A stretch of 56,670 bases of DNA from Caldithrix abyssi (lineage in GTDB: Bacteria; Calditrichota; Calditrichia; Calditrichales; Calditrichaceae). Positions 1 through 56,670 of this stretch are shown here, one piece after another. The stretch lies in the NCBI GenBank assembly GCA_011369465.1, contig DRQG01000105.1:1-56670 (forward strand). The letters are read 5' to 3'. A program made the position numbers and the translations under genes. A model generated the notes under the pieces. That model made no database searches. It was not told where the DNA came from and worked only from the letters and a program-made list of their open reading frames with translations. Positions within the stretch are counted from its first letter, which is position 1. Each line of letters begins with the position of its first letter.

Positions 1-546
1 ACTGCCGCCGATAATATTACCAGTCAAATAGTTCCCCTGGACACCTTTTCGATTATAACCGCCGTGGTTACTTCCGAATACGGTCAGATAGACCCCGGTA
101 CTATCGTAGCCGGAGCAAACAAACAATATATCAAATTTGATTTGGGCTTACGGGATAGTGTTAACGTAAGATTTGCGTTGAACATTTACAGTAACGGCTA
201 TTTTTTCTGGAGCGATACATTTGAGGTGTTCGTTCACAAAAAACCTACTGCTCTGGACAAAAATCTTCCATACGCTGCGCACAAGTACCGTCTCGAACAA
301 AATTTCCCCAATCCATTCAACCCGGAAACCCATATTCAGTTTACCATCCCTCGGAACGAGAGGGTAACTTTGCAAATATTCAATATCTTAGGTGAACGAG
401 TAGCAGTTCTGGTGAATGAAAGGCTAACCGCTGGCAACTACGAATATGTGTGGAAAACTGCCGATCAACCGAGCGGTATTTATTATTGCCAATTAAAAAC
501 GGGTACCGGTTTTATGGCTACCCAAAAACTTACTTTGCTTAAATAG
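1..546 (+). CDS. Secreted protein, C-terminal part, with T9SS type A sorting domain (5' truncated)
   Basis: The reading frame is open from base 1, so the start lies outside the window; the GTG at 64 is only an internal codon. The visible 181 residues end in a compact C-terminal domain. It begins around the motif LEQNFPNPFNPETHIQF and continues with LGERVAVLV, a conserved GNYEYVW and a final SGIYYCQL strand. This is the layout of the type IX secretion sorting domain (also described as FlgD-Ig-like) common in Calditrichota, Ignavibacteriota and KSB1 proteins. The domain would direct export across the outer membrane and then be removed. The part before it shows no motif I recognise, so the function of the mature protein is unknown. 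No terminator follows; a GYD gene starts 37 bases downstream. Confidence 0.85.
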   Translation, partial: TAADNITSQIVPLDTFSIITAVVTSEYGQIDPGTIVAGANKQYIKFDLGLRDSVNVRFALNIYSNGYFFWSDTFEVFVHKKPTALDKNLPYAAHKYRLEQNFPNPFNPETHIQFTIPRNERVTLQIFNILGERVAVLVNERLTAGNYEYVWKTADQPSGIYYCQLKTGTGFMATQKLTLLK

Positions 547-583
547 AGCGTCGTTAACCCGTATAATTATGGAGGTGAACCCC

Positions 584-880
584 ATGGCAATCTATGTTTT
601 GATGACCAAACTGTCTCCGTCCAGCATGAGTGATTCGGTTACCCGCGAATCGATGGGCAGGGACTGGTTTGAAACGGTCAAGCAGAAATGCCCGGAGGTA
701 AGGTGGATTGACCACTACGCTTTACTGGGCGCCTACGATTTTATGGATATTTACGAAGCCCCTAACGAAGAGGTGGCTGCTAAAGTGGCGGCGATTACCA
801 TGTCCAAAGGGGCGGTAAAGGCAGAAACTTTACCGGCTGTTCCGTATAAACGATATCTGGAAATCATAAAAGAAATTTAA
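584..880 (+). CDS. GYD domain protein
   Basis: This is a 98-residue protein starting MAIYVLMTKLSP. I chose the ATG at 584 because GGAGGTG at 571-577 is an ideal ribosome site for it; the ATG at 569 lies inside that site and cannot use it. The sequence matches the GYD family: an N-terminal YVLMTKL strand, a central LLGAYDFMDIYEAPNEE segment corresponding to the family's G-x-YD signature, and a C-terminal strand that includes the word AETLPAVPY. The fold is a small ferredoxin-like alpha/beta domain. The biochemical role of the family is not established, so none is proposed. It stands between a T9SS cargo gene and a tiny membrane-peptide ORF. Confidence 0.85.
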   Translation: MAIYVLMTKLSPSSMSDSVTRESMGRDWFETVKQKCPEVRWIDHYALLGAYDFMDIYEAPNEEVAAKVAAITMSKGAVKAETLPAVPYKRYLEIIKEI

Positions 881-953
881 GCTAACAGTGCAGCTAAATA
901 GCCGCTTTGATTGTTGCTCAGGATAATCGCCAAACCTGAAAAGAGAGTGGACT

Positions 954-1055
954 ATGAAACAAGGTAAGAAAATTAACGCCCTGCACTTTTTAATACTGAC
1001 AGTCGGTGTTGTCGGGTTAGCTTTGCTGTTTATTTTAGTCGTGCAGGGCAGTTAA
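954..1055 (+). CDS. Small single-span membrane peptide (33 aa)
   Basis: A short open frame starts MKQGKKINALHF and ends VQGS before TAA. A charged N-terminus (K2, K5, K6) is followed by about 20 hydrophobic residues (LILTVGVVGLALLFILVV), which is the pattern of a single membrane helix with the N-terminus inside. GAGAGTGG at 943-950, immediately upstream, could serve as a ribosome site. Nothing else overlaps it. I do not recognise a family. The charge-then-helix pattern suggests a real small membrane protein, but such short frames also arise by chance. Confidence 0.4.
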   Translation: MKQGKKINALHFLILTVGVVGLALLFILVVQGS

Positions 1056-1301
1056 ATTTGACAGGATCTGTTTCTTGCATCGTTTAGGGCCATAGCGCGA
1101 GGGATGTAGAAGTTTTCTTCCGGTTGGGGCGGCCAATACGCTTTAGGATTAATTTTGCTGATATTTTTGTTACACATCTAAAAGATATATAAAACTATTT
1201 TAAAGTGCGGCCAAACAGAAAAGCGGATCAATATCTGCTCATCTGAGTATATAAAAAGAGGCAATACATTTGTAAAATCTTTATATTAAAAGGCTATTCA
1301 C
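1056..1301. other. Non-coding AT-rich spacer
   Basis: No open frame of useful length and no strong hairpin is seen between the 33-residue ORF and the candidate promoter of the TPR gene. The stretch becomes AT-rich from about 1140 onward, as expected of a region leading into a promoter. Confidence 0.5.
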
Positions 1302-1330
1302 TTGATAGACTGAACGAAAATTATTATATT
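1302..1330 (+). promoter_or_regulatory. Candidate sigma-70-type promoter of the TPR-rpsU-yqeY-cvpA run
   Basis: TTGATA at 1302-1307 and TATATT at 1325-1330 are separated by 17 bases, the ideal spacing for a primary-sigma promoter. Transcription would begin about 1337, some 37 bases before the GTG start at 1374. It resembles the stronger TTGACA/TAAATT promoter before rplM. Confidence 0.45.
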
Positions 1331-1373
1331 CAACGGTTCTTATAGTAAAGAGAGAAAAAACGGGAGGATTGGT

Positions 1374-2249
1374 GTGAAAAAAGTAGTCGTTATTTTGTTA
1401 TCATTGCTTGTGGCTTTTCAGTTTATTGCGGCACAAGAGAAGAAAGTGCTTAATGCCGAAGCAGGACAGGCTTTTAATTCAGGTTTGGATTTAGCAAAAA
1501 AACAGAAATATGAACAGGCTATTCCTAAATTTAAAAAAGCCCTGAAAGCCGAACCCAATTTTCCCGATGCGCATTATATGCTGGGCTATTGTTATAAAAA
1601 GCTCAGCAGATATAAAGAAGCAGAAAACGAATTTAAAGAGGCCATAAAACTGGATGATAAATTTTCCAAAGCTTATGTTGCCCTTGGTAAGCTTCAATTT
1701 GCAATGGATAAGAGACAAGAAGCCATAAATACCTTCAAGGCGGTCCTGGCTTTCGATCCCGAAAATATCAAAGCCAATTATGAATTAGGCCGGGTTTATT
1801 ATGAAATGAAGAATTATAAGACCGCTCAGGGCTATTTGGAAAAAGCTATAAAAATTAATCCGAAATATGTATCTCCGTATAATATGCTCGGCCTGGTACT
1901 GGAACAACAGAAAAAATATGCTGCCGCAGCCGAAGCTTTCCAAAATGCGGTCAATAAAGAAAAGAAAAAGAGTAAAAAAGGAACCTATTATTACCGCCTG
2001 GGGAAAGTGTATCTTACGATGAACAAGCTGAAACAGGCTGAAAGCGCTTTATTGCAAGCGTTGAGTTTAAGTCGCAGCAGTTCTATTAAAGCCGCATCTA
2101 ATTTTTATTTAGGGGAGACGTATAAAAAAATGGGGCAGAAACAAAAGGCGCTTAAGTATTACAGCAAAGCCGCCAAATCCAGCCAATGGAGACAGCCCGC
2201 AGAATATGAAATAGATATGATTAAAAATCCCGATAAATACGCTTATTAG
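1374..2249 (+). CDS. Secreted tetratricopeptide repeat (TPR) protein
   Basis: This 291-residue protein starts at GTG, with GGGAGG at 1362-1367 in good position. Residues 1-20 form a signal peptide (MKKVVVILLSLLVAFQFIAA, cleavage near A20). The rest is built of about six TPR units with the usual small and aromatic pattern, for example EQAIPKFKKALKAEPNFPDAHYMLG compressed to the positions A, LG, Y and P of each 34-residue helix pair; later units include NYELGRVYYEMKNY and YYRLGKVYLTMNKL. TPR arrays act as protein-binding scaffolds; here it would be periplasmic or surface attached. The partner is not indicated. It lies 37 bases before rpsU and may share its transcript, although the functions look unrelated. 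Confidence 0.85.
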   Translation: MKKVVVILLSLLVAFQFIAAQEKKVLNAEAGQAFNSGLDLAKKQKYEQAIPKFKKALKAEPNFPDAHYMLGYCYKKLSRYKEAENEFKEAIKLDDKFSKAYVALGKLQFAMDKRQEAINTFKAVLAFDPENIKANYELGRVYYEMKNYKTAQGYLEKAIKINPKYVSPYNMLGLVLEQQKKYAAAAEAFQNAVNKEKKKSKKGTYYYRLGKVYLTMNKLKQAESALLQALSLSRSSSIKAASNFYLGETYKKMGQKQKALKYYSKAAKSSQWRQPAEYEIDMIKNPDKYAY

Positions 2250-2286
2250 TTATAATAATAATAGTGAAAGGAAGTAGAGACAGCTT

Positions 2287-2484
2287 ATGATTACAGTTAA
2301 AATCCGTGATAACGAACCCTTCGAAAAAGCCTTCAAACGTTTTACCAAAGCTTGCGAAAAATCCGGTTTGATGGCCGATATTAAGCGGCATCAACACTAT
2401 GAGAAACCCAGTGAACAAAGAAAACGCAAAATGAATCAGGCCCGGCGCAAAATGCGCAAGCTCATGGCCGAGATGAACCGCTAA
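2287..2484 (+). CDS. rpsU: Small ribosomal subunit protein bS21
   Basis: A 65-residue, very basic protein starting MITVKIRDNEPFEKAFKRF. The opening strand, the FEKALKRF-like helix, the central GLMADIKRHQHYEKPSEQR and the Arg/Lys-rich tail are standard for bS21, the small protein near the anti-Shine-Dalgarno region of 16S rRNA that helps initiation. AAAGGAAG at 2268-2275 lies upstream, a little far from the ATG. The gene order rpsU-yqeY-cvpA is common in many bacteria, which supports all three assignments. Confidence 0.95.
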   Translation: MITVKIRDNEPFEKAFKRFTKACEKSGLMADIKRHQHYEKPSEQRKRKMNQARRKMRKLMAEMNR

Positions 2485-2510
2485 CCCTCTCTTCTCGTTT
2501 AGGAAACGCG

Positions 2511-2972
2511 ATGCCTCTGGAAGAACAAATACAGACCGATCTTAAAACCGCTATGAAGAGTGGCGAAAAAGATACGGTAACCACTCTGCGTTCCTTGCTG
2601 GCCCAGATTAAGGACGAGCGCATTAAACTGCGCACCAAGCGGGAGATGACCGAAGATGATGTGATAAAGGTTGTGCTCTCGGCAGTGAAAAAACGCAAAG
2701 AGGCTATTGAACTGTATAAACAAGGCAATCGTGAGGATCTGGTAAAGAAAGAACAGGATGAGTTAACCATTCTGCAAAAATATTTACCGGAACAGCTTTC
2801 CGAAGAAAAGATAACAGAGATCATTGATAAAATTATTGCCGAGGTAAACGCTTCTTCCATAAAAGATTTAGGTCGGGTGATGGGTGCGGCAATGGGGCAG
2901 TTGAAGGGCAAAGCCGACGGTAAGTTGGTACAGAATCTGGTCCGCCAGCGCCTCACCCAGATTTCCCAATGA
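2511..2972 (+). CDS. yqeY: GatB/YqeY domain protein
   Basis: A 153-residue protein. Family features are the N-terminal MPLEEQIQTDLKTAMKSGEK helix, the TLRSLLAQIKDERI segment, the KKRKEAIELYKQGNREDLV segment and the C-terminal DLGRVMGAAMGQLKGKADG motif. YqeY resembles the tail domain of GatB of the tRNA amidotransferase, so a tRNA-linked role has been suggested, but its function is not firmly known. It sits between rpsU (26 bases upstream) and a CvpA-family gene, whose ATG overlaps its stop by four bases (ATGA), showing translational coupling. Confidence 0.92.
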   Translation: MPLEEQIQTDLKTAMKSGEKDTVTTLRSLLAQIKDERIKLRTKREMTEDDVIKVVLSAVKKRKEAIELYKQGNREDLVKKEQDELTILQKYLPEQLSEEKITEIIDKIIAEVNASSIKDLGRVMGAAMGQLKGKADGKLVQNLVRQRLTQISQ

Positions 2973-3541
2973 CGCAATTTGATATTATCATCATTATTAT
3001 ATTGGCCTTTTTTGCCGTTCGCGGTATCTTCAGGGGCTTGGTCACCGAGCTCATTGTGCTTGTTTCCCTGGTACTCGGTTTCGTAATCGCTTTCACTTAT
3101 TTCCCCCAACTAAAAATAATTCTTACCAAGGTATTTCCGGTTTTGCCGCAATTTGCCGCACAAATCATATCTTTTGTTCTTTTATTCCTTGCGGTCAATA
3201 TTGTGTTGCGGATTATCGGAAAAGCTCTGAATAAACTGGTTCATTTTACATTCTTAAATTCGATTAACCGGCTGGCCGGCGGGCTTTTCGGATTTTTTAA
3301 AGCGGCTCTGCTGATAAGTCTGTTTATTCTTGTCATTGAACAAACCCCGTTTACGCCGCAAATTAAGTCCATGATTGGAGCGGACAAGAGCGAAGGATAC
3401 ACCGCTTTGAAAAATATTGCGCCGGGTTTCTACGATATGATCCTGAAAGTGATTCCCGGGGAAACCCGTATTCAACAGGATATCATAGATTCGATCCAAA
3501 AAGTGGATTCAACCACCAAAAAACTGGTAAATCCGTTTTAG
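2969..3541 (+). CDS. CvpA family membrane protein
   Basis: A 190-residue membrane protein with four hydrophobic helices: about residues 1-17 (FDIIIIIILAFFAVRGI), 22-45, 62-82 and 98-122. The pattern of an early RGxxRGLVTEL loop after helix 1 and GGLFGFFKAALLISL before helix 4 is typical of the CvpA (colicin V production) family, which affects envelope processes in a way still poorly defined. The start ATG overlaps the yqeY stop by four bases. After its stop the sequence turns at once into the repeat-filled spacer before mutS2, and no terminator hairpin is visible. Confidence 0.88.
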   Translation: MTQFDIIIIIILAFFAVRGIFRGLVTELIVLVSLVLGFVIAFTYFPQLKIILTKVFPVLPQFAAQIISFVLLFLAVNIVLRIIGKALNKLVHFTFLNSINRLAGGLFGFFKAALLISLFILVIEQTPFTPQIKSMIGADKSEGYTALKNIAPGFYDMILKVIPGETRIQQDIIDSIQKVDSTTKKLVNPF

Positions 3542-3561
3542 AGGGGGGCTTGTTGGCAAGT

Positions 3562-3617
3562 AGTTGGAAACTGGAAAGAGGATGCTGGTTTCTGGATACT
3601 GGGAACTCGGAACCGGG
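3562..3617. repeat. Degenerate 7-bp repeat array, CTGG type (8 units)
   Basis: Eight consecutive 7-mers fit the pattern NNCTGGN without a slip, for example AACTGGA, TTCTGGA and TACTGGG; later units drift to AACTCGG and AACCGGG. This is the first block of the repeat-filled spacer 3542-3998. The following stretch 3618-3714 is less regular, with GAAYNAN-like 7-mers and a repeated GGCACAAA word, and ends in AAGATTTATCTTGCG (3696-3710), which is also found at 6438-6452. Confidence 0.65.
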
Positions 3618-3714
3618 GAAAAAGAGTAATTAAGAACTATGAATGAAGGATTAAGAATATATAGGCACAAAAAGGACAAAGGCACAAAGTATCTGAAGAT
3701 TTATCTTGCGGAAT

Positions 3715-3813
3715 AGTACATAGTACCGAGTACTTAGTACAGAGTAGTAAGTGACAGGTGATGAGAAATCAATTACGAATTATTTAATTACGAATTAGAA
3801 GCTGATAGCTGAC
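3715..3813. repeat. Degenerate 7-bp repeat array, AGTAC to AATTACG to AGCTGA type (14 units)
   Basis: Starting with AGTACAT, fourteen 7-mers follow in one phase, with a single extra base at 3785. The unit changes from AGTACNN through AGTGACA and GGTGATG to AATTACG and finally AGCTGAT/AGCTGAC. The first six units (3715-3756) are 38/42 identical to 6503-6544 in the spacer before polA. No coding frame of note is present. Confidence 0.75.
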
Positions 3814-3814
3814 C

Positions 3815-3856
3815 CTTCGACTGCGCTCAAGGTTCGGAGGCTGAGCTTTGTCGAAG
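3815..3856. repeat. Palindromic REP-like element (CTTCGAC type)
   Basis: CTTCGAC at 3815-3821 pairs with GTCGAAG at 3850-3856, and GCTCA at 3825-3829 pairs with TGAGC at 3842-3846, with a three-base mismatch between. CTTCGAC...GCTCA palindromes are scattered in many bacterial genomes. Related copies with the CCCTTCGAC opening lie at 6714 and 6936, both within repeat DNA before polA. Confidence 0.6.
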
Positions 3857-3860
3857 CCGA

Positions 3861-3998
3861 TGGCCGAAGCTGATAGCCGACAGCCGAGAGCTGACAGCCG
3901 AAAGCCAATCCAATAACTTAATAACTTAGTAACTGAAAACTGATAACTAAAAACTAATAACTGACAACTGAAAACTTACGGCCGACAGCCAAATCCTT
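3861..3998. repeat. Degenerate 7-bp repeat array, AGCCGA to AACTGA type, running up to the mutS2 start
   Basis: About nineteen units. First come AGCCGAN/AGCTGAN 7-mers (3861-3909), then NNAACTN units (3912-3977, three of them 8 bp), then a return to GCC-type units (3978-3998). The last unit ends at 3998 and the mutS2 ATG follows at 3999, so no separate leader or recognisable ribosome site exists. The unit type resembles the heptanucleotide repeats known from some cyanobacteria, but the function is unknown. Confidence 0.75.
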
Positions 3999-6356
3999 AT
4001 GCAAAATTTTACTAAAATAAAAGAAATACTGGAATTCGATAAAATTGTTGATTTCATCGCGCAAAAATGTGTTTCCGAAACAGGGAAGACCCGGCTGATT
4101 AACAGCGAGCCGCTTACACAAAAAGAAATACTGCAAACTTTGCTGGATCAGATACAGGAAATGCGCGAACTGTATCAATTTGAGGGCGGTTTGCCCATCT
4201 GGCATTTTGTCGACGTGCGTGTTCTACTGTCCAAAATAGAACCAGTGGACAGCTATTTGAGTGTGCAGGATTTTCTTGCCCTGCAAAACATATTGGAACT
4301 TGTGCAGGAAATCGCTTCTTTCACTAAAAAGATTACCGGAAAATATCCTGTTTTAAGCCGGGTTCTGCAGGCTGTGCAGCCGCTTCCGAAACTATTGAAC
4401 CAAATTAAATTTACCTTTGAACCGTCCGGCCGCTTGTTCGATAACGCCAGCCCGCAACTGAAAATCATCCGCAAAGATATGGAACGCGTTAATACGGAAC
4501 TGCATACCCGGTTGGAACGTATTCTGCGCAAGCAGGCCGAACATGTGCAGGAAGAGTATCTGACCCTGCGCGATGGCAGGCTGGTCATCCCCGTACGGGA
4601 GTTTTCTCTCAATAAAGTGCCGGGCATTGTGCACGGGCAATCGGGAACGGGCGCCACCTATTTTGTTGAGCCGATGCAGGTGGTTGAGCTGAATAACGAT
4701 ATGCAAAAGCTGATTTCCGAGGAACAGAAGGAGATTATCCGAATCCTCAAGCGGCTCAGCGCGGTAGTTCGTGAAGAACAGGCGGTACTGTTAACCGATT
4801 TTGAGTTGCTCAATCAATTGGATGTACTGCAGGCCAAAGCCCGGTACGCTAACGAGGTGAAAGGTCTGGCGCCGCAAATTTCAGAAGATTTCGTCTGGCA
4901 GATTAAAGCGGCCCGGCATCCGGTTCTTCTGAAAATGCATGCCGAAAAGACCGTCCCGCTTTCATTGGAGATTGGCGGAGAAGAGCACATCTTGATTATT
5001 TCCGGCCCGAATGCCGGGGGCAAAACCGTAGCCCTTAAAACCGTAGGACTGCTGCAGCTTCTCTTCCAATCCGGATTTCATATTCCGGTGGCCGCCGGAA
5101 CGTGTATGCCTGTGTGTGAAAACATCTTCTGTGTTATCGGTGATGAACAATCCATTGAACAGGACTTGAGTACCTTTTCATCTCATGTCAAATCGTTGAA
5201 TGACATTGTTGACCATGTGACCGAACACAGCCTGGTGCTGATTGATGAAATAGGCAGCGGCACGGAACCGGGCAGCGGGGCCGCCTTGGCTATTGCCATT
5301 TTGGAAAAACTCAACCGCCCGGATATGGTTACGATTGCCACAACGCATCAAAACCAATTGAAGGCTTTTGCCGCGGAAACCGCAGGCATTCAAAATGCGG
5401 CTATGCAATTTGATTCGGATAAATTAACGCCGTTGTTTACATTGGAAATGGGCGTACCGGGCAGCAGCTATACCTTTGAAATTTGCCGCCGCTTGGGTCT
5501 CGACGAGAGCATCCTCGACCGGGCGGTGGAGTTATCGCGCAAAGAGACTTTTGAACTGGACGCTTTATTGGCTGATCTGACCCGTAAAAGTCAGCAGTAC
5601 CGCCAAATGGTGGACGAAATGAGCATACAGGAATCGAAGCTGAAAAGCCTTACTAAACTATATGATGATAAAACCCGTGAGCTGAAAAAGAAGGCCAAAC
5701 AGTATGAGCGGGAAGCCAAAGAGAAAGCCCGGACCATTATTGATGAAGCCAATCGGGAAATCGAAGCCACTATCCGCGCCATTCGGGAGGCTCAGGCCGA
5801 AAAACAGGTCGTAAAAAAGGTGCGTGCACAACTACAAGCAAGACGAACGGCTCTGGCTGTGCAGGAAGAGAGCCAAGCGCCCAAAGCGGCGCCGGACATA
5901 TCCCGGCTAAAAACCGGTCAGCGTGTTCGTTCCCTTAAATTCGGTATAAAAGGGCAAATAAGTAAAGTACTGAAGAAACGCAATAGTGTGGAAATTGACC
6001 GGAACGGGATAAAAATTACCGTACCGGTGGATGACGTGGAAGTGCTTGAGACGACGGGATCAACCGTGAAAACGAAGCGTTCTGTCTCAACGGGAATAGC
6101 GCCTGCGGTTAATATTCCCAACGAACTCGATATTCGCGGGCTAACCGTGGACGAAGCGTTGCGGCAGGTGGAAGCCTATCTGGATAAAGCTTTGATGTCT
6201 TCGTGGGAAGAGGTACGGCTGGTCCACGGTAAAGGCACGGGCGCACTGCGCAAGGCCGTTCAGAACTATCTGGCCGGTTTGCCTGCCGTAAAGGAATTCC
6301 GTTCCGGCAAATGGGGCGAAGGCGATTTGGGGGTTACGGTTGTTAAATTGGGATGA
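3999..6356 (+). CDS. mutS2: Endonuclease MutS2
   Basis: A 785-residue protein of normal MutS2 length. It lacks the N-terminal mismatch-recognition domain of MutS and has the lever/clamp and ATPase regions. The Walker A motif GPNAGGKT is at residues 336-343 and the Walker B motif LVLIDEIGSG has its acidic pair at D416-E417. A coiled-coil linker rich in Lys and Glu covers about 520-615. The C-terminal Smr nuclease domain starts LDIRGLTVDEAL at about 710 and carries HGKGTG at 743-748. MutS2 suppresses recombination or, in some species, splits collided ribosomes; which applies here cannot be told. The start is the first ATG after a stretch of 7-bp repeats and has no clear ribosome site. Confidence 0.95.
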   Translation: MQNFTKIKEILEFDKIVDFIAQKCVSETGKTRLINSEPLTQKEILQTLLDQIQEMRELYQFEGGLPIWHFVDVRVLLSKIEPVDSYLSVQDFLALQNILELVQEIASFTKKITGKYPVLSRVLQAVQPLPKLLNQIKFTFEPSGRLFDNASPQLKIIRKDMERVNTELHTRLERILRKQAEHVQEEYLTLRDGRLVIPVREFSLNKVPGIVHGQSGTGATYFVEPMQVVELNNDMQKLISEEQKEIIRILKRLSAVVREEQAVLLTDFELLNQLDVLQAKARYANEVKGLAPQISEDFVWQIKAARHPVLLKMHAEKTVPLSLEIGGEEHILIISGPNAGGKTVALKTVGLLQLLFQSGFHIPVAAGTCMPVCENIFCVIGDEQSIEQDLSTFSSHVKSLNDIVDHVTEHSLVLIDEIGSGTEPGSGAALAIAILEKLNRPDMVTIATTHQNQLKAFAAETAGIQNAAMQFDSDKLTPLFTLEMGVPGSSYTFEICRRLGLDESILDRAVELSRKETFELDALLADLTRKSQQYRQMVDEMSIQESKLKSLTKLYDDKTRELKKKAKQYEREAKEKARTIIDEANREIEATIRAIREAQAEKQVVKKVRAQLQARRTALAVQEESQAPKAAPDISRLKTGQRVRSLKFGIKGQISKVLKKRNSVEIDRNGIKITVPVDDVEVLETTGSTVKTKRSVSTGIAPAVNIPNELDIRGLTVDEALRQVEAYLDKALMSSWEEVRLVHGKGTGALRKAVQNYLAGLPAVKEFRSGKWGEGDLGVTVVKLG

Positions 6357-6370
6357 AGAGGAAAAGAAAC

Positions 6371-6434
6371 GGTAACAGGTGACGAGTGACGGGAAAACAA
6401 TTACGAATCAGTAAATTACGAATTACGAATGTAA
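6371..6434. repeat. Degenerate 7-bp repeat array, GTGACG to AATTACG type
   Basis: Units GGTAACA, GGTGACG, AGTGACG and GGAAAAC lead into AATTACG, AATCAGT, then two more AATTACG and AATGTAA, with one extra base at 6413. It begins 15 bases after the mutS2 stop. The same AATTACG units occur at 3771-3792 in the spacer before mutS2. Confidence 0.65.
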
Positions 6435-6452
6435 CGCAAGATTTATCTTGCG
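6435..6452. repeat. Perfect palindrome CGCAAGAT-TT-ATCTTGCG
   Basis: An 8-bp perfect inverted repeat with a two-base centre. Its right 15 bases recur at 3696-3710 before mutS2, where the left arm has decayed. The element interrupts the 7-bp repeat mosaic between mutS2 and polA. It may fold as RNA or act as a mobile palindrome; no T-run follows, so it is not a standard terminator. Confidence 0.65.
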
Positions 6453-6502
6453 CCCTGACGACAAAGACCAACAGGGGCAAAGGTAGCAAGGAACAAAGTA
6501 TA

Positions 6503-6638
6503 AGTACATAGTAATTAGTACTTAGTACAGAGTAGTAAGTGCCAAATAATTAGAAATTGGAAATTAGAAACTTGAAACCCGGAACAGAGAACTAATAACT
6601 TAATAACTTAATAACTTGAAACTGACATCTGATAACTT
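6503..6638. repeat. Degenerate 7-bp repeat array, AGTAC to AAATT to AACTT type (19 units)
   Basis: The array starts AGTACAT, AGTAATT, AGTACTT, continues through AGAAATT and GGAAATT, then GAAACCC and GGAACAG, and ends in ATAACTT-type units. Three units are 8 bp long; all others are 7 bp. The opening 42 bases match 3715-3756 at 38 positions. Confidence 0.75.
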
Positions 6639-6656
6639 TCGTAGCGAAGCGAAGAA

Positions 6657-6670
6657 CCCGCCGTGGCGGG
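6657..6670. repeat. GC-rich hairpin CCCGCC-GT-GGCGGG
   Basis: A 6-bp perfect stem with a two-base loop inside the spacer between mutS2 and polA. It is followed by G residues and not by T residues, so it does not look like a terminator on the plus strand. It is flanked on both sides by 7-bp repeat units. Confidence 0.5.
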
Positions 6671-6713
6671 GGGAATTGGGAGCTGAAAACTAAAACTAAC
6701 AGCCGACGGCCAA

Positions 6714-6761
6714 CCCTTCGACCCCGACCAGTCGGGACAGGCGAGGCTCAGGGAGCGAAGG
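6714..6761. repeat. REP-like element, CCCTTCGAC type
   Basis: It opens with CCCTTCGAC, holds the perfect hairpin CCCGACCAGTCGGG, and closes with GGCTCAGGG and CGAAGG, so its ends pair (CCTTCG with CGAAGG). It belongs with the elements at 3815 and 6936. Confidence 0.5.
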
Positions 6762-6801
6762 TTGAACGTTCGGTAAGGCTCCGGGCAAAAGCCAACAGCT
6801 T

Positions 6802-6934
6802 ACAGCCTATCACCAAAAGCCGATTGCTGATAGCTGACAGCCGATAGCTATGAATTTCGAACACGGATTAACGATTTAAGATTTAAGAACTGAAAACTGA
6901 GAACTGACAACTGATAACTAATAACTAAAAACTA
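6802..6934. repeat. Uninterrupted degenerate 7-bp array, 19 units over 133 bp
   Basis: From ACAGCCT at 6802 to AAAACTA at 6934 every unit is exactly 7 bp. The consensus shifts from NNAGCCN/NNAGCTG to NGATTTA and then to NNAACTG/NNAACTA. Phase is kept even through units that share few bases with their neighbours, such as TGAATTT and CGAACAC. This is the longest slip-free array in the window and lies 60 bases before the polA start. Confidence 0.8.
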
Positions 6935-6935
6935 A

Positions 6936-6955
6936 CCCTTCGACGGGGCTCAGGG
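6936..6955. repeat. REP-like element CCCTTCGACGGGGCTCAGGG
   Basis: A 20-base copy of the CCCTTCGAC...GCTCAGGG motif follows directly after the 7-bp array. The remaining 38 bases to the polA start (6956-6993) show only a weak GCAGCC/AACAAC pattern and a possible weak ribosome site TGGA at 6979-6982. Confidence 0.5.
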
Positions 6956-6993
6956 CAAGCAGCCAACAACAAACAATCCTGGAAATACGTATT

Positions 6994-9723
6994 ATGTCAA
7001 AAAAACTTTTTTTAATCGACGGTTCGGCGTTGTATTACCGCAGTTATTTTGCGTTCATCCGCAACCCCTTAATCAACTCCAAAGGGGAAAATACTTCGGC
7101 TACATTCGGGTTTTTGTCTTCGCTGATTAAATTAATCGAGGATGAACACCCGGACTATCTGGCGGTGATTTTCGATACCAAAGAGCCGACCTTCCGACAT
7201 GAAATCTATCCGCAATACAAAGCCACCCGCGAGAAGATGCCGGAAGAGATGGCGCAACAATATCCCCGCCTGGTGGATACGCTCAAACGCCTGAATTTTG
7301 TGGTTATGGATCAGGAAGGCTATGAAGCGGATGATATCATCGGTTCGCTGGCTAAAAAATTTGCCTCCCCCGAATTGGATGTGTATATCGTTTCCGGCGA
7401 TAAAGATATGGCCCAATTGGTGAACGATCATGTTTTTTTATACAATCCCGGCAAAGGCAATCAGCCGGCGGAGGTGCTGGATGCCGCGGCGGTAAAGGAT
7501 AAGATGGGAATCGAACCGAAACAGATTGTCGATTGGCTGGCCTTGATGGGCGACAGCTCGGACAATATTCCCGGCGTACCCAAAGTGGGCAAAGTAACGG
7601 CCGTAAAATTACTCAATGCATTCGGCAGCCTTGAAAAACTTTATGAGTCCATTGATCAACTGAAGGAAGGAGCCGTAAAGGACAATCTGGTTGCCTGCGA
7701 GGAACAGACCGGACTGGCCCGACAACTGGCCGCCATACACAGCGATATGGATCTGGCTGTAAAGTTAGAGGATCTGAAATTTCGCATCTGGGATGCCGAT
7801 GAAGCGGAAAAAGTAATGAACGAGCTGGAATTCCGCCGTTTGGCCGACCGCATGAAAGCCATTGCCCGCGGTGAAGGCGCGCTGGAAGAACTCTCTCATC
7901 ATGATGAATCCGCCGTACACTATGAGCTGATTGATACATTGGAAGGCGTCGAGAAATTAGCCCGCCAGCTGGAACAGCAGCAGGCCTTTGTCTTCGATCT
8001 GGAAACCGATTCGCTGGACTTTATGCAGGCGCGCATCGCCGGTATTGCCCTTTCATGGAAAGAAAAAGAGGGCTGGTACATCCCGATTGAACATCCGGAT
8101 TATCATCTGCCTCAGGATCAGGTGTTCGAGCTTCTGGGATCCGTCTTTGCGAACCCAAAAAAGAAAAAAATTGCCCAAAATATTAAATTCGATGCGGCAA
8201 TTTTGCAGCGGCACGGTGTGGAAATAAAAGGCCTTTATTTTGATACCATGATCGCCGCCTATCTGATTAATCCGGGCGGGCAGCACAAACTGGATAAGCT
8301 TTCCGAAAAATATCTCAATTATGAAATGATCCACATTGGCGAATTGATAGGCACTGGACGTAAACAGAAAAAAATGACCGACATTCCCGCCTTGGAAGTA
8401 GTGCGTTACGCCGCCGAAGATGCCGACATCACCTTTCGACTGTACAACGTTCTGCGGCCCAAAATACACGAGATGGGTATGGACGATTTGTTCTATAATT
8501 TGGAAATGCCCCTGGTGGAAGTTCTGATGGGTATGGAAGAGCACGGCGTCCGGTTAGATACCCGTCTGTTGCGTGAGCTTTCCGAAAAATTGGGTAAACA
8601 GGCGGACGAGCTTGAGCAGTCGATTTACCGGGATGCGGGAGAGGAATTCAATCTCAATTCGCCGCAGCAGTTAGGCCCTATTCTTTTTGATAAACTGGAA
8701 ATCCACAAAGAACTCAATTTACGCAAACCGCCCAAGACCAAAACCGGTCAGTATTCCACCGCGGAAAGCATACTGGAACGGTACGCCGCCCATCCGATTA
8801 TCGACCGGATTTTGTCCTATCGTAAACTGGTAAAATTAAAAAATACCTATCTGGATGCTCTGCCGCAATTAGTCAATCCGCAAACCGGCCGTGTGCATAC
8901 CTCGTACAATCAAACGGTAGCCGCAACGGGCCGGCTTTCCAGCAGCAACCCTAATCTGCAGAATATTCCCATCCGCACCGAGATCGGCCGCGAAATTCGC
9001 AAAGCCTTTATCGCTTCCGATGAAAATTCGGTCATCTTGAGCGCTGACTACTCGCAAATCGAATTGCGTATTATGGCCCATCTTTCGCAGGATGAAAATA
9101 TGATCGAGAGTTTCCGGCAAAATCTGGATATTCACGCCGCTACCGCAGCCCAGATTTTCGATATACCTCTGGATCAGGTTACTTCCGATCACCGGCGCAA
9201 AGCCAAAGAGATCAATTTCGGCATCATTTACGGGATGAGCCGTTACGGGCTGGCCGCGCGGCTGGACATCAGCGTGGATGAAGCCGAAGAATTCATCATC
9301 GACTATTTTGCCACTTATCCCAAAATCAAACTGTACATGGAAGCCGCCATAAAAATGGCGCGTGATAAAGGCTATGTGGAAACCATGCTGCATCGCCGGC
9401 GTTATCTGCCGGAAATAAAGAGCACCAACCGGCAAATCCGCGAATTTGCCGAGCGTACGGCCATCAACACGCCTATACAGGGTTCGGCTGCCGATTTAAT
9501 CAAAAAAGCTATGATCGAAGTCCATCGTTTTATGAAGAACGAAGAGACGCCCGCCCAGATGCTTTTGCAGGTACACGACGAACTGGTTTTCGAAGTTCGG
9601 GAATCCGCCGCCGAGGCCTTTGCCCATAAAGTACGCGGCATTATGGCCGGCGCCTTTAAGCTGCGCGTACCTATTGTAGTGGACAGCGGGATCGGGAAGA
9701 ACTGGTTGGAAGCTCACGAGTAA
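6994..9723 (+). CDS. polA: DNA polymerase I
   Basis: A 909-residue protein of full length with all three domains. The 5' nuclease domain occupies about 1-290 (LFLIDGSALYYRSYFAF start, DADDIIG-like acidic motif EADDIIG, then VSGDKDMAQLV). The 3'-5' proofreading domain starts near 315 and keeps the catalytic pair D335 and E337 in FDLETD, so proofreading is probably active. The polymerase domain has motif A (SADYSQIELR, D685), the O-helix RRKAKEINFGIIYGMS and motif C QVHDELVFEV (D862, E863). The enzyme fills gaps in repair and removes Okazaki primers. It follows mutS2, separated by 637 bases of repeat DNA, and the ATG has no strong ribosome site. Confidence 0.97.
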   Translation: MSKKLFLIDGSALYYRSYFAFIRNPLINSKGENTSATFGFLSSLIKLIEDEHPDYLAVIFDTKEPTFRHEIYPQYKATREKMPEEMAQQYPRLVDTLKRLNFVVMDQEGYEADDIIGSLAKKFASPELDVYIVSGDKDMAQLVNDHVFLYNPGKGNQPAEVLDAAAVKDKMGIEPKQIVDWLALMGDSSDNIPGVPKVGKVTAVKLLNAFGSLEKLYESIDQLKEGAVKDNLVACEEQTGLARQLAAIHSDMDLAVKLEDLKFRIWDADEAEKVMNELEFRRLADRMKAIARGEGALEELSHHDESAVHYELIDTLEGVEKLARQLEQQQAFVFDLETDSLDFMQARIAGIALSWKEKEGWYIPIEHPDYHLPQDQVFELLGSVFANPKKKKIAQNIKFDAAILQRHGVEIKGLYFDTMIAAYLINPGGQHKLDKLSEKYLNYEMIHIGELIGTGRKQKKMTDIPALEVVRYAAEDADITFRLYNVLRPKIHEMGMDDLFYNLEMPLVEVLMGMEEHGVRLDTRLLRELSEKLGKQADELEQSIYRDAGEEFNLNSPQQLGPILFDKLEIHKELNLRKPPKTKTGQYSTAESILERYAAHPIIDRILSYRKLVKLKNTYLDALPQLVNPQTGRVHTSYNQTVAATGRLSSSNPNLQNIPIRTEIGREIRKAFIASDENSVILSADYSQIELRIMAHLSQDENMIESFRQNLDIHAATAAQIFDIPLDQVTSDHRRKAKEINFGIIYGMSRYGLAARLDISVDEAEEFIIDYFATYPKIKLYMEAAIKMARDKGYVETMLHRRRYLPEIKSTNRQIREFAERTAINTPIQGSAADLIKKAMIEVHRFMKNEETPAQMLLQVHDELVFEVRESAAEAFAHKVRGIMAGAFKLRVPIVVDSGIGKNWLEAHE

Positions 9724-9728
9724 TCCGC

Positions 9729-9786
9729 CAATTTGGGTTTACTTTGTTACAAAAAATGACTCAATTTGGGTTGACTATGTTACAAA
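9729..9786. repeat. Two direct 25-bp repeats (33-bp period), origin unknown
   Basis: The copies at 9729-9753 and 9762-9786 start CAATTTGGGTT and end TGTTACAAA and differ at two of 25 positions. A decayed relative starts at 14198 (CCGCCGAATTTGG, then TTGACCTGTAA). They could be leftover ends of an insertion sequence or a binding site for a regulator of the downstream envelope genes; neither can be decided here. Confidence 0.5.
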
Positions 9787-9889
9787 GGTGAGACATTAAG
9801 GGGCTTTCTTCGATAAAATGACAGTTGTAACTGTAACTTTTTCCCGGAATGATCGTAGCAATAGATTAGGTCTAATCGGGATAATAAAA

Positions 9890-11500
9890 ATGAAACGATA
9901 TTCCATTGTATTGCTAAGCGCTGTATGTATGGTCATTTTGTCCTTTCAGGATAGCCGAGCAGGAGAGGACTGGCCGGACAACCTGGAAGAACGGGCTGTC
10001 CATAAATACATCGGCAACACCGCCGCGCCAATGTACCGCTATGAGGGCGACTATGTTATCGATTCGGATAAAGTACTGGACGGGAATGTGGTAGTTGTTG
10101 GCGGTGACCTCACTGTGCACGGGAAAGTGGAAGGGGATATCCTGGTTATTGGCGGCGATGTCCGCGTTAAATCCGGCGCCGTCGTATTGGGCAATATTAC
10201 TTCCATTAACGGTCGTATTTTTCAGGCCGTATCTTCGAATGTAACCGGCAAACAGATCGAAACCAGTGTGAAAAACCTCTTTCCGCCGGACAACTGGAAC
10301 AAAGAATGGGATGAATATCGAACAAAATTTTGGAAAACCGTAGATCATCCGCCTTTGGGTAACGAATATCCCACCTACAGCACCCTTCCTTTGGGACGGC
10401 AATCCAATCGTTTCTTAGTGCGTTATAACCGTGTAGAGGGCATGTTTTTTGGTCTGGAAGTACCTAAAGAAATTCGCGGCAGAGTGCCCGTATTCAATAT
10501 TTACGGGTTCGGCGGATATGCTTTTAAACAGGCGAAATGGCAGTATAAAATAGGCCTCAGCCGCTGGTTATTCAATCCGACCAACTATCGCTTTGAGCTG
10601 GGTGGCGACGCACACGACTATATTTCCACGCGGGACCAATGGCTGATTTCTCCGCATGAGAACAGTCTGGCTGCCTTTTTCCTGCATGATGATTATATGG
10701 ATTTTTACCGCATCAAAGGATTTCAGCTCTATATGAGCCAGAACTTCACCGTCTATTTTAAAGCCAAACTGGCCTACAAATTTGATGAGTATATATCCGT
10801 GGAAAAAAAGGCCGATTGGTCTTTGTTTGGCGGAAGCAAGAAATTTGCCGAAAATCCGCCCATCGATGCAGGTAAAATGCGCAGCGTGTATGGGGAGCTC
10901 TACCTCGATACCCGCAACGATCCGGCACTGCCCACGCGCGGCTGGTATATCTTGCTTTCCGGAGAGAGTTCAACCAAAAAAATAGGCAGCGACTTCTCTT
11001 TTAATCAATACATCTTCGAACTGCGGCGTTATCAACGCTTGAGCCGCTTCGAACGATTGGATATCCGGCTTAAAGCGGGTACGGGAACCGGTCGTCTGCC
11101 GGTGCAAAAAAGTTTTGAATTTGGCGGGTTGAGTACGATGCGCGGATATTATTACAAAGAATTTCGTTCCAATGACCGCGCTTTTGGGTACGACCGAATG
11201 CTGCTGGCTAATTTGGAATACAACATCAGTCCCCGCATCTTGCATATCGGCTTGCCCTTTTTTAATGATCTGCGTTATGTCTTTTTCTTCGATGCAGGTA
11301 ATGCCTGGCGAAGAGCGGATGTGAGTGACAAAGATACCTGGCAGGCGGGTTTTTCTCACTTGAGTTGGAACGATATTAAATCGGATTTCGGGATAGCGGT
11401 TACCAGCTGGTCCGGTCGGGTACGTTTTAGCGTAGCGCGGCGCACCGATACGGGACAGAATCCCTACCGGTTTGCATTCCGGCTGGTGAAACCGTTTTAA
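9890..11500 (+). CDS. Omp85-like outer-membrane barrel with bactofilin-like N-terminal segment
   Basis: I use the ATG at 9890, which begins a signal peptide (MKRYSIVLLSAVCMVILSF, cleavage near SRA-GED); the upstream GTG/ATG frame at 9818 would bury it. The product is 536 residues. Residues about 55-110 hold repeats of the type VVVGGDLTVHGKVEGD and ILVIGGDVRVKSGAV, as in polymer-forming bactofilin-like sheets. From about 160 the pattern is that of a beta barrel with aromatic-rich alternating strands. DTRNDPALPTRGW and GGLSTMRGYY (RGY at 418-420) match the signatures of the surface antigen D15/BamA family, where the RGY/F loop is structural. It probably sits in the outer membrane and may insert or move proteins. 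It lies 3 bases before the next gene. Confidence 0.75.
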   Translation: MKRYSIVLLSAVCMVILSFQDSRAGEDWPDNLEERAVHKYIGNTAAPMYRYEGDYVIDSDKVLDGNVVVVGGDLTVHGKVEGDILVIGGDVRVKSGAVVLGNITSINGRIFQAVSSNVTGKQIETSVKNLFPPDNWNKEWDEYRTKFWKTVDHPPLGNEYPTYSTLPLGRQSNRFLVRYNRVEGMFFGLEVPKEIRGRVPVFNIYGFGGYAFKQAKWQYKIGLSRWLFNPTNYRFELGGDAHDYISTRDQWLISPHENSLAAFFLHDDYMDFYRIKGFQLYMSQNFTVYFKAKLAYKFDEYISVEKKADWSLFGGSKKFAENPPIDAGKMRSVYGELYLDTRNDPALPTRGWYILLSGESSTKKIGSDFSFNQYIFELRRYQRLSRFERLDIRLKAGTGTGRLPVQKSFEFGGLSTMRGYYYKEFRSNDRAFGYDRMLLANLEYNISPRILHIGLPFFNDLRYVFFFDAGNAWRRADVSDKDTWQAGFSHLSWNDIKSDFGIAVTSWSGRVRFSVARRTDTGQNPYRFAFRLVKPF

Positions 11501-11509
11501 AGGATGACT

Positions 11510-13255
11510 ATGCGAAAATATTTTGTTTTTTTAGGAATATTAACGGTTGTTTCCTGCCGTCTGTTTGCTCAGGAAGAGAAACTGGTTATGAGAAACCTGG
11601 ATGACTTTCAGGTTCAGGTGGCCGGTTTTGTTCTTGAAGATGATCGCACCGTGCATATTCACGCTGTTGGCGCCGGGGGTGATAAAGAGACAAAACAGAT
11701 AAGAAATTACCAGCAGGATCGCTTCAATATGTACGCCTATTGCTGGATCATTAATAGCGATACACGGGAAATGGTTTGGCGAATGACAATCGATAATACG
11801 GAACAAACCGGAGATCTACGCCTAAGCCGTGAATTCAATGGAAATGTGCATCTGGATAAGGGAACCTACGAAGTCTATTTTGCCGCAGTAAAACCCGGAT
11901 GGCATATATTGGACGGAGGTTTCTTTTCTGTGAGTAAACTTCTTAAATATATCTTTAGTGATGAAAACGAATGGGAAGATTCGTCCCGGGATTGGATTGT
12001 GGAAATTGATCGCGTGGATGAGGTCTATCAGAGGCGTGACGTGAAGAAAATTTTACGCGCCAAACGAAGAAACGCCGTTCTCAGTTTAACCGATACCGAT
12101 GATGATCATACGGCTAAAAAAGGATTTTCCCTCAGCCAATCACTAAAGGTAAAAATTTACGGCTTAGGCGAAGGGTACAAAGGGAAAATGTACGACTACG
12201 GCTGGATCATCAATGCCGATACCCGTGAAACCGTCTGGAAAATGAGAGAGAATGCATCCGAGTATGCCGGCGGCGCCGTAAAAAACCGCCTTTTCCGCGA
12301 TGAGATCGAACTTCCGGCCGGTAATTACCTGGTTTATTTTCGTACCGACGCCAATCATTCATCCAATGCCTGGAATGCCAACCCGCCTTATGATCCCTAC
12401 TTTTGGGGACTTACCCTTTTCCCGGCTGAAGAAGATTTTGAGCCGGATATTATAAAGGAATATAAAGAAAAAGAGATCAAACCGATCATCAGTATCACAA
12501 AGGTGGGTAACGATGCTTACATTGAAAAGGTGTTTGAACTAAAAGAGAAGGCTTCGTTACGGGTATATGCTCTTGGCGAAGGTATGGCCGGGGACATGTT
12601 CGATTATGGCTGGATAACCAACGACGAAACAGGCGAAACCGTTTGGAAAATGCGCTACAAAGATACCAAACATGCCGGGGGCGCCGGAAAAAATCGCCTT
12701 GTGGACGAGATTATCGAATTGCCTCCCGGCCGCTATGTGGTTCACTACCAAAGCGATGATTCGCACTGCTATGACGATTGGAACATGCGCCGCCCGCAAA
12801 ATCCGGAAAAATGGGGGATAACCATTTACCCGGCAAGTAAAAGCGCCCGTTATGCGCGCGTTGTCCGCGAGCCCCGAAAAGACGATACACAAGTATTGGC
12901 CCGCCTAACCCGGATAGGCGATGACGAACACGTACGGAAACGGTTTACTCTGAAGAAAAAGTCACGTATCCGCATCTACTGCATCGGCGAAGGCGATTGG
13001 GACGAAATGTACGATTACGGATGGATTGAGAATGTAAAAACAGGACGGCGGGTATGGAAAATGCGCTATAGTAAAACCGTCCATGCCGGCGGCGCCAAAA
13101 AAAACCGACTGGCCGATACGATTATCACCCTAAAACCCGGAACATACGAGGTACACTTTAAATCTGACGACAGCCATTCGTATTACGACTGGAATGATGA
13201 TCCGCCGAGACAGCCCAAAAAATGGGGCATAACCGTTTATAAACTGGACAACTAA
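11510..13255 (+). CDS. Secreted protein with four copies of an unrecognised GWI/AGGA/SDDSH domain
   Basis: The ATG at 11510 is preferred because AAAGGA at 11499-11504 is spaced for it; an ATG at 11504 overlaps that site. The 581-residue product starts with a signal peptide (MRKYFVFLGILTVVSCRLFA). It consists of four homologous units of about 115-140 residues. Each holds YDYGWIxNxxTxExVWKM, then AGGAxKNR, then IxLPxGxYxVxF, then SDDSHxxxDWN, and ends PxxPxxWGITxY. Unit 1 is the most divergent and lacks the AGGA and SDDSH parts. The Tyr, Trp, Asp and His residues suggest a ligand- or metal-binding beta domain, but I do not recognise a family. Downstream is a DUF4097 gene on the same transcript. 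Confidence 0.8.
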   Translation: MRKYFVFLGILTVVSCRLFAQEEKLVMRNLDDFQVQVAGFVLEDDRTVHIHAVGAGGDKETKQIRNYQQDRFNMYAYCWIINSDTREMVWRMTIDNTEQTGDLRLSREFNGNVHLDKGTYEVYFAAVKPGWHILDGGFFSVSKLLKYIFSDENEWEDSSRDWIVEIDRVDEVYQRRDVKKILRAKRRNAVLSLTDTDDDHTAKKGFSLSQSLKVKIYGLGEGYKGKMYDYGWIINADTRETVWKMRENASEYAGGAVKNRLFRDEIELPAGNYLVYFRTDANHSSNAWNANPPYDPYFWGLTLFPAEEDFEPDIIKEYKEKEIKPIISITKVGNDAYIEKVFELKEKASLRVYALGEGMAGDMFDYGWITNDETGETVWKMRYKDTKHAGGAGKNRLVDEIIELPPGRYVVHYQSDDSHCYDDWNMRRPQNPEKWGITIYPASKSARYARVVREPRKDDTQVLARLTRIGDDEHVRKRFTLKKKSRIRIYCIGEGDWDEMYDYGWIENVKTGRRVWKMRYSKTVHAGGAKKNRLADTIITLKPGTYEVHFKSDDSHSYYDWNDDPPRQPKKWGITVYKLDN

Positions 13256-13273
13256 ATAAAGAAAGGGCAGTAA

Positions 13274-14077
13274 ATGAAAAAAACTATCCTGATTTTGTTG
13301 GCCATGTTTTTGCCGGTATACCTGCTGGCAAAAACTACATTTGAAGAATCGTATAAAAAAATTATTCCGGTAAAGGATAAAACCGGAATCGAAATAAGAA
13401 ACACCAACGGACGTGTCGAAATTAGCTCCTGGGATCGTGACGAGGTGGAAATTATCGCATATAAAAAAGTGCAGGGTGAGGATAAAGAAAAATCACGCCG
13501 GTATCTCTCTGATATAGAAATTGAAATTGACGATGACGAAGGGATGATTGAAGTAGATGTGGATTTTCCGGATAAAAAAGAGAAAAGCGGGGGCTTTTTC
13601 TCCTGGATATTCGGCAACGGAGGTATGAATGCCTCGGTTGCCTTCGAAGTAAAGGTGCCACGTACATTTGATTTAAACATTCGCTCTACAAACGGGAGTG
13701 TGTCCGTAGCCGATTGCAGGGGACATATTCGCCTGAAAACCGTTAACGGTAAAATTACTGCCCAAAACGTTGCCGGAACCCTGAACGCCAAATCCACCAA
13801 CGGCAAGATAAAAGTATATATGACCGATGTTGATCCCGATGAAGATATGTCGCTTCAAACCACCAATGGGTCTATTACACTTAGTTTGCCGGCCGATATC
13901 CGGGCCGAGGTGGAAGCCAGAACAACCAACGGCCGTATCAGTTGCGACTTTCCTTTGGACAAAGAGGGCAGCGCAACAAAACACCGCTTAGACGGGTATA
14001 TTAACGGCGGCGGCGCATTATTATACCTGAAAACTCTGAATGGGAATATCAGTATTCTTAAAAACGAAGCAGAATAA
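13274..14077 (+). CDS. Secreted DUF4097 (beta-helix adhesin-like) protein
   Basis: A 267-residue protein with signal peptide MKKTILILLAMFLPVYLLA. Short repeats with the word TNG (NTNGRVEI, STNGSVSV, STNGKIKV, TTNGSITL, TTNGRISC) occur every 15-35 residues, the mark of DUF4097 proteins, which form a beta helix and are often called putative adhesins. An acidic insert rich in Asp, Glu and Lys covers residues 74-105. AAAGGGCAG at 13263-13271 is the likely ribosome site. It forms a set with the two secreted or outer-membrane proteins upstream, possibly a cell-surface module, but the function is unknown. Confidence 0.85.
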   Translation: MKKTILILLAMFLPVYLLAKTTFEESYKKIIPVKDKTGIEIRNTNGRVEISSWDRDEVEIIAYKKVQGEDKEKSRRYLSDIEIEIDDDEGMIEVDVDFPDKKEKSGGFFSWIFGNGGMNASVAFEVKVPRTFDLNIRSTNGSVSVADCRGHIRLKTVNGKITAQNVAGTLNAKSTNGKIKVYMTDVDPDEDMSLQTTNGSITLSLPADIRAEVEARTTNGRISCDFPLDKEGSATKHRLDGYINGGGALLYLKTLNGNISILKNEAE

Positions 14078-14197
14078 AAAGGGGCCCTATAAGGGGAGGA
14101 AAAGAAATATTGGATAGCGCGTTTTGCCCGGTTTTGCTCCCCTTCCCATATTCCTACCGGTCTGCCTTATCTCTCTAAATTAGTTTATTTTAGACCC

Positions 14198-14220
14198 CCG
14201 CCGAATTTGGTTGACCTGTA
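14198..14220. repeat. Decayed relative of the 9729/9762 direct repeats
   Basis: CCGCCGAATTTGG followed by TTGACCTGTAA aligns with CCGCCAATTTGGG and TTGACTATGTTAC near 9725-9783 with a few mismatches and one missing base. It lies in the 224-base spacer before rocD. Confidence 0.3.
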
Positions 14221-14301
14221 ATTTCTAACATCGTAAATTCTTCATCTTTTGTGTTCGATTAATGGAAATGATAGAGATCTTCTATACGAAAGGATAGCAA
14301 A

Positions 14302-15507
14302 ATGACGACGCAGGATTATATTGATCTGGAAAACGAATACGGTGCGCATAACTACCATCCGCTGGATGTGGTGATCAGCGAGGCCAAGGGGGTTTGGGTA
14401 ACCGATGTGGACGGTAAAAAATATATGGATTTTCTCAGCGCTTATTCGGCGGTAAATCAGGGCCATTGTCATCCTAAAATTTATAATGCCATGGTTGAAC
14501 AGGCCAAAAAGGTGACGCTTACTTCCCGCGCCTTTCGCAACGATCAGTTGGGGCTCTTCTGCAAAAAGCTGGCAGCGCTTACGGAAATGGAAATGGTGCT
14601 GCCCATGAATTCCGGCGCCGAGGCTGTGGAAACAGCCATCAAGGCCGCCCGCAAATGGGGGTATAAAGTAAAGGGCATAGCCGAAAATAAGGCCGAAATC
14701 ATCGTTTGTTCCAACAATTTTCACGGCCGTACCACAACAATTGTCGGTTTTTCCACGGAAGATCAGTATAAAGACGGTTTTGGGCCGTTTACGCCCGGAT
14801 TTGTAGTGGTGCCCTACGGCGACGCCAAAGCGCTGGAGGCAGCCGTTAACAAAAACACCGCCGCCTTTATGGTGGAACCCATCCAGGGCGAGGGCGGTAT
14901 TCTCATCCCGGCCGACGGGTACTTGCGGGATGTTCAGCGCATCTGCAAAGAAAACAATGTGTTGTTTATTGCCGACGAAATCCAGTCCGGTTTGGGACGT
15001 ACCGGAAAATTGTTTGCCTACCAGCACGAAGAAGGCATAAAACCGGACATGCTTATCGTGGGTAAAGCCCTTTCCGGAGGTTTTTATCCGGTGTCGGCCG
15101 TGGCCTCCTCCAAAGATATTCTGGGCGTATTCAAACCGGGCGACCACGGCAGCACCTTTGGCGGCAATCCTTTGGCCTGTGCTGTGGCAAACGCTGCACT
15201 GGATGTGCTGACGGAAGAAAAGCTGACCGAGAACTCCCGGCAGATGGGCGCTTATCTGATGGATCGTTTGCAAACAATCGATAAGAATCACATCAAAGAA
15301 ATTCGCGGGAAAGGATTATTCATCGGAATAGAACTGAACAAGGAAGCCGGGGGCGCCCGCCGCTTTTGCGAAGCTCTGCAGGAAGACGGACTGCTATGCA
15401 AGGAAACTCACGAAAACGTTATCCGTCTGGCCCCGCCGCTGGTGATCAGCAAAGAGGAAATCGATTGGGCTTTTGAGCGGATTAAAAAGGTGCTGGAAAC
15501 GCTGTAA
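14302..15507 (+). CDS. rocD: Ornithine aminotransferase
   Basis: A 401-residue class III PLP aminotransferase. The opening [21 protein letters not shown] and [17 protein letters not shown] are diagnostic for ornithine-oxo-acid transaminase, which converts ornithine and 2-oxoglutarate to glutamate semialdehyde (then pyrroline-5-carboxylate) and glutamate. The PLP lysine is K255 in [14 protein letters not shown], and the cofactor-binding [12 protein letters not shown] lies upstream. AAAGGA at 14290-14295 is a good ribosome site for the ATG. The gene stands alone, and a proline or arginine pathway partner is not present in the window. It converges with the TlpA-like gene on the other strand. Confidence 0.95.
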
Positions 15508-15560
15508 AATGATTAATTAGAGTGATGGATCGACGGAGCGGTTATGAGTCGCTTCTTCAC

Positions 15561-15593
15561 AGACCTTCCAGGTCTACCAGATCTGGAAGGTCT
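15561..15593. terminator. Hairpin AGACCTTCCAG / CTGGAAGGTCT between convergent genes
   Basis: Perfect 11-bp arms at 15561-15571 and 15583-15593 with an 11-base loop, between rocD (plus) and the TlpA-like gene (minus). There is no T-run, so it is either a factor-dependent or bidirectional stop, or a dispersed palindromic repeat. The AGACCTTCCAGGT word looks like a repeat family. Confidence 0.45.
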
Positions 15594-15628
15594 AACCCGG
15601 TACGAAAATAGAGGTTCGTGTACTTAAA

Positions 15629-15657
15629 CGATTCCATCGCTTTAAGCGATGGAATCG
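15629..15657. terminator. Near-perfect 29-bp palindrome centred on CGCTTTAAGCG
   Basis: CGATTCCATCGCTT at 15629-15642 pairs with AAGCGATGGAATCG at 15644-15657 around one central base. Located between convergent genes, it would form a strong hairpin in RNA from either strand and is a candidate bidirectional stop. Confidence 0.5.
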
Positions 15658-15696
15658 CCATATTTCCATACTCCATTATTTCCTTATTGATTTTTA

Positions 15697-17346
15697 TTAC
15701 CTCAGAAATTTGGCCAGTGTTTTTTCCAGATTTTCTCCCCTTAGCTCGCCTTTCATCGCCACAATGGTTCCGCTGGGATCCACCAGAATCGGTTTGGGAA
15801 TACCCGTTACTTCAAACTTTTTTGCCAATTCGCTGTTGAAGCCGCCTTTTACAAAAGCATGCAGCCAGGGCATGGGCCATTGTTCCTTGCGGAATTTGCG
15901 GACGTCGTCTTCTTTCCTGTCAAAAGAGAGGCTAAGGATATGAAAGCGCGGCCCTTTAAATTTTTTGTAAGCCGCATGCAGCGAGGGCATCTCGCCTACA
16001 CAGGGCCCGCACCATACCGCCCAGAAATCGATGAGCGTGTACACACCGGACAAATCCTTATTGGAAAATGTTTTGTCGGAATCCATCATACGGATACTGA
16101 ATTGGGGCGCGGGTTTCCCCACAGCTATGTTTTTATTGGGATTTAATTCTTTAATAAACCATTTGAGAGAAGGAATATCGTTGTATTTTTCTTTCAATAA
16201 ACGATAATAATGTTCCGCTTTTTCCTTCTTTCCCGAATAATGTGCATCCATTCCCAACTGGGCGATTAAATAACCGGCCAGCCTGCGGCTCTTGATCTGC
16301 GGCAGGGCCTGCTCAATCATTTTAGGTACTTCTTTGCGCCCGTAAAGATGCATGTAAGCGTTGAAGAAAATATCGGGACGATCATCCCAAAGCGGGTCGT
16401 TTGTTGGCACCATATCGATTAGTTCCGTATAAAATGTACTGTCCAGTCGGGTCATATATACACCAAAATCCGCCAATCTGACCATCGCATATTTATTTAC
16501 GGGAGGAGGGGCGGTTCTCCCAAGATGTAGAAGAGTGTTTTTTAGAGAATCGAGGGCATATTCGAACCCCTTCATCGTTTTGTGTCTGGCGCGGTAAGCT
16601 AAACCGGCAGCGCGATACTTCTTACGTTCGGTATCCGAAAGAACGGAAATTTCGTATATCTGCTGCAAAAAAGCGGCATCGTCACCAAAACGGACCTGTG
16701 CGGTTTCCCGTTTACTTCTTTTTACTAAGGACGGATCGAAAATGATGGTAAAAGAATCGCCTGTCGTTTTTACAATTGAGCGGTAGTCGCCTCCGCCGTC
16801 GTAGCGGTAGTAATCGCTCATTGTGCCGTTGATACTGCGGCCGTCCCGGGTAAGGCCCATTAACTGGTAGGCGACCGTGTCGGCAGGCGGATTAAGTTTG
16901 TAGATGAATCGGCCGTCAGCCAGCTTTTTCATGGAACTTGCCGAGGCAAAATCGAAATCGTTCCAATCACCGATAATCTGCACGTTTTCAAAATCCGGCA
17001 GGTAATCATAATGCTTCAATCGTATATCAACATAAATTTTTTGCGGAATGCTGTCCAGATAAAAGGGTATTAATATATTTTGATGATCGACCGCGGTGAC
17101 GCCTAATAAAAAATAAAAAAGCGAATCCACAGAAATACTAAAACTGCCGTCTTGTGCCACCTGCACGGTCTTTTCCGCGGTGGGAAAGTATTGTCCGGCT
17201 TTCATTATATGCAGGTGTGCCAAAGCAGGCGGCTGGCCTTCTTCGGTCAAAACTTTGCCTGTAATCACCGTGGAATGGTCATCGGAAGTGCATCCGTTAA
17301 ACAAGATAAAAAACAGTCCGGAGATGATGGCTAATGTTAATCGCAT
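15697..17346 (-). CDS. TlpA-like thiol-disulfide oxidoreductase, probable lipoprotein
   Basis: The start at 17346 (MRLTLAIISG) is supported by AGGAAGGGGG just upstream on the minus strand; the longer frame to 17373 is not. The 549-residue product has a hydrophobic signal ending FNGC (Cys 18 region), a possible lipobox, so it is probably anchored in an envelope membrane. A carboxypeptidase-regulatory-like beta domain follows (VITGKVLTEEGQPP), then a long helical middle part. The C-terminal thioredoxin domain has the redox motif WCGPC at 445-449 and the cis-proline segment TGIPKPILVD. It probably reduces or exchanges disulfides in envelope proteins. It follows the symporter gene by 60 bases on the same strand. 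Confidence 0.85.
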   Translation of the reverse strand: MRLTLAIISGLFFILFNGCTSDDHSTVITGKVLTEEGQPPALAHLHIMKAGQYFPTAEKTVQVAQDGSFSISVDSLFYFLLGVTAVDHQNILIPFYLDSIPQKIYVDIRLKHYDYLPDFENVQIIGDWNDFDFASASSMKKLADGRFIYKLNPPADTVAYQLMGLTRDGRSINGTMSDYYRYDGGGDYRSIVKTTGDSFTIIFDPSLVKRSKRETAQVRFGDDAAFLQQIYEISVLSDTERKKYRAAGLAYRARHKTMKGFEYALDSLKNTLLHLGRTAPPPVNKYAMVRLADFGVYMTRLDSTFYTELIDMVPTNDPLWDDRPDIFFNAYMHLYGRKEVPKMIEQALPQIKSRRLAGYLIAQLGMDAHYSGKKEKAEHYYRLLKEKYNDIPSLKWFIKELNPNKNIAVGKPAPQFSIRMMDSDKTFSNKDLSGVYTLIDFWAVWCGPCVGEMPSLHAAYKKFKGPRFHILSLSFDRKEDDVRKFRKEQWPMPWLHAFVKGGFNSELAKKFEVTGIPKPILVDPSGTIVAMKGELRGENLEKTLAKFLR

Positions 17347-17406
17347 AACGCCCCCTTCCTCGAGTGAACTCAATTATTTAATAGCGGCTTTTCAGGAATC
17401 AATGTT

Positions 17407-18648
17407 CTAAGACGACTTTTTCCGTAACACTTTCAATCCGGTTTCCCCTTCGCTTTTGGCGATGAGCACCGTCCCGCAGCTATCGCTCCAAACGTTTACA
17501 GATGTGCGCATCATATCGAGGATGCGGTCAACAGCTAAAATTAAGCCTAAACCTTCCAGCGGCAAGCCGACAGCCCGCAGAATAATGGTAATCATCACCA
17601 ATCCGGCCATAGGGATGCCGGCGGCGCCGATGCTGGCCAGAAGAGCCGTGATGACTACAATAAACTGTTGCTCAAAGGATAGGTGAATGCCGTAAACCTG
17701 GGCGATAAACATAGCAGCCACGCATTCGTACAAAGCCGTACCGTCCATATTGATCGTAGCGCCCAAAGGCAGTACAAAGCTGCTGATTTTGTTGGAAGCC
17801 CCGGCGTTGTTTTCGGCCGAATCCATAGTCAGCGGCAGGGTTGCCGAAGAGGAAGAGGTGGAAAACGCTGTCAACAGCGCCGCCGACATTGCTTTAAAAT
17901 GGGCTAATGGCGAAATATTACCAACAAAATAAAGCAGGGTGGGCAGGGTAATAACAGCGTGGATGGTCAATGCCAGGATAACTGTAACCATGTAAGAAGC
18001 CAGCGGAGCAAATACATCGGTGCCGGTCTGGGCTACAATTTTAGCGATAAGAGCAAAAACACCGATTGGCGCAAACAGGATAATAAAATGGGTCAGACGC
18101 ATCATTACTTCAAACACGCCCTGGAAAAAATCCGTAAGTTGTTTGCGGTACGGATCGGGTGCTTTAGTGATAAAAAAACCGAATAATAACGAAAAGAAAA
18201 TGGTTGGTAAAATATCGCCGTTGACCATAGCCTTAAGCGGATTAGTGGGAATGATGCCCAAAAGGGTGGTACCCAGCTTTTCCACATTACTGTGCAGGCC
18301 TTCGGGAATCTGTTCAAATCCCAATTGAGCGCCCACACCCGGTTGAATGATATTGACCAAAATCAATCCGGTAAGAATGGCAAAAAGACTGGTGGCAATA
18401 TAATAGCTGAATGTTTTCAGACTGAGTCGTCCGAAATTTTCTGCCGAGCCGATACCGGTTACGCCGGAAATAATGGATGATACAATTAAGGGCACAATAA
18501 TCATCCGCAAAGCACGGATAAAGATAGTACCGAAAATACTGACTTTATCAACCACAAATTCTTCAAATCCGAAAATCCTTGCCAGAAAAGCGAATACGAT
18601 GCCAGCCAGCAAAGCGATGAGGATTTGCCAATGCAGTTTAAGTTTCAC
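17407..18648 (-). CDS. Dicarboxylate/amino acid:cation symporter (GltP/DctA family)
   Basis: A 413-residue inner-membrane protein starting at GTG, with AGGAGA about 9 bases upstream on the minus strand. It has the family landmarks: the serine-rich hairpin loop STSSSSATLPL (SSSS at 265-268) and the NMDGT motif at 300-304, which binds cation and substrate, within about eight membrane helices. Members take up glutamate, aspartate or C4-dicarboxylates with sodium or protons; the substrate cannot be read with certainty. The gene probably shares a transcript with the TlpA-like gene downstream. Nearby rocD produces glutamate, but the two genes are on opposite strands. Confidence 0.93.
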   Translation of the reverse strand: MKLKLHWQILIALLAGIVFAFLARIFGFEEFVVDKVSIFGTIFIRALRMIIVPLIVSSIISGVTGIGSAENFGRLSLKTFSYYIATSLFAILTGLILVNIIQPGVGAQLGFEQIPEGLHSNVEKLGTTLLGIIPTNPLKAMVNGDILPTIFFSLLFGFFITKAPDPYRKQLTDFFQGVFEVMMRLTHFIILFAPIGVFALIAKIVAQTGTDVFAPLASYMVTVILALTIHAVITLPTLLYFVGNISPLAHFKAMSAALLTAFSTSSSSATLPLTMDSAENNAGASNKISSFVLPLGATINMDGTALYECVAAMFIAQVYGIHLSFEQQFIVVITALLASIGAAGIPMAGLVMITIILRAVGLPLEGLGLILAVDRILDMMRTSVNVWSDSCGTVLIAKSEGETGLKVLRKKSS

Positions 18649-18760
18649 GAGGGATTCTCCTGGATGAAATTGGAAATGTACAATTTATAGAATATAGTAA
18701 ATGGGAGCAAATGCTTAGACGAATTATCTATGGACATTGAAACAAAAAAAGGCCGTAAAC

Positions 18761-18779
18761 AAAATCGGAAGATACCGAT
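18761..18779 (-). terminator. Weak candidate terminator after the PilZ gene (minus strand)
   Basis: On the minus strand ATCGG and CCGAT form a 5-bp stem around TATCTT, followed by TTTTG. It lies 68 bases after the PilZ gene stop. The stem is short, so this is tentative. Confidence 0.3.
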
Positions 18780-18846
18780 AGAAGAATAGTGATATTATCT
18801 GCGGCTTATCCTGTGGCTTGCGGATAGCAGGGCAGGGAAGAATCGG

Positions 18847-19260
18847 TTATGGCAACGATTCCGTATCGTTCCCATTATTTTCATTGTTGGAAATATTCAA
18901 TATATGTTGGCCGGTTTTTTCTCTCAGAAGGTCTAACGCTTCGGGCCGGTTGTATTTACCTCCGTGTCCAAACGGAAAGAATTGGACGCCGATACTGTAT
19001 CTATTTACGGATGCATTTTCGTGTGACCAGCGTACTTCGCCTTTTAAACGCAATTGCTTGCCGTCGGGAAAAATCACCTTCATCAAAATGGCATCCCCAT
19101 TGTTCATATTGCCTTCCCCATAAAACGACAGCCCGCTTTTGGAAAAATTCCGCACATCTACCGGCTTGGACATGGGAGACAGCAAACCCGTGTTGTTCAT
19201 TTTTTTATATTGAAGCTGCGTCCCGGGTATCCGGGCCCTGTCTATGGTACGTTTATCCAT
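18847..19260 (-). CDS. PilZ-domain protein
   Basis: A 137-residue protein. The N-terminal RTIDRARIPG supplies an RxxxR-like arginine pair and VDVRNFSKSGLSF matches the (D/N)xSxxG motif of PilZ domains; together these bind cyclic-di-GMP. The strand pattern continues LKGEVRW and YSIGVQFFPF as in the family. The C-terminal 25 residues are Asn-rich and look disordered. It would act as a cytoplasmic receptor for cyclic-di-GMP and might control exopolysaccharide export or motility, but no partner is adjacent. A plus-strand frame of the same length on the opposite strand is a shadow. No clear ribosome site is seen. Confidence 0.65.
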   Translation of the reverse strand: MDKRTIDRARIPGTQLQYKKMNNTGLLSPMSKPVDVRNFSKSGLSFYGEGNMNNGDAILMKVIFPDGKQLRLKGEVRWSHENASVNRYSIGVQFFPFGHGGKYNRPEALDLLREKTGQHILNISNNENNGNDTESLP

Positions 19261-19327
19261 AATACAAAAACTCAGACTGCAATATGATAATTAGGTTTAA
19301 ACGGGATGATAAATATTTTATATATTG

Positions 19328-19351
19328 TACAAATAAATCATACGATTTGTA
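19328..19351. promoter_or_regulatory. Inverted repeat TACAAAT...ATTTGTA in the divergent rplM/PilZ spacer
   Basis: Perfect 7-bp arms at 19328-19334 and 19345-19351 with a 10-base centre. It lies between the divergent PilZ and rplM genes and could be an operator. The rest of the 315-base spacer (19261-19575) is AT-rich and holds only the rplM promoter and ribosome site. Confidence 0.3.
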
Positions 19352-19507
19352 TGTGATTCTTATCAATACCAGTTAAATGAGCCGGAAAATAAAAACAATA
19401 CTAATCTCAGAAAGCGGAAGAAAAAACTGTTTTTAAAACATAACAAACTTAAGGCTACCGGGTTAAATAATCAATAAAATAATTAAGTAAAGAGCCACAC
19501 AAAAAAT

Positions 19508-19536
19508 TTGACAAACTAATACAACCTTGTTAAATT
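19508..19536 (+). promoter_or_regulatory. Sigma-70-type promoter of rplM-rpsI
   Basis: TTGACA at 19508-19513 and TAAATT at 19531-19536 with a 17-base spacer. This is a near-consensus primary-sigma promoter, with transcription expected near 19543 and a leader of about 33 bases. Confidence 0.75.
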
Positions 19537-19575
19537 GAAGGCTCGATTTTTAACGCCATATTGCAGGAGGATAGT

Positions 19576-20013
19576 TTGAAAACATATATTGCGCGAGAAA
19601 ATGAAATTGAACAATCCCGTCGCTGGTATGTAGTGGATGCCGAAGGGCAGGTACTTGGGCGGCTGGCCTCGAAAATTGCGCATATTTTGAGAGGAAAGAA
19701 TAAACCCATTTATTCCCCGCATCAGGATGCAGGTGATTTTATTGTGGTTATCAATGCGGAAAAAGTGCGCTTGACCGGAAAAAAGATGCAGCAAAAAACT
19801 TATTTTCGTCATTCCGGTTATCCCGGTGGTGTAACCACGACACCGATTGCTCTTATGCTTCAGCGCCATCCGGAACGGGTTATCGAATATGCGGTGAAAC
19901 GGATGCTGCCCAAAAATGCACTCGGACGTAAAATGTTCAAAAAATTAAAAGTTTATGCCGGGCCGGACCATCCCCACCAGGCACAGCAGCCTGCTGCATT
20001 AAAACTTAATTAA
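19576..20013 (+). CDS. rplM: Large ribosomal subunit protein uL13
   Basis: The start is TTG at 19576, giving [20 protein letters not shown], because AGGAGG at 19565-19570 is placed exactly for it; the TTG at 19561 is upstream of that site. The product is 145 residues. Family motifs are [15 protein letters not shown], the [22 protein letters not shown] stretch around 45-65 and the C-terminal [11 protein letters not shown]. uL13 is an early-assembly protein of the 50S subunit. rpsI follows 13 bases later, the usual pairing. Confidence 0.96.
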
Positions 20014-20026
20014 TCGGGAGTTGTTA

Positions 20027-20416
20027 ATGGAAGTGTATATTTCAATCGGAAGACGTAAAGGCGCCGTAGCTCGGGTGCGTATGATGCCGGGTAGCGGTAA
20101 AATCGTTATAAACGGCACCGAAGGGTTGTTAGCCTATTTTAAACGCGAAACGCTTAAAATGGACATCGAACAACCGTTGGTTCTGACCGAAAATCTGGAC
20201 AAATTTGATTTTCAGATAAATGTTCAGGGTGGCGGATTAAGCGGTCAGGCCGGTGCGGTGCGGCTGGGAATTGCCCGTGCCTTGTTAGCATACAGTGAGG
20301 ATTATCGGAAGGTATTGCGTCAGGGCGGATTCTTAACCCGCGATCCCAGAGAAAAAGAAAGAAAAAAATACGGTTTGGCCAAAGCGCGCAAACGCTTTCA
20401 GTTTTCCAAACGTTAA
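20027..20416 (+). CDS. rpsI: Small ribosomal subunit protein uS9
   Basis: ATG at 20027 with CGGGAG at 20015-20020; the TTG at 20021 is less likely. The product is 129 residues. [15 protein letters not shown] at the start, the [19 protein letters not shown] segment and the tail [17 protein letters not shown], whose last residues reach the ribosomal P site, are all characteristic of uS9. A strong terminator follows at 20439-20464. Confidence 0.96.
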
Positions 20417-20438
20417 TCAAAATATCCGTATCTGTTTA

Positions 20439-20464
20439 AAGCCAGAGTCCTATCTGGCTTTTTT
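20439..20464 (+). terminator. Rho-independent terminator of rplM-rpsI
   Basis: AAGCCAGA at 20439-20446 pairs perfectly with TCTGGCTT at 20453-20460 around a six-base loop, and six T residues end the element. It lies 22 bases after the rpsI stop. Confidence 0.85.
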
Positions 20465-20491
20465 AGTGTTCTTAATTTAAAAAACAACGCA

Positions 20492-20554
20492 CACCGGCTG
20501 TTTCTTCCCGGGTGTCCCGCTGAAAAAGGGATTGGGATAAGTAATAGGCCGGTG
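20492..20554 (+). promoter_or_regulatory. Structured leader upstream of rpsB (candidate S2 autoregulatory element)
   Basis: CACCGGC at 20492-20498 pairs with GCCGGTG at 20548-20554, closing a 63-base segment that contains inner TCCC/GGGA pairings. The segment ends about 17 bases before the AAAGGAG ribosome site of rpsB. Leaders that bind S2 and repress rpsB-tsf are known in other bacteria; this one does not obviously match a published motif. No clear promoter is seen between the upstream terminator and this leader. Confidence 0.4.
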
Positions 20555-20583
20555 GAGGTTTAACCCAAACAAAGGAGTTGTAT

Positions 20584-21417
20584 ATGCCCTCTTTGTCTTT
20601 AGAGCAGCTGTTGGCTGCCGGTACGCATTTCGGTCATCTGACCCGCCGCTGGAATCCCAAAATGAAACCATATATTTTTATGCAGAAAGACGGGATTCAT
20701 ATTATCGATCTCAAAAAGACACAAACTGCGCTGGATAAGGCTCTGGAAGTGGTTCGCCAGGTGGTTGGCGAAGGGTACGAAGTGCTCTTTGTCGGAACTA
20801 AAGTTCAGGCTAAGGATATCATTGCTTCGGAAGCCAAACGGTGCGGGATGTTTTTTGTGTCCAATCGTTGGTTGGGCGGCATGCTCACCAATTTCAGTAC
20901 AATCCGTAAATCGATTAAGCACTACAAAAATCTCGTCAAAATGAGTACGGACGGTACTTACGAAAAAATATCCAAAAAAGAACGGTTGATGATAGAGCGC
21001 GAAAAAGAAAAATTGTTTAAAGTGCTTGGCGGTATCGAAGAAATGAAGCGTTTGCCCGGCGTGGTATTTATCGTGGATACCAAAAAAGAACACATCGCAG
21101 TAAATGAAGCGCGTAAAATGAATATTCCGATTATTGCCATGGTGGATACCAATTCCGATCCGACGGTTATTGACTATCCGATACCTGCCAACGACGACGC
21201 GGCAAAGAGCATAAGCCTTATTACCAGCAAAATTGCCGATACGGTTATAGAAGCGCGCCAGAAGGTGAAAGAAAAACAGGATTTGGCGCAGGCGGTTGAG
21301 TCCGAAAAGAAATCCGCTGACGAAGAAGGTAAAACCGGGAAAGACGCTAAAGGCGCCAGGTCAAAAGAAGCAAAACAGGTTAAGAAACAAGCAAAAACTA
21401 CGAAAAAGGAGTCATAG
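20584..21417 (+). CDS. rpsB: Small ribosomal subunit protein uS2
   Basis: ATG at 20584 with AAAGGAG at 20571-20577. The product has 277 residues. [22 protein letters not shown], the [10 protein letters not shown] motif and [13 protein letters not shown] are standard. The tail after about residue 235 is a Lys/Glu/Ala-rich extension, which is probably disordered. tsf starts 2 bases after the stop. Confidence 0.96.
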
Positions 21418-21419
21418 AA

Positions 21420-22016
21420 ATGGCAGAGATCACGGCTGCAATGGTAAAAGAACTGCGCGATAAAAGCGGTGCAGGGATGATGGACTGTAAAAAAGCCTTG
21501 CAGGAATCAGATGGTGATTTTGAAAAAGCATTGGATGTTCTGCGTAAAAAAGGTATTTCAAAAGCGGCTAAACGTGCCGAGCGCGAGGCTAACGAAGGTA
21601 TGGTTACCTCGTACATCCACCCTGGCAGCAAACTGGGCGTTTTGGTGGAAGTAAATTGCGAAACAGATTTTGTTGCTAATACCGATGATTTTAAAGAATT
21701 TGCTAAAAATGTGGCTATGCATATTGCCGCTTCCAATCCTCTGGCAATTCGCCGTGAAGAATTAGATACGGCCGCGATAGAGAAGGAAAAGGAAATCCTT
21801 AAAGAGCAAGCCCTGGCCTCCGGTAAGCCGGAAAATATCGTCGAGAAGATTGTGCAGGGACGTCTCGAAAAGTATTACAGCGAAGTATGTCTGCTTGAGC
21901 AGCCCTTTGTAAAAGATCCCGATAAGAGCGTACAGGATCTTTTAACCGAAACGATAGCCAAATTGGGTGAAAATGTCACAATCAAACGTTTTGCCCGTTT
22001 TCGTATTGGGGAATAG
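21420..22016 (+). CDS. tsf: Elongation factor Ts
   Basis: A 198-residue protein with the usual N-terminal domain (VKELRDKSGAGMMDCKKAL) and the core EVNCETDFVANTDDFKEFA, the TDFV motif being the contact with EF-Tu for nucleotide exchange. It is the short form of EF-Ts, about 200 residues against about 280 in Escherichia coli, as found in several other phyla. AAAGGAG at 21405-21411 supports the start. pyrH begins 3 bases after its stop. Confidence 0.96.
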   Translation: MAEITAAMVKELRDKSGAGMMDCKKALQESDGDFEKALDVLRKKGISKAAKRAEREANEGMVTSYIHPGSKLGVLVEVNCETDFVANTDDFKEFAKNVAMHIAASNPLAIRREELDTAAIEKEKEILKEQALASGKPENIVEKIVQGRLEKYYSEVCLLEQPFVKDPDKSVQDLLTETIAKLGENVTIKRFARFRIGE

Positions 22017-22019
22017 ATA

Positions 22020-22742
22020 ATGTCTTCTTCCACGCCCGTTTACAAACGCATATTGTTAAAGTTGAGCGGCGAGTCTCTGGCCGGTAAAGAAAAGCACGGC
22101 ATCCGTCCGGCCATTCTTGATCATCTTGCCGCTGAGATTAAAAAAATAACCGATTTGGGGGTGGAAGTTGGAATCGTAATCGGCGGTGGAAATATTTTCC
22201 GTGGCCTGTCGGAAAATGCGCGCTCAATGGATCGGGTTACCGCCGATCACATGGGTATGATGGCCACTGTTATCAATGGTCTGGCTATTCAGGATGCCCT
22301 GGAACGAGCCGGCGTGTATTCTCGTGTTATGTCGGCCATTAGGATGCAGGAATTCGCCGAACCATTCATCCGCAGGCGCGCCATCCGTCATCTGGAAAAA
22401 AAACGGGTCGTTATTTTTGTTGCCGGAACCGGTAACCCCTATTTTACAACGGATACGGCAGCGGTGTTGAGAGCTGTGGAAATAAAAGCGGATATAATTC
22501 TCAAGGGCACGCGGGTGGATGGCATTTACAATGCCGATCCCGAGAAATTTGAAGACGCCTTCAAGTTCGACTCGTTAAGTTATATGGATGTGGTTAAAAA
22601 AGGCTTAAAGGTAATGGATACTACCGCAATCACCTTGTCTATGGACAATAATTTGCCTATAATTGTTTTTAATTTTGATAAACCGGATAATCTTCATAAA
22701 ATTGTCTTAGGTGAAACAATAGGAACAAAAGTACAGGGGTGA
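22020..22742 (+). CDS. pyrH: Uridylate (UMP) kinase
   Basis: A 240-residue hexameric-type UMP kinase of the amino-acid-kinase fold. Typical segments are [11 protein letters not shown] at residues 9-19, [11 protein letters not shown], and [18 protein letters not shown], followed by the [13 protein letters not shown] loop. It converts UMP to UDP with ATP, feeding pyrimidine nucleotide and UDP-sugar synthesis. Its stop overlaps the region of the frr start, indicating coupling in the tsf-pyrH-frr run. Confidence 0.96.
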
Positions 22743-22744
22743 TT

Positions 22745-23305
22745 ATGGGAGCCAATGAATTACTTAAGGATGCCAGACATCGGATGGACCGTGCTGTGGA
22801 AACGTTTGCCGGAGAATTGTCCAAAATACGCAGCGGCAGGGCAAATCCCGCTTTGCTCGATTCGGTTAAAGTGGACTATTACGGTCAAATTGTTCCGTTA
22901 AATCAGGCAGCAACGATCAGTGTGCCGGAACCAAGGCTGATAACCGTACAACCGTGGGAAAAAAGCATGTTACCGGAAATTGAGAAAGCGATATTAAAAG
23001 CCGATTTGGGATTAAATCCCAGCAATGACGGTAATATTATACGCCTTCCTATTCCCCAACTCAGCGAAGAACGACGCAAAGACCTGGTTAAACTTATTCA
23101 CAAATTTGCCGAAGAGGGAAAAATAGCTATTCGTAATGTTCGACGTGATGTTAATGACCATTTGAAAAAAATGGAAAAAAATCATGAACTGTCGGAAGAT
23201 GAGCTGAGTGTAGAGCTGGAAGAAGTACAGAAGATCACGGATGAGCATACAAAAAAAATTGATGAAATAATGGAACGCAAGGAAAAAGAGATTTTAGAAG
23301 TATAA
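22745..23305 (+). CDS. frr: Ribosome recycling factor
   Basis: ATG at 22745, with AGGGGTG at 22735-22741 as ribosome site; the GTG at 22739 lies inside that site. The product is 186 residues. Helical domain 1 (MDRAVETFAGELSKIRSGRANP) and the VPEPRLITVQPWEKSMLPEIEKAI region are diagnostic. The factor splits post-termination ribosomes with EF-G. It is the last gene of the run and a terminator follows at 23333. Confidence 0.96.
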   Translation: MGANELLKDARHRMDRAVETFAGELSKIRSGRANPALLDSVKVDYYGQIVPLNQAATISVPEPRLITVQPWEKSMLPEIEKAILKADLGLNPSNDGNIIRLPIPQLSEERRKDLVKLIHKFAEEGKIAIRNVRRDVNDHLKKMEKNHELSEDELSVELEEVQKITDEHTKKIDEIMERKEKEILEV

Positions 23306-23332
23306 TGGATAGCACTTTATGTATGTATAAAC

Positions 23333-23370
23333 AGCCGGTAAATCAAAGGAATGATTAACCGGCTTTTTTT
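23333..23370 (+). terminator. Rho-independent terminator after frr
   Basis: AGCCGGTAAATCA at 23333-23345 pairs with TGATTAACCGGCT at 23352-23364 with one mismatch, followed by seven T residues. It ends the translation-factor run and separates it from the polysaccharide locus. Confidence 0.85.
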
Positions 23371-23755
23371 ATGTACATTATGCAGGCATACTGATAATTA
23401 AATGCCTATCCGGATGGAAAGAACAAAAATATGTAAAAAGATTGTTATATTTTCTTGTCTTTTTTTATTAAATTGTTTTAATTATAATACAATTTAGAAA
23501 AGATGATGCTATATTGTAAAAACTTATAGGGAAAGATTTTCCGGCGTTCCAAATATATTGTATAAATTAAATATATGGTACGTCATGGTTTCGTGGTTTA
23601 CCGTATATGCGGAATATATTTATCGGTGTTCACGGCAAACCCATGATATTGTTGAGGATGTGTCCGATTGGTGTGACTTAAGTCACCACAAGTAAACTAC
23701 TTACGAGTATATTCCGATCGTGCTTTTGTGCAAATAAATATATGCTCTTTTAAAG
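23371..23755. other. AT-rich leader region of the polysaccharide locus
   Basis: A 385-base stretch without a coding frame. Bases 23440-23580 are strongly AT-rich and could hold promoters, though no consensus pair stands out. The remainder carries an imperfect inverted repeat (CATGG-TTTC at about 23585 against AAACCCATG at 23637-23645) and the 14-base palindrome at 23673. A long leader of this kind is common before polysaccharide operons. Confidence 0.4.
23673..23686. promoter_or_regulatory. Perfect palindrome GTGACTTAAGTCAC
   Basis: A 14-base perfect dyad located 70 bases before the first gene of the polysaccharide locus. Its size and symmetry fit a dimeric repressor or activator site. Confidence 0.4.
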
Positions 23756-24751
23756 ATGGAGAAACGTTTGCTGGCCCAGGTAGATATCATTGAACAGAAA
23801 AAGTATAAAAGCGCTCTTATTGTTGGGTGGAATGTCGAAGCGGCCAATCTTTATGATAAGTTACTTAGCATTCCGGCTCTGGGTTACGATGTTCGCGGCT
23901 TTGTCCGTCCTTCCGGCGTAAAAGAAAAATCACACTATAAAAATGTTCCCATCGTCGGTGATATTTCCAATCTGAAAGAACAGATTGAAAAACTGAATAT
24001 CGAAGAAGTTCTGATCGTTCTATCGCCTCCCGAGAAACAGTACCTAAGTTCCATCATATCAATCTGCCAGCAAAGCGGCGTCAATTACCGTATTGTTTCC
24101 GATACCTATGACGAAGAATATGCACACATCATCCGGGATGTGATTCGGGATGTATGGTCAACCAAAGATTTCGGTATCCGAAGGATAATCGATTTAATTG
24201 GCTCAATTATATTGATGATTTTGCTGTTTCCTTTATTTGTTATCGTTGCGATAGCCATCAAGTTAGAATCCAAAGGGCCGGTTTTTTATTCGCAGAAACG
24301 GTATGGAAAAAATGGTCGGATTTTTGCTGTTCACAAATTTCGGTCCATGGTTCATGACGCAGAAAAACGATCCGGCCCTGTTTGGGCACAAAAAAAAGAT
24401 CCGCGTGTTACAAAGGTAGGACGCTTTATGCGTAAAACCCGCATTGACGAATTGCCGCAGCTCATAAATATACTCAAGGGTGATATGAGTTTTATCGGCC
24501 CACGTCCCGAAAGACCATTCTTTGCCGAAACATTCAAAAAACAAATTCCTTTTTACATGAATCGTTTACAGGTGAAACCGGGAGTAACCGGTTTAGCTCA
24601 GGTTACGGTCGGGTATGATGAGACTATTGAGGACGTTAAAGAAAAAGTAAAAAAAGATTTGGAATACATACAACATGCCAACAGCCTCAAAATGAACCTG
24701 AAGATACTCGGAAAAACCGTTATTACGGTTTTGGCAGCAGAAGGACAGTAA
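23756..24751 (+). CDS. Undecaprenyl-phosphate sugar phosphotransferase (initiating enzyme), short form
   Basis: A 331-residue protein. Residues about 18-115 are a Rossmann-like CoA-binding fold domain ([20 protein letters not shown]). A membrane hairpin lies at 146-168 ([20 protein letters not shown]). The catalytic domain has KFRSM at 194-198, DELPQ at 231-235 and GPRPE at 248-252. These enzymes move a hexose-1-phosphate from a nucleotide sugar to the lipid carrier, the first step of polymer assembly. Most relatives with the Rossmann domain carry four more helices in front; here they are absent and a stop at 23735 closes the frame upstream. The ATG at 23756 has no ribosome site, whereas TTG at 23768 has GGAG six bases before it, so the true start may be 23768. 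Confidence 0.9.
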
Positions 24752-24778
24752 AAGATTTCTTAGAGGTTTAAAATCTTT
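24751..24778 (+). terminator. Weak AT-rich hairpin after the sugar phosphotransferase
   Basis: AAAGATTT at 24751-24758 pairs with AAATCTTT at 24771-24778 around 12 bases, starting at the last base of the stop codon. The stem is AT-only apart from one pair, so its strength as a stop is doubtful. Confidence 0.3.
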
Positions 24779-24978
24779 AAAGATAAATCTTTATATTTAA
24801 TTATACAAACCTAATATTTTTCAGGTGCATCAGAGAATTTTAGTGAATAAATCTTATCTACTAATATAAGACAACTTGATGAAATATTTAAAATTATTCT
24901 GAAATAAAAAGCTAATTTATTAACAAAAACTGGCGATATAACAATATTGATTTTTAGTGTATTAAAAAAAATATCCGG

Positions 24979-25101
24979 AACAGGCGAAACTGTTTTCGTC
25001 TCGGTTGCCAAAACCGTCAAGTGGATTAAAATACATTCGCCGAGTATCAAACATGAAAACATTTACTCTTTCCCGAATGGTGCAGCATTTATTAAATGCT
25101 G
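24979..25101 (+). promoter_or_regulatory. Candidate structured leader of the STAS-export-kinase genes
   Basis: Three small hairpins follow one another in the 400-base spacer 24752-25151: AACAG/CTGTT (24979-24994), CGGTT/AACCG (25002-25016) and the perfect CAGCATTT-ATT-AAATGCTG (25083-25101). The upstream half of the spacer is AT-rich and featureless. The arrangement suggests an RNA leader or protein-binding sites before the STAS gene, but no known riboswitch pattern is met. Confidence 0.3.
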
Positions 25102-25151
25102 TAATTGACAGGGCGGAGCTTTTAAGAAACAGGAGCAAATAAAGGAAGAAT

Positions 25152-26012
25152 ATGGAAAAAATTACGATAGACTCCAAGTTTGCCGACCAGGAAGGTGAGA
25201 TTATGGTAGTAGAGTTGGGAGGCTATGTAGATCAATCCAACAGCTACCAACTGCAAAAAATGTTCGATAATATAATTCAGAGCGGCTGCTTTAAAGTAAT
25301 CGTTGATTTTTCGAAATTATATTATATGAGCAGCGCCGGGTGGGGCGTATTTGTGGGTGAAATCAAACGTTTTAGAGAAAATGGCGGTGATATTAAACTG
25401 GCGGCGATGAACCCGGAGATTTATGACGTATACCAGATGTTGGAATTCTATCATATCCTGGACGACTATCCTCGCGTAGAAGATGCTGCGGCTTCTTTTG
25501 GCAAGGATGAAGAGGAACTCAATTTGGTGCTGAATGGCGAACAGGTCGAACCGGCGGATACTCCTGTACAGGACGATACTGAAACACAGGAAAAGCTCGA
25601 CCTGATTGACGGTACCATTGAAGACAGCGAGAACATTTTAATAGAAGAGGATACCGATAAAGAAGAAAAGATTGAACTTGAAATAGAAAATGAAAGTGAG
25701 AGGGAAACCGCGGAAATAATATCCTTTACTCCGGGCGAGGGTGAGAGCAGAATGCCATCCGACAGGAGGTCGAGAGAATTTATACCGCATGCATTACAAA
25801 GCGACATAAAGTTGCCGGAGCTCCCTTTGCCTGAAAAGGTTAAAAAGGTGGTGGCGCAAAATCCGTTATTGGGATTGTTAGGTATCCGTAAAGTGTTGCG
25901 TCACGAACATTTCGGGCACACACGTGTGGGCCTCTTTGAGTTATGGCGTTTATTACGCAGATTGGATTTGGACAGTAAAGAAAAAAGATATCGTTATTAC
26001 CGATCCTGTTAA
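25152..26012 (+). CDS. STAS-domain protein (anti-anti-sigma type) with long C-terminal extension
   Basis: A 286-residue protein. Residues 1-115 form a STAS domain; YYMSSAGWGVFV (serines 60-61) corresponds to the phosphorylated serine loop of SpoIIAA-like antagonists. Residues about 120-205 are a very acidic linker rich in Glu and Asp. The last 80 residues are basic and contain KKVVAQNPLLGLLGIRKVL and HEHFGHTRVGLFELWRLLRRL, a helical segment I do not recognise. It could switch partners with an anti-sigma factor or kinase, or act on the export machinery next door. AAAGGAAG at 25141-25148 is the ribosome site. The Wza-like gene starts 16 bases after its stop. Confidence 0.8.
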   Translation: MEKITIDSKFADQEGEIMVVELGGYVDQSNSYQLQKMFDNIIQSGCFKVIVDFSKLYYMSSAGWGVFVGEIKRFRENGGDIKLAAMNPEIYDVYQMLEFYHILDDYPRVEDAAASFGKDEEELNLVLNGEQVEPADTPVQDDTETQEKLDLIDGTIEDSENILIEEDTDKEEKIELEIENESERETAEIISFTPGEGESRMPSDRRSREFIPHALQSDIKLPELPLPEKVKKVVAQNPLLGLLGIRKVLRHEHFGHTRVGLFELWRLLRRLDLDSKEKRYRYYRSC

Positions 26013-26028
26013 TTATTGGAGAAGAAGA

Positions 26029-26751
26029 ATGAAGAAAATAATCAGTGTGGTTTTATGCATACTCATTCTTAACCCAAGCGTTTCAATCATTCAAGCCGCT
26101 GAGACTTTTTCTGCCTGGGCTTTGACAGGTGAGGCTGGTCTGGACAAAGATCCGGATTTGCCGCAGCATCCGTTTACTCCGGGAGATGGTATCCTGATCA
26201 GTACTTTACCTGATACATCGTCGTTTTTAAACGGAATTTTTCCAATAGACGATCGCGGATATGTGGAATTGCCGATTACCGGAAAAATAAGAATTACCAA
26301 TATGAGCGTGGAAGAGGTAAAAAAGTACATTCGTACGAACTTCGTTAACTATTTAGGCGACCCGGAGGCGCTTTATGTTAAACCCGTCATTCGGATTAGT
26401 CTTCTTGGCGGTTTCCAGCGGCCTGGTCTATATTATGTAGATTATCAATCCAGTTTGTGGGATGTGGTACGTCTGGCCGGCGGTCCGCTTAAAGAAGAAG
26501 GTATATATGAAATGCATTGGCAACGTAACGGAGAAGAAAAAACGGATGACTTAACGCAATTGTTCGAAAGAGGTGCTTCCCTGAAGAAGATAGGTATAAA
26601 ATCCGGCGATCAGATTTGGACGCCTTCACCGGATGCCCGGACATTTTGGACGACCGTGGCCGAAGTTATGCCAATGTTGACCTTTTTTACTACGCTTGTG
26701 TATTTATATATGACATATAGAAGAGATACTTTCTTAATGCAGTCCAGATAA
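26029..26751 (+). CDS. Polysaccharide export protein (Wza/OPX family)
   Basis: I use the ATG at 26029, preceded by TGGAGAAG and starting signal peptide MKKIISVVLCILILNPSVS; the longer frame from 25924 lies inside the STAS gene. The 240-residue product has a Poly_export domain at about 45-120 (FTPGDGILISTLPDTSSF, DDRGYVELPITGKI) and an SLBB-like domain at about 127-200 (LGGFQRPGLYYVD). A hydrophobic helix near the C-terminus (MPMLTFFTTLVYLYMTY) could span the outer membrane, as in Wza, or anchor the protein. No lipobox Cys is seen, unlike classical Wza. It precedes the Wzc-type kinase by 22 bases. Confidence 0.88.
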   Translation: MKKIISVVLCILILNPSVSIIQAAETFSAWALTGEAGLDKDPDLPQHPFTPGDGILISTLPDTSSFLNGIFPIDDRGYVELPITGKIRITNMSVEEVKKYIRTNFVNYLGDPEALYVKPVIRISLLGGFQRPGLYYVDYQSSLWDVVRLAGGPLKEEGIYEMHWQRNGEEKTDDLTQLFERGASLKKIGIKSGDQIWTPSPDARTFWTTVAEVMPMLTFFTTLVYLYMTYRRDTFLMQSR

Positions 26752-26773
26752 GATAATACGAGTTGAGGTTACA

Positions 26774-29107
26774 ATGAATCCAAATAAAAATAACAGTACT
26801 CTGGCAAAGAATTTCGACTTTACCCGCTACCTGCGATTGGTAAAGCGGGAAAAATGGGTGATTGCGATCCTGTTTATTTTATCGTTTGCCGCATGGATGG
26901 TGCTGGCCTTCAAATTTGGCCCGAAATCCATTTACGAGACCAACGCTTTGCTGCAGTTTGAGGATCGACGCGATTTAACTCAAATGGATTCCCGGGGACG
27001 TCCGGAAAACGATGCCAAACTTGGTCTGTTGATGAGCAGGAATTTCCTCGGCAAAGTAGTGGATAAACTGTCTCTCGGTTTTGTTATTTACGATTTGGAA
27101 CGACGGGAAGTGGTGGACAGCATTTCTCTCTCGCCTAAGTATCGTACCGGTGCATATTCATTGGTAAAAGAAGATGATCGTCTGGTTCTGTATTATTCAA
27201 ATGATGCAGAGGATATCAAAGATGAAAAAGTAGTTGAGCTTCCCACCTGGCAGGAAGCATTTGTTAAATATGACGGATTTGTATTAAAAGTTAAAGACGA
27301 CTATTGGCAGGATCATAAAAAATTAGAATTTTATCTGATCAAAAGAGAAAGAGCTATCGAAGAGCTGAGAAGCATGCTCACACCGGAATGGGGTAATCGT
27401 ACCCATACCTTACTCCAGGTTAAAATAAAAGGTAATGATCGATTCTTTATCGCTAAGATCCTAAATACCCTAATCGATGAGTTTGTGCAGCAGAACTTAA
27501 ATCTGAAGAAATATCATACCCGTGAAGTATTGGATATCCTTACCGAACAATTGAAAACGGCTAAAGCTGAACTGGATGAAAAAACGGAAGCCCTTAAAAG
27601 ATTTCGCCAGAAAAATCCCTGGGTCGGTTTAAACCCCGGAACAAACAGCATTGTTGGGCAACTATCCGATATGGAGGTTCGAAAAGTAAAAATTCAAGAT
27701 GCCAAAGATGAGTTACAATCTCTGTTAAGCCGCTTGCAAGGTGCACAGGGTGAACAGCGATATCCTTTACTGAACGAAATACTGGCATTTTTACAGGCGC
27801 AGGGGGTTGCCACCGTACCCGCATTGCAAACGGAATTAACCAACCTGTTGGATGAACGTGAGCGGTTGTTAAGAGAATATCGTACCCCGCGGCATAAGCT
27901 TGTCATCGAAAATTCGGAAAAACTAAGCAACCTGGACAGGAAAATTGTTTTAACTGCCAATAACGAATTTGCCCAGTATATAAAAGAACTCACTCACCTT
28001 GATTCCAAAATAAAAGAAGGTTCCTTTAAAATACGCAGTCTGCCGGAAAAGGAACTGCAACTTGCCGAACTACAACAGAAAAAAACCATTGCAGAAGAAG
28101 TGTATTCATCGCTTTTAGTACGGCATAATCAGGCTATGATTGCCGATGCTGTGGAAGTGAGCGATGTCATCGTACTTGATTCGGCCGTCGTACCGGAAGC
28201 GGGAAGTCGAATGAAAATCATACTAACTTACATCCTGGTGGGCATTGTTGTCGGATTGGCATTTGGATTTGGTTATGTCTTCGTCAAGGACCTGTTCAAT
28301 AAAACCGTTTTTACGGCCGATGAATTGGAACGCATCATCCCCATCAAAGTAATGGCGAAAATACCCATTATAGGAAATGAAAAAGACTTTGAATATGAAA
28401 ATTTTGAAGAAGGGGTGCGTATTGATCCCAAACTGGTTACAGCGGATTATTCTCCGACTCCGGTTGGTGAAGCATATCGTAATTTACGTACTCAACTTCT
28501 TTTTGGGGATGAGTCGAAAAAGGTTAAATCCATTTTTATCACCTCTCTCAATCCCAATGAAGGAAAATCTTTAAACGCCAGCAATCTGGCCATTACATTC
28601 GCCCAACAAAAACTGCCAACTTTATTGATAGACGGCGACTTGCGGCGCGGTGTTCTGCACCATTCGTTTGCCTGTAAAAAACGTCCCGGCCTGTCGGATT
28701 TTCTGTACAGCCCGGCCGATATTAATGATGAAAATATTCGTAAAGTAATCCAGCAAACACATATTCCGAATTTGTATTTGCTAAGTGCCGGACGCCCTAT
28801 CCCGAATCCATCCGAAATATTGGGAAGCCAACGAAGCAAAGAGGTTATAGAGTTTCTGGCCTCCCGCTTTGGTTTCCTGATTATTGATACACCGCCTATT
28901 ATGGTAACATCCGACGCTGTGATTATTTCACAATATGTGGATACCGGGCTGTTTGTTGTCCGTGCAGGTGTAACGAATATGGCTCATGTTAAAGAAAAAA
29001 TCTTTGAATACGGAGATTTCTCCAATAAAATTTCCGGTACCGTACTCAACTTTTCCGAATATGATGTAAGTACGGAAAATTATAAATATTCCTATTATAA
29101 TTACTAA
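26774..29107 (+). CDS. Wzc-type polysaccharide co-polymerase and tyrosine autokinase
   Basis: A 777-residue inner-membrane protein. The Wzz domain is framed by membrane helices at about 32-50 and 482-504, with long periplasmic coiled coils between (residues 245-290 and 360-440). The cytoplasmic BY-kinase domain has Walker A TSLNPNEGKS at 590-599, Walker A' LLIDGDLRRGVLH and Walker B FLIIDTPP. The last 17 residues hold six tyrosines (763, 770, 772, 774, 775, 777), the cluster that is autophosphorylated. It controls chain length and export together with the OPX protein upstream. GAGG at 26765-26768 is the ribosome site. Confidence 0.95.
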   Translation: MNPNKNNSTLAKNFDFTRYLRLVKREKWVIAILFILSFAAWMVLAFKFGPKSIYETNALLQFEDRRDLTQMDSRGRPENDAKLGLLMSRNFLGKVVDKLSLGFVIYDLERREVVDSISLSPKYRTGAYSLVKEDDRLVLYYSNDAEDIKDEKVVELPTWQEAFVKYDGFVLKVKDDYWQDHKKLEFYLIKRERAIEELRSMLTPEWGNRTHTLLQVKIKGNDRFFIAKILNTLIDEFVQQNLNLKKYHTREVLDILTEQLKTAKAELDEKTEALKRFRQKNPWVGLNPGTNSIVGQLSDMEVRKVKIQDAKDELQSLLSRLQGAQGEQRYPLLNEILAFLQAQGVATVPALQTELTNLLDERERLLREYRTPRHKLVIENSEKLSNLDRKIVLTANNEFAQYIKELTHLDSKIKEGSFKIRSLPEKELQLAELQQKKTIAEEVYSSLLVRHNQAMIADAVEVSDVIVLDSAVVPEAGSRMKIILTYILVGIVVGLAFGFGYVFVKDLFNKTVFTADELERIIPIKVMAKIPIIGNEKDFEYENFEEGVRIDPKLVTADYSPTPVGEAYRNLRTQLLFGDESKKVKSIFITSLNPNEGKSLNASNLAITFAQQKLPTLLIDGDLRRGVLHHSFACKKRPGLSDFLYSPADINDENIRKVIQQTHIPNLYLLSAGRPIPNPSEILGSQRSKEVIEFLASRFGFLIIDTPPIMVTSDAVIISQYVDTGLFVVRAGVTNMAHVKEKIFEYGDFSNKISGTVLNFSEYDVSTENYKYSYYNY

Positions 29108-29115
29108 TCAACTTT

Positions 29116-29161
29116 TTCTCCGGCCGTTTTGAAATCTTTTATTCAAATAGCGGCCGGAGAA
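29116..29161. promoter_or_regulatory. Long GC-rich hairpin between the kinase gene and asnB
   Basis: TTCTCCGGCCG at 29116-29126 pairs perfectly with CGGCCGGAGAA at 29151-29161, and inside it TTGAA pairs with TTCAA. No T-run follows on the plus strand, so it is not a simple terminator. It lies 28 bases before the asnB start and may tune expression between the two genes or mark an RNA processing site. Confidence 0.5.
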
Positions 29162-29189
29162 CCATCCCAAAATATCCTTTCATTACCTC

Positions 29190-31136
29190 ATGTGCGGAAT
29201 AGCAGGAATCTTTCATTCATCCCAATCTTATCCAATCGATCAAAAGTTAGTGCATAAAATGATCCACGCCCTCAGGCATCGGGGGCCGGATGATTTTGGC
29301 TTTTACTTTGCCAAAGGATTGGGCCTGGCGCAATCCCGGTTAAGTATTATTGATCTGGCCGGCGGTAAACAACCCATTCATAACGAAGACAAGACCATTT
29401 GGGTTATTTTTAACGGTGAAATTTTCAACTATATCGAACTGGGTGAGGCCTTGCGCAAAAAAGGACATCGCTTTTATACCAAAAGCGATACCGAAGTTAT
29501 TGTACACGCTTACGAAGAATACGGAACGGATTTTGTGCAGCATTTAAACGGCCAGTTTGCCATAGCCATTTGGGATGAGAAAAAAAGAAAATTGGTTTTA
29601 ACGCGCGATCGTGTGGGCATTCGGCCGCTTTTTTACACCCGGCTATCCGACGGAGTGTTCCTGTTTGCCTCGGAGATGAAAGCTCTGTTCCGGCATCCGC
29701 AGGCCGCTGCAGAAATAGACCCGGCCGGGTTGAATCAGATTTTTACGATATGGGTGAATATTCCGCCGCAAACGGTTTACAAAAATGTTCAGGAACTACC
29801 GCCCGGTCATACCATGGTTATCGAAAACGGCCGGCAGAGTACACAAAAATACTGGGCCTTATCCTATCCGGATGCCAACGATTACGATGACAAACCTCTT
29901 GCCTATTATAGCAAGAAATTAAAAGAACTGCTTTATGACGCCGTAACGCTGCGTTTACGCGCCGATGTGCCGGTGGCGGCCTATTTAAGCGGCGGTATCG
30001 ATTCGTCCATAACCAGCGCGCTGGTAAAAAAATATCATAATAATAATCTGATCACCTTCTCCGTGGCCTTTAAGGATGCCGGTTACGACGAGCGCGGCTA
30101 TCAGGAAGAGATGGTGAACTTCCTGAAAACCGATCACCGCATCATTGAAGCCGATTATACAAAGATCGGTCACGCCTTCTCCGATGTGGTCTGGTATGCG
30201 GAAAAACCGATGATTCGTACCGCACCGGCGCCGTTGTACATTTTGTCCGGGCTGGTACGGGAAAATAATATTAAAGTTGTACTCACCGGCGAAGGTGCCG
30301 ACGAAGTGTTTGGCGGATACAACATTTTTCGCGAAGATAAAGTACGCCGTTTCTGGGCCCGGTTCCCGGAATCGCGCCTCAGGCCATTGCTGCTCTCGAG
30401 ATTGTATCCGTACATTCAGCAAAATATGCGTCAGGGGCAAAACTTCTGGCAGTTATTTTTTAAGAAGAATTTGCAGGATACCGGGAACCCGTATTATTCG
30501 CACTTACTACGCTGGACGAACACGGCTCAGGTGAAAAAGTTTTTCACCCCCGAAATGCAAAAGGAAATGGGCGGGGAAGAGCGTGTGTTTGCCGAACTGG
30601 ATGCCTATGTGGAAAAGGATATGATGCGTTGGCATCCTTTATCCCGGGCCCAGTATCTGGAAATGGTGCTTTTTATGCCCGGATATCTGCTTTCCTCACA
30701 GGGCGACCGGATGATGATGGGGCATTCCGTGGAAGGACGATTTCCTTATCTGGACCATAGGGTGGTGGAATTTGCCAACACCATTCCTCCTCAGTACAAA
30801 ATAAAGGTGCTTAATGAAAAATATATTCTTAAAAAAACCTATGCCGACTTAGTGCCCGATTCCATTGTCAACAGGGATAAACAGCCTTATCGGGCGCCCA
30901 TCAGCCAATGTTTTATCCCGGATAACGGCAGTGCCGCTTCGGCTATGTTACGGGAGGAAAAGATAAAGCAATACGATTATTTTGACCCCAAAGCGGTAAA
31001 CCGACTCATTGCCAAGGTGGAACGCAGCGGAGGTAAGCAAATGGCCGCCCGGGATGATATGGCTCTGGTGGGCATTGTTTCCACCCAACTGCTGCATCAA
31101 CAGTTTGTTGAAAAAAAGTCCGGGAAACAGTTTTAA
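29190..31136 (+). CDS. asnB: Asparagine synthetase (glutamine-hydrolysing) / amidotransferase AsnB type
   Basis: A 648-residue protein starting MCGIAGIFHSS; Cys2 is the glutaminase nucleophile and fixes the start, even though no ribosome site precedes it. The synthetase domain has the ATP-pyrophosphatase loop SGGIDSS at 267-273 and the GEGADEVFGGY motif. The length fits the long form found in polysaccharide loci, where such enzymes are thought to amidate sugar acids or cell-surface components, as well as true asparagine synthetases. The neighbouring ligase and carrier protein genes favour a role in polymer decoration. Which substrate it uses cannot be read from sequence. Confidence 0.92.
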   Translation: MCGIAGIFHSSQSYPIDQKLVHKMIHALRHRGPDDFGFYFAKGLGLAQSRLSIIDLAGGKQPIHNEDKTIWVIFNGEIFNYIELGEALRKKGHRFYTKSDTEVIVHAYEEYGTDFVQHLNGQFAIAIWDEKKRKLVLTRDRVGIRPLFYTRLSDGVFLFASEMKALFRHPQAAAEIDPAGLNQIFTIWVNIPPQTVYKNVQELPPGHTMVIENGRQSTQKYWALSYPDANDYDDKPLAYYSKKLKELLYDAVTLRLRADVPVAAYLSGGIDSSITSALVKKYHNNNLITFSVAFKDAGYDERGYQEEMVNFLKTDHRIIEADYTKIGHAFSDVVWYAEKPMIRTAPAPLYILSGLVRENNIKVVLTGEGADEVFGGYNIFREDKVRRFWARFPESRLRPLLLSRLYPYIQQNMRQGQNFWQLFFKKNLQDTGNPYYSHLLRWTNTAQVKKFFTPEMQKEMGGEERVFAELDAYVEKDMMRWHPLSRAQYLEMVLFMPGYLLSSQGDRMMMGHSVEGRFPYLDHRVVEFANTIPPQYKIKVLNEKYILKKTYADLVPDSIVNRDKQPYRAPISQCFIPDNGSAASAMLREEKIKQYDYFDPKAVNRLIAKVERSGGKQMAARDDMALVGIVSTQLLHQQFVEKKSGKQF

Positions 31137-31163
31137 ACAAAGTGGAAACGTAAAAGAAATTAG

Positions 31164-31248
31164 GGAGTGTTGGAGTACCGGAGTGGTGGAGCAATGGGTT
31201 TTGTTCTAACACCGGCACTCCAACACTACCATACTCCATTACTCCAAT
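31164..31248. repeat. Two opposed 8-bp repeat arrays forming a long hairpin
   Basis: Left arm: four 8-mers beginning GGAG (GGAGTGTT, GGAGTACC, GGAGTGGT, GGAGCAAT; 31164-31195). Right arm: four 8-mers ACTCCAAC, ACTACCAT, ACTCCATT, ACTCCAAT (31217-31248). AGTGTTGGAGTACCGG at 31166-31181 pairs with 31212-31227 with one mismatch in 16. The right arm ends six bases before the ligase start codon, so any ribosome site must overlap the repeat. Confidence 0.7.
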
Positions 31249-31254
31249 CTTCCT

Positions 31255-32814
31255 ATGTTAGTTCATCATTTTTTGGAAAATTCTGCACATACATTTCCGG
31301 ATAAACCGGCTGTTTGGGAAAAAAACAACTGGTTTTCATTTTCCGGTATTGACGAAAGAGCGAACCGCATTGCCAATTATCTGATTGATAACGGTGTACG
31401 GCGCGGCGATCGGGTGGCTATTTTATTTGAAAATTCTGTGGATTATATTGCCGCCTATTACGGAATACTGAAAGCGGGCGCTGTTACCGTAGCCTTAAAT
31501 ACCGATACCAATCCGCAAACACTTATCTATTTGCTCAACGACGCAGGCGCCAAAGCTGTAATTGCCAACGGCAGATATACACGCCATCTTTTGCCCGCCC
31601 TGCGTAAAACGCCGTATCTGTCAACAGCCGTTATCTATGCGACTCGTATTGAAGCCTACGAAGAAATAGGACACTGCCATACGGTCACTCTGGAATCTGT
31701 GTATCAAAACAGTCCGGCCGACCGTCCGCAGGTGAGATGTATTGATATCGATCTGGCTTCCATCGTGTACACTTCCGGCAGTACCGGAAAACCCAAAGGC
31801 GTTACGCTAACACATCTGAATATCGTCAGTAACACCCGGTCTATCGTTCAATATCTGAAGCTAAGTTCGGAAGATCGTGTAATGGTGGTATTGCCATTCT
31901 ATTACATCTATGGTAAATCATTGTTAAACACACATTTTTTTGTGGGTGGATCGGTAGTGCTGGATAACCGTTTTGCTTTTCCAAATGTCATCCTGGAAAC
32001 GATGAAACAAACCGAAGTGACCGGATTTTCCGGGGTGCCGTCCACGTTTATGATTTTGCTGAACAAATCCACTTTGCGCAATCATCGTTTTCCTGCGCTG
32101 CGTTATGTAACCCAGGCCGGCGGGGCAATGGCGCCGGTGGTACAAAAAGAAGTGGCTAAAGTATTCGCCCCGGCGAAACTCTTCATCATGTACGGGGCAA
32201 CCGAAGCCTCCGCGCGCCTGTCCTATCTGGAGCCCGATTTACTCACCCAAAAACTGGGTTCCATTGGCAAGGCCATTCCCAATGTGGATTTATATGTAGC
32301 GGATAAAGAGGGTAACCGTCTGCCGGCCGGTGAGGTGGGGGAAATTGTAGCCCGTGGGTCCAATATAATGCAGGGGTATTGGAACGACCCTGAAGAGACT
32401 GCCAAAGTATTGCGTAAGGGGCTGTATTTTACCGGAGACCTGGGCCGCGAAGACGAAGACGGTTTTATTTTTGTGGTTGGAAGGAGCAAAGATATTATCA
32501 AGGCCGGCGGCGAGCGGATCAGCGCCAAAGAGATCGAAGAAAAATTACTGGAAATTAACGAAGTGCACGAAACTGCGGTCATCGGAGTGGACGATCCTGT
32601 TTTAGGAGAAGCCATAAAGGCCTTTATAGTTACCCGCGACGGTGCTGAAGTGGATGAAGAGTACATCCGCACCAGCCTGCGGAAAAAACTGCCTCCTTTC
32701 AAGCAACCCAAGTATATCGAATTTCGCAGGGATTTGCCTAAAAATAATTCCGGTAAAATCATGAAGGCGGTTTTAAAGGAAGAAGAACAAAAGAAGACAG
32801 AACAGAAATCGTAA
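31255..32814 (+). CDS. AMP-forming acyl/aminoacyl ligase
   Basis: A 519-residue member of the adenylate-forming (acyl-CoA synthetase) family. The ATP-binding loop TSGSTGKPKG is at 173-182, the YGATEASAR motif and the hinge TGDLGREDEDGF follow, and the catalytic lysine is near the end in NNSGKIMKAVL. It activates a carboxylic acid with ATP and would load it onto the carrier protein encoded next (25 bases downstream). Similar ligase plus carrier pairs occur in exosortase-linked polysaccharide loci. The acid is unknown. The start codon is only six bases after an 8-bp repeat array and has no clear ribosome site. Confidence 0.92.
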   Translation: MLVHHFLENSAHTFPDKPAVWEKNNWFSFSGIDERANRIANYLIDNGVRRGDRVAILFENSVDYIAAYYGILKAGAVTVALNTDTNPQTLIYLLNDAGAKAVIANGRYTRHLLPALRKTPYLSTAVIYATRIEAYEEIGHCHTVTLESVYQNSPADRPQVRCIDIDLASIVYTSGSTGKPKGVTLTHLNIVSNTRSIVQYLKLSSEDRVMVVLPFYYIYGKSLLNTHFFVGGSVVLDNRFAFPNVILETMKQTEVTGFSGVPSTFMILLNKSTLRNHRFPALRYVTQAGGAMAPVVQKEVAKVFAPAKLFIMYGATEASARLSYLEPDLLTQKLGSIGKAIPNVDLYVADKEGNRLPAGEVGEIVARGSNIMQGYWNDPEETAKVLRKGLYFTGDLGREDEDGFIFVVGRSKDIIKAGGERISAKEIEEKLLEINEVHETAVIGVDDPVLGEAIKAFIVTRDGAEVDEEYIRTSLRKKLPPFKQPKYIEFRRDLPKNNSGKIMKAVLKEEEQKKTEQKS

Positions 32815-32838
32815 TATATGACAGGAAGGGAATATGTT

Positions 32839-33084
32839 ATGGATGTAAAAGAAAAAATTGTACAGTTTTTCGAAGAAAATTTTATGGTAAATTTAAAGGA
32901 TGACGGCATCGGCGATGATGATTCTTTTCTGGAAAGCGGCGTAATCGATTCCACCGGTGTGTTGGAACTGGTAACCTTTCTGGAAGAGAATTTTGGAATA
33001 AAGGTAGAAGACGATGAAATCGTTCCTGAAAATCTGGATAGCATCAACAATCTCATCCGGTATATTCAGCAAAAAACGCAATAG
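32839..33084 (+). CDS. Acyl carrier protein
   Basis: An 81-residue acidic protein using ATG 32839, with AGGAAGGG at 32823-32830 as ribosome site; an ATG at 32818 is possible but lies before that site. Ser38 in GVIDSTGVLELV matches the phosphopantetheine attachment serine of the DSxxxxxL motif. It would carry the acid activated by the preceding ligase to an acyltransferase or other enzyme of the locus. It is distinct from the fatty-acid carrier, which normally sits in a fab cluster. Confidence 0.88.
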   Translation: MDVKEKIVQFFEENFMVNLKDDGIGDDDSFLESGVIDSTGVLELVTFLEENFGIKVEDDEIVPENLDSINNLIRYIQQKTQ

Positions 33085-33096
33085 CAGGGAGCGGCT

Positions 33097-33993
33097 TTGG
33101 GTTCTGTGAATGATGAGAAATTAGTAAGCGTAGTGATGGCCGCCTACAATGCCGGCCCGTATATCGAAGATGCTATCGAATCCGTGTTGGCTCAGGAATA
33201 CCGGAATGTGGAATTACTGGTCGTGAATGACGGTTCCACTGACGATACGGAAAAACGGGTTCAAAAATATCTGAACAATTCCAAAGTAAAGTATTTTGCC
33301 CAACAAAATCTGGGGCAGGCAAAAGCAAAGAACAAGGGCATCCGGGAGGCTAAAGGAACGTACATAGCTTTTCTTGATGCGGATGATAAATGGACGCCGG
33401 ATAAATTAAGTCAACAAATTCCCTGTTTCGATAAATCCGAAAAAATCGGTGTGGTTTTCACGAATTTTGCCCTGATGGCCGAGGACGGTACCATTTTGGG
33501 CAGCACAGACCGTAAGTTCTATTCCGGCAATCTGACCGCCAGATTATTGATTGAAAATGTGGTTACGGGAATGTCCTCGGTAGTAAAAAGGGAATGCTTT
33601 GATAAGGTGGGATTGTTCGATGAATCGTTGCCGATGGGCATTGATTATGATTTATGGCTGAGGATTTCGGTTCACTATGAATTCTTCTTTTTAGATAAGG
33701 TGTTGTACCTGTACCGCCAGTGGCCTGGGCAAATGTCGCACAAACACCGCGACAGGTACAAAAACGCCATTCGGATAATGCAAAAATTTCTGGACAACAA
33801 TCCCGGATTGTTGGATAAAAAAGTTGTAAATGAAGCCTGGGCGCATACCTATGTGGGTATAGGCAACGCGGTGTTCGAAAAAGAACAAAAACGATGGGAA
33901 GCCCTGCGTAATTATCTGAAAGCAATGGGCTATAATGCAGTGTACTGGCCGGCCTGGAAATCAATTATTAAACTTATTCTGAATCGATATTAA
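33097..33993 (+). CDS. Family 2 glycosyltransferase (copy A)
   Basis: A 298-residue GT-A fold enzyme starting at TTG with AGGGAG at 33086-33091. VVNDGSTDD at 42-50 and FLDADDKW at 92-99 are the nucleotide-sugar and metal sites (the DxD is within DADD). No membrane helix is seen. It transfers a sugar to the growing lipid-linked unit at the cytoplasmic face. It is closely similar along its length to the enzyme at 42884, including the segment LYRQWPGQMSHK, so the two are paralogues. Confidence 0.92.
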   Translation: MGSVNDEKLVSVVMAAYNAGPYIEDAIESVLAQEYRNVELLVVNDGSTDDTEKRVQKYLNNSKVKYFAQQNLGQAKAKNKGIREAKGTYIAFLDADDKWTPDKLSQQIPCFDKSEKIGVVFTNFALMAEDGTILGSTDRKFYSGNLTARLLIENVVTGMSSVVKRECFDKVGLFDESLPMGIDYDLWLRISVHYEFFFLDKVLYLYRQWPGQMSHKHRDRYKNAIRIMQKFLDNNPGLLDKKVVNEAWAHTYVGIGNAVFEKEQKRWEALRNYLKAMGYNAVYWPAWKSIIKLILNRY

Positions 33994-33995
33994 TT

Positions 33996-35096
33996 ATGAG
34001 CAGTAAAATTACCTGTATTTTTCGATACGATGATTACACGGCTACCAGCCCGCTGGAAATAGAAAAGAAACTGTTTGATCTGTTTCGCAAATACGATCTG
34101 CAAATTACGGTTGGCGTGGTTCCGTTTATTACGGCCGGAGATTATCACGATTCCGCCGTTACCGAGTTTGTTGAGTTTTCCGAAGAAAAAATCGCTTATT
34201 TAAAATCCTGTATCCAAAATGGCAGCGTTGATGCAGCCCTGCATGGTTTTTATCATCGTTCCAACCGCCTTGGCAAATTGCACAGCGAGTTTGCGCAGGC
34301 CGAGTCGGCCGAACAATGTGATAAAATTAAACGCGGCAAAGAATTTTTGGAAAAAACCTTTAGGGCCGAAGTCCGGTCGTTTATCCCCCCGTGGAACACC
34401 TACGATCAACAAACGCTGCTTTGTTTAAAGGAAAATAACATCGCCTGTATATCCGCAAACCGCTATGGCTGTTACGCGGAAGATTCGAGTATGTTTTATG
34501 CGCCGATTACCATCGAATTTCACGAGTTGGATAAAGCGCTGCTTATGGCCGCAGAAAGCAAAGATGATGCGCCCGTAATTGCCGTACTGTTGCATCCGTA
34601 TGATTTTGAGAACTCGGGAGACAAAAGAGCCTCTATAAAATGGAACGTTTTTGAAAAAAAAGTGCAGGAATTATCCCGAAAAGAGGATGTGCAGATTATG
34701 TCTGTTGCGCAGGCGTTGAATAACAAAGAAGTTAGATTGGATACCGCCCGCTACAGGGCTAACCAACCTGTGATAATTGAGTCCATTTATCCGCCTTTTG
34801 TCCCTGTCACTTACAATGAACCGGTATATTTTTCGGAAAAAATAGCCCGTAAAAAACATAAGAAAAAAATAATCCTGACTATTCTATTTTATATTCTGTT
34901 TGCCTCTGTCTTTTTTGCGGGCGGCATCTTATTCAGGCGGGTATTTGCAGAACAGTGGGCAAATGCCGCCGGCTATTTGTTCCTGTTGTTATTTGTATTG
35001 ATGGGTATAAAAGGTATTCTGCGAAAAGAAGTTTATTTTAAAGGTATGTGTTTAATGGTGGCCAGTATCAGTTTATTTTTAGGATTGATTTTATGA
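33996..35096 (+). CDS. Polysaccharide deacetylase-like (DUF2334/NodB) protein with C-terminal membrane helices
   Basis: A 366-residue protein. The N-terminal 245 residues look like a NodB-type fold: FRYDDYTA gives the paired aspartates of motif 1, HGFYHR the histidines of motif 2, and SFIPPWNTYD the RxPxG-like motif 3. A catalytic zinc deacetylase is likely but not proven. Residues about 289-366 hold three hydrophobic helices, an unusual C-terminal membrane anchor. The ATG lies 2 bases after the glycosyltransferase stop, and its own stop overlaps the sulfotransferase start (ATGA), so the three are coupled. Confidence 0.8.
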   Translation: MSSKITCIFRYDDYTATSPLEIEKKLFDLFRKYDLQITVGVVPFITAGDYHDSAVTEFVEFSEEKIAYLKSCIQNGSVDAALHGFYHRSNRLGKLHSEFAQAESAEQCDKIKRGKEFLEKTFRAEVRSFIPPWNTYDQQTLLCLKENNIACISANRYGCYAEDSSMFYAPITIEFHELDKALLMAAESKDDAPVIAVLLHPYDFENSGDKRASIKWNVFEKKVQELSRKEDVQIMSVAQALNNKEVRLDTARYRANQPVIIESIYPPFVPVTYNEPVYFSEKIARKKHKKKIILTILFYILFASVFFAGGILFRRVFAEQWANAAGYLFLLLFVLMGIKGILRKEVYFKGMCLMVASISLFLGLIL

Positions 35097-36037
35097 CGGA
35101 AAAAAAACAACCGCCGATCTTTATCATCGGAGTAGCCCGTTCCGGAACAACGTTGTTCAGTTTGATGCTGGATTCTCATCCACGGATAGCTATTCCCAAC
35201 GAATCCCATTTTATTACGGATCTATATAAAAAAAAGGCATTATGGGAAAATCTGGAGAATAGGGCAAACCGGGAAACATTGGTAAAAACAATCCTTAATG
35301 AACGCTATGTCCGGGAATGGGAAGTTCCTGTAAAACTTGAGGATATCGATCTGGATAAATGCGTTTCCTATGCCGCGACCATTGACCAGGTTTTTTCGGC
35401 TTATGCCAGGGCACATAACAAGGATATCTGGGGTGACAAAACTCCCAAATATCTGTTTGATATTGATATTCTACACAAGTTATTTCCTAATGCCCGCTAT
35501 ATTCACATCATTCGCGATGGTCGGGATGTGGCGCTCTCGTTTTTGCAACAATGGTTCGGGCCGAACGATTTTGTCTCCGCCATGCGGTTTTGGGAGCGCA
35601 ATGTAACGTTTATCCGAAAAATGTTGAATATGTTGCCCGACTCACAATCAATAGAAATCAAATACGAGGATTTGGTTGCCCGGCCTGAAGAGAATCTGAA
35701 GATGGTGACCGGTTTTCTCGAATTGCCTTTTTATGAGAATATGTTGAGCAGCTATACAGAAAAAGCAGCTCATAAGGTTGGGGAACGGATAAAAGCCCAC
35801 CATGCCAATTTGTCCAAGCCCTTAGACCCGGAGCTTACTTTTAAATGGAAGAAAAAATTGAGCCGGGCGGATCAGGCGATCGCCTGGGAAATAGCCGGAC
35901 CGCTTTTGCAGGAGCTTGGATACGAACCCGGAACAACCGATTACAAATTAAAATTTATTAAAAAAGGCTATCACCGCCTCTATGAGTCCATCCGGTGGAG
36001 GTTTAAAAGCGGTACTACCGCCCTCTTATATCTTTAG
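35093..36037 (+). CDS. Sulfotransferase
   Basis: The ATG at 35093 overlaps the previous stop by four bases; the frame to 35048 lies inside the previous gene. The product is 314 residues. GVARSGTTLF at 13-22 is the 5'-phosphosulfate loop that binds PAPS and RDGRDVALSF at 141-150 is the 3'-phosphate site. It moves a sulfate group to an acceptor, most likely a sugar of the polymer made here. The PAPS-forming genes are not in the window. Confidence 0.9.
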   Translation: MTEKKQPPIFIIGVARSGTTLFSLMLDSHPRIAIPNESHFITDLYKKKALWENLENRANRETLVKTILNERYVREWEVPVKLEDIDLDKCVSYAATIDQVFSAYARAHNKDIWGDKTPKYLFDIDILHKLFPNARYIHIIRDGRDVALSFLQQWFGPNDFVSAMRFWERNVTFIRKMLNMLPDSQSIEIKYEDLVARPEENLKMVTGFLELPFYENMLSSYTEKAAHKVGERIKAHHANLSKPLDPELTFKWKKKLSRADQAIAWEIAGPLLQELGYEPGTTDYKLKFIKKGYHRLYESIRWRFKSGTTALLYL

Positions 36038-36093
36038 CAGCAAAAGCAATTCCGGAGAGTGGAGCACTTAATGAAATTTTCTTTGTCCATTAA

Positions 36094-36399
36094 TGCTTTA
36101 ATATTGTCGCCGGAGTTGTTCTGGTTATTTTTGTAGCACTATATTTTAAATTTTGGTGGTCTCTTCCGCAGCCGACGAAAAAACTGTTTCTCATTGCAGC
36201 AATAATCTATGTCGGTGGTGCCGTGGGATTTGAAATGCTGGAAAGCCTGGCACACGGCAGTACCATGGTAAAATATATTAGCCCTCTTTTTGTGGCTATA
36301 GAAGAGTCAATGGAAATGGGGGGTATTATTCTGTTCATATATACTTTGCTTAGATACATAAAATCAAACGGAAATACATTGCAGCTATCCGTAAAATAA
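36094..36399 (+). pseudogene. N-terminally truncated membrane protein gene (fragment)
   Basis: An open frame of 101 codons runs from the codon after a TAA at 36091-36093 to TAA at 36397-36399 but has no ATG, GTG or TTG near its beginning. It encodes three hydrophobic helices: AGVVLVIFVALYFKF, LFLIAAIIYVGGAVGFEML and GGIILFIYTLLRYI. The sequence YVGGAVGFEM and the later EESMEMGGIILF look like the C-terminal part of a small membrane protein family whose other members have about 100 more residues in front. The ATG at 36071 in another frame gives 18 residues, so a frameshift or deletion is likely. It sits between the sulfotransferase and flippase genes and covers most of the 395-base gap there. 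Confidence 0.6.
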
Positions 36400-36432
36400 G
36401 AATTCTATCATCAGGTCGGGGCATCATTTTCT

Positions 36433-37899
36433 ATGATTGGTAAAGAGTTAAAATTTCTGCTTAAGCACTCCAGTATTTACGGTATCGGAACGGTCGTTAA
36501 CCAGGCGGTTGGTTTCCTTCTTCTCCCGCTTTATACCCGTTATTTAACACTGGCGGATTATGGCGTCCTTTCTCTTATCAACATTACCATCGACATAATC
36601 GGATTGATTGTCACAATCGGCATTGTAAATGCCATGAGCCGATTTTATTTTGATTTTGATGAAGAGCGGAAACAAAATCTGGTTGTCTCCACGGTTTACT
36701 GGATATTTTTTATAATGACCCTTGTTTTTCTTCCCCTTTTGTATTTCCTTTCGGTGCCGCTTTCAAAGATCATTTTTCAGTCTGCCGGCTATCAGAAACA
36801 TTTTTTAGTCGCTTTTCTGGGATTATTCTTTGGCGCCTGTGTGGATATCGGCGTTTCGTATTTACGCATAAAAGCGGAGTCTGTTAAATATGTTAAGATA
36901 TCCGTTACCCGCACTCTTATGTTGATCGGTTTCAATATCTATTTTGTGGCCGTTTTAAAAAGCGGGGTCATCGGCATTTTTTATTCAACGCTGATTACTA
37001 CATTGGTATATTCATTAATTTTGTCCGTGCCCATACTGATAAAAGTGAAAATCCGCTTCTCCTTTACTTTAGCAAAGCAGATGATCCATTATTCTTTCCC
37101 TCTGATTTTTTCCAATATGTTCCGCATTATGGTTAATCAATCCGATAAGTACTTTATTAATTTCTTCTTTTCTACAGCGGAAACCGGAATATACAGCGTC
37201 GCTCAGAAAATCGGTCAATCCATACACTCGCTCATCACTTCACCCTTTCTGCAAACCTTTGTTCCGCGTCGCTTCGAGATTATGAAGCGTCCGGACGCTA
37301 AAGAAACCTACGCCCAGATATTGAATTACTATTTGTTGGTGATTGGTACGGTGGGATTGGGTCTTTCTGTGTTTTCATTTGAAATTGTAAAAATCATGAC
37401 CACGCCCGAATACTACCAAACCGCGCAATACGTATCTCTGGTAGTGCTGTCCATGATTATTTTCGGACTTAAATACCATTTTGAGATCGGCATAATGATA
37501 CATAAAAAGACTAAATATGTGGCCTATATAAATGGTGTAAGCGCTGTGGCCAATATAGTTCTGAATTTTTTCCTGATTCAGGAATACAGGCTTTGGGGGG
37601 CGTTGTTAGCGGCAAATATCAGTATTTTAATAACAACATCATTGAATTATATTATTTCTCAAAAATTGTATCATATAAATTTTCGTCTCACTTATGTACA
37701 TAAATTGATGGCTTTGATTAGCTTTATATATTTGGTTTCTTTGCTATTGAATTTTTCAAATTTATGGTTAAGCTTCGCGGCAAAGGGAGGCTTGTTTTTA
37801 ATCTATTTTGCCGCCCTGTGGCTTTTGGGGCTTGTTGATAAAACATTATTAAAAACAGCTTATGGTAAAATACAGGCTCTTATGTCAAAAAGCGGCTGA
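36433..37899 (+). CDS. Wzx-type polysaccharide flippase
   Basis: A 488-residue membrane protein with about 12-14 hydrophobic helices and small polar loops, starting MIGKELKFLLKHSSIYGIG. The helix pattern and the STAETGIYSVAQKIGQ segment are typical of the MATE/MOP superfamily members that flip lipid-linked repeat units (Wzx/RfbX). It would move the undecaprenyl-linked unit across the inner membrane for the polymerase next to it. The presence of Wzx, a Wzy-like protein and a Wzc-type kinase marks the locus as Wzy-dependent. Confidence 0.9.
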   Translation: MIGKELKFLLKHSSIYGIGTVVNQAVGFLLLPLYTRYLTLADYGVLSLINITIDIIGLIVTIGIVNAMSRFYFDFDEERKQNLVVSTVYWIFFIMTLVFLPLLYFLSVPLSKIIFQSAGYQKHFLVAFLGLFFGACVDIGVSYLRIKAESVKYVKISVTRTLMLIGFNIYFVAVLKSGVIGIFYSTLITTLVYSLILSVPILIKVKIRFSFTLAKQMIHYSFPLIFSNMFRIMVNQSDKYFINFFFSTAETGIYSVAQKIGQSIHSLITSPFLQTFVPRRFEIMKRPDAKETYAQILNYYLLVIGTVGLGLSVFSFEIVKIMTTPEYYQTAQYVSLVVLSMIIFGLKYHFEIGIMIHKKTKYVAYINGVSAVANIVLNFFLIQEYRLWGALLAANISILITTSLNYIISQKLYHINFRLTYVHKLMALISFIYLVSLLLNFSNLWLSFAAKGGLFLIYFAALWLLGLVDKTLLKTAYGKIQALMSKSG

Positions 37900-37922
37900 T
37901 TACTTCTATCGGATAACTCATT

Positions 37923-39233
37923 ATGGAACAAAATAATCACTTTGAAAATAGCGCTGCACAAGAAACATATACATTTAACCCGATGTTATGGGGTGTGATT
38001 GGTTATTTGTTTCTGTTAATTTTCCGTCCTTTCGAATACTGGGAATGGCTTGGCGCATTCCGCATTCAAAGAGTATATATGATTGGGCTCTTGTTAGGAT
38101 TAGCTTTTTGGAACGGCAAACGATATTTTAATCATTCCATAACATTTTCTTTACTGCTCTTTTTTTTCGTGATGATTCTGGCCTCCGTCTTTGCTCTCGA
38201 TAGTGGCAGGGCCTGGAACCAGGTGTGGGAAGAATTTAAACTGCTGGTACTGTATTTTGTTGTAATCCTCAGTATCCGCAACAAAGAGGATTTTCGGATT
38301 CTGATTATTGGTTTTATTGTGGTTACGGGTATCTATATCGGAAAATCGTTATGGGAGTTTTTTATAAATGACCGGCATGTGTACCGGATGGGTATCCGGC
38401 GACTGATCGGCATTGATCAAACCTATAATGATCCCAACACCTTCGCGGCAACGGTTATTTATTCGCTGCCCTTCGCCTGGGCATTGTGGAAGACCAATCC
38501 CGGTAAAAAGTTAAGAATGGGATTAATGGGGTATGGCGTTATGTCCGTTTCCGCCATAGGACTTACCGGATCCCGCAGTGGAATGCTGTCCTTTGTATTT
38601 TTCTTGTTTTTATTATGGATTCGTGGAAAACGCAAATTGGTGGGCGTTGTGGCTATGGTGGCTCTGATTGCAACAAGCTGGTTTTTTCTGCCGGATATGT
38701 ACAAAACCCGCTTCGAAACTTTATTTGATGACTCGATTAACGAAACAGCCACGGAATCGGCACAAAGCCGCTGGCAGCACTTCAAGTGGGGTATTCAACT
38801 CTATCTTGATCGACCCATTGCAGGATGGGGACCGGGCAATGCGCCGGTGGTAGTACGCAAGGTACTCAGGCAGAGCGAAGGGCTGCAACTGCATAATCTC
38901 ACGGCTCAGCTGCTGACCGAAACAGGAACATTGGGAGCCATTGCATTGATCATTTTGCTGGTGGTTTTCTATCGTACACAAAGCAGAACAATTTGGTTGT
39001 CACAACACTCCTATGAGTCAACAGATTTTATCGTAAATATTTCGATTGCCTCTGTAAATGTGATGTGGTTAATGCTTTTTCAGGGCCTCTCCGGTCATAA
39101 CCTGTATCGTTACACCTGGTTTTGGATAGCGGCTGTTCTTGCCCTGGCGGAATATTTTACCATCCGGGAACATGAGAAAGCAAACTCCGAATTATCAAAC
39201 GGACAGGAAACGAGCGGCATTACTCAGGAATAA
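37923..39233 (+). CDS. O-antigen ligase/polymerase (Wzy_C) family membrane protein
   Basis: A 436-residue protein with about 11 membrane helices. The segment DQTYNDPNTFAATVIYSLP and the large loop starting near residue 253 (TRFETLFDDSINETATESA...WQHFKWGIQLYLDRPIAGWGPGN) match the Wzy_C/WaaL family, in which a periplasmic loop joins repeat units or attaches chains to a carrier. With the flippase 24 bases upstream it is most likely the polymerase. Polymerase and ligase forms cannot be told apart by sequence alone. Confidence 0.85.
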   Translation: MEQNNHFENSAAQETYTFNPMLWGVIGYLFLLIFRPFEYWEWLGAFRIQRVYMIGLLLGLAFWNGKRYFNHSITFSLLLFFFVMILASVFALDSGRAWNQVWEEFKLLVLYFVVILSIRNKEDFRILIIGFIVVTGIYIGKSLWEFFINDRHVYRMGIRRLIGIDQTYNDPNTFAATVIYSLPFAWALWKTNPGKKLRMGLMGYGVMSVSAIGLTGSRSGMLSFVFFLFLLWIRGKRKLVGVVAMVALIATSWFFLPDMYKTRFETLFDDSINETATESAQSRWQHFKWGIQLYLDRPIAGWGPGNAPVVVRKVLRQSEGLQLHNLTAQLLTETGTLGAIALIILLVVFYRTQSRTIWLSQHSYESTDFIVNISIASVNVMWLMLFQGLSGHNLYRYTWFWIAAVLALAEYFTIREHEKANSELSNGQETSGITQE

Positions 39234-39248
39234 AGAGAAAGATATACT

Positions 39249-40607
39249 ATGGATCCTTTTGCCTTATTCTCACGGCAGATCATTGCCCCGCTATGGGCAA
39301 TAAAAGAAAAAACGCCATATCTGCGTCATTTAAAATATTTGGAAAAATCGCAATATTTTTCCGAAGAGCAATTAAAGGAAATTCAGTGGAATAAATTGAA
39401 AAATCTGCTGCATCATGCCTATGAGCATGTCCCTTTTTACAAGGTACGTTTTGATGAAGCCGGCATTACTCCGGATGATATTCGCCATTGGGATGATTTA
39501 ACCCGTATCCCGATTTTAACCAAAGATGATATACGTGGAAATAAAGATTTTATGGTGGCGGATAATATAGCGAAAGATAAATTGATTCCTAAAAAAACAT
39601 CCGGGTCAACGGGTGTGTCATTGGAATTTTACATAGATGAAGACAGCCAGCAATGGAAACGCGCCTGCACCATGCGGCACGACCGCTGGTCCGGGTGGGA
39701 TTTGGGAGAGCGGGTAGCCGCGGTGTGGGGAAACCCGGAACATGAGCATAGCTGGCGTCTGAAACTGCGCAATACTTTGCTGGAACGATATACCTATCTG
39801 GATACGCTTAAAATGGACGAAGATGCCATGCACCAATTTTATAATCGTATTGTGCAAAAACCGCCCAGAATATATTTTGGTCATGCCCATTCGCTCTATT
39901 TGTTTGCCCGTTTTCTGGATCAGAATAATCTGGTACCCCCGCGTCCCGCCGGTTTGATCAGTACGGCGATGATTTTACATAAACACGAACGCGAACTGAT
40001 CGAGCGGGTATTTAACAGCAAAGTTTTTAACAGATATGGATGCGAGGAAGTCAGCCTGATTGCCTCCGAATGCGAAGCGCACGAAGGTTTACACATGAAC
40101 ATGGATACGCTGATCGTGGAAGTCTTGTATGACGGCAAGCCTGCACAGCCCGGTCAGGCGGGAGCCATTGTGCTGACGGATTTGTCCAATTATGGTATGC
40201 CTTTTATTCGTTATAAAGTGGGGGATGTGGGTGTGTTGGCAGACAAACCTTGCAGCTGTGGCAGAGGCTTCCCTCTGTTTAAATCTATTGAGGGCAGAGC
40301 TGCCGATTATGTGGTAACCCCGGAGGGGAAATATATTTCCGGGATTTCCCTTACCGAAAACTTTGCCATGCAGCTGCCGGGAATAAAACAACTGCAAATT
40401 GTTCAGGACAAGATAGATCACATCATTTTTCGTATTGTAAAAAGTATGGTGACGGATCAAAACCAGATTAAGAAAATTGATGATCTGGTCAAGGAACGGT
40501 TTGGCCCAAAGATGACTTTTGATATTGAATATGTGGATTCTATCCAACAAGAGGCTTCGGGGAAATATCGTTTTTGTATCTCACAAATAGATAATCCTTT
40601 CCGCTAA
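39249..40607 (+). CDS. CapK-like phenylacetate-CoA ligase family protein
   Basis: A 452-residue adenylate-forming enzyme. HHAYEHVPFYKVRFDEAGI and TSGSTGVSLEFY (TSGSTG at 117-122) are the marks of the phenylacetate-CoA ligase and CapK group, followed by FGHAHSLYLFARF and RYGCEEVSLIASEC. CapK proteins are common in capsule and exopolysaccharide loci, where they are thought to activate an acid for attachment to sugars. It is the second ligase of the locus after the one at 31255. The start is 15 bases after the polymerase gene. Confidence 0.88.
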   Translation: MDPFALFSRQIIAPLWAIKEKTPYLRHLKYLEKSQYFSEEQLKEIQWNKLKNLLHHAYEHVPFYKVRFDEAGITPDDIRHWDDLTRIPILTKDDIRGNKDFMVADNIAKDKLIPKKTSGSTGVSLEFYIDEDSQQWKRACTMRHDRWSGWDLGERVAAVWGNPEHEHSWRLKLRNTLLERYTYLDTLKMDEDAMHQFYNRIVQKPPRIYFGHAHSLYLFARFLDQNNLVPPRPAGLISTAMILHKHERELIERVFNSKVFNRYGCEEVSLIASECEAHEGLHMNMDTLIVEVLYDGKPAQPGQAGAIVLTDLSNYGMPFIRYKVGDVGVLADKPCSCGRGFPLFKSIEGRAADYVVTPEGKYISGISLTENFAMQLPGIKQLQIVQDKIDHIIFRIVKSMVTDQNQIKKIDDLVKERFGPKMTFDIEYVDSIQQEASGKYRFCISQIDNPFR

Positions 40608-40696
40608 GCGGTTGAAACGTCGTTGGCGGTTGTAAAATTATTTTACACCAAAACGGGCTGTTTACCGGAAAAACCTTCTAAAAGGGGCTTCGCGGG

Positions 40697-40712
40697 TGGC
40701 ATTATACTTGCA
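40697..40712 (+). promoter_or_regulatory. Sigma-54-type promoter before the beta-helix gene
   Basis: TGGCATTATACTTGCA agrees with the sigma-54 consensus TGGCACGNNNNTTGCA at every fixed position except two. GG at 40698-40699 and GC at 40710-40711 have the required 10-base spacing. Transcription would begin near 40723, about 49 bases before the ATG. Such a promoter needs an enhancer-binding activator, which is not in the window. Confidence 0.65.
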
Positions 40713-40771
40713 CATATATTAGCGATAAATAAATACCAATCGGTTTTAATAGAACATTAAAGGTGAAAAAA

Positions 40772-42673
40772 ATGATAAAGAAAATGCAATTACCGGTTAT
40801 TCTTTTTTTTCTGCTTTCTGCTTGGCAGCTTTATGGGCAAATAATAGTGAACGATAACTGGATTCAGAATAATATTTCCGAGGGCGCTCTGTTTTTTGAT
40901 CAGGCCGGACAAACCTACAAATTCGATACCGATTTCAGTGCGGCCGGTACGGCGGTGTTTGTAACAGCCGATAATATTACCATCGATTTGAACGGGCACA
41001 CCATAACATTCGGAACAGCGGATCGAAACGGAACTATCGGTATTAATCCATTCCGTCAACGCAGTGCTACAGCGTTGGGTTCGGATGATCAGAATTTTTC
41101 CCGAACAGCCTCCGGCGGCAGCGGCGGAAGCAACACCACCATAAAAAACGGCCGCATCGTATGGGGAGGAACCAACGGCACCTGGGCAGCATCAGTTGGC
41201 GGCTATTATTCCGGAAGCCATGTCAATATTGATAATATGTATTTGGAAACCGGCGGACAAGATGCGGCTTGCGTTTATATGAAATGGGCAGATATCAATA
41301 TCTATAATAGCTATTGTGTGAATAACTCAACCTCAACAGAAAACCGTCACGCCGGACCGGGTGCTATTAAGAGTGAAGGAACGGTAGTCGCTGAAAATAA
41401 TATTATCATAGGGGGTAACTCGGCCATCGTTTGTGGCGGCGGCTCGCGGATTAACAACAATGTGCTGCGTCATTCCAGCTTTGCCACAAATGGATACGGA
41501 GTATGGTTGTATAGGAATACCGGTGTTGTTTCCAATAACAATATCATTGCTCCTTCCAATGGACGAGGTATATTGTATAATGCCGGTGAGGATCATACAG
41601 CTTCAGAAAACTTAATCGTTGTACATGAGAGACCGAATTCGGAATATGGTTCCGGTCTTAATCCGCCGGCAGTTCGTATTCGTTATAATGCCAATAATAT
41701 CAGCTTTTTTAACAATAAGTGTCTGGCTATTGCCGGTGAAGGATTAACGGCAGGGTCCGGCGCCTACCTCAGCGATGACGGTGGGATGCGAAATCATATT
41801 TACAACAATGAGTTTCGCGCTTTACTAACCATGCAACCCGATCCGCAAAAATATGCCAATGCCATCACGTTTGAGCGCCAGGGAACAGCGGATAATTTTG
41901 CCAATGACCGGATTGAGAATAATTATTTTGGATCCAACAACTATATATTACGTTTAACCGGATTCGATGGCGGGTGCTTTCAGACGGCAATTCATAACAA
42001 TCGTTTGGAATGGATTAACGGGGATGACACCTATAGCTGGTTTGTGGATGCTATTGAAGACGCCAAATACAATTATAGTTATCCGGCGTCAAATACCTAT
42101 GTTACACCGCAAGCCCTGCGCAATATTAAAGATGAGATCAAAGCGGAAGTACAGTCTCTTATTGCCGGCGAAACCGATAACCGGGATCGCTATACATTTT
42201 ATACAGGTTACTACGAATATGACGGTTTTATCACCATCATAGACGCCCAGCTTGGCCCGGATGTAAGTATGGAACCCGCAGATGTGTATGTGCGTTCCGG
42301 CAGCGGCAGCGAAAATGATATCAAAATCGGTCACTCCATGTATGTGCATTGTGTGGATTCTTTAGGGAACCCCATCAAAAACAAGACAATACAGGTGCAT
42401 GACAATACCGGGCTCACCTTCTATACACAAACGGATAACAGCGGCAATGCCAGGCTGGAACTGATGGATTATGCATTGGTAAAACCCCTGGGTGATGCTT
42501 CGTCTACCAAAGAAACCCGCAGCGGGCATACGGCATCCATATCGGGATTCAAAACTGTTTCATTGCCTGCTAATATAACCGGAAATGAAAATAATCCCTA
42601 TACGCTGAACTTTGGCGGTCAAACTGAGGTATCCGACGCACCTTCTAAACCATCCAATCTGAGGATACGGTAG
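40772..42673 (+). CDS. Secreted right-handed parallel beta-helix protein (possible polysaccharide lyase/epimerase)
   Basis: I use ATG 40772, spaced 7 bases after AAAGGTG; the GTG at 40763 overlaps that site. The 633-residue product starts with signal peptide MIKKMQLPVILFFLLSAW. Residues about 40-430 are Asn- and Gly-rich short strands, such as ENNIIIGGNSAIVCGGG and NNNVLRHSSF, typical of parallel beta-helix (NosD/pectate-lyase-like) coils. A C-terminal beta domain follows (VRSGSGSENDIKIGHSMYV, GNPIKNKTIQVHD), and the tail PSKPSNLRIR looks like the start of another domain that stops. It may cut, epimerise or bind the polymer. No catalytic triad is clear. It has its own sigma-54-type promoter. 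Confidence 0.8.
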   Translation: MIKKMQLPVILFFLLSAWQLYGQIIVNDNWIQNNISEGALFFDQAGQTYKFDTDFSAAGTAVFVTADNITIDLNGHTITFGTADRNGTIGINPFRQRSATALGSDDQNFSRTASGGSGGSNTTIKNGRIVWGGTNGTWAASVGGYYSGSHVNIDNMYLETGGQDAACVYMKWADINIYNSYCVNNSTSTENRHAGPGAIKSEGTVVAENNIIIGGNSAIVCGGGSRINNNVLRHSSFATNGYGVWLYRNTGVVSNNNIIAPSNGRGILYNAGEDHTASENLIVVHERPNSEYGSGLNPPAVRIRYNANNISFFNNKCLAIAGEGLTAGSGAYLSDDGGMRNHIYNNEFRALLTMQPDPQKYANAITFERQGTADNFANDRIENNYFGSNNYILRLTGFDGGCFQTAIHNNRLEWINGDDTYSWFVDAIEDAKYNYSYPASNTYVTPQALRNIKDEIKAEVQSLIAGETDNRDRYTFYTGYYEYDGFITIIDAQLGPDVSMEPADVYVRSGSGSENDIKIGHSMYVHCVDSLGNPIKNKTIQVHDNTGLTFYTQTDNSGNARLELMDYALVKPLGDASSTKETRSGHTASISGFKTVSLPANITGNENNPYTLNFGGQTEVSDAPSKPSNLRIR

Positions 42674-42883
42674 CCCCCCTGCCTTTTGTATATGTCTTAT
42701 AAATAAAATCTTTTTCGGAACTGATCGAGTTATTGGTTGGGAAGCAAATACGAATTTTTTTGCCTTAATTTGTATTACTATTCCGACCTGATTTTAATGA
42801 CGGATGTATTGAAGACTTAGCTAAATCCAAATCTATCCGCATTTAATTATAAATCTAATAAACATGTTGGGAGTTTTGCAATA

Positions 42884-43771
42884 ATGAAAGATTACGGCCT
42901 GGTCAGTGTGGTTACAGCTACATATAACATGGGGCACTATCTTCCAATAGCTATTCGTTCTGTTTTGGATCAAACCTACCAGAACTTCGAAATTAACGTG
43001 ATTGATGATGGCTCAACCGATGACACTAAAGAAGTTATGAAGCAATTTACGGATGATCCGCGGGTTCACTACTATCATCAGGAAAATCAGGGACAAGCTA
43101 AAGCTAAAAACCACGGTATCCGGGTTTCAACCGGAAAATTTGTTGCTTTTTTGGATGCTGATGATCGCTGGTTGCCCGCTAAACTGGAAAAACAATTGCC
43201 GCTTTTTGAACAAAATCCCAGGGTAGGCGTCGTTTACACCGATGCCTCCTATATGGACGAGAATGGCAAAATTATTGAGATAGAAAGAAGAAAAAAATAT
43301 TTTCGCGGACAGGTTACGGAAAAGTTGTTCAAAGATAATTTTGTAAATTTTCCCTCAGCTATCGTAAAAAAAGAATGCTTTAATGAAGTAGGGGCATTCG
43401 ATGAAAACTTACCAATGAGTATCGACTGGGATTTATGGTTACGTATCTCTACCAAATATGAATTCGATTATGTGGATGAAAAGTTATTTGTTTACCGTCA
43501 ATGGCCCGGGCAAATGTCACATAAATTTGATGAACGTTTTGAATGTATTTTAACCATTATGAATCGATTTACCAAAGAACACGCCGACCTGCTTTCCAAC
43601 AAAACCATACGAAGAGCCTGGGCGCACACATTTACCGAACGTAGCTGGAAAGCCAGAGCTCTGGAAAAAAAACGCATTAAAGCAATGAAATTTTTGTTGA
43701 AAGCCGTTCGGCATGATCCGACATTTATGCCGGCATGGAAGGAAATAATTAAAGTAGGGTTATTCCTCTAA
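42884..43771 (+). CDS. Family 2 glycosyltransferase (copy B)
   Basis: A 295-residue GT-A enzyme with VIDDGSTDD and FLDADDRW. TTGGGAG at 42866-42872 upstream is a usable ribosome site. It is alike to the enzyme at 33097 throughout (shared stretches include NHGIR/NKGIR after GQAKAK, the YRQWPGQMSHK segment and EAWAHT/RAWAHT), so both come from one duplication. The 210 bases before it hold no gene; no promoter stands out. It transfers a sugar in the cytoplasm, with a donor and acceptor that cannot be named. Confidence 0.92.
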   Translation: MKDYGLVSVVTATYNMGHYLPIAIRSVLDQTYQNFEINVIDDGSTDDTKEVMKQFTDDPRVHYYHQENQGQAKAKNHGIRVSTGKFVAFLDADDRWLPAKLEKQLPLFEQNPRVGVVYTDASYMDENGKIIEIERRKKYFRGQVTEKLFKDNFVNFPSAIVKKECFNEVGAFDENLPMSIDWDLWLRISTKYEFDYVDEKLFVYRQWPGQMSHKFDERFECILTIMNRFTKEHADLLSNKTIRRAWAHTFTERSWKARALEKKRIKAMKFLLKAVRHDPTFMPAWKEIIKVGLFL

Positions 43772-43774
43772 ATT

Positions 43775-44902
43775 ATGGCCGTAAAAATAGCTTTTGTGAT
43801 TGATAAGATAGACTATAAAATTGGCGGTACGGAACGGCAGCTTTTGCTTTTATTGGATCATTTGGATAAAAAGGAATTCGAGCCCTGGTTATGTGTTTTC
43901 CGCTACTCATCCTGGATGGAAAAATACAAACAACAATACAATATTCACTATTTCAATTTCGGTTCTTTTTTTTCTCCTGTTAGCTACTGGAATCTGTATA
44001 AATTTGCCCGCTGGCTTAAAAAAAATCAGTTTCAGATTGTTCAAACCCAATTCAGAGATGGAAATATCGTTGGAATATTGGCTGCGAAAATGGCAGGGAT
44101 TAAAACGATTTTATCCTCTCGTCGGAACGAAGGGTACTGGTTAAATAAAACCGAATTGTTCATTTTAAAACTACTTAATAGATACGTTACCGGATACCTT
44201 GCCAATTCGGAGTCGATAAAACGATTTGTGCAGAGGGTGGAAAAGATTGATCCGAAAAAAGTTAAGGTTATATACAACGGCGTCGATTTTTCTTACTTTG
44301 ACAATTTGGATACCGAATACAAAGAATTACGAAACCAATTCGGCTTGCAGGACGATGACTTTGTGATAACAATGATTGCCAACTTACGTCCTGTAAAAAG
44401 GGTGGATGTACTCATTGATGCTGCCGCTGAAGTGGTCAAAACGAATAATAAAGCAAAATTTTTATTGGTAGGTGATGGAGAAGAGGAAAACAATCTGAAA
44501 ACGCTTACAAAAAAATACGGTTTGGAACGTCAGGTAATTTTCCTGGGAAAACGCAGCGATATTCCGCAAATTTTAGCTGTAAGCAATCTGGGCGTGCTCA
44601 CCTCTGCCTCGGAGGGTTTATCCAATGCTATCATTGAATATATGGGAGCCGGCCTGCCGGTCATTTGCACTAAGGTAGGCGGTAATGAAGAATTGGTTGA
44701 AGATGGTGTCAACGGTTTTCTTATTCGGCCCGGCGATTCCAAAACTCTTAGCGGCAAAATAGCAGCATTTATTAAGCAGCCTTCACTTGTTGAAAAAATG
44801 GGACAGGAATCGGCCCGGAAAGCTCGTCAACTTTTTGCCCTGGATGTGATGATAAAGCGAACCGAGAATTACTATAAATCGTTGCTCGAACAAGAACTAT
44901 GA
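43775..44902 (+). CDS. Family 4 glycosyltransferase (copy A)
   Basis: A 375-residue GT-B fold enzyme. KIGGTERQLLLLLDHL at the N-terminus binds the acceptor. The C-terminal domain has LLVGDGEEENNL and the nucleotide-binding segment SASEGLSNAIIEYMGAGLPVI, with the EGLSNAIIE form of the E-x7-E retaining motif. It adds a sugar to the lipid-linked unit. Its stop overlaps the next ATG (ATGA), so translation is coupled to the deacetylase that follows. Confidence 0.93.
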   Translation: MAVKIAFVIDKIDYKIGGTERQLLLLLDHLDKKEFEPWLCVFRYSSWMEKYKQQYNIHYFNFGSFFSPVSYWNLYKFARWLKKNQFQIVQTQFRDGNIVGILAAKMAGIKTILSSRRNEGYWLNKTELFILKLLNRYVTGYLANSESIKRFVQRVEKIDPKKVKVIYNGVDFSYFDNLDTEYKELRNQFGLQDDDFVITMIANLRPVKRVDVLIDAAAEVVKTNNKAKFLLVGDGEEENNLKTLTKKYGLERQVIFLGKRSDIPQILAVSNLGVLTSASEGLSNAIIEYMGAGLPVICTKVGGNEELVEDGVNGFLIRPGDSKTLSGKIAAFIKQPSLVEKMGQESARKARQLFALDVMIKRTENYYKSLLEQEL

Positions 44903-45891
44903 AAGCCTTCATAAAAAAGATATTTATACGGTCCGGTGTCATCCGAACGTTATCCTCATTTTCGGAAAGGGTGGTTATATTAAAATATCACTCCGTGCTT
45001 AAAGAACCGAAAGAAGTGGAACATACAATCGGCACCGGGATCGTTCACTCCCTTAATACTTTTGACGAACAGATGGCATTGATTTCCGGCAAATACACCC
45101 CGGTAACAATGAATGATTTAGTATCCTTCGCAAAGGGTGAAAAAAAAGTGCCTCGTCGCGCTGTGGTGGTAACCTTTGACGACGGGTTTGCGGATAATCT
45201 TGAATTCGCGGCTCCCGTTTTGGAACGATATGGTATAAAGGCGGCTTTTTATATCACCGTAAATAATGTGGAAAATCAGTCGCTTCCCTGGTTTGTACGT
45301 TTGCGGATAGCTGTATTCAATACCAACCGACTTGAATGGCAAATACCGGGTATCGGAATAACTTATCCTCTGCACAATGAGGAACAAAAATACCAGGTCT
45401 TTATCAAAGCATGTCGGCGCTGTGCCTCGCTACCTACCAGAAAACAGCAGGAATTCCTCGAAAATGTGGATGCTTCTTTACAAACAAACTATCCTAAAAT
45501 GGAAAATTTTATGCTTAATTGGGATCAAATTAAAAAACTGGCCGGGATGGGCCATATCATTGGCTCGCATTCCATGTCGCATCCCAATTTAGCCTACCTG
45601 GAGCAAGAAGATTTGATTTTTGAACTGGGAGAGTCTAAAAAAATTATCGAAAAGCAATTGAAGAAGAAAATCGATCATTTCTCGTATCCCAATCCTGCTC
45701 TGGAACCAAACTGGACCGAAAAAACAATGCAGGCGGCTCATGAAACCGGATACCTTACCGCTGTTACAAGTACGCCCGGTCCCTTTAATTTGAATGACAA
45801 CCTTCATGCCATACGGCGGATGTGGGTGCCATCGGACAAAGATGAATTTATTTGGTATCTGGAGCGCACCTTTTCCGGAAGCATCCTGTAA
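44899..45891 (+). CDS. Polysaccharide deacetylase (NodB domain), copy B
   Basis: A 330-residue protein. TFDDGFADN (TFDDG at 92-96) is motif 1, and GSHSMSHPNL supplies the zinc histidines of motif 2. The spacing and the FSYPNPAL segment match CE4 deacetylases. No signal peptide is seen, so it may act in the cytoplasm on lipid-linked units or be exported by another route. It removes N- or O-acetyl groups from sugars. The gene overlaps the glycosyltransferase upstream by four bases. Confidence 0.9.
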   Translation: MKAFIKKIFIRSGVIRTLSSFSERVVILKYHSVLKEPKEVEHTIGTGIVHSLNTFDEQMALISGKYTPVTMNDLVSFAKGEKKVPRRAVVVTFDDGFADNLEFAAPVLERYGIKAAFYITVNNVENQSLPWFVRLRIAVFNTNRLEWQIPGIGITYPLHNEEQKYQVFIKACRRCASLPTRKQQEFLENVDASLQTNYPKMENFMLNWDQIKKLAGMGHIIGSHSMSHPNLAYLEQEDLIFELGESKKIIEKQLKKKIDHFSYPNPALEPNWTEKTMQAAHETGYLTAVTSTPGPFNLNDNLHAIRRMWVPSDKDEFIWYLERTFSGSIL

Positions 45892-45893
45892 AC

Positions 45894-46817
45894 ATGTCTG
45901 GTACACTCAGGAAATATTTATTACTTGCAGCAATTCTAATCGGCAGCACTTTTCTCTTTGTCAGCGGTCCTGATTATTATTCATCCCGATCCGTCCGTGC
46001 CTTATGGGACCTGGGACATATTCTTCTGTTTGGCCTCATTACTTATTTTTTACTTAGTTTCTCGCAATGGTTACGAAGTAAACCGTATATCACCCAAATA
46101 TTTTTAATCCTTTTATTTACATTTTTCACGGGGGTTGCTACGGAACTGGCGCAATTAGATACAAATCGCACTCCAGAGTTAGGAGACTTGTTACGGGATC
46201 TTTTGGGCAGCTGGATTGTATTAGTTTTTTATCAGGGAAGAAACTTAAAGTATGCAAAGGTGATGCATCTGTTCACAGTGTTGCTTATAGGTATGGCGCT
46301 CTGGCCGCTTGGCCGCGCTGTGTCCGATGAATGGACGGCAAAAAAACAATTTCCATTACTATCGGATTTTGAAACTTATTTTGAAACAGATCGCTGGGAA
46401 GCAACAGCTTTCAAAGAACGTAGTATGCAGTATGCTGCGCACGGTTCTTATAGCCTAAAATGTCGCATTACGCCGCAGAAGTATTCCGGTTTTGCACTAA
46501 AGTATTTTCCAGGATATTGGCAAAATTACAGGTATCTGAATTTCCGGATATTCAGTGAATCAGCTTCTTCGATACGTCTGCATTGCCGTATTCACGATGA
46601 ACATCATCTAAAAAACAATCAACCGTATAATGATCGGTTTAACACTGTTTTATCGGTAGAACCGGGCTGGAATAATTATCGTCTGTCTCTGGAAGAGGTC
46701 AAAAGGACACCGGAGGGCCGGGAAATGGATATGAGTCGGATCAAGAGTCTGGCTTTTTTTGTAACGGATTTGACAAAGCCGGCATACGTGTATATCGATT
46801 ATGTCTATTTGAATTAA
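45894..46817 (+). CDS. VanZ-like membrane protein fused to a carbohydrate-binding-like domain
   Basis: ATG at 45894, two bases after the previous stop; the longer frame begins inside the deacetylase gene. The product is 307 residues. Residues 25-112 have four membrane helices and the VanZ landmarks LWDLGHILLFGLITYF and TELAQLDTNRTPELGDLLRD. Residues 155-307 form a beta-rich module (LSDFETYFETDRWEA, GSYSLKCRI, WNNYRLSLEEV, IKSLAFFVTD) like CBM11/CIA30 sugar-binding folds, presumably periplasmic. VanZ proteins are found in phage-shock and glycopeptide-resistance clusters with unclear roles. The fusion could hold the polymer near the membrane. Confidence 0.75.
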   Translation: MSGTLRKYLLLAAILIGSTFLFVSGPDYYSSRSVRALWDLGHILLFGLITYFLLSFSQWLRSKPYITQIFLILLFTFFTGVATELAQLDTNRTPELGDLLRDLLGSWIVLVFYQGRNLKYAKVMHLFTVLLIGMALWPLGRAVSDEWTAKKQFPLLSDFETYFETDRWEATAFKERSMQYAAHGSYSLKCRITPQKYSGFALKYFPGYWQNYRYLNFRIFSESASSIRLHCRIHDEHHLKNNQPYNDRFNTVLSVEPGWNNYRLSLEEVKRTPEGREMDMSRIKSLAFFVTDLTKPAYVYIDYVYLN

Positions 46818-46832
46818 AATGGCGGAATAAAA

Positions 46833-47879
46833 ATGGCATTTAATGTATCGGATGTTAACGTCGCAGAAAAATCCAAAGAGATCAAAGCCTTCTGGAAAGA
46901 TCATTTTACTGGCTGGCAGGAAGGCAAACTGGATTGGTTTTATCTTAAAAATCCGCAGGGAAAAGCAAAATGTTGGGTCATAACCAATGAGGAAAACGGA
47001 CAGATCATCGGTACGGTAGTTGTCTTCCCCCGGTACTTCTATTATTCCGGTAAAGAAATTTTAACCGGTATTACCGGTGATTTTGGAGTCAGCAAAAACT
47101 ATCGGATTCTGGGGCCGGCGCTAAAGCTGCAAAAAAACACACTTGAACTATGCCCAAAGGAAGGGTACCAATTTTTGTATGGTTTCCCCAATACAAAATC
47201 GGAACCCGTTCAGCGCCGCGCGGGTTATACGGTTATCGGAGCCAGCCGCCGGCTGGTGAAGGTGTTAGACAGCAAAGAATACATTCAGCGTAAAACCGGC
47301 TCGGCATTGTTGGCGGCCTTGATTTCGCCAATAGTAAATCTGGGTCTGAAAATTACCGGCAGGGAAAACCGGAGCGGCGTACCGGGCAGTTATATTGTTC
47401 AAACCGATCTGAAATTCGATGCTGCGTTTGATACACTTTGGAAGAAAGGGCGGGAACAATTTAAGCTTATCGGTAAACGGGACAGCGTTTTTTTAAACTG
47501 GCGTTTTGGCGATTGTCCGTTCCGCGAATATAAATTGTTTGCTATCAGGGAAAAAGAAACGGATCAGCCGGACGGTTATATTGTGTACTACACGGAAGGT
47601 CAGACTGCATTTATTGCCGATATGTTTGCACGGGATATGGCAGCATCAATGGATATCCTTTTGGCCGGTTTTCTGAAATATCTGAGAAAAAGCCGGCTAC
47701 AGAGTGTTTCGGTTTTGTATTTTGGACGGACGGATATTTTGACGAAACTGAAACAATTCGGTTTTTCCGAACGGGAAGACCGGCGTAATTTAGTGGCTTA
47801 TGCGGGTGAAACCAATCCCCATAAGGATGATTTTCTTAAAGAAGAAAACTGGTATTTTTTTGAAGCGGACAACGATTAG
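46833..47879 (+). CDS. GNAT-family acyltransferase
   Basis: A 348-residue protein with an N-terminal GNAT-like fold: KDHFTGWQEGKLDWFY, the strand QIIGTVVVFPRYF and GDFGVSKNYRILGPALKLQKNTL resemble the acetyl-CoA-binding region. The C-terminal part has another such half (YIVYYTEGQTAFIADMF), so two GNAT units may be present. It may acetylate or attach an amino acid to a sugar in the locus. GGCGGAAT at 46821-46828 is only a poor ribosome site. Confidence 0.65.
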   Translation: MAFNVSDVNVAEKSKEIKAFWKDHFTGWQEGKLDWFYLKNPQGKAKCWVITNEENGQIIGTVVVFPRYFYYSGKEILTGITGDFGVSKNYRILGPALKLQKNTLELCPKEGYQFLYGFPNTKSEPVQRRAGYTVIGASRRLVKVLDSKEYIQRKTGSALLAALISPIVNLGLKITGRENRSGVPGSYIVQTDLKFDAAFDTLWKKGREQFKLIGKRDSVFLNWRFGDCPFREYKLFAIREKETDQPDGYIVYYTEGQTAFIADMFARDMAASMDILLAGFLKYLRKSRLQSVSVLYFGRTDILTKLKQFGFSEREDRRNLVAYAGETNPHKDDFLKEENWYFFEADND

Positions 47880-47881
47880 CT

Positions 47882-49195
47882 ATGAAGGCATTGAACAATA
47901 TGAATCGTCGAAAATTTCTCATCATCACCGGGCTGCTCACTGCGGCAGCCTCGGCAATAGTTTATTTCCGGAATAAGATAAAACACATAATTTCCCGTTT
48001 TGATCAATATCCGGGAACCGATTATCCGTATGAAGAGGTCCCTGCGGAAATCTATCTGTCCAAAAACGGAACGCCGCAGCAAAATGTAGCAAAAGTAATC
48101 GAAATGATGGGCGGTATCCAAAAAATCATCGGTAAAAAAGACATTGTTATTCTCAAACCCAATATGCAGTGGTGGAATCAGGGGCGCACCAATCTGGCGG
48201 CAATGAAAGGATTTATCGATCTGGTTCTGGGCATCCCCGGTTTTGAAGGTGAAGTGATCATAGCCGAAAATAACCATTTTATGGATACCAATCTGCCACC
48301 CGGGGAACAGGACAATGTGCGCGGATGGATTCATCTGAGCGAAATTAACGGTGAGATAGACGGTGAAAACCATAACGTGCTTACTTTACTCGAACTGTAT
48401 CGGAAGCAGGGATATAAAAATGTGACCAAGTATCATTGGCGTGACGGCGGCCCAAAACTGGATATCTGGGGCAACGGGCAGGATGGCGGGCTGGTTAAGT
48501 CGGTCGCGGAAGGCGACGGCTATATTTGGGGGCCTGAAGAATATCATTTTACCGGTTTTCTGGGGCTAAAAACCTGGAAAGTGATGATGAGTTACCCCGT
48601 TTTTACTTCCGCATACAGCGGCATAAGTATTGATCTGCGGCGCGGGGCCTTTCGTCGGGACGGTAAGGGGGGCGCAACCTTTTTACCCGATCGTCCGGTA
48701 AAACTGATTAATTTTGCCGTACTGAACGATCATGGAAAAGATACCGGCATAACCAGCGCGATCAAAAACTATATGGGTATAACCGATTTATCCTGCGGCT
48801 GGTGGGGTATCGAACCCGAGGGTTATCATAGCGTTCATGGCGTCGGCGAGTTATACTATCTGCACGCCCGGGCCGGAGCCATCGCTTATTTTATGAAACA
48901 TATCCGCCGCGCCGATTTGAATATTGTAACGGCCGAATGGGTCGGATGGGGAAACCGTACCGATATAAAAAGAGCTGCCCGTGCGCGTACCATTCTGGCT
49001 TCCACCGATCCCATTGCTCTGGATTATTACAGTTCCAAACATATCGTCTTTCCTTTAAGTAAAATGGAACGGCACGATCCGGATTTAAGGGGAAGCGCGA
49101 TTAATAAATTTTTACATCTGGCCTTAAAGGTGTACGGAAAAGGCACACTGGATGAAACAAAAATGACCATACACACTCATGATTTTTCTGCCTGA
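47882..49195 (+). CDS. DUF362 protein with Tat-like signal
   Basis: A 437-residue protein. MNRRKFLIITGLLTAAAS has a twin-arginine pair followed by a hydrophobic stretch, so Tat export or an N-terminal membrane anchor is likely; ATG 47900 is an alternative start. The DUF362 domain shows VVILKPNMQWWNQGR-like (IVILKPNMQ) near residue 93 and IKNYMGITDLSCG near 296, followed by ASTDPIALDYYS. DUF362 members include possible iron-sulfur or metal enzymes; no ferredoxin cysteines are seen here. Its place in a polysaccharide locus is unusual. Confidence 0.82.
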   Translation: MKALNNMNRRKFLIITGLLTAAASAIVYFRNKIKHIISRFDQYPGTDYPYEEVPAEIYLSKNGTPQQNVAKVIEMMGGIQKIIGKKDIVILKPNMQWWNQGRTNLAAMKGFIDLVLGIPGFEGEVIIAENNHFMDTNLPPGEQDNVRGWIHLSEINGEIDGENHNVLTLLELYRKQGYKNVTKYHWRDGGPKLDIWGNGQDGGLVKSVAEGDGYIWGPEEYHFTGFLGLKTWKVMMSYPVFTSAYSGISIDLRRGAFRRDGKGGATFLPDRPVKLINFAVLNDHGKDTGITSAIKNYMGITDLSCGWWGIEPEGYHSVHGVGELYYLHARAGAIAYFMKHIRRADLNIVTAEWVGWGNRTDIKRAARARTILASTDPIALDYYSSKHIVFPLSKMERHDPDLRGSAINKFLHLALKVYGKGTLDETKMTIHTHDFSA

Positions 49196-49204
49196 TTTGA
49201 TACG

Positions 49205-50404
49205 ATGCATATAATTATTACGATTCTTGCTCTGATATTCTTAGTCCCGGCTGCCGCCGCGGTTATTTATCTGATATTTTTAGCTGCCGTTGCTCTTCTA
49301 TCCATAAAAAGGAGAACGGAAACGGTATCCCATCCGCAAACACGGTTTTCTATTATCATCCCCGCCCATAACGAAGAAAAAACCATCCAAAAAACAATTC
49401 ACTCCTGCCAGGCGTTGGACTATTCCGCAGATTTATTTGATATCTATGTTGTTGCGGATAATTGCGCGGACCAAACCGCACAAATTGCCGAACAACTCGG
49501 CGCCCGGGTTCTGGAAAGAAATGATCCGAAAAAACGCGGTAAAGGGTTCGCTCTTTCTTATGCCTTCGGTAAGCTGCTTCCTCAAAACTATGATATGTTT
49601 ATTATTTTGGATGCCGACTGCATCATCGACAAACACGCTCTGAATGTATTCGACAGATACGTTCGGGAAGGGCATCGTGTGCTGCAGGCCAATGATGTAA
49701 CTTCCAACCCGGACGATACACCAATGAGTTATGCTTTGGCCGTTGGTAACGTGATCGAGAATGATTTGTTTTACGCTCCAAAATCGATGTTGGGATTAGC
49801 CGTTCTTTTAAGAGGCACCGGGATGGCCTTTCATAAAAAAGTGTTGGAAGAGATACCATGGGATGCCTTTTCTGTGGCGGAAGATGCCGATTACTCGCTG
49901 CGATTGCTGCGACAAAATATTAATGTAACATTTGTTCAGGAAGTCAAGGTAGCTTCCGAGTTTCCCGTTACGAAGGAACAATTGGAAGCGCAGCGATCGC
50001 GCTGGGCCCAGGGGAATTTTCAGCTGGGTAAAGCCCAGGCCCTTAAACTGATTAAAGAAGGGCTTTTCGGAACGCGCCCTTTGCTGGTGGACGCCGGTTG
50101 GACTTTGCTCATCCTGAGTAAACCGTTTATTCTGGGCATCTCTTTATTGGCGCTTTTGGCCTCCGGGACAGCCTGGATTATTAAACCGACGCTTCTAAAT
50201 ACACAGCTGGCTTCGTGGTCTCTCTTCGTATTTTTAGGTTTGGCAGTTTATTTTGTTATCGGTATCCTGCTTTTGGGATTGAATCGCAAACGGTTAAAAT
50301 ACATTGTAAGCGTACCGCAGATGATTGTTAAACTGGGGCTTATATCCGTAAAGAACCTGTTTAGTAAAAATCAAAAAGATTGGGAAAAAACGCCGCGCAC
50401 ATGA
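49205..50404 (+). CDS. Membrane-bound family 2 glycosyltransferase
   Basis: A 399-residue protein with an N-terminal hydrophobic helix (about 3-32), a GT-A domain, and two or three C-terminal helices from about 290. IIIPAHNEEKTIQKTI, IILDADCIIDK (the DxD) and the QRSRWAQGNF (QxxRW) motif are those of processive, cellulose-synthase-like enzymes. It may polymerise or extend the chain at the membrane. The stop overlaps the next ATG (ATGA). Confidence 0.9.
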   Translation: MHIIITILALIFLVPAAAAVIYLIFLAAVALLSIKRRTETVSHPQTRFSIIIPAHNEEKTIQKTIHSCQALDYSADLFDIYVVADNCADQTAQIAEQLGARVLERNDPKKRGKGFALSYAFGKLLPQNYDMFIILDADCIIDKHALNVFDRYVREGHRVLQANDVTSNPDDTPMSYALAVGNVIENDLFYAPKSMLGLAVLLRGTGMAFHKKVLEEIPWDAFSVAEDADYSLRLLRQNINVTFVQEVKVASEFPVTKEQLEAQRSRWAQGNFQLGKAQALKLIKEGLFGTRPLLVDAGWTLLILSKPFILGISLLALLASGTAWIIKPTLLNTQLASWSLFVFLGLAVYFVIGILLLGLNRKRLKYIVSVPQMIVKLGLISVKNLFSKNQKDWEKTPRT

Positions 50405-51537
50405 AACGCCGTGTTATGCATCTGATTGCCACCAATTTTTACGGTGGTCCGGAAAAACAGATAGTGGAACATCTTGTACGCCTGAACAAAAGCGAAACAT
50501 ACAAAGGGGTGCTCTGTTCCTTTTTGGAAGGAGGTCAGCCAAATCAGATATTAAACGTTGCCCGGCAAAGAGGGATTGAAACCTTTGCCGTTCCGATGAA
50601 TGGCCCTCTGGATGTACGCGCATTGATACAGGTGTACCGCCTGCTTAAAAAACAAGGTATCGACCTTTTGGTGAGCCATCATTATAAAGCGGTGATTTTT
50701 GGCGTGATTGCCGGACGTTTGCTCGGCATACCCGTGCTCAATTACTCGCGAGGCTTTACCGCGGAAAATAAACGTGTGGCTTTTTACGAAAAGTTGGAAC
50801 GCCTGTTTGTGCGTGGAACCAAAGGAATTATTAGTGTATCGGAAGGCCAGCGGGAAAAATTGCAGCGCTTCGGCATCCGCAAAAAGAATATGTGGGTAGT
50901 GCACAACGGTGTGGAAGTGAACAATGAGATCGAAAAACCGCTCCGCAGCAAAATCGAGGTCTTCGGGCAATTCGATATCCCCGAAAATGCGCTGCTGGCT
51001 ATAAGCGTGGGTAGATTAAGCCCGGAGAAAGGGCACCGTTTTTTAATTGAGGCGATGAAACTACTCGAAGAAGAACTGGATAATATCTATTTTCTATTTT
51101 GTGGCGAGGGGGTATGTACACCAAATCTGCAACATCAGGCCTCAGAATATAGTGTCCATTTCCATTGCCGTTTCGCCGGATTTCAGACCGATATGTCGTC
51201 CATTTATAATGCCTGTGATTTCCTTGTACTTCCTTCATTAACGGAAGGTTTGCCCAATGTAGTATTGGAGGCCTTCGCCCATAAAAAACCGGTTGTGGCA
51301 ACTTCGGTGGGCGGCGTGCCGGAGGTTGTTGACGACGGTCTGAACGGCTTCCTGGTGCCTTCGGAGGATGCTGCTGCTTTGGCGGAAGCTATACGTCGCT
51401 TAATCCGGAATGATGAAATCCGCAGAAAAATGGGCGAAGCCGGTTACCAAAAAATAATCCGGCATTTTACCTTCGAAAGCCAAACCCCAAAATTAATAAG
51501 GATTTATGATTCAATTCTAAACAACGAAATACAATAA
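50401..51537 (+). CDS. Family 4 glycosyltransferase (copy B)
   Basis: ATG at 50401, overlapping the previous stop by four bases. The product is 378 residues with GT-B fold: FYGGPEKQIVEHLVRL at the N-terminus, SVGRLSPEKGHRFLIEAM at the domain border, and LPSLTEGLPNVVLEAFAHKKPVVA with the E-x7-E motif near the C-terminus. It resembles the enzyme at 43775 only at family level. It adds a sugar in the cytoplasm. Confidence 0.93.
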   Translation: MKRRVMHLIATNFYGGPEKQIVEHLVRLNKSETYKGVLCSFLEGGQPNQILNVARQRGIETFAVPMNGPLDVRALIQVYRLLKKQGIDLLVSHHYKAVIFGVIAGRLLGIPVLNYSRGFTAENKRVAFYEKLERLFVRGTKGIISVSEGQREKLQRFGIRKKNMWVVHNGVEVNNEIEKPLRSKIEVFGQFDIPENALLAISVGRLSPEKGHRFLIEAMKLLEEELDNIYFLFCGEGVCTPNLQHQASEYSVHFHCRFAGFQTDMSSIYNACDFLVLPSLTEGLPNVVLEAFAHKKPVVATSVGGVPEVVDDGLNGFLVPSEDAAALAEAIRRLIRNDEIRRKMGEAGYQKIIRHFTFESQTPKLIRIYDSILNNEIQ

Positions 51538-51558
51538 ACCATTTATCTTTTATATATA

Positions 51559-52575
51559 ATGAGTAAATATCCCTTTTTAACCATTGCCATGCCCGTACGC
51601 AACGAAGAACGCTTTATTGCGGATACATTAAACCAATTATTAAATCAGGATTATCCCGCCGATCGTTATGAAATTATCGTGGCTGACGGAGAATCGTCGG
51701 ATCGTACGCCGGAAATTATTGAGGAATTCAGCAAAAAAAATCCGCAGGTTAAACTAATGACTAATCCGGGGCGGCTGCCCAGCTCCGGGCGGAATGTGGG
51801 TTTCCGGAACGGTAAGGGGGATTATTTTCTGGTTATCGACGGACATTGTATTATTCCGGACAATAATCTGTTTAAAAATGTGGTCACTCTTTTTCGTAAG
51901 GCGGAGGTGGATTGTCTTGGCCGTCCCCAACCGTTTATCACACCGGACGAGCCCTCCTGGCAACGGGCTATCGCTCTGGCCCGCGCTTCCAAACTGGGGC
52001 ATAGCGGGGATTCATTTATACATTCTCAGGAAGAAGGTTATGTAAGCCCGGTTAGTATGGGTTGCGCCTACAGCAAAAAAGTATTTGAAAAAATAGGATA
52101 TGTGGATGAAGATTTTGACGCTGCAGAAGACGTTGAGTTTAATTACAGGGTGGAACAGGCCGGTTTCAAAACCTTTTTCAGCCCGAAAATAGCCGTCATT
52201 TATTTTCCGAGAGAAAATTTAAAAGGCCTGTGGAAGCAACTGAACCGCTATGGACTTGGACGGGCTAAATTTACTTTTAAACATCCGGAAACTTTTAATA
52301 TAGAAATTTTACTGCCCATCGTTTTTGTTTTGGGTATGGTGGCGGGACCTTTCAGTTGGTTTATCCATCCCTATCTTTTTTACGCCTATGCTGTGGTTGT
52401 TCTTTTTTATCTGTCGCTGGTCGGGGTTTTTTCCGTTCGTATCCATACCATTGAACCGTTATCATTTATAGGTAAACTCTTTCTTGTATTTTTGACCATT
52501 CATTTTGGAATAGGCGTAGGGTTGTTGCGCGGTTTTGCCAAAGAATTGCGGAAAAAACTATCTGGGAAAAAATAA
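51559..52575 (+). CDS. Family 2 glycosyltransferase with C-terminal membrane helices
   Basis: A 338-residue protein. TIAMPVRNEERFI and VADGESSDRTPEII are the N-terminal motifs of ExoA-type enzymes, FLVIDGHCIIPD holds the DxD-like site, and VDEDFDAAEDVEFNYRVEQAGF the later ED motif. Helices at about 250-315 anchor it in the inner membrane. ExoA adds a glucose in succinoglycan synthesis; the sugar used here is unknown. The next deacetylase starts 2 bases after the stop. Confidence 0.9.
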   Translation: MSKYPFLTIAMPVRNEERFIADTLNQLLNQDYPADRYEIIVADGESSDRTPEIIEEFSKKNPQVKLMTNPGRLPSSGRNVGFRNGKGDYFLVIDGHCIIPDNNLFKNVVTLFRKAEVDCLGRPQPFITPDEPSWQRAIALARASKLGHSGDSFIHSQEEGYVSPVSMGCAYSKKVFEKIGYVDEDFDAAEDVEFNYRVEQAGFKTFFSPKIAVIYFPRENLKGLWKQLNRYGLGRAKFTFKHPETFNIEILLPIVFVLGMVAGPFSWFIHPYLFYAYAVVVLFYLSLVGVFSVRIHTIEPLSFIGKLFLVFLTIHFGIGVGLLRGFAKELRKKLSGKK

Positions 52576-52577
52576 GC

Positions 52578-53408
52578 ATGGATGAAAAAACGCTTAAACG
52601 AATATCCGGCTATATTGCTCGTGTGGCACGATTTGATGATAAAGGACATCTGAGCGCAATTCTTACTTATCACGGCGTTCACCCCGACGGAATAAAGAAT
52701 TGTGTACCGTTAATTCGTTTTCAGGAACATCTGGATTTTCTGCAAAAGCATTTTTCCGTTGTCTCTCTTAAGCAGCTTTTGGACCTTTTAACCAGCGGCA
52801 ACAGCGAAAAAGAACGATATATTGCCCTCACTTTTGACGACGCCTATGTAAACTTTCTGCAATTTGCCTATCCGGAATTGAAGAAAAGAAATCTTCCTTC
52901 AACCTTGTTTGTACCCGCAGGATTGTTAGGTTCCTACAACCATTGGGATTTTGATCACGATTCAAGTTATCGAAAACTGGATATCATGACGGCTGAACAA
53001 CTATGCCAACTGGATAGCAGTTTGGTTGAAATCGGTTCCCATAGTTTGACCCATGCCAGAATGTCGAGATTATCCGATAGCGACCTGGATAAAGAAATAG
53101 GACAATCTAAAGAAATTCTGGAACAAGAAATTAACAGAAGCGTAAAGTTTTTTGCTTATCCTTACGGAGAGTTGGCGGACTTTGATGAACGTGCCGTTAC
53201 TCTGTTAAAAAAATATAAATACGAGGCTGCCGTCACGACCCATTTTGGCAGAAAAAATGAGAAAACAAATCGTTTTAAATTAAAGAGGATCAGTGTCTGG
53301 GACGATGATACGGTTAATGATCTAAGGATTAAATTGTCGGGACCGTATGACTGGCTGGCCCCAAAGGAAAAATTAGCCTATTCCATCAAGCAGTTAGCTT
53401 CGAAATAA
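52578..53408 (+). CDS. Polysaccharide deacetylase (NodB domain), copy C
   Basis: A 276-residue protein. LTFDDAYVNF (TFDDAY at 85-90) and SHSLTHARMS give motifs 1 and 2, and FFAYPYGELADF motif 3. It has no signal peptide. It is the third NodB-type gene of the locus. Like copy B it follows a glycosyltransferase gene directly (2-base gap), suggesting each deacetylase works on a unit just made. Confidence 0.9.
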   Translation: MDEKTLKRISGYIARVARFDDKGHLSAILTYHGVHPDGIKNCVPLIRFQEHLDFLQKHFSVVSLKQLLDLLTSGNSEKERYIALTFDDAYVNFLQFAYPELKKRNLPSTLFVPAGLLGSYNHWDFDHDSSYRKLDIMTAEQLCQLDSSLVEIGSHSLTHARMSRLSDSDLDKEIGQSKEILEQEINRSVKFFAYPYGELADFDERAVTLLKKYKYEAAVTTHFGRKNEKTNRFKLKRISVWDDDTVNDLRIKLSGPYDWLAPKEKLAYSIKQLASK

Positions 53409-53422
53409 AGGCTTATATAAAA

Positions 53423-54034
53423 ATGATTTTACTGATTAAGCGTTTTTTTCTTTTACTCGCCTGGATTATTGTAAGTCCCCTTATTGCTTTAACCTGGCTT
53501 GGTATTTTACTTGGAACAGAAGAAGTGTTTTTATTTTGTGGAGGATTACTCAGTTTAATACCCGGTAAACCCGGAAGTTTATTAAGAGTTGCCTATTACA
53601 TCACAATATTGAAGCAAATTTCGCCGGATATTTATATTGGTTTTGGGAGTTTTTTTTCCAAACGTGCGGTTCAAATCGGACAGTATGCTTCCATTGGAGC
53701 CTATTGTGTTATCGGAAGCGTTAAAATCGGCCGGGAAACGTTAATTGCCAGCCATGTAAGTATTCCCAGCGGCAGGCATCAACACGGGAACGCAGAAGAT
53801 GCGGAAGGAAAATGGGAAACAATGGATGTATCTACTGTAGAGATCGGAAGCAAATCATGGATAGGCGAGGCGGCTGTAATAATGGCCAATGTGGGAAATA
53901 ATTGTATTATCGGCGGAGGCAGTGTGGTTGTACGTGACATACCGGATAACAGCGTAGCCGTGGGAAATCCTGCCAAACCGATTAAACAAAGGAAAAGCGA
54001 AGAAGGGGGAACTCTTTCTCACAAACAGGCGTGA
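53423..54034 (+). CDS. Hexapeptide-repeat (left-handed beta-helix) acyltransferase
   Basis: A 203-residue protein. Two N-terminal hydrophobic stretches (residues 1-45) come before the left-handed helix repeats YASIGAYCVIGSVKIGRETLIASH and NVGNNCIIGGGSVVVRDIPDNSVAVGNPAKPI. The closing GNPAKPI motif and the IGEAAVIMANV coil match WcaF/NodL-type O-acetyltransferases, which use acetyl-CoA. The hydrophobic start suggests membrane attachment. It is the last gene of the polysaccharide run; a short AT-rich spacer without a clear terminator separates it from the next large gene. Confidence 0.88.
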   Translation: MILLIKRFFLLLAWIIVSPLIALTWLGILLGTEEVFLFCGGLLSLIPGKPGSLLRVAYYITILKQISPDIYIGFGSFFSKRAVQIGQYASIGAYCVIGSVKIGRETLIASHVSIPSGRHQHGNAEDAEGKWETMDVSTVEIGSKSWIGEAAVIMANVGNNCIIGGGSVVVRDIPDNSVAVGNPAKPIKQRKSEEGGTLSHKQA

Positions 54035-54106
54035 GAAATGGGATGAATTAGTATTTAATCAAGTAATATAAATGACTAATTGCGGTTTTGCAAAAAGGAG
54101 TTTGTC

Positions 54107-56670
54107 ATGATTATCAAAAGAATTCCCCTGTTGCTTCTTTTATCCTTATTTGGATTTGTTTTTGGTCAGGTCAAATATGAGGGTGAGAAGCAGGCTAATA
54201 CCACAACCGATTACATTCAGGATCTCCCGGATGTAAAGGTAGACAGCCTTGGTAATTTTGTGATGGTATGGCAATCCTATTTTCATCCGGGCAGCACCAA
54301 TCAATGGTACACGGTTATTGCCCGTATGTTTGATTCCACGGGAACCGCTCTTACAGATGAAATCATGGTTGATGCGGATGCAAATTCCAAAAATCAACGT
54401 ACACCCAAAGTCGCCCTAACCCCGGATGGGGGGTTCATAGTAACCTGGGCCCAGCTCAGTTATGACGATACCTTAGCCTATGATATTTATGCAAGACGAT
54501 TTGATTCGAGCGGCAATCCGATCGGGTCTTCCTTTAAGGTGAACACGCAAGATAGTCTGAACCAGGCCTATCCGGATATATCCAGTGACGATGGTGGAAA
54601 TTTTGTGATCGTCTGGGAACATCAGAATAATCCCGATTCTACCTACGATATTTATGCGCAGCGGTTTGATTCCACCGGAGCGCCCATCGATTCCAATTTT
54701 ATAGTAAATACATACACCACTAATGATCAGACCAAACCCGCTGTCAGCATGAATGACGTCGGAAACTTTGCCATCGGCTGGCAAAGTATGGAACAGGATA
54801 ATTCCCAATGGGGTGTATATTTCCAACGATACAATGCAGACGGAACGAAGTTCGGTGGAGAGATAAGAGCAAATAGCTACACACCGAATTATCAAAGAGA
54901 TATCGATGTTGCTTTGAATAACAATGACTATTTAGCCGTTGTATGGCAAAGCGCACCGGGCCCGATTGACGGGAGTGACTATGGAGTTTATGCAAAACTT
55001 TATAGCAATACAGGCGCATCCCGATGGTCTGACGGTATGCTGATTAATAATTATACAGATAACGATCAGCGCAGACCATACGTGGATATGGATGATCAAA
55101 ATCAGTTTCTGGTTGTGTGGGAAAGTTATTTACAGGATGGGTCCGGAAAAGGAGTATATGCGCGAAGAGTAGATCAGGATGGCAATTTTATCTCTGATGA
55201 ATTTCGTGTTAATACCATAACGACCAACGATCAATATGCAGGTATTCCGGCGATACGGGATGGCGGTGATTTTGTCATTGCTTTCAGTTCCTATGTAGAA
55301 CCGGATCTGGTACGTTACGATGTAAAATATCAGGTTTACAGAATGTCTCCTGTTTTTTCTGCTCTGCCCCAAAAATCGTTTGACGAAGATAATGTGCTTA
55401 CCTATCCGGTCTCGGATTATTTTCCCTACGTGGATGACGAAAATGATGCCGATGAAACCCTATCCTGGCAAACTTTTAACGGTCAGCATACAACCACCGC
55501 GATCGCTAATGATTCTGTTTCGGTAACTCCCGAAGCGAATTGGTTCGGTACCGATTCCTTTATGGTTGTGGTCATGGACCCGGACGGTCTGACAGATACT
55601 ACGTATCAGGTTGTTGTTGTCAATTCCGTAAACGACATCCCTGTTGCTGCAAATGATAGTGCTACAACCGATGAAGACAATGCTGTTGAAATAGCTGTTT
55701 TAAGTAACGACAGTGATGCGGACGGAGATACTTTAACCGTTACCCAGGTATCCACTCCCGCAAACGGAAGCGCACAAATCAATAACGGCACCACTGTCAC
55801 ATACACACCCGATGCCAATTTTTTTGGTAGTGACAGTTTTACCTACATCGTTGATGACGGAAATGGCGGGACGGATACAGCCACTGTAAACGTTACGGTT
55901 AATTCGGTAAATGATCCGCCTGTAGCCGTGGATGACAGTGAAACCACCGATGAAGATAACGCAGTGGAAATCGCTGTTTTAACGAATGATAGTGATGTGG
56001 AAAACGATGCTTTAACCGTAACCAGCGTTACGACACCATCGAACGGTACGGCTGTAATTAATAACGGAACCACGGTTACCTACACGCCCGATGCCAACTA
56101 TTACGGGTCGGATAGTTTCGACTATGTGATCGATGACGGCAACGGCGGCCAGGATACGGCGACGGTTACGATTACAGTGAACTCGATTAATGACATACCT
56201 GTAGCCGTGGATGACAATGCGACAACCGACGAAGACAACGCAGTCGAAGTGGATGTTCTGGCCAATGACAGCGATGCCGACAACGATGCCCTGACCATAA
56301 CCGAAGTATCCACACCGGCCAACGGCACAGCGCAAATTAACGGAGGCAGTTCGGTAACTTACACGCCTAACGCCAACTATTACGGTAGCGACAGCTTTAA
56401 CTATGTGGTAAGTGACGGTAACGGCGGTACGGATACGGCCACTGTAAACGTAACAGTTAACTCCGTAAACGATGCGCCGGTAGCCGTGGATGACAATGCA
56501 ACGACAGATGAAGAAGTTGCTGTAGAAATTACTGTGTTAAGTAATGACAGTGATGTGGAAAACGATCCGTTAACCGTAACCGACGTAACCACACCGGCCA
56601 ATGGTACGGCGGTAATAAATTCCGGCACAACGGTAACCTACACACCGAATACAGATTTTTTTGGCGCCGA
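54107..56670 (+). CDS. Large secreted repeat protein (tandem-95 type), 3' truncated by the window
   Basis: An ATG at 54107 with AAGGAG at 54095-54100 starts signal peptide MIIKRIPLLLLLSLFGFVFG. The frame stays open to base 56670, giving at least 854 residues. Residues about 30-415 are six or so repeats of about 65 residues with the words FVIVW, DIYARRFDSxG and VNTxTxNDQ, a propeller-like pattern. From about residue 425 come cadherin-like Ig units of 93 residues (first one divergent), each with TDEDNAVEI, VLSNDSD, TPANGTA, VTYTPDANFFGSDSF and DDGNGGTDTATV. These match the tandem-95 repeat family of surface adhesins. A T9SS sorting domain may lie beyond the window. Confidence 0.88.
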   Translation, partial: MIIKRIPLLLLLSLFGFVFGQVKYEGEKQANTTTDYIQDLPDVKVDSLGNFVMVWQSYFHPGSTNQWYTVIARMFDSTGTALTDEIMVDADANSKNQRTPKVALTPDGGFIVTWAQLSYDDTLAYDIYARRFDSSGNPIGSSFKVNTQDSLNQAYPDISSDDGGNFVIVWEHQNNPDSTYDIYAQRFDSTGAPIDSNFIVNTYTTNDQTKPAVSMNDVGNFAIGWQSMEQDNSQWGVYFQRYNADGTKFGGEIRANSYTPNYQRDIDVALNNNDYLAVVWQSAPGPIDGSDYGVYAKLYSNTGASRWSDGMLINNYTDNDQRRPYVDMDDQNQFLVVWESYLQDGSGKGVYARRVDQDGNFISDEFRVNTITTNDQYAGIPAIRDGGDFVIAFSSYVEPDLVRYDVKYQVYRMSPVFSALPQKSFDEDNVLTYPVSDYFPYVDDENDADETLSWQTFNGQHTTTAIANDSVSVTPEANWFGTDSFMVVVMDPDGLTDTTYQVVVVNSVNDIPVAANDSATTDEDNAVEIAVLSNDSDADGDTLTVTQVSTPANGSAQINNGTTVTYTPDANFFGSDSFTYIVDDGNGGTDTATVNVTVNSVNDPPVAVDDSETTDEDNAVEIAVLTNDSDVENDALTVTSVTTPSNGTAVINNGTTVTYTPDANYYGSDSFDYVIDDGNGGQDTATVTITVNSINDIPVAVDDNATTDEDNAVEVDVLANDSDADNDALTITEVSTPANGTAQINGGSSVTYTPNANYYGSDSFNYVVSDGNGGTDTATVNVTVNSVNDAPVAVDDNATTDEEVAVEITVLSNDSDVENDPLTVTDVTTPANGTAVINSGTTVTYTPNTDFFGA
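55682..56670 (+). repeat. Exact 279-bp tandem repeats within the large secreted protein gene
   Basis: The reference codon of each unit (GCT/GCA of the AVEI motif) lies at 55682, 55961, 56240 and 56519, so the spacing is 279 bases each time with no indel. The units are diverged at the DNA level, mostly at silent positions. The array continues beyond the window. Confidence 0.85.

Follow-up and report, generated by a model that had tools for sequence, protein, structure and literature searches.

The spacer that precedes mutS2 (positions 3542-3998) within the window, i.e., within the whole 56,670-nucleotide stretch of DNA that was analyzed, consists of a chain of heptads, that is, of tandem 7-base units whose words change along the chain. 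In dozens of spacers of this genome the order of such chains is fixed, not random. That this spacer belongs to a dispersed family of heptad chains, polar and composite in build, is a reading to which we give an even chance, a grading which applies jointly to it and to the whole account of copying developed below. New here are the ordered, phase-locked chain of differing words and its gain inside compact operons, and so too are a vocabulary (AACTGAN, AATTACG) common to several phyla and a unit build of core plus free base. Already known are AACTGAN arrays as such (MacGregor 2015) and heptamers as the commonest intergenic tandem period (SPADE 2018).

Periodicity and parse of the cvpA-mutS2 spacer

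The original prediction held that the spacer before mutS2 repeats with a period of seven, and this is borne out. Identity at lag 7 is 0.49 (z 10.5 versus 1000 dinucleotide-preserving shuffles), with values of 0.42 (z 7.8) and 0.40 (z 6.5) at lags 14 and 21. Across all lags of all shuffles z reached 4.3 at most, so that lag 7 stands above every shuffle. The three blocks that had been named, 3562-3617, 3715-3813, and 3861-3998, are present, with lag-7 z of 4.9 over 3542-3700, 5.7 over 3715-3813, and 7.8 over 3861-3998. At 3814-3860 the lag-7 signal is absent, a hairpin element being found there instead of heptads. TRF reports arrays of period 7, 14, or 21 at 3713-3746, 3852-3906, and 3912-3976, and in the rest of the 56.7-kb window, i.e., beyond this spacer and the mutS2-polA spacer (6357-6993), it reports no comparable period-7 arrays.

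The word families distinguished here are O8 (GGCACAAA, 8 bases), S (AGTANNN), D (GGTGACN), W (GGAAACT type), N (AATTACG), F (GATTTAC), Q (AGCYGAN), T (AATAACTT, 8 bases), and U (AACTGAN), along with the hairpins H1, H2, and H3. Heptads had been expected to be interrupted by slips of single bases only. One 1-base slip is indeed seen, among the N words, but the units at about 3663-3692, and in part of 3912-3930, are 8 bases long.

Table 1. Features of the two spacers and of the adjoining genes (positions are those of the window)
Feature	Position	Strand	Evidence
Upstream gene, CvpA family	2969..3541	+	ORF; adjoins mutS2 in relatives
Whole cvpA-mutS2 spacer, heptad chain throughout	3542..3998	+	lag-7 z 10.5
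W words, CTGGAAA / GGGAACT type	3562..3617	+	lag-7 segment
O8 words, 8-base units, GGCACAAA / AGGCACAA type	~3663..3692	+	sequence read
Degenerate H1 hairpin copy (CGCAAGATTTATCTTGCG)	3693..3710	+	sequence
S words AGTACAT AGTACCG AGTACTT AGTACAG AGTAGTA	3715..3749	+	heptad parse
D words grading into W: AGTGACA GGTGATG AGAAATC, phase of S kept	3750..3770	+	heptad parse
N words, AATTACG type, one 1-base slip	3771..3799	+	sequence, parse
Q words AGCTGAT AGCTGAC	3800..3813	+	sequence
H3 hairpin element CCTTCGAC..CTCAAGG..TTGTCGAAG (GTCGAAG), without heptads	3814..3857	+	lag-7 signal absent
Q words AGCYGAN	3855..3909	+	TRF period 7/14/21
T words, 8-base unit AATAACTT	3912..3930	+	TRF
U words AACTGAN / AACTAAN	3931..3978	+	TRF
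Terminal Q words immediately 5' of mutS2 start	3980..3991	+	sequence
Downstream gene mutS2, 785 aa	3999..6356	+	ORF; homologues 38-60% identical in relatives
Second chain, mutS2-polA spacer, D-N-H1-S-W-T-H2-Q-F-U-H3	6357..6993	+	lag-7 z 12.3
Exact H1 hairpin, second chain	6435..6452	+	exact match
S words, second chain	6503..6541	+	
F-to-U passage GATTTAAGATTTAAGAACTGA...	6868..6936	+	similar in Prevotellaceae and Riflebacteria genomes

The name CvpA is one that we presume from the known cvpA-mutS2 gene order. Parts of these chains are found elsewhere as well: The O8 module precedes the H1 hairpin in many spacers, the S unit series of 3715-3749 recurs in spacers L023 and L158, the H3 element recurs in other spacers, and the N word AATTACG is seen also in relatives and in other phyla. 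Between heptad blocks of the second chain, at about 6640-6690, lies the hairpin module H2 (TTTCGTAGCGAAGCGAAGAACCCGCCGTGGCGGGG), also found in L023, L029, L035, and L182. No Rfam covariance model matches either spacer at E <= 1. Within mutS2 (5926-5984) the glutamine riboswitch matches weakly, probably by chance (24.6 bits versus a gathering value of 35; E 0.095). At the end of the window, 55625-56643, is a tandem repeat of period 279 (3.6 copies, 70% matches), the consensus of which looks, by eye, like a repeated protein domain.

Order, phase, and joining of words

Among spacers with at least two word matches, all words lie on one strand in 49 of 53. Counted once per spacer, S precedes U (19/19) and Q (17/17), W precedes Q (23/23), N precedes Q (20/20), and both D and O8 precede U (12/12 and 16/16, respectively). 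Order is not fixed for Q versus U (19/37) or for W versus N (10/17). As spacers were retrieved mostly by AACTGA matches, counts which involve U are conditioned on such matches, and related copies are not independent of one another. Word order is kept in chains that are antisense to genes, and order thus is a property of the chain rather than of the genes.

How words grade into one another is seen with the spacer at L032:10298-10714, which reads in sevens as AGTACTT AGTACAT AGTAATT AGTACAG AGTAGTA GGTAACA GGTAACG CGTGACG AGAAATT AGAAACT and then, before its first slip, as GGAAACT CGAAACT GGGAAAG AATTACG AATTAGT. Within a family, spacing is nearly always 7 (e.g., 72 of 78 S spacings, over 44 spacers). 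That units should change while phase is kept holds, however, for most junctions but not for all: Of 253 word-change junctions in those 44 spacers, 123 are spaced by 0 modulo 7, and spacings of 3 form another peak. This latter peak (W to U) mainly results from choice of anchor, since the core AACT which is common to both words remains in register. To have described neighboring blocks as possessing unrelated consensus words was an overstatement, as many adjacent words have letters in common in register.

Chains are modular, with stretches of 40-120 bp recurring across spacers at 75-90% identity. The H1 hairpin is present as 57 exact copies in this genome versus 1 among 39 relatives. Of 45 S clusters, 16 have it at a distance of exactly 5 nt on their upstream side, and it is on the same strand in all 22 that have a nearby H1. 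Three alternatives follow H1 on the right, i.e., S, 8-base words, or Q/H3, and on the left 8-base words and N are the two main ones. The H1 junctions are, that is, a matter of combinatorial joining rather than of a single fixed element. Paralogous copies display unit-sized differences. The U units that follow a T anchor differ between spacers outside of the core, and some blocks therefore are not letter-by-letter copies.

Dispersed copies, intergenic targets, and the palindromes H1, H2, and H3, together with two Y1_Tnp genes in the genome, could point to transposition, with the chain as a transposable element, as a MITE, or as a REP-like element that a RAYT transposase mobilizes. We disfavor this reading and consider it very unlikely. 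The ends of the chains are not constant, with D, N, S, W, O8, or Q found at their start and different modules at their finish. In addition, H1, H3, and heptads are absent from the 450-500 bp to either side of both Y1_Tnp genes, and Y1_Tnp is found in 33 of 40 genomes, almost all of which are without such chains. One of the Y1_Tnp genes (L450; G000:C51:9800-12200) has flanking palindromes of its own, of CCCACGA..TCGTGGG and AACCGAT..ATCGGTTTC types, which are unrelated to H1 or H3. In the genome paper of Caldithrix abyssi an 18-nt palindrome is described, and the passages there on repeats and on intergenic DNA do not mention heptads (PMC5317091). REP/BIME elements, RAYTs, and that palindrome resemble the present case in being dispersed, intergenic palindromes, the last probably from the same phylum, but H1 and H3 differ from them in sequence and heptads, so far as those portions of text go, are no part of them.

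Abundance and placement of heptad chains

The genome (G000) is a 4.31-Mb draft in 161 contigs, 98.5% complete with 3.7% estimated contamination. A 404-kb sample of it, with contigs picked by number and thus independently of matches, holds 34 lag-7 segments, none of them centered in predicted genes (genes were called by a simple in-house script, so gene edges are approximate). The same 404 kb holds 17 segments at lag 8 and 0-2 each at lags 5, 6, and 9-11. Among intergenic gaps longer than 30 bp, 23 of 209 (about 11%) hold a lag-7 segment. Extrapolated, there should be about 245 such gaps per genome, which agrees with the anticipation that many such spacers would be found. From exact matches alone, once merged, there are at least 90 array sites. 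Genome-wide, AACTGANAACTGANAACTGA gives 62 matches versus 0 for its reversed control. Pooled identity is 0.46, 0.40, 0.36, and 0.34 at lags 7, 14, 21, and 28, with other lags mostly at 0.24-0.32. As identity thus declines slowly over lags 7 to 28, closer units are the more similar ones.

Arrays of ARCYGA are intergenic in 43 of 43 cases, at 10-619 nt from a start codon. Where both neighboring genes are codirectional, arrays lie on the coding strand by 23:6 (p 0.002), with ratios of 18:2 for N arrays and 13:2 for S arrays. Antisense cases thus occur, and another 5 ARCYGA arrays lie between convergent and 3 between divergent genes. Neighboring arrays separated by less than 20 kb share a strand in 16 cases and lie on opposite strands in 16, so that replication direction does not set strand, and a replication-strand effect was rejected.

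The chains may instead be arrays of functional sites with a 7-base pitch, read by an RNA- or DNA-binding protein or by a partner RNA, with the core as site, the free position or positions as spacer, and with order and coding-strand placement reflecting use in a downstream leader or at an upstream gene end. We hold this reading, as a whole, to be rather unlikely, though the coding-strand bias speaks for it, both here and in 116 loci of other taxa (57:17, p 3e-6), where arrays frequently lie 2-35 nt before a start codon. Translational regulation has been proposed for related arrays by MacGregor 2015 (PMC4679880). Stop triplets also are more frequent in sense (8.7 per 100 nt) than in shuffled (6.9) or antisense (4.1) readings. 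At odds with functional sites are the 6 of 29 arrays which are antisense as well as the 5 between convergent genes, where a leader is not needed. RNA folding of 73 array segments furthermore is ordinary (mean z of -0.4 sense and -0.8 antisense), which is why the idea of an unstructured leader was rejected.

Gain relative to close relatives

The spacer was compared with those of related genomes, as had been suggested. Between cvpA and mutS2, all 18 relatives have at most 17 bp (one overlap) versus 457 bp here, and hence the chain was gained in this lineage. The mutS2-polA gap, 637 bp here, is 9-97 bp in 7 of the 9 relatives with an adjoining polA, while the two remaining ones have 322 and 877 bp. 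That close relatives have so short a gap in the same operon weighs as well against site arrays.

Only 2 of 39 relatives have AACTGA arrays, and 5 have AATTACG arrays. AGTA heptads of relatives use words of their own, e.g., AGTAAGC and AGTAATG, such that the habit of period 7 is broader than any single word. In the relative G005 (L349, L353, L360, L362, L368), AATTACG arrays are joined to a second repeated stretch, CACGCGGAGCGGGAGGCTGTGCCCGAA...CTGCGATTATTGGCGTAATCTGCGAGAAAATTAC, and that genome thus possesses its own dispersed composite element.

Conserved cores and free bases

To distinguish core from free positions, a middle unit was scored between two intact (strictly matching) flanking units. 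The six core positions of AACTGA are 88-100% conserved in all groups, i.e., this genome, cyanobacteria, other phyla, and viral contigs. At the seventh position the base varies freely both here and in the pooled other phyla, but in cyanobacteria it is mostly T. Here its frequencies are A.28, C.25, G.11, and T.36. Adjacent units have an equal seventh base in 6 of 56 AACTGA pairs (0.11) and in 55 of 254 ARCYRA pairs (0.22), versus an expectation of 0.28-0.30 (deficit p 0.003 and 0.005, respectively). As permutation of the seventh base within arrays gives p 0.33 and 0.04, however, the safe claim is that the base is not shared rather than that sharing is avoided. In other groups, neighboring units agree at the seventh base at 0.57-0.99, which in most groups is far over expectation and is what local duplication of units predicts.

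These results bear on whether the arrays are ordinary heptanucleotide microsatellites, i.e., products of local slippage at each site followed by decay through point mutation. Heptamers were the most abundant intergenic tandem period among the 7006 prokaryotic genomes surveyed with SPADE (PMC6344855), and arrays in cyanobacteria, Acidobacteria, Planctomycetes, Bacteroidetes, and viral contigs behave as microsatellites do. For this genome, though, that explanation is quite unlikely and largely refuted. Decay should strike all seven positions equally, whereas one position alone is free, and neighbors here do not share their seventh base. The chain had been described as unlike a decayed microsatellite, and in both of these respects it is. 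Nor would independent local arrays repeat a multi-word order in dozens of spacers, or a fixed join of H1 to S.

Cores that are held next to bases that are free would suit functional sites. Core variation consists chiefly of transitions (395:37), although ARCYRAN-type flanks favor transitions. A single 7-state HMM for all words was set aside as it settled on Q and U words alone (A-R-C-Y-R-R-N), and its transition-only degeneracy therefore is in part a matter of which words it picked. In 21 copies anchored by H1, over units 2-4, the AGTA core is off consensus at 13 of 252 letters versus 69 of 189 for NNN. This supports constraint on the core while falling short of proof, as gain or loss of units by itself alters NNN and spares the core, which weakens the test.

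Six templated bases plus one free base per cycle are also what a template-repeating polymerase, telomerase- or reverse-transcriptase-like, would be expected to leave as its trace, including a near-random seventh base. This we judge to be extremely unlikely. No reverse transcriptase (PF00078, RVT_1) is found in this 98.5% complete genome, and seventh bases in other phyla are homogeneous.

Other phyla, phages, and plasmids

Among the matches listed, AACTGA arrays are found in Cyanobacteria, Bacteroidota, Planctomycetota, Acidobacteriota, Verrucomicrobiota, Chloroflexi, Poribacteria, Bipolaricaulota, Riflebacteria, Beggiatoaceae, and others. Viral contigs hold at least 120 AACTGA stretches, and a search of viral contigs for H1 found none. 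Microcystis phage Mic1 and plasmid p1-NIES88 have arrays within intergenic gaps, and both possibly are vehicles of array spread. When whole spacers were queried against plasmids and phages, the AACTGA part alone matched, in Microcystis. Near-pure, very long TAACTGA arrays are seen at L380 19007-19436 (p1-NIES88) and L379 11926-12094 (Mic1).

Arrays of AATTACG are present in 6 of 24 genomes selected by AACTGA, Planktothrix rubescens having 117 and one Chloroflexi genome 27, versus two matches, in one other genome, for the reversed control. A Chloroflexi locus (L391, G068) displays in-phase, stepwise words: AATCACG, AATTACG, TTTTACG, TTTCACG, TTCTACG, CTTTACG. The F-to-U passage (6868-6936) has a near-identical counterpart in one Prevotellaceae and in one Riflebacteria genome. 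Within the 116 loci of other taxa, which were selected by AACTGA matches, the full ordered chain was not found, and S, D, W, and H1 either are missing or do not exceed chance. In Phycisphaerales (L140, 376-395 and 2439-2465), AACTGAC arrays lie right before start codons. The genes behind them, going by their protein starts, presumably are ribosomal protein genes.

Relation to known heptamer repeats

Heptads had been taken as something known from cyanobacteria, which is too narrow, as arrays of this type have been published for other groups too (PMC4679880, PMC4692102, PMC6344855). TAACTGA repeats have been described in Beggiatoaceae, cyanobacteria, and Bacteroidetes, where they are patchy and accompanied by 'other heptamer direct repeats' in the same spacers, with 7-nt indels between Cyanothece strains and a transfer mechanism not evident (MacGregor 2015, PMC4679880). 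That family and the present one have in common an AACTGA core, a 7-base unit, intergenic location, coding-strand bias, patchiness, and, sometimes, other heptamers. TAACTGA arrays mostly comprise 2-6 units that are identical, T being constant as their seventh base, whereas here that base is free. Related heptamers rarely are repeated in BOGUAY, while here AGCYGAN, AATTACG, AGTANNN, and further words occur as arrays within one and the same spacer. Unlike the TAACTGA family, furthermore, this genome has several word families chained in a fixed order along with hairpins.

Rehm 2015 (PMC4692102), in the portions drawn upon here, describes G-rich heptamers near ORF ends, i.e., GGGAATC in Xanthomonas and GGGGAYT in Nostoc, and refers to a proposal by which DNA polymerase holds a stretch of 7 nt. 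These repeats likewise are 7-base, tandem, intergenic, near ORF ends, and different in length between relatives, but each is a single G-rich, G-quadruplex-capable word, and ordered word change is not reported in those portions. SPADE heptamers share period and intergenic site with ours, while a clear clue to function is lacking, and phased word change, order, and the core/free build are not described, in the corresponding portions of that paper (PMC6344855). In this genome most words are without G runs, GGG occurring in some W words only, so that the runs of at least three G per unit which a G-quadruplex calls for are lacking. Akin to G-rich heptamers are the cyanobacterial STRR repeats, which are 7-base, tandem, and intergenic.

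A copying account and its difficulties

What is to be explained are the observed period, word order, sharing of modules, restriction to spacers, gain versus relatives, orientation bias, and contrast of core and free positions. The explanation we prefer, at the even chance given at the outset, consists of duplication of 7-base units with change, then copying of composite pieces among spacers, and loss of those copies which hit genes. A 7-base unit would duplicate during DNA synthesis, by slippage or template switching, such that a heptad block grows, and changes tolerated during duplication would let the word drift while phase stays constant. Composite pieces, e.g., H1 plus an AGTANNN block, would then be copied between spacers through recombination or template switching between similar arrays, with exchange of modules at junctions such as H1 giving rise to mosaics, to one conserved order, and to unit-sized gains and losses. 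Selection would purge copies landing in genes, thereby leaving chains in stop-to-start gaps, mostly on the coding strand. Both the mechanism of copying and the origin in slippage are things that we infer. An origin through template switching or a copy-number process, as first put forward, is plausible.

Several observations count against this copying account. The unshared seventh base is contrary to simple unit duplication, unless that position varied freely under a held core, and blind copying does not account for the coding-strand bias (23:6). The differing U units behind the T anchor likewise count against it. As the account explains the free seventh base and the strand bias incompletely, the chains may yet serve as binding sites. 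No insertion intermediates or polymorphism were seen in this draft genome, and no congeneric genome was found.

Significance

Word order, free bases, and junctions are internal markers that record the addition of units and the movement of pieces, markers which single-word arrays do not have, and with these spacers the state before the gain is known from relatives. The genome thereby separates two histories, i.e., local unit duplication, as in other phyla, from dispersed composite chains, as here. In a broader and decidedly doubtful proposal, the period-7 intergenic DNA of many phyla, phages, and plasmids would be one system with a shared vocabulary, each word consisting of a core that is read plus a free base or bases, and the ordered, phased, coding-strand, stop-to-start words would be due to a widespread cellular machine that reads or writes nucleic acid in sevens. 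If the six-plus-one build does reflect reading by a protein or RNA, then an unknown factor which acts on leaders would be common to many phyla.
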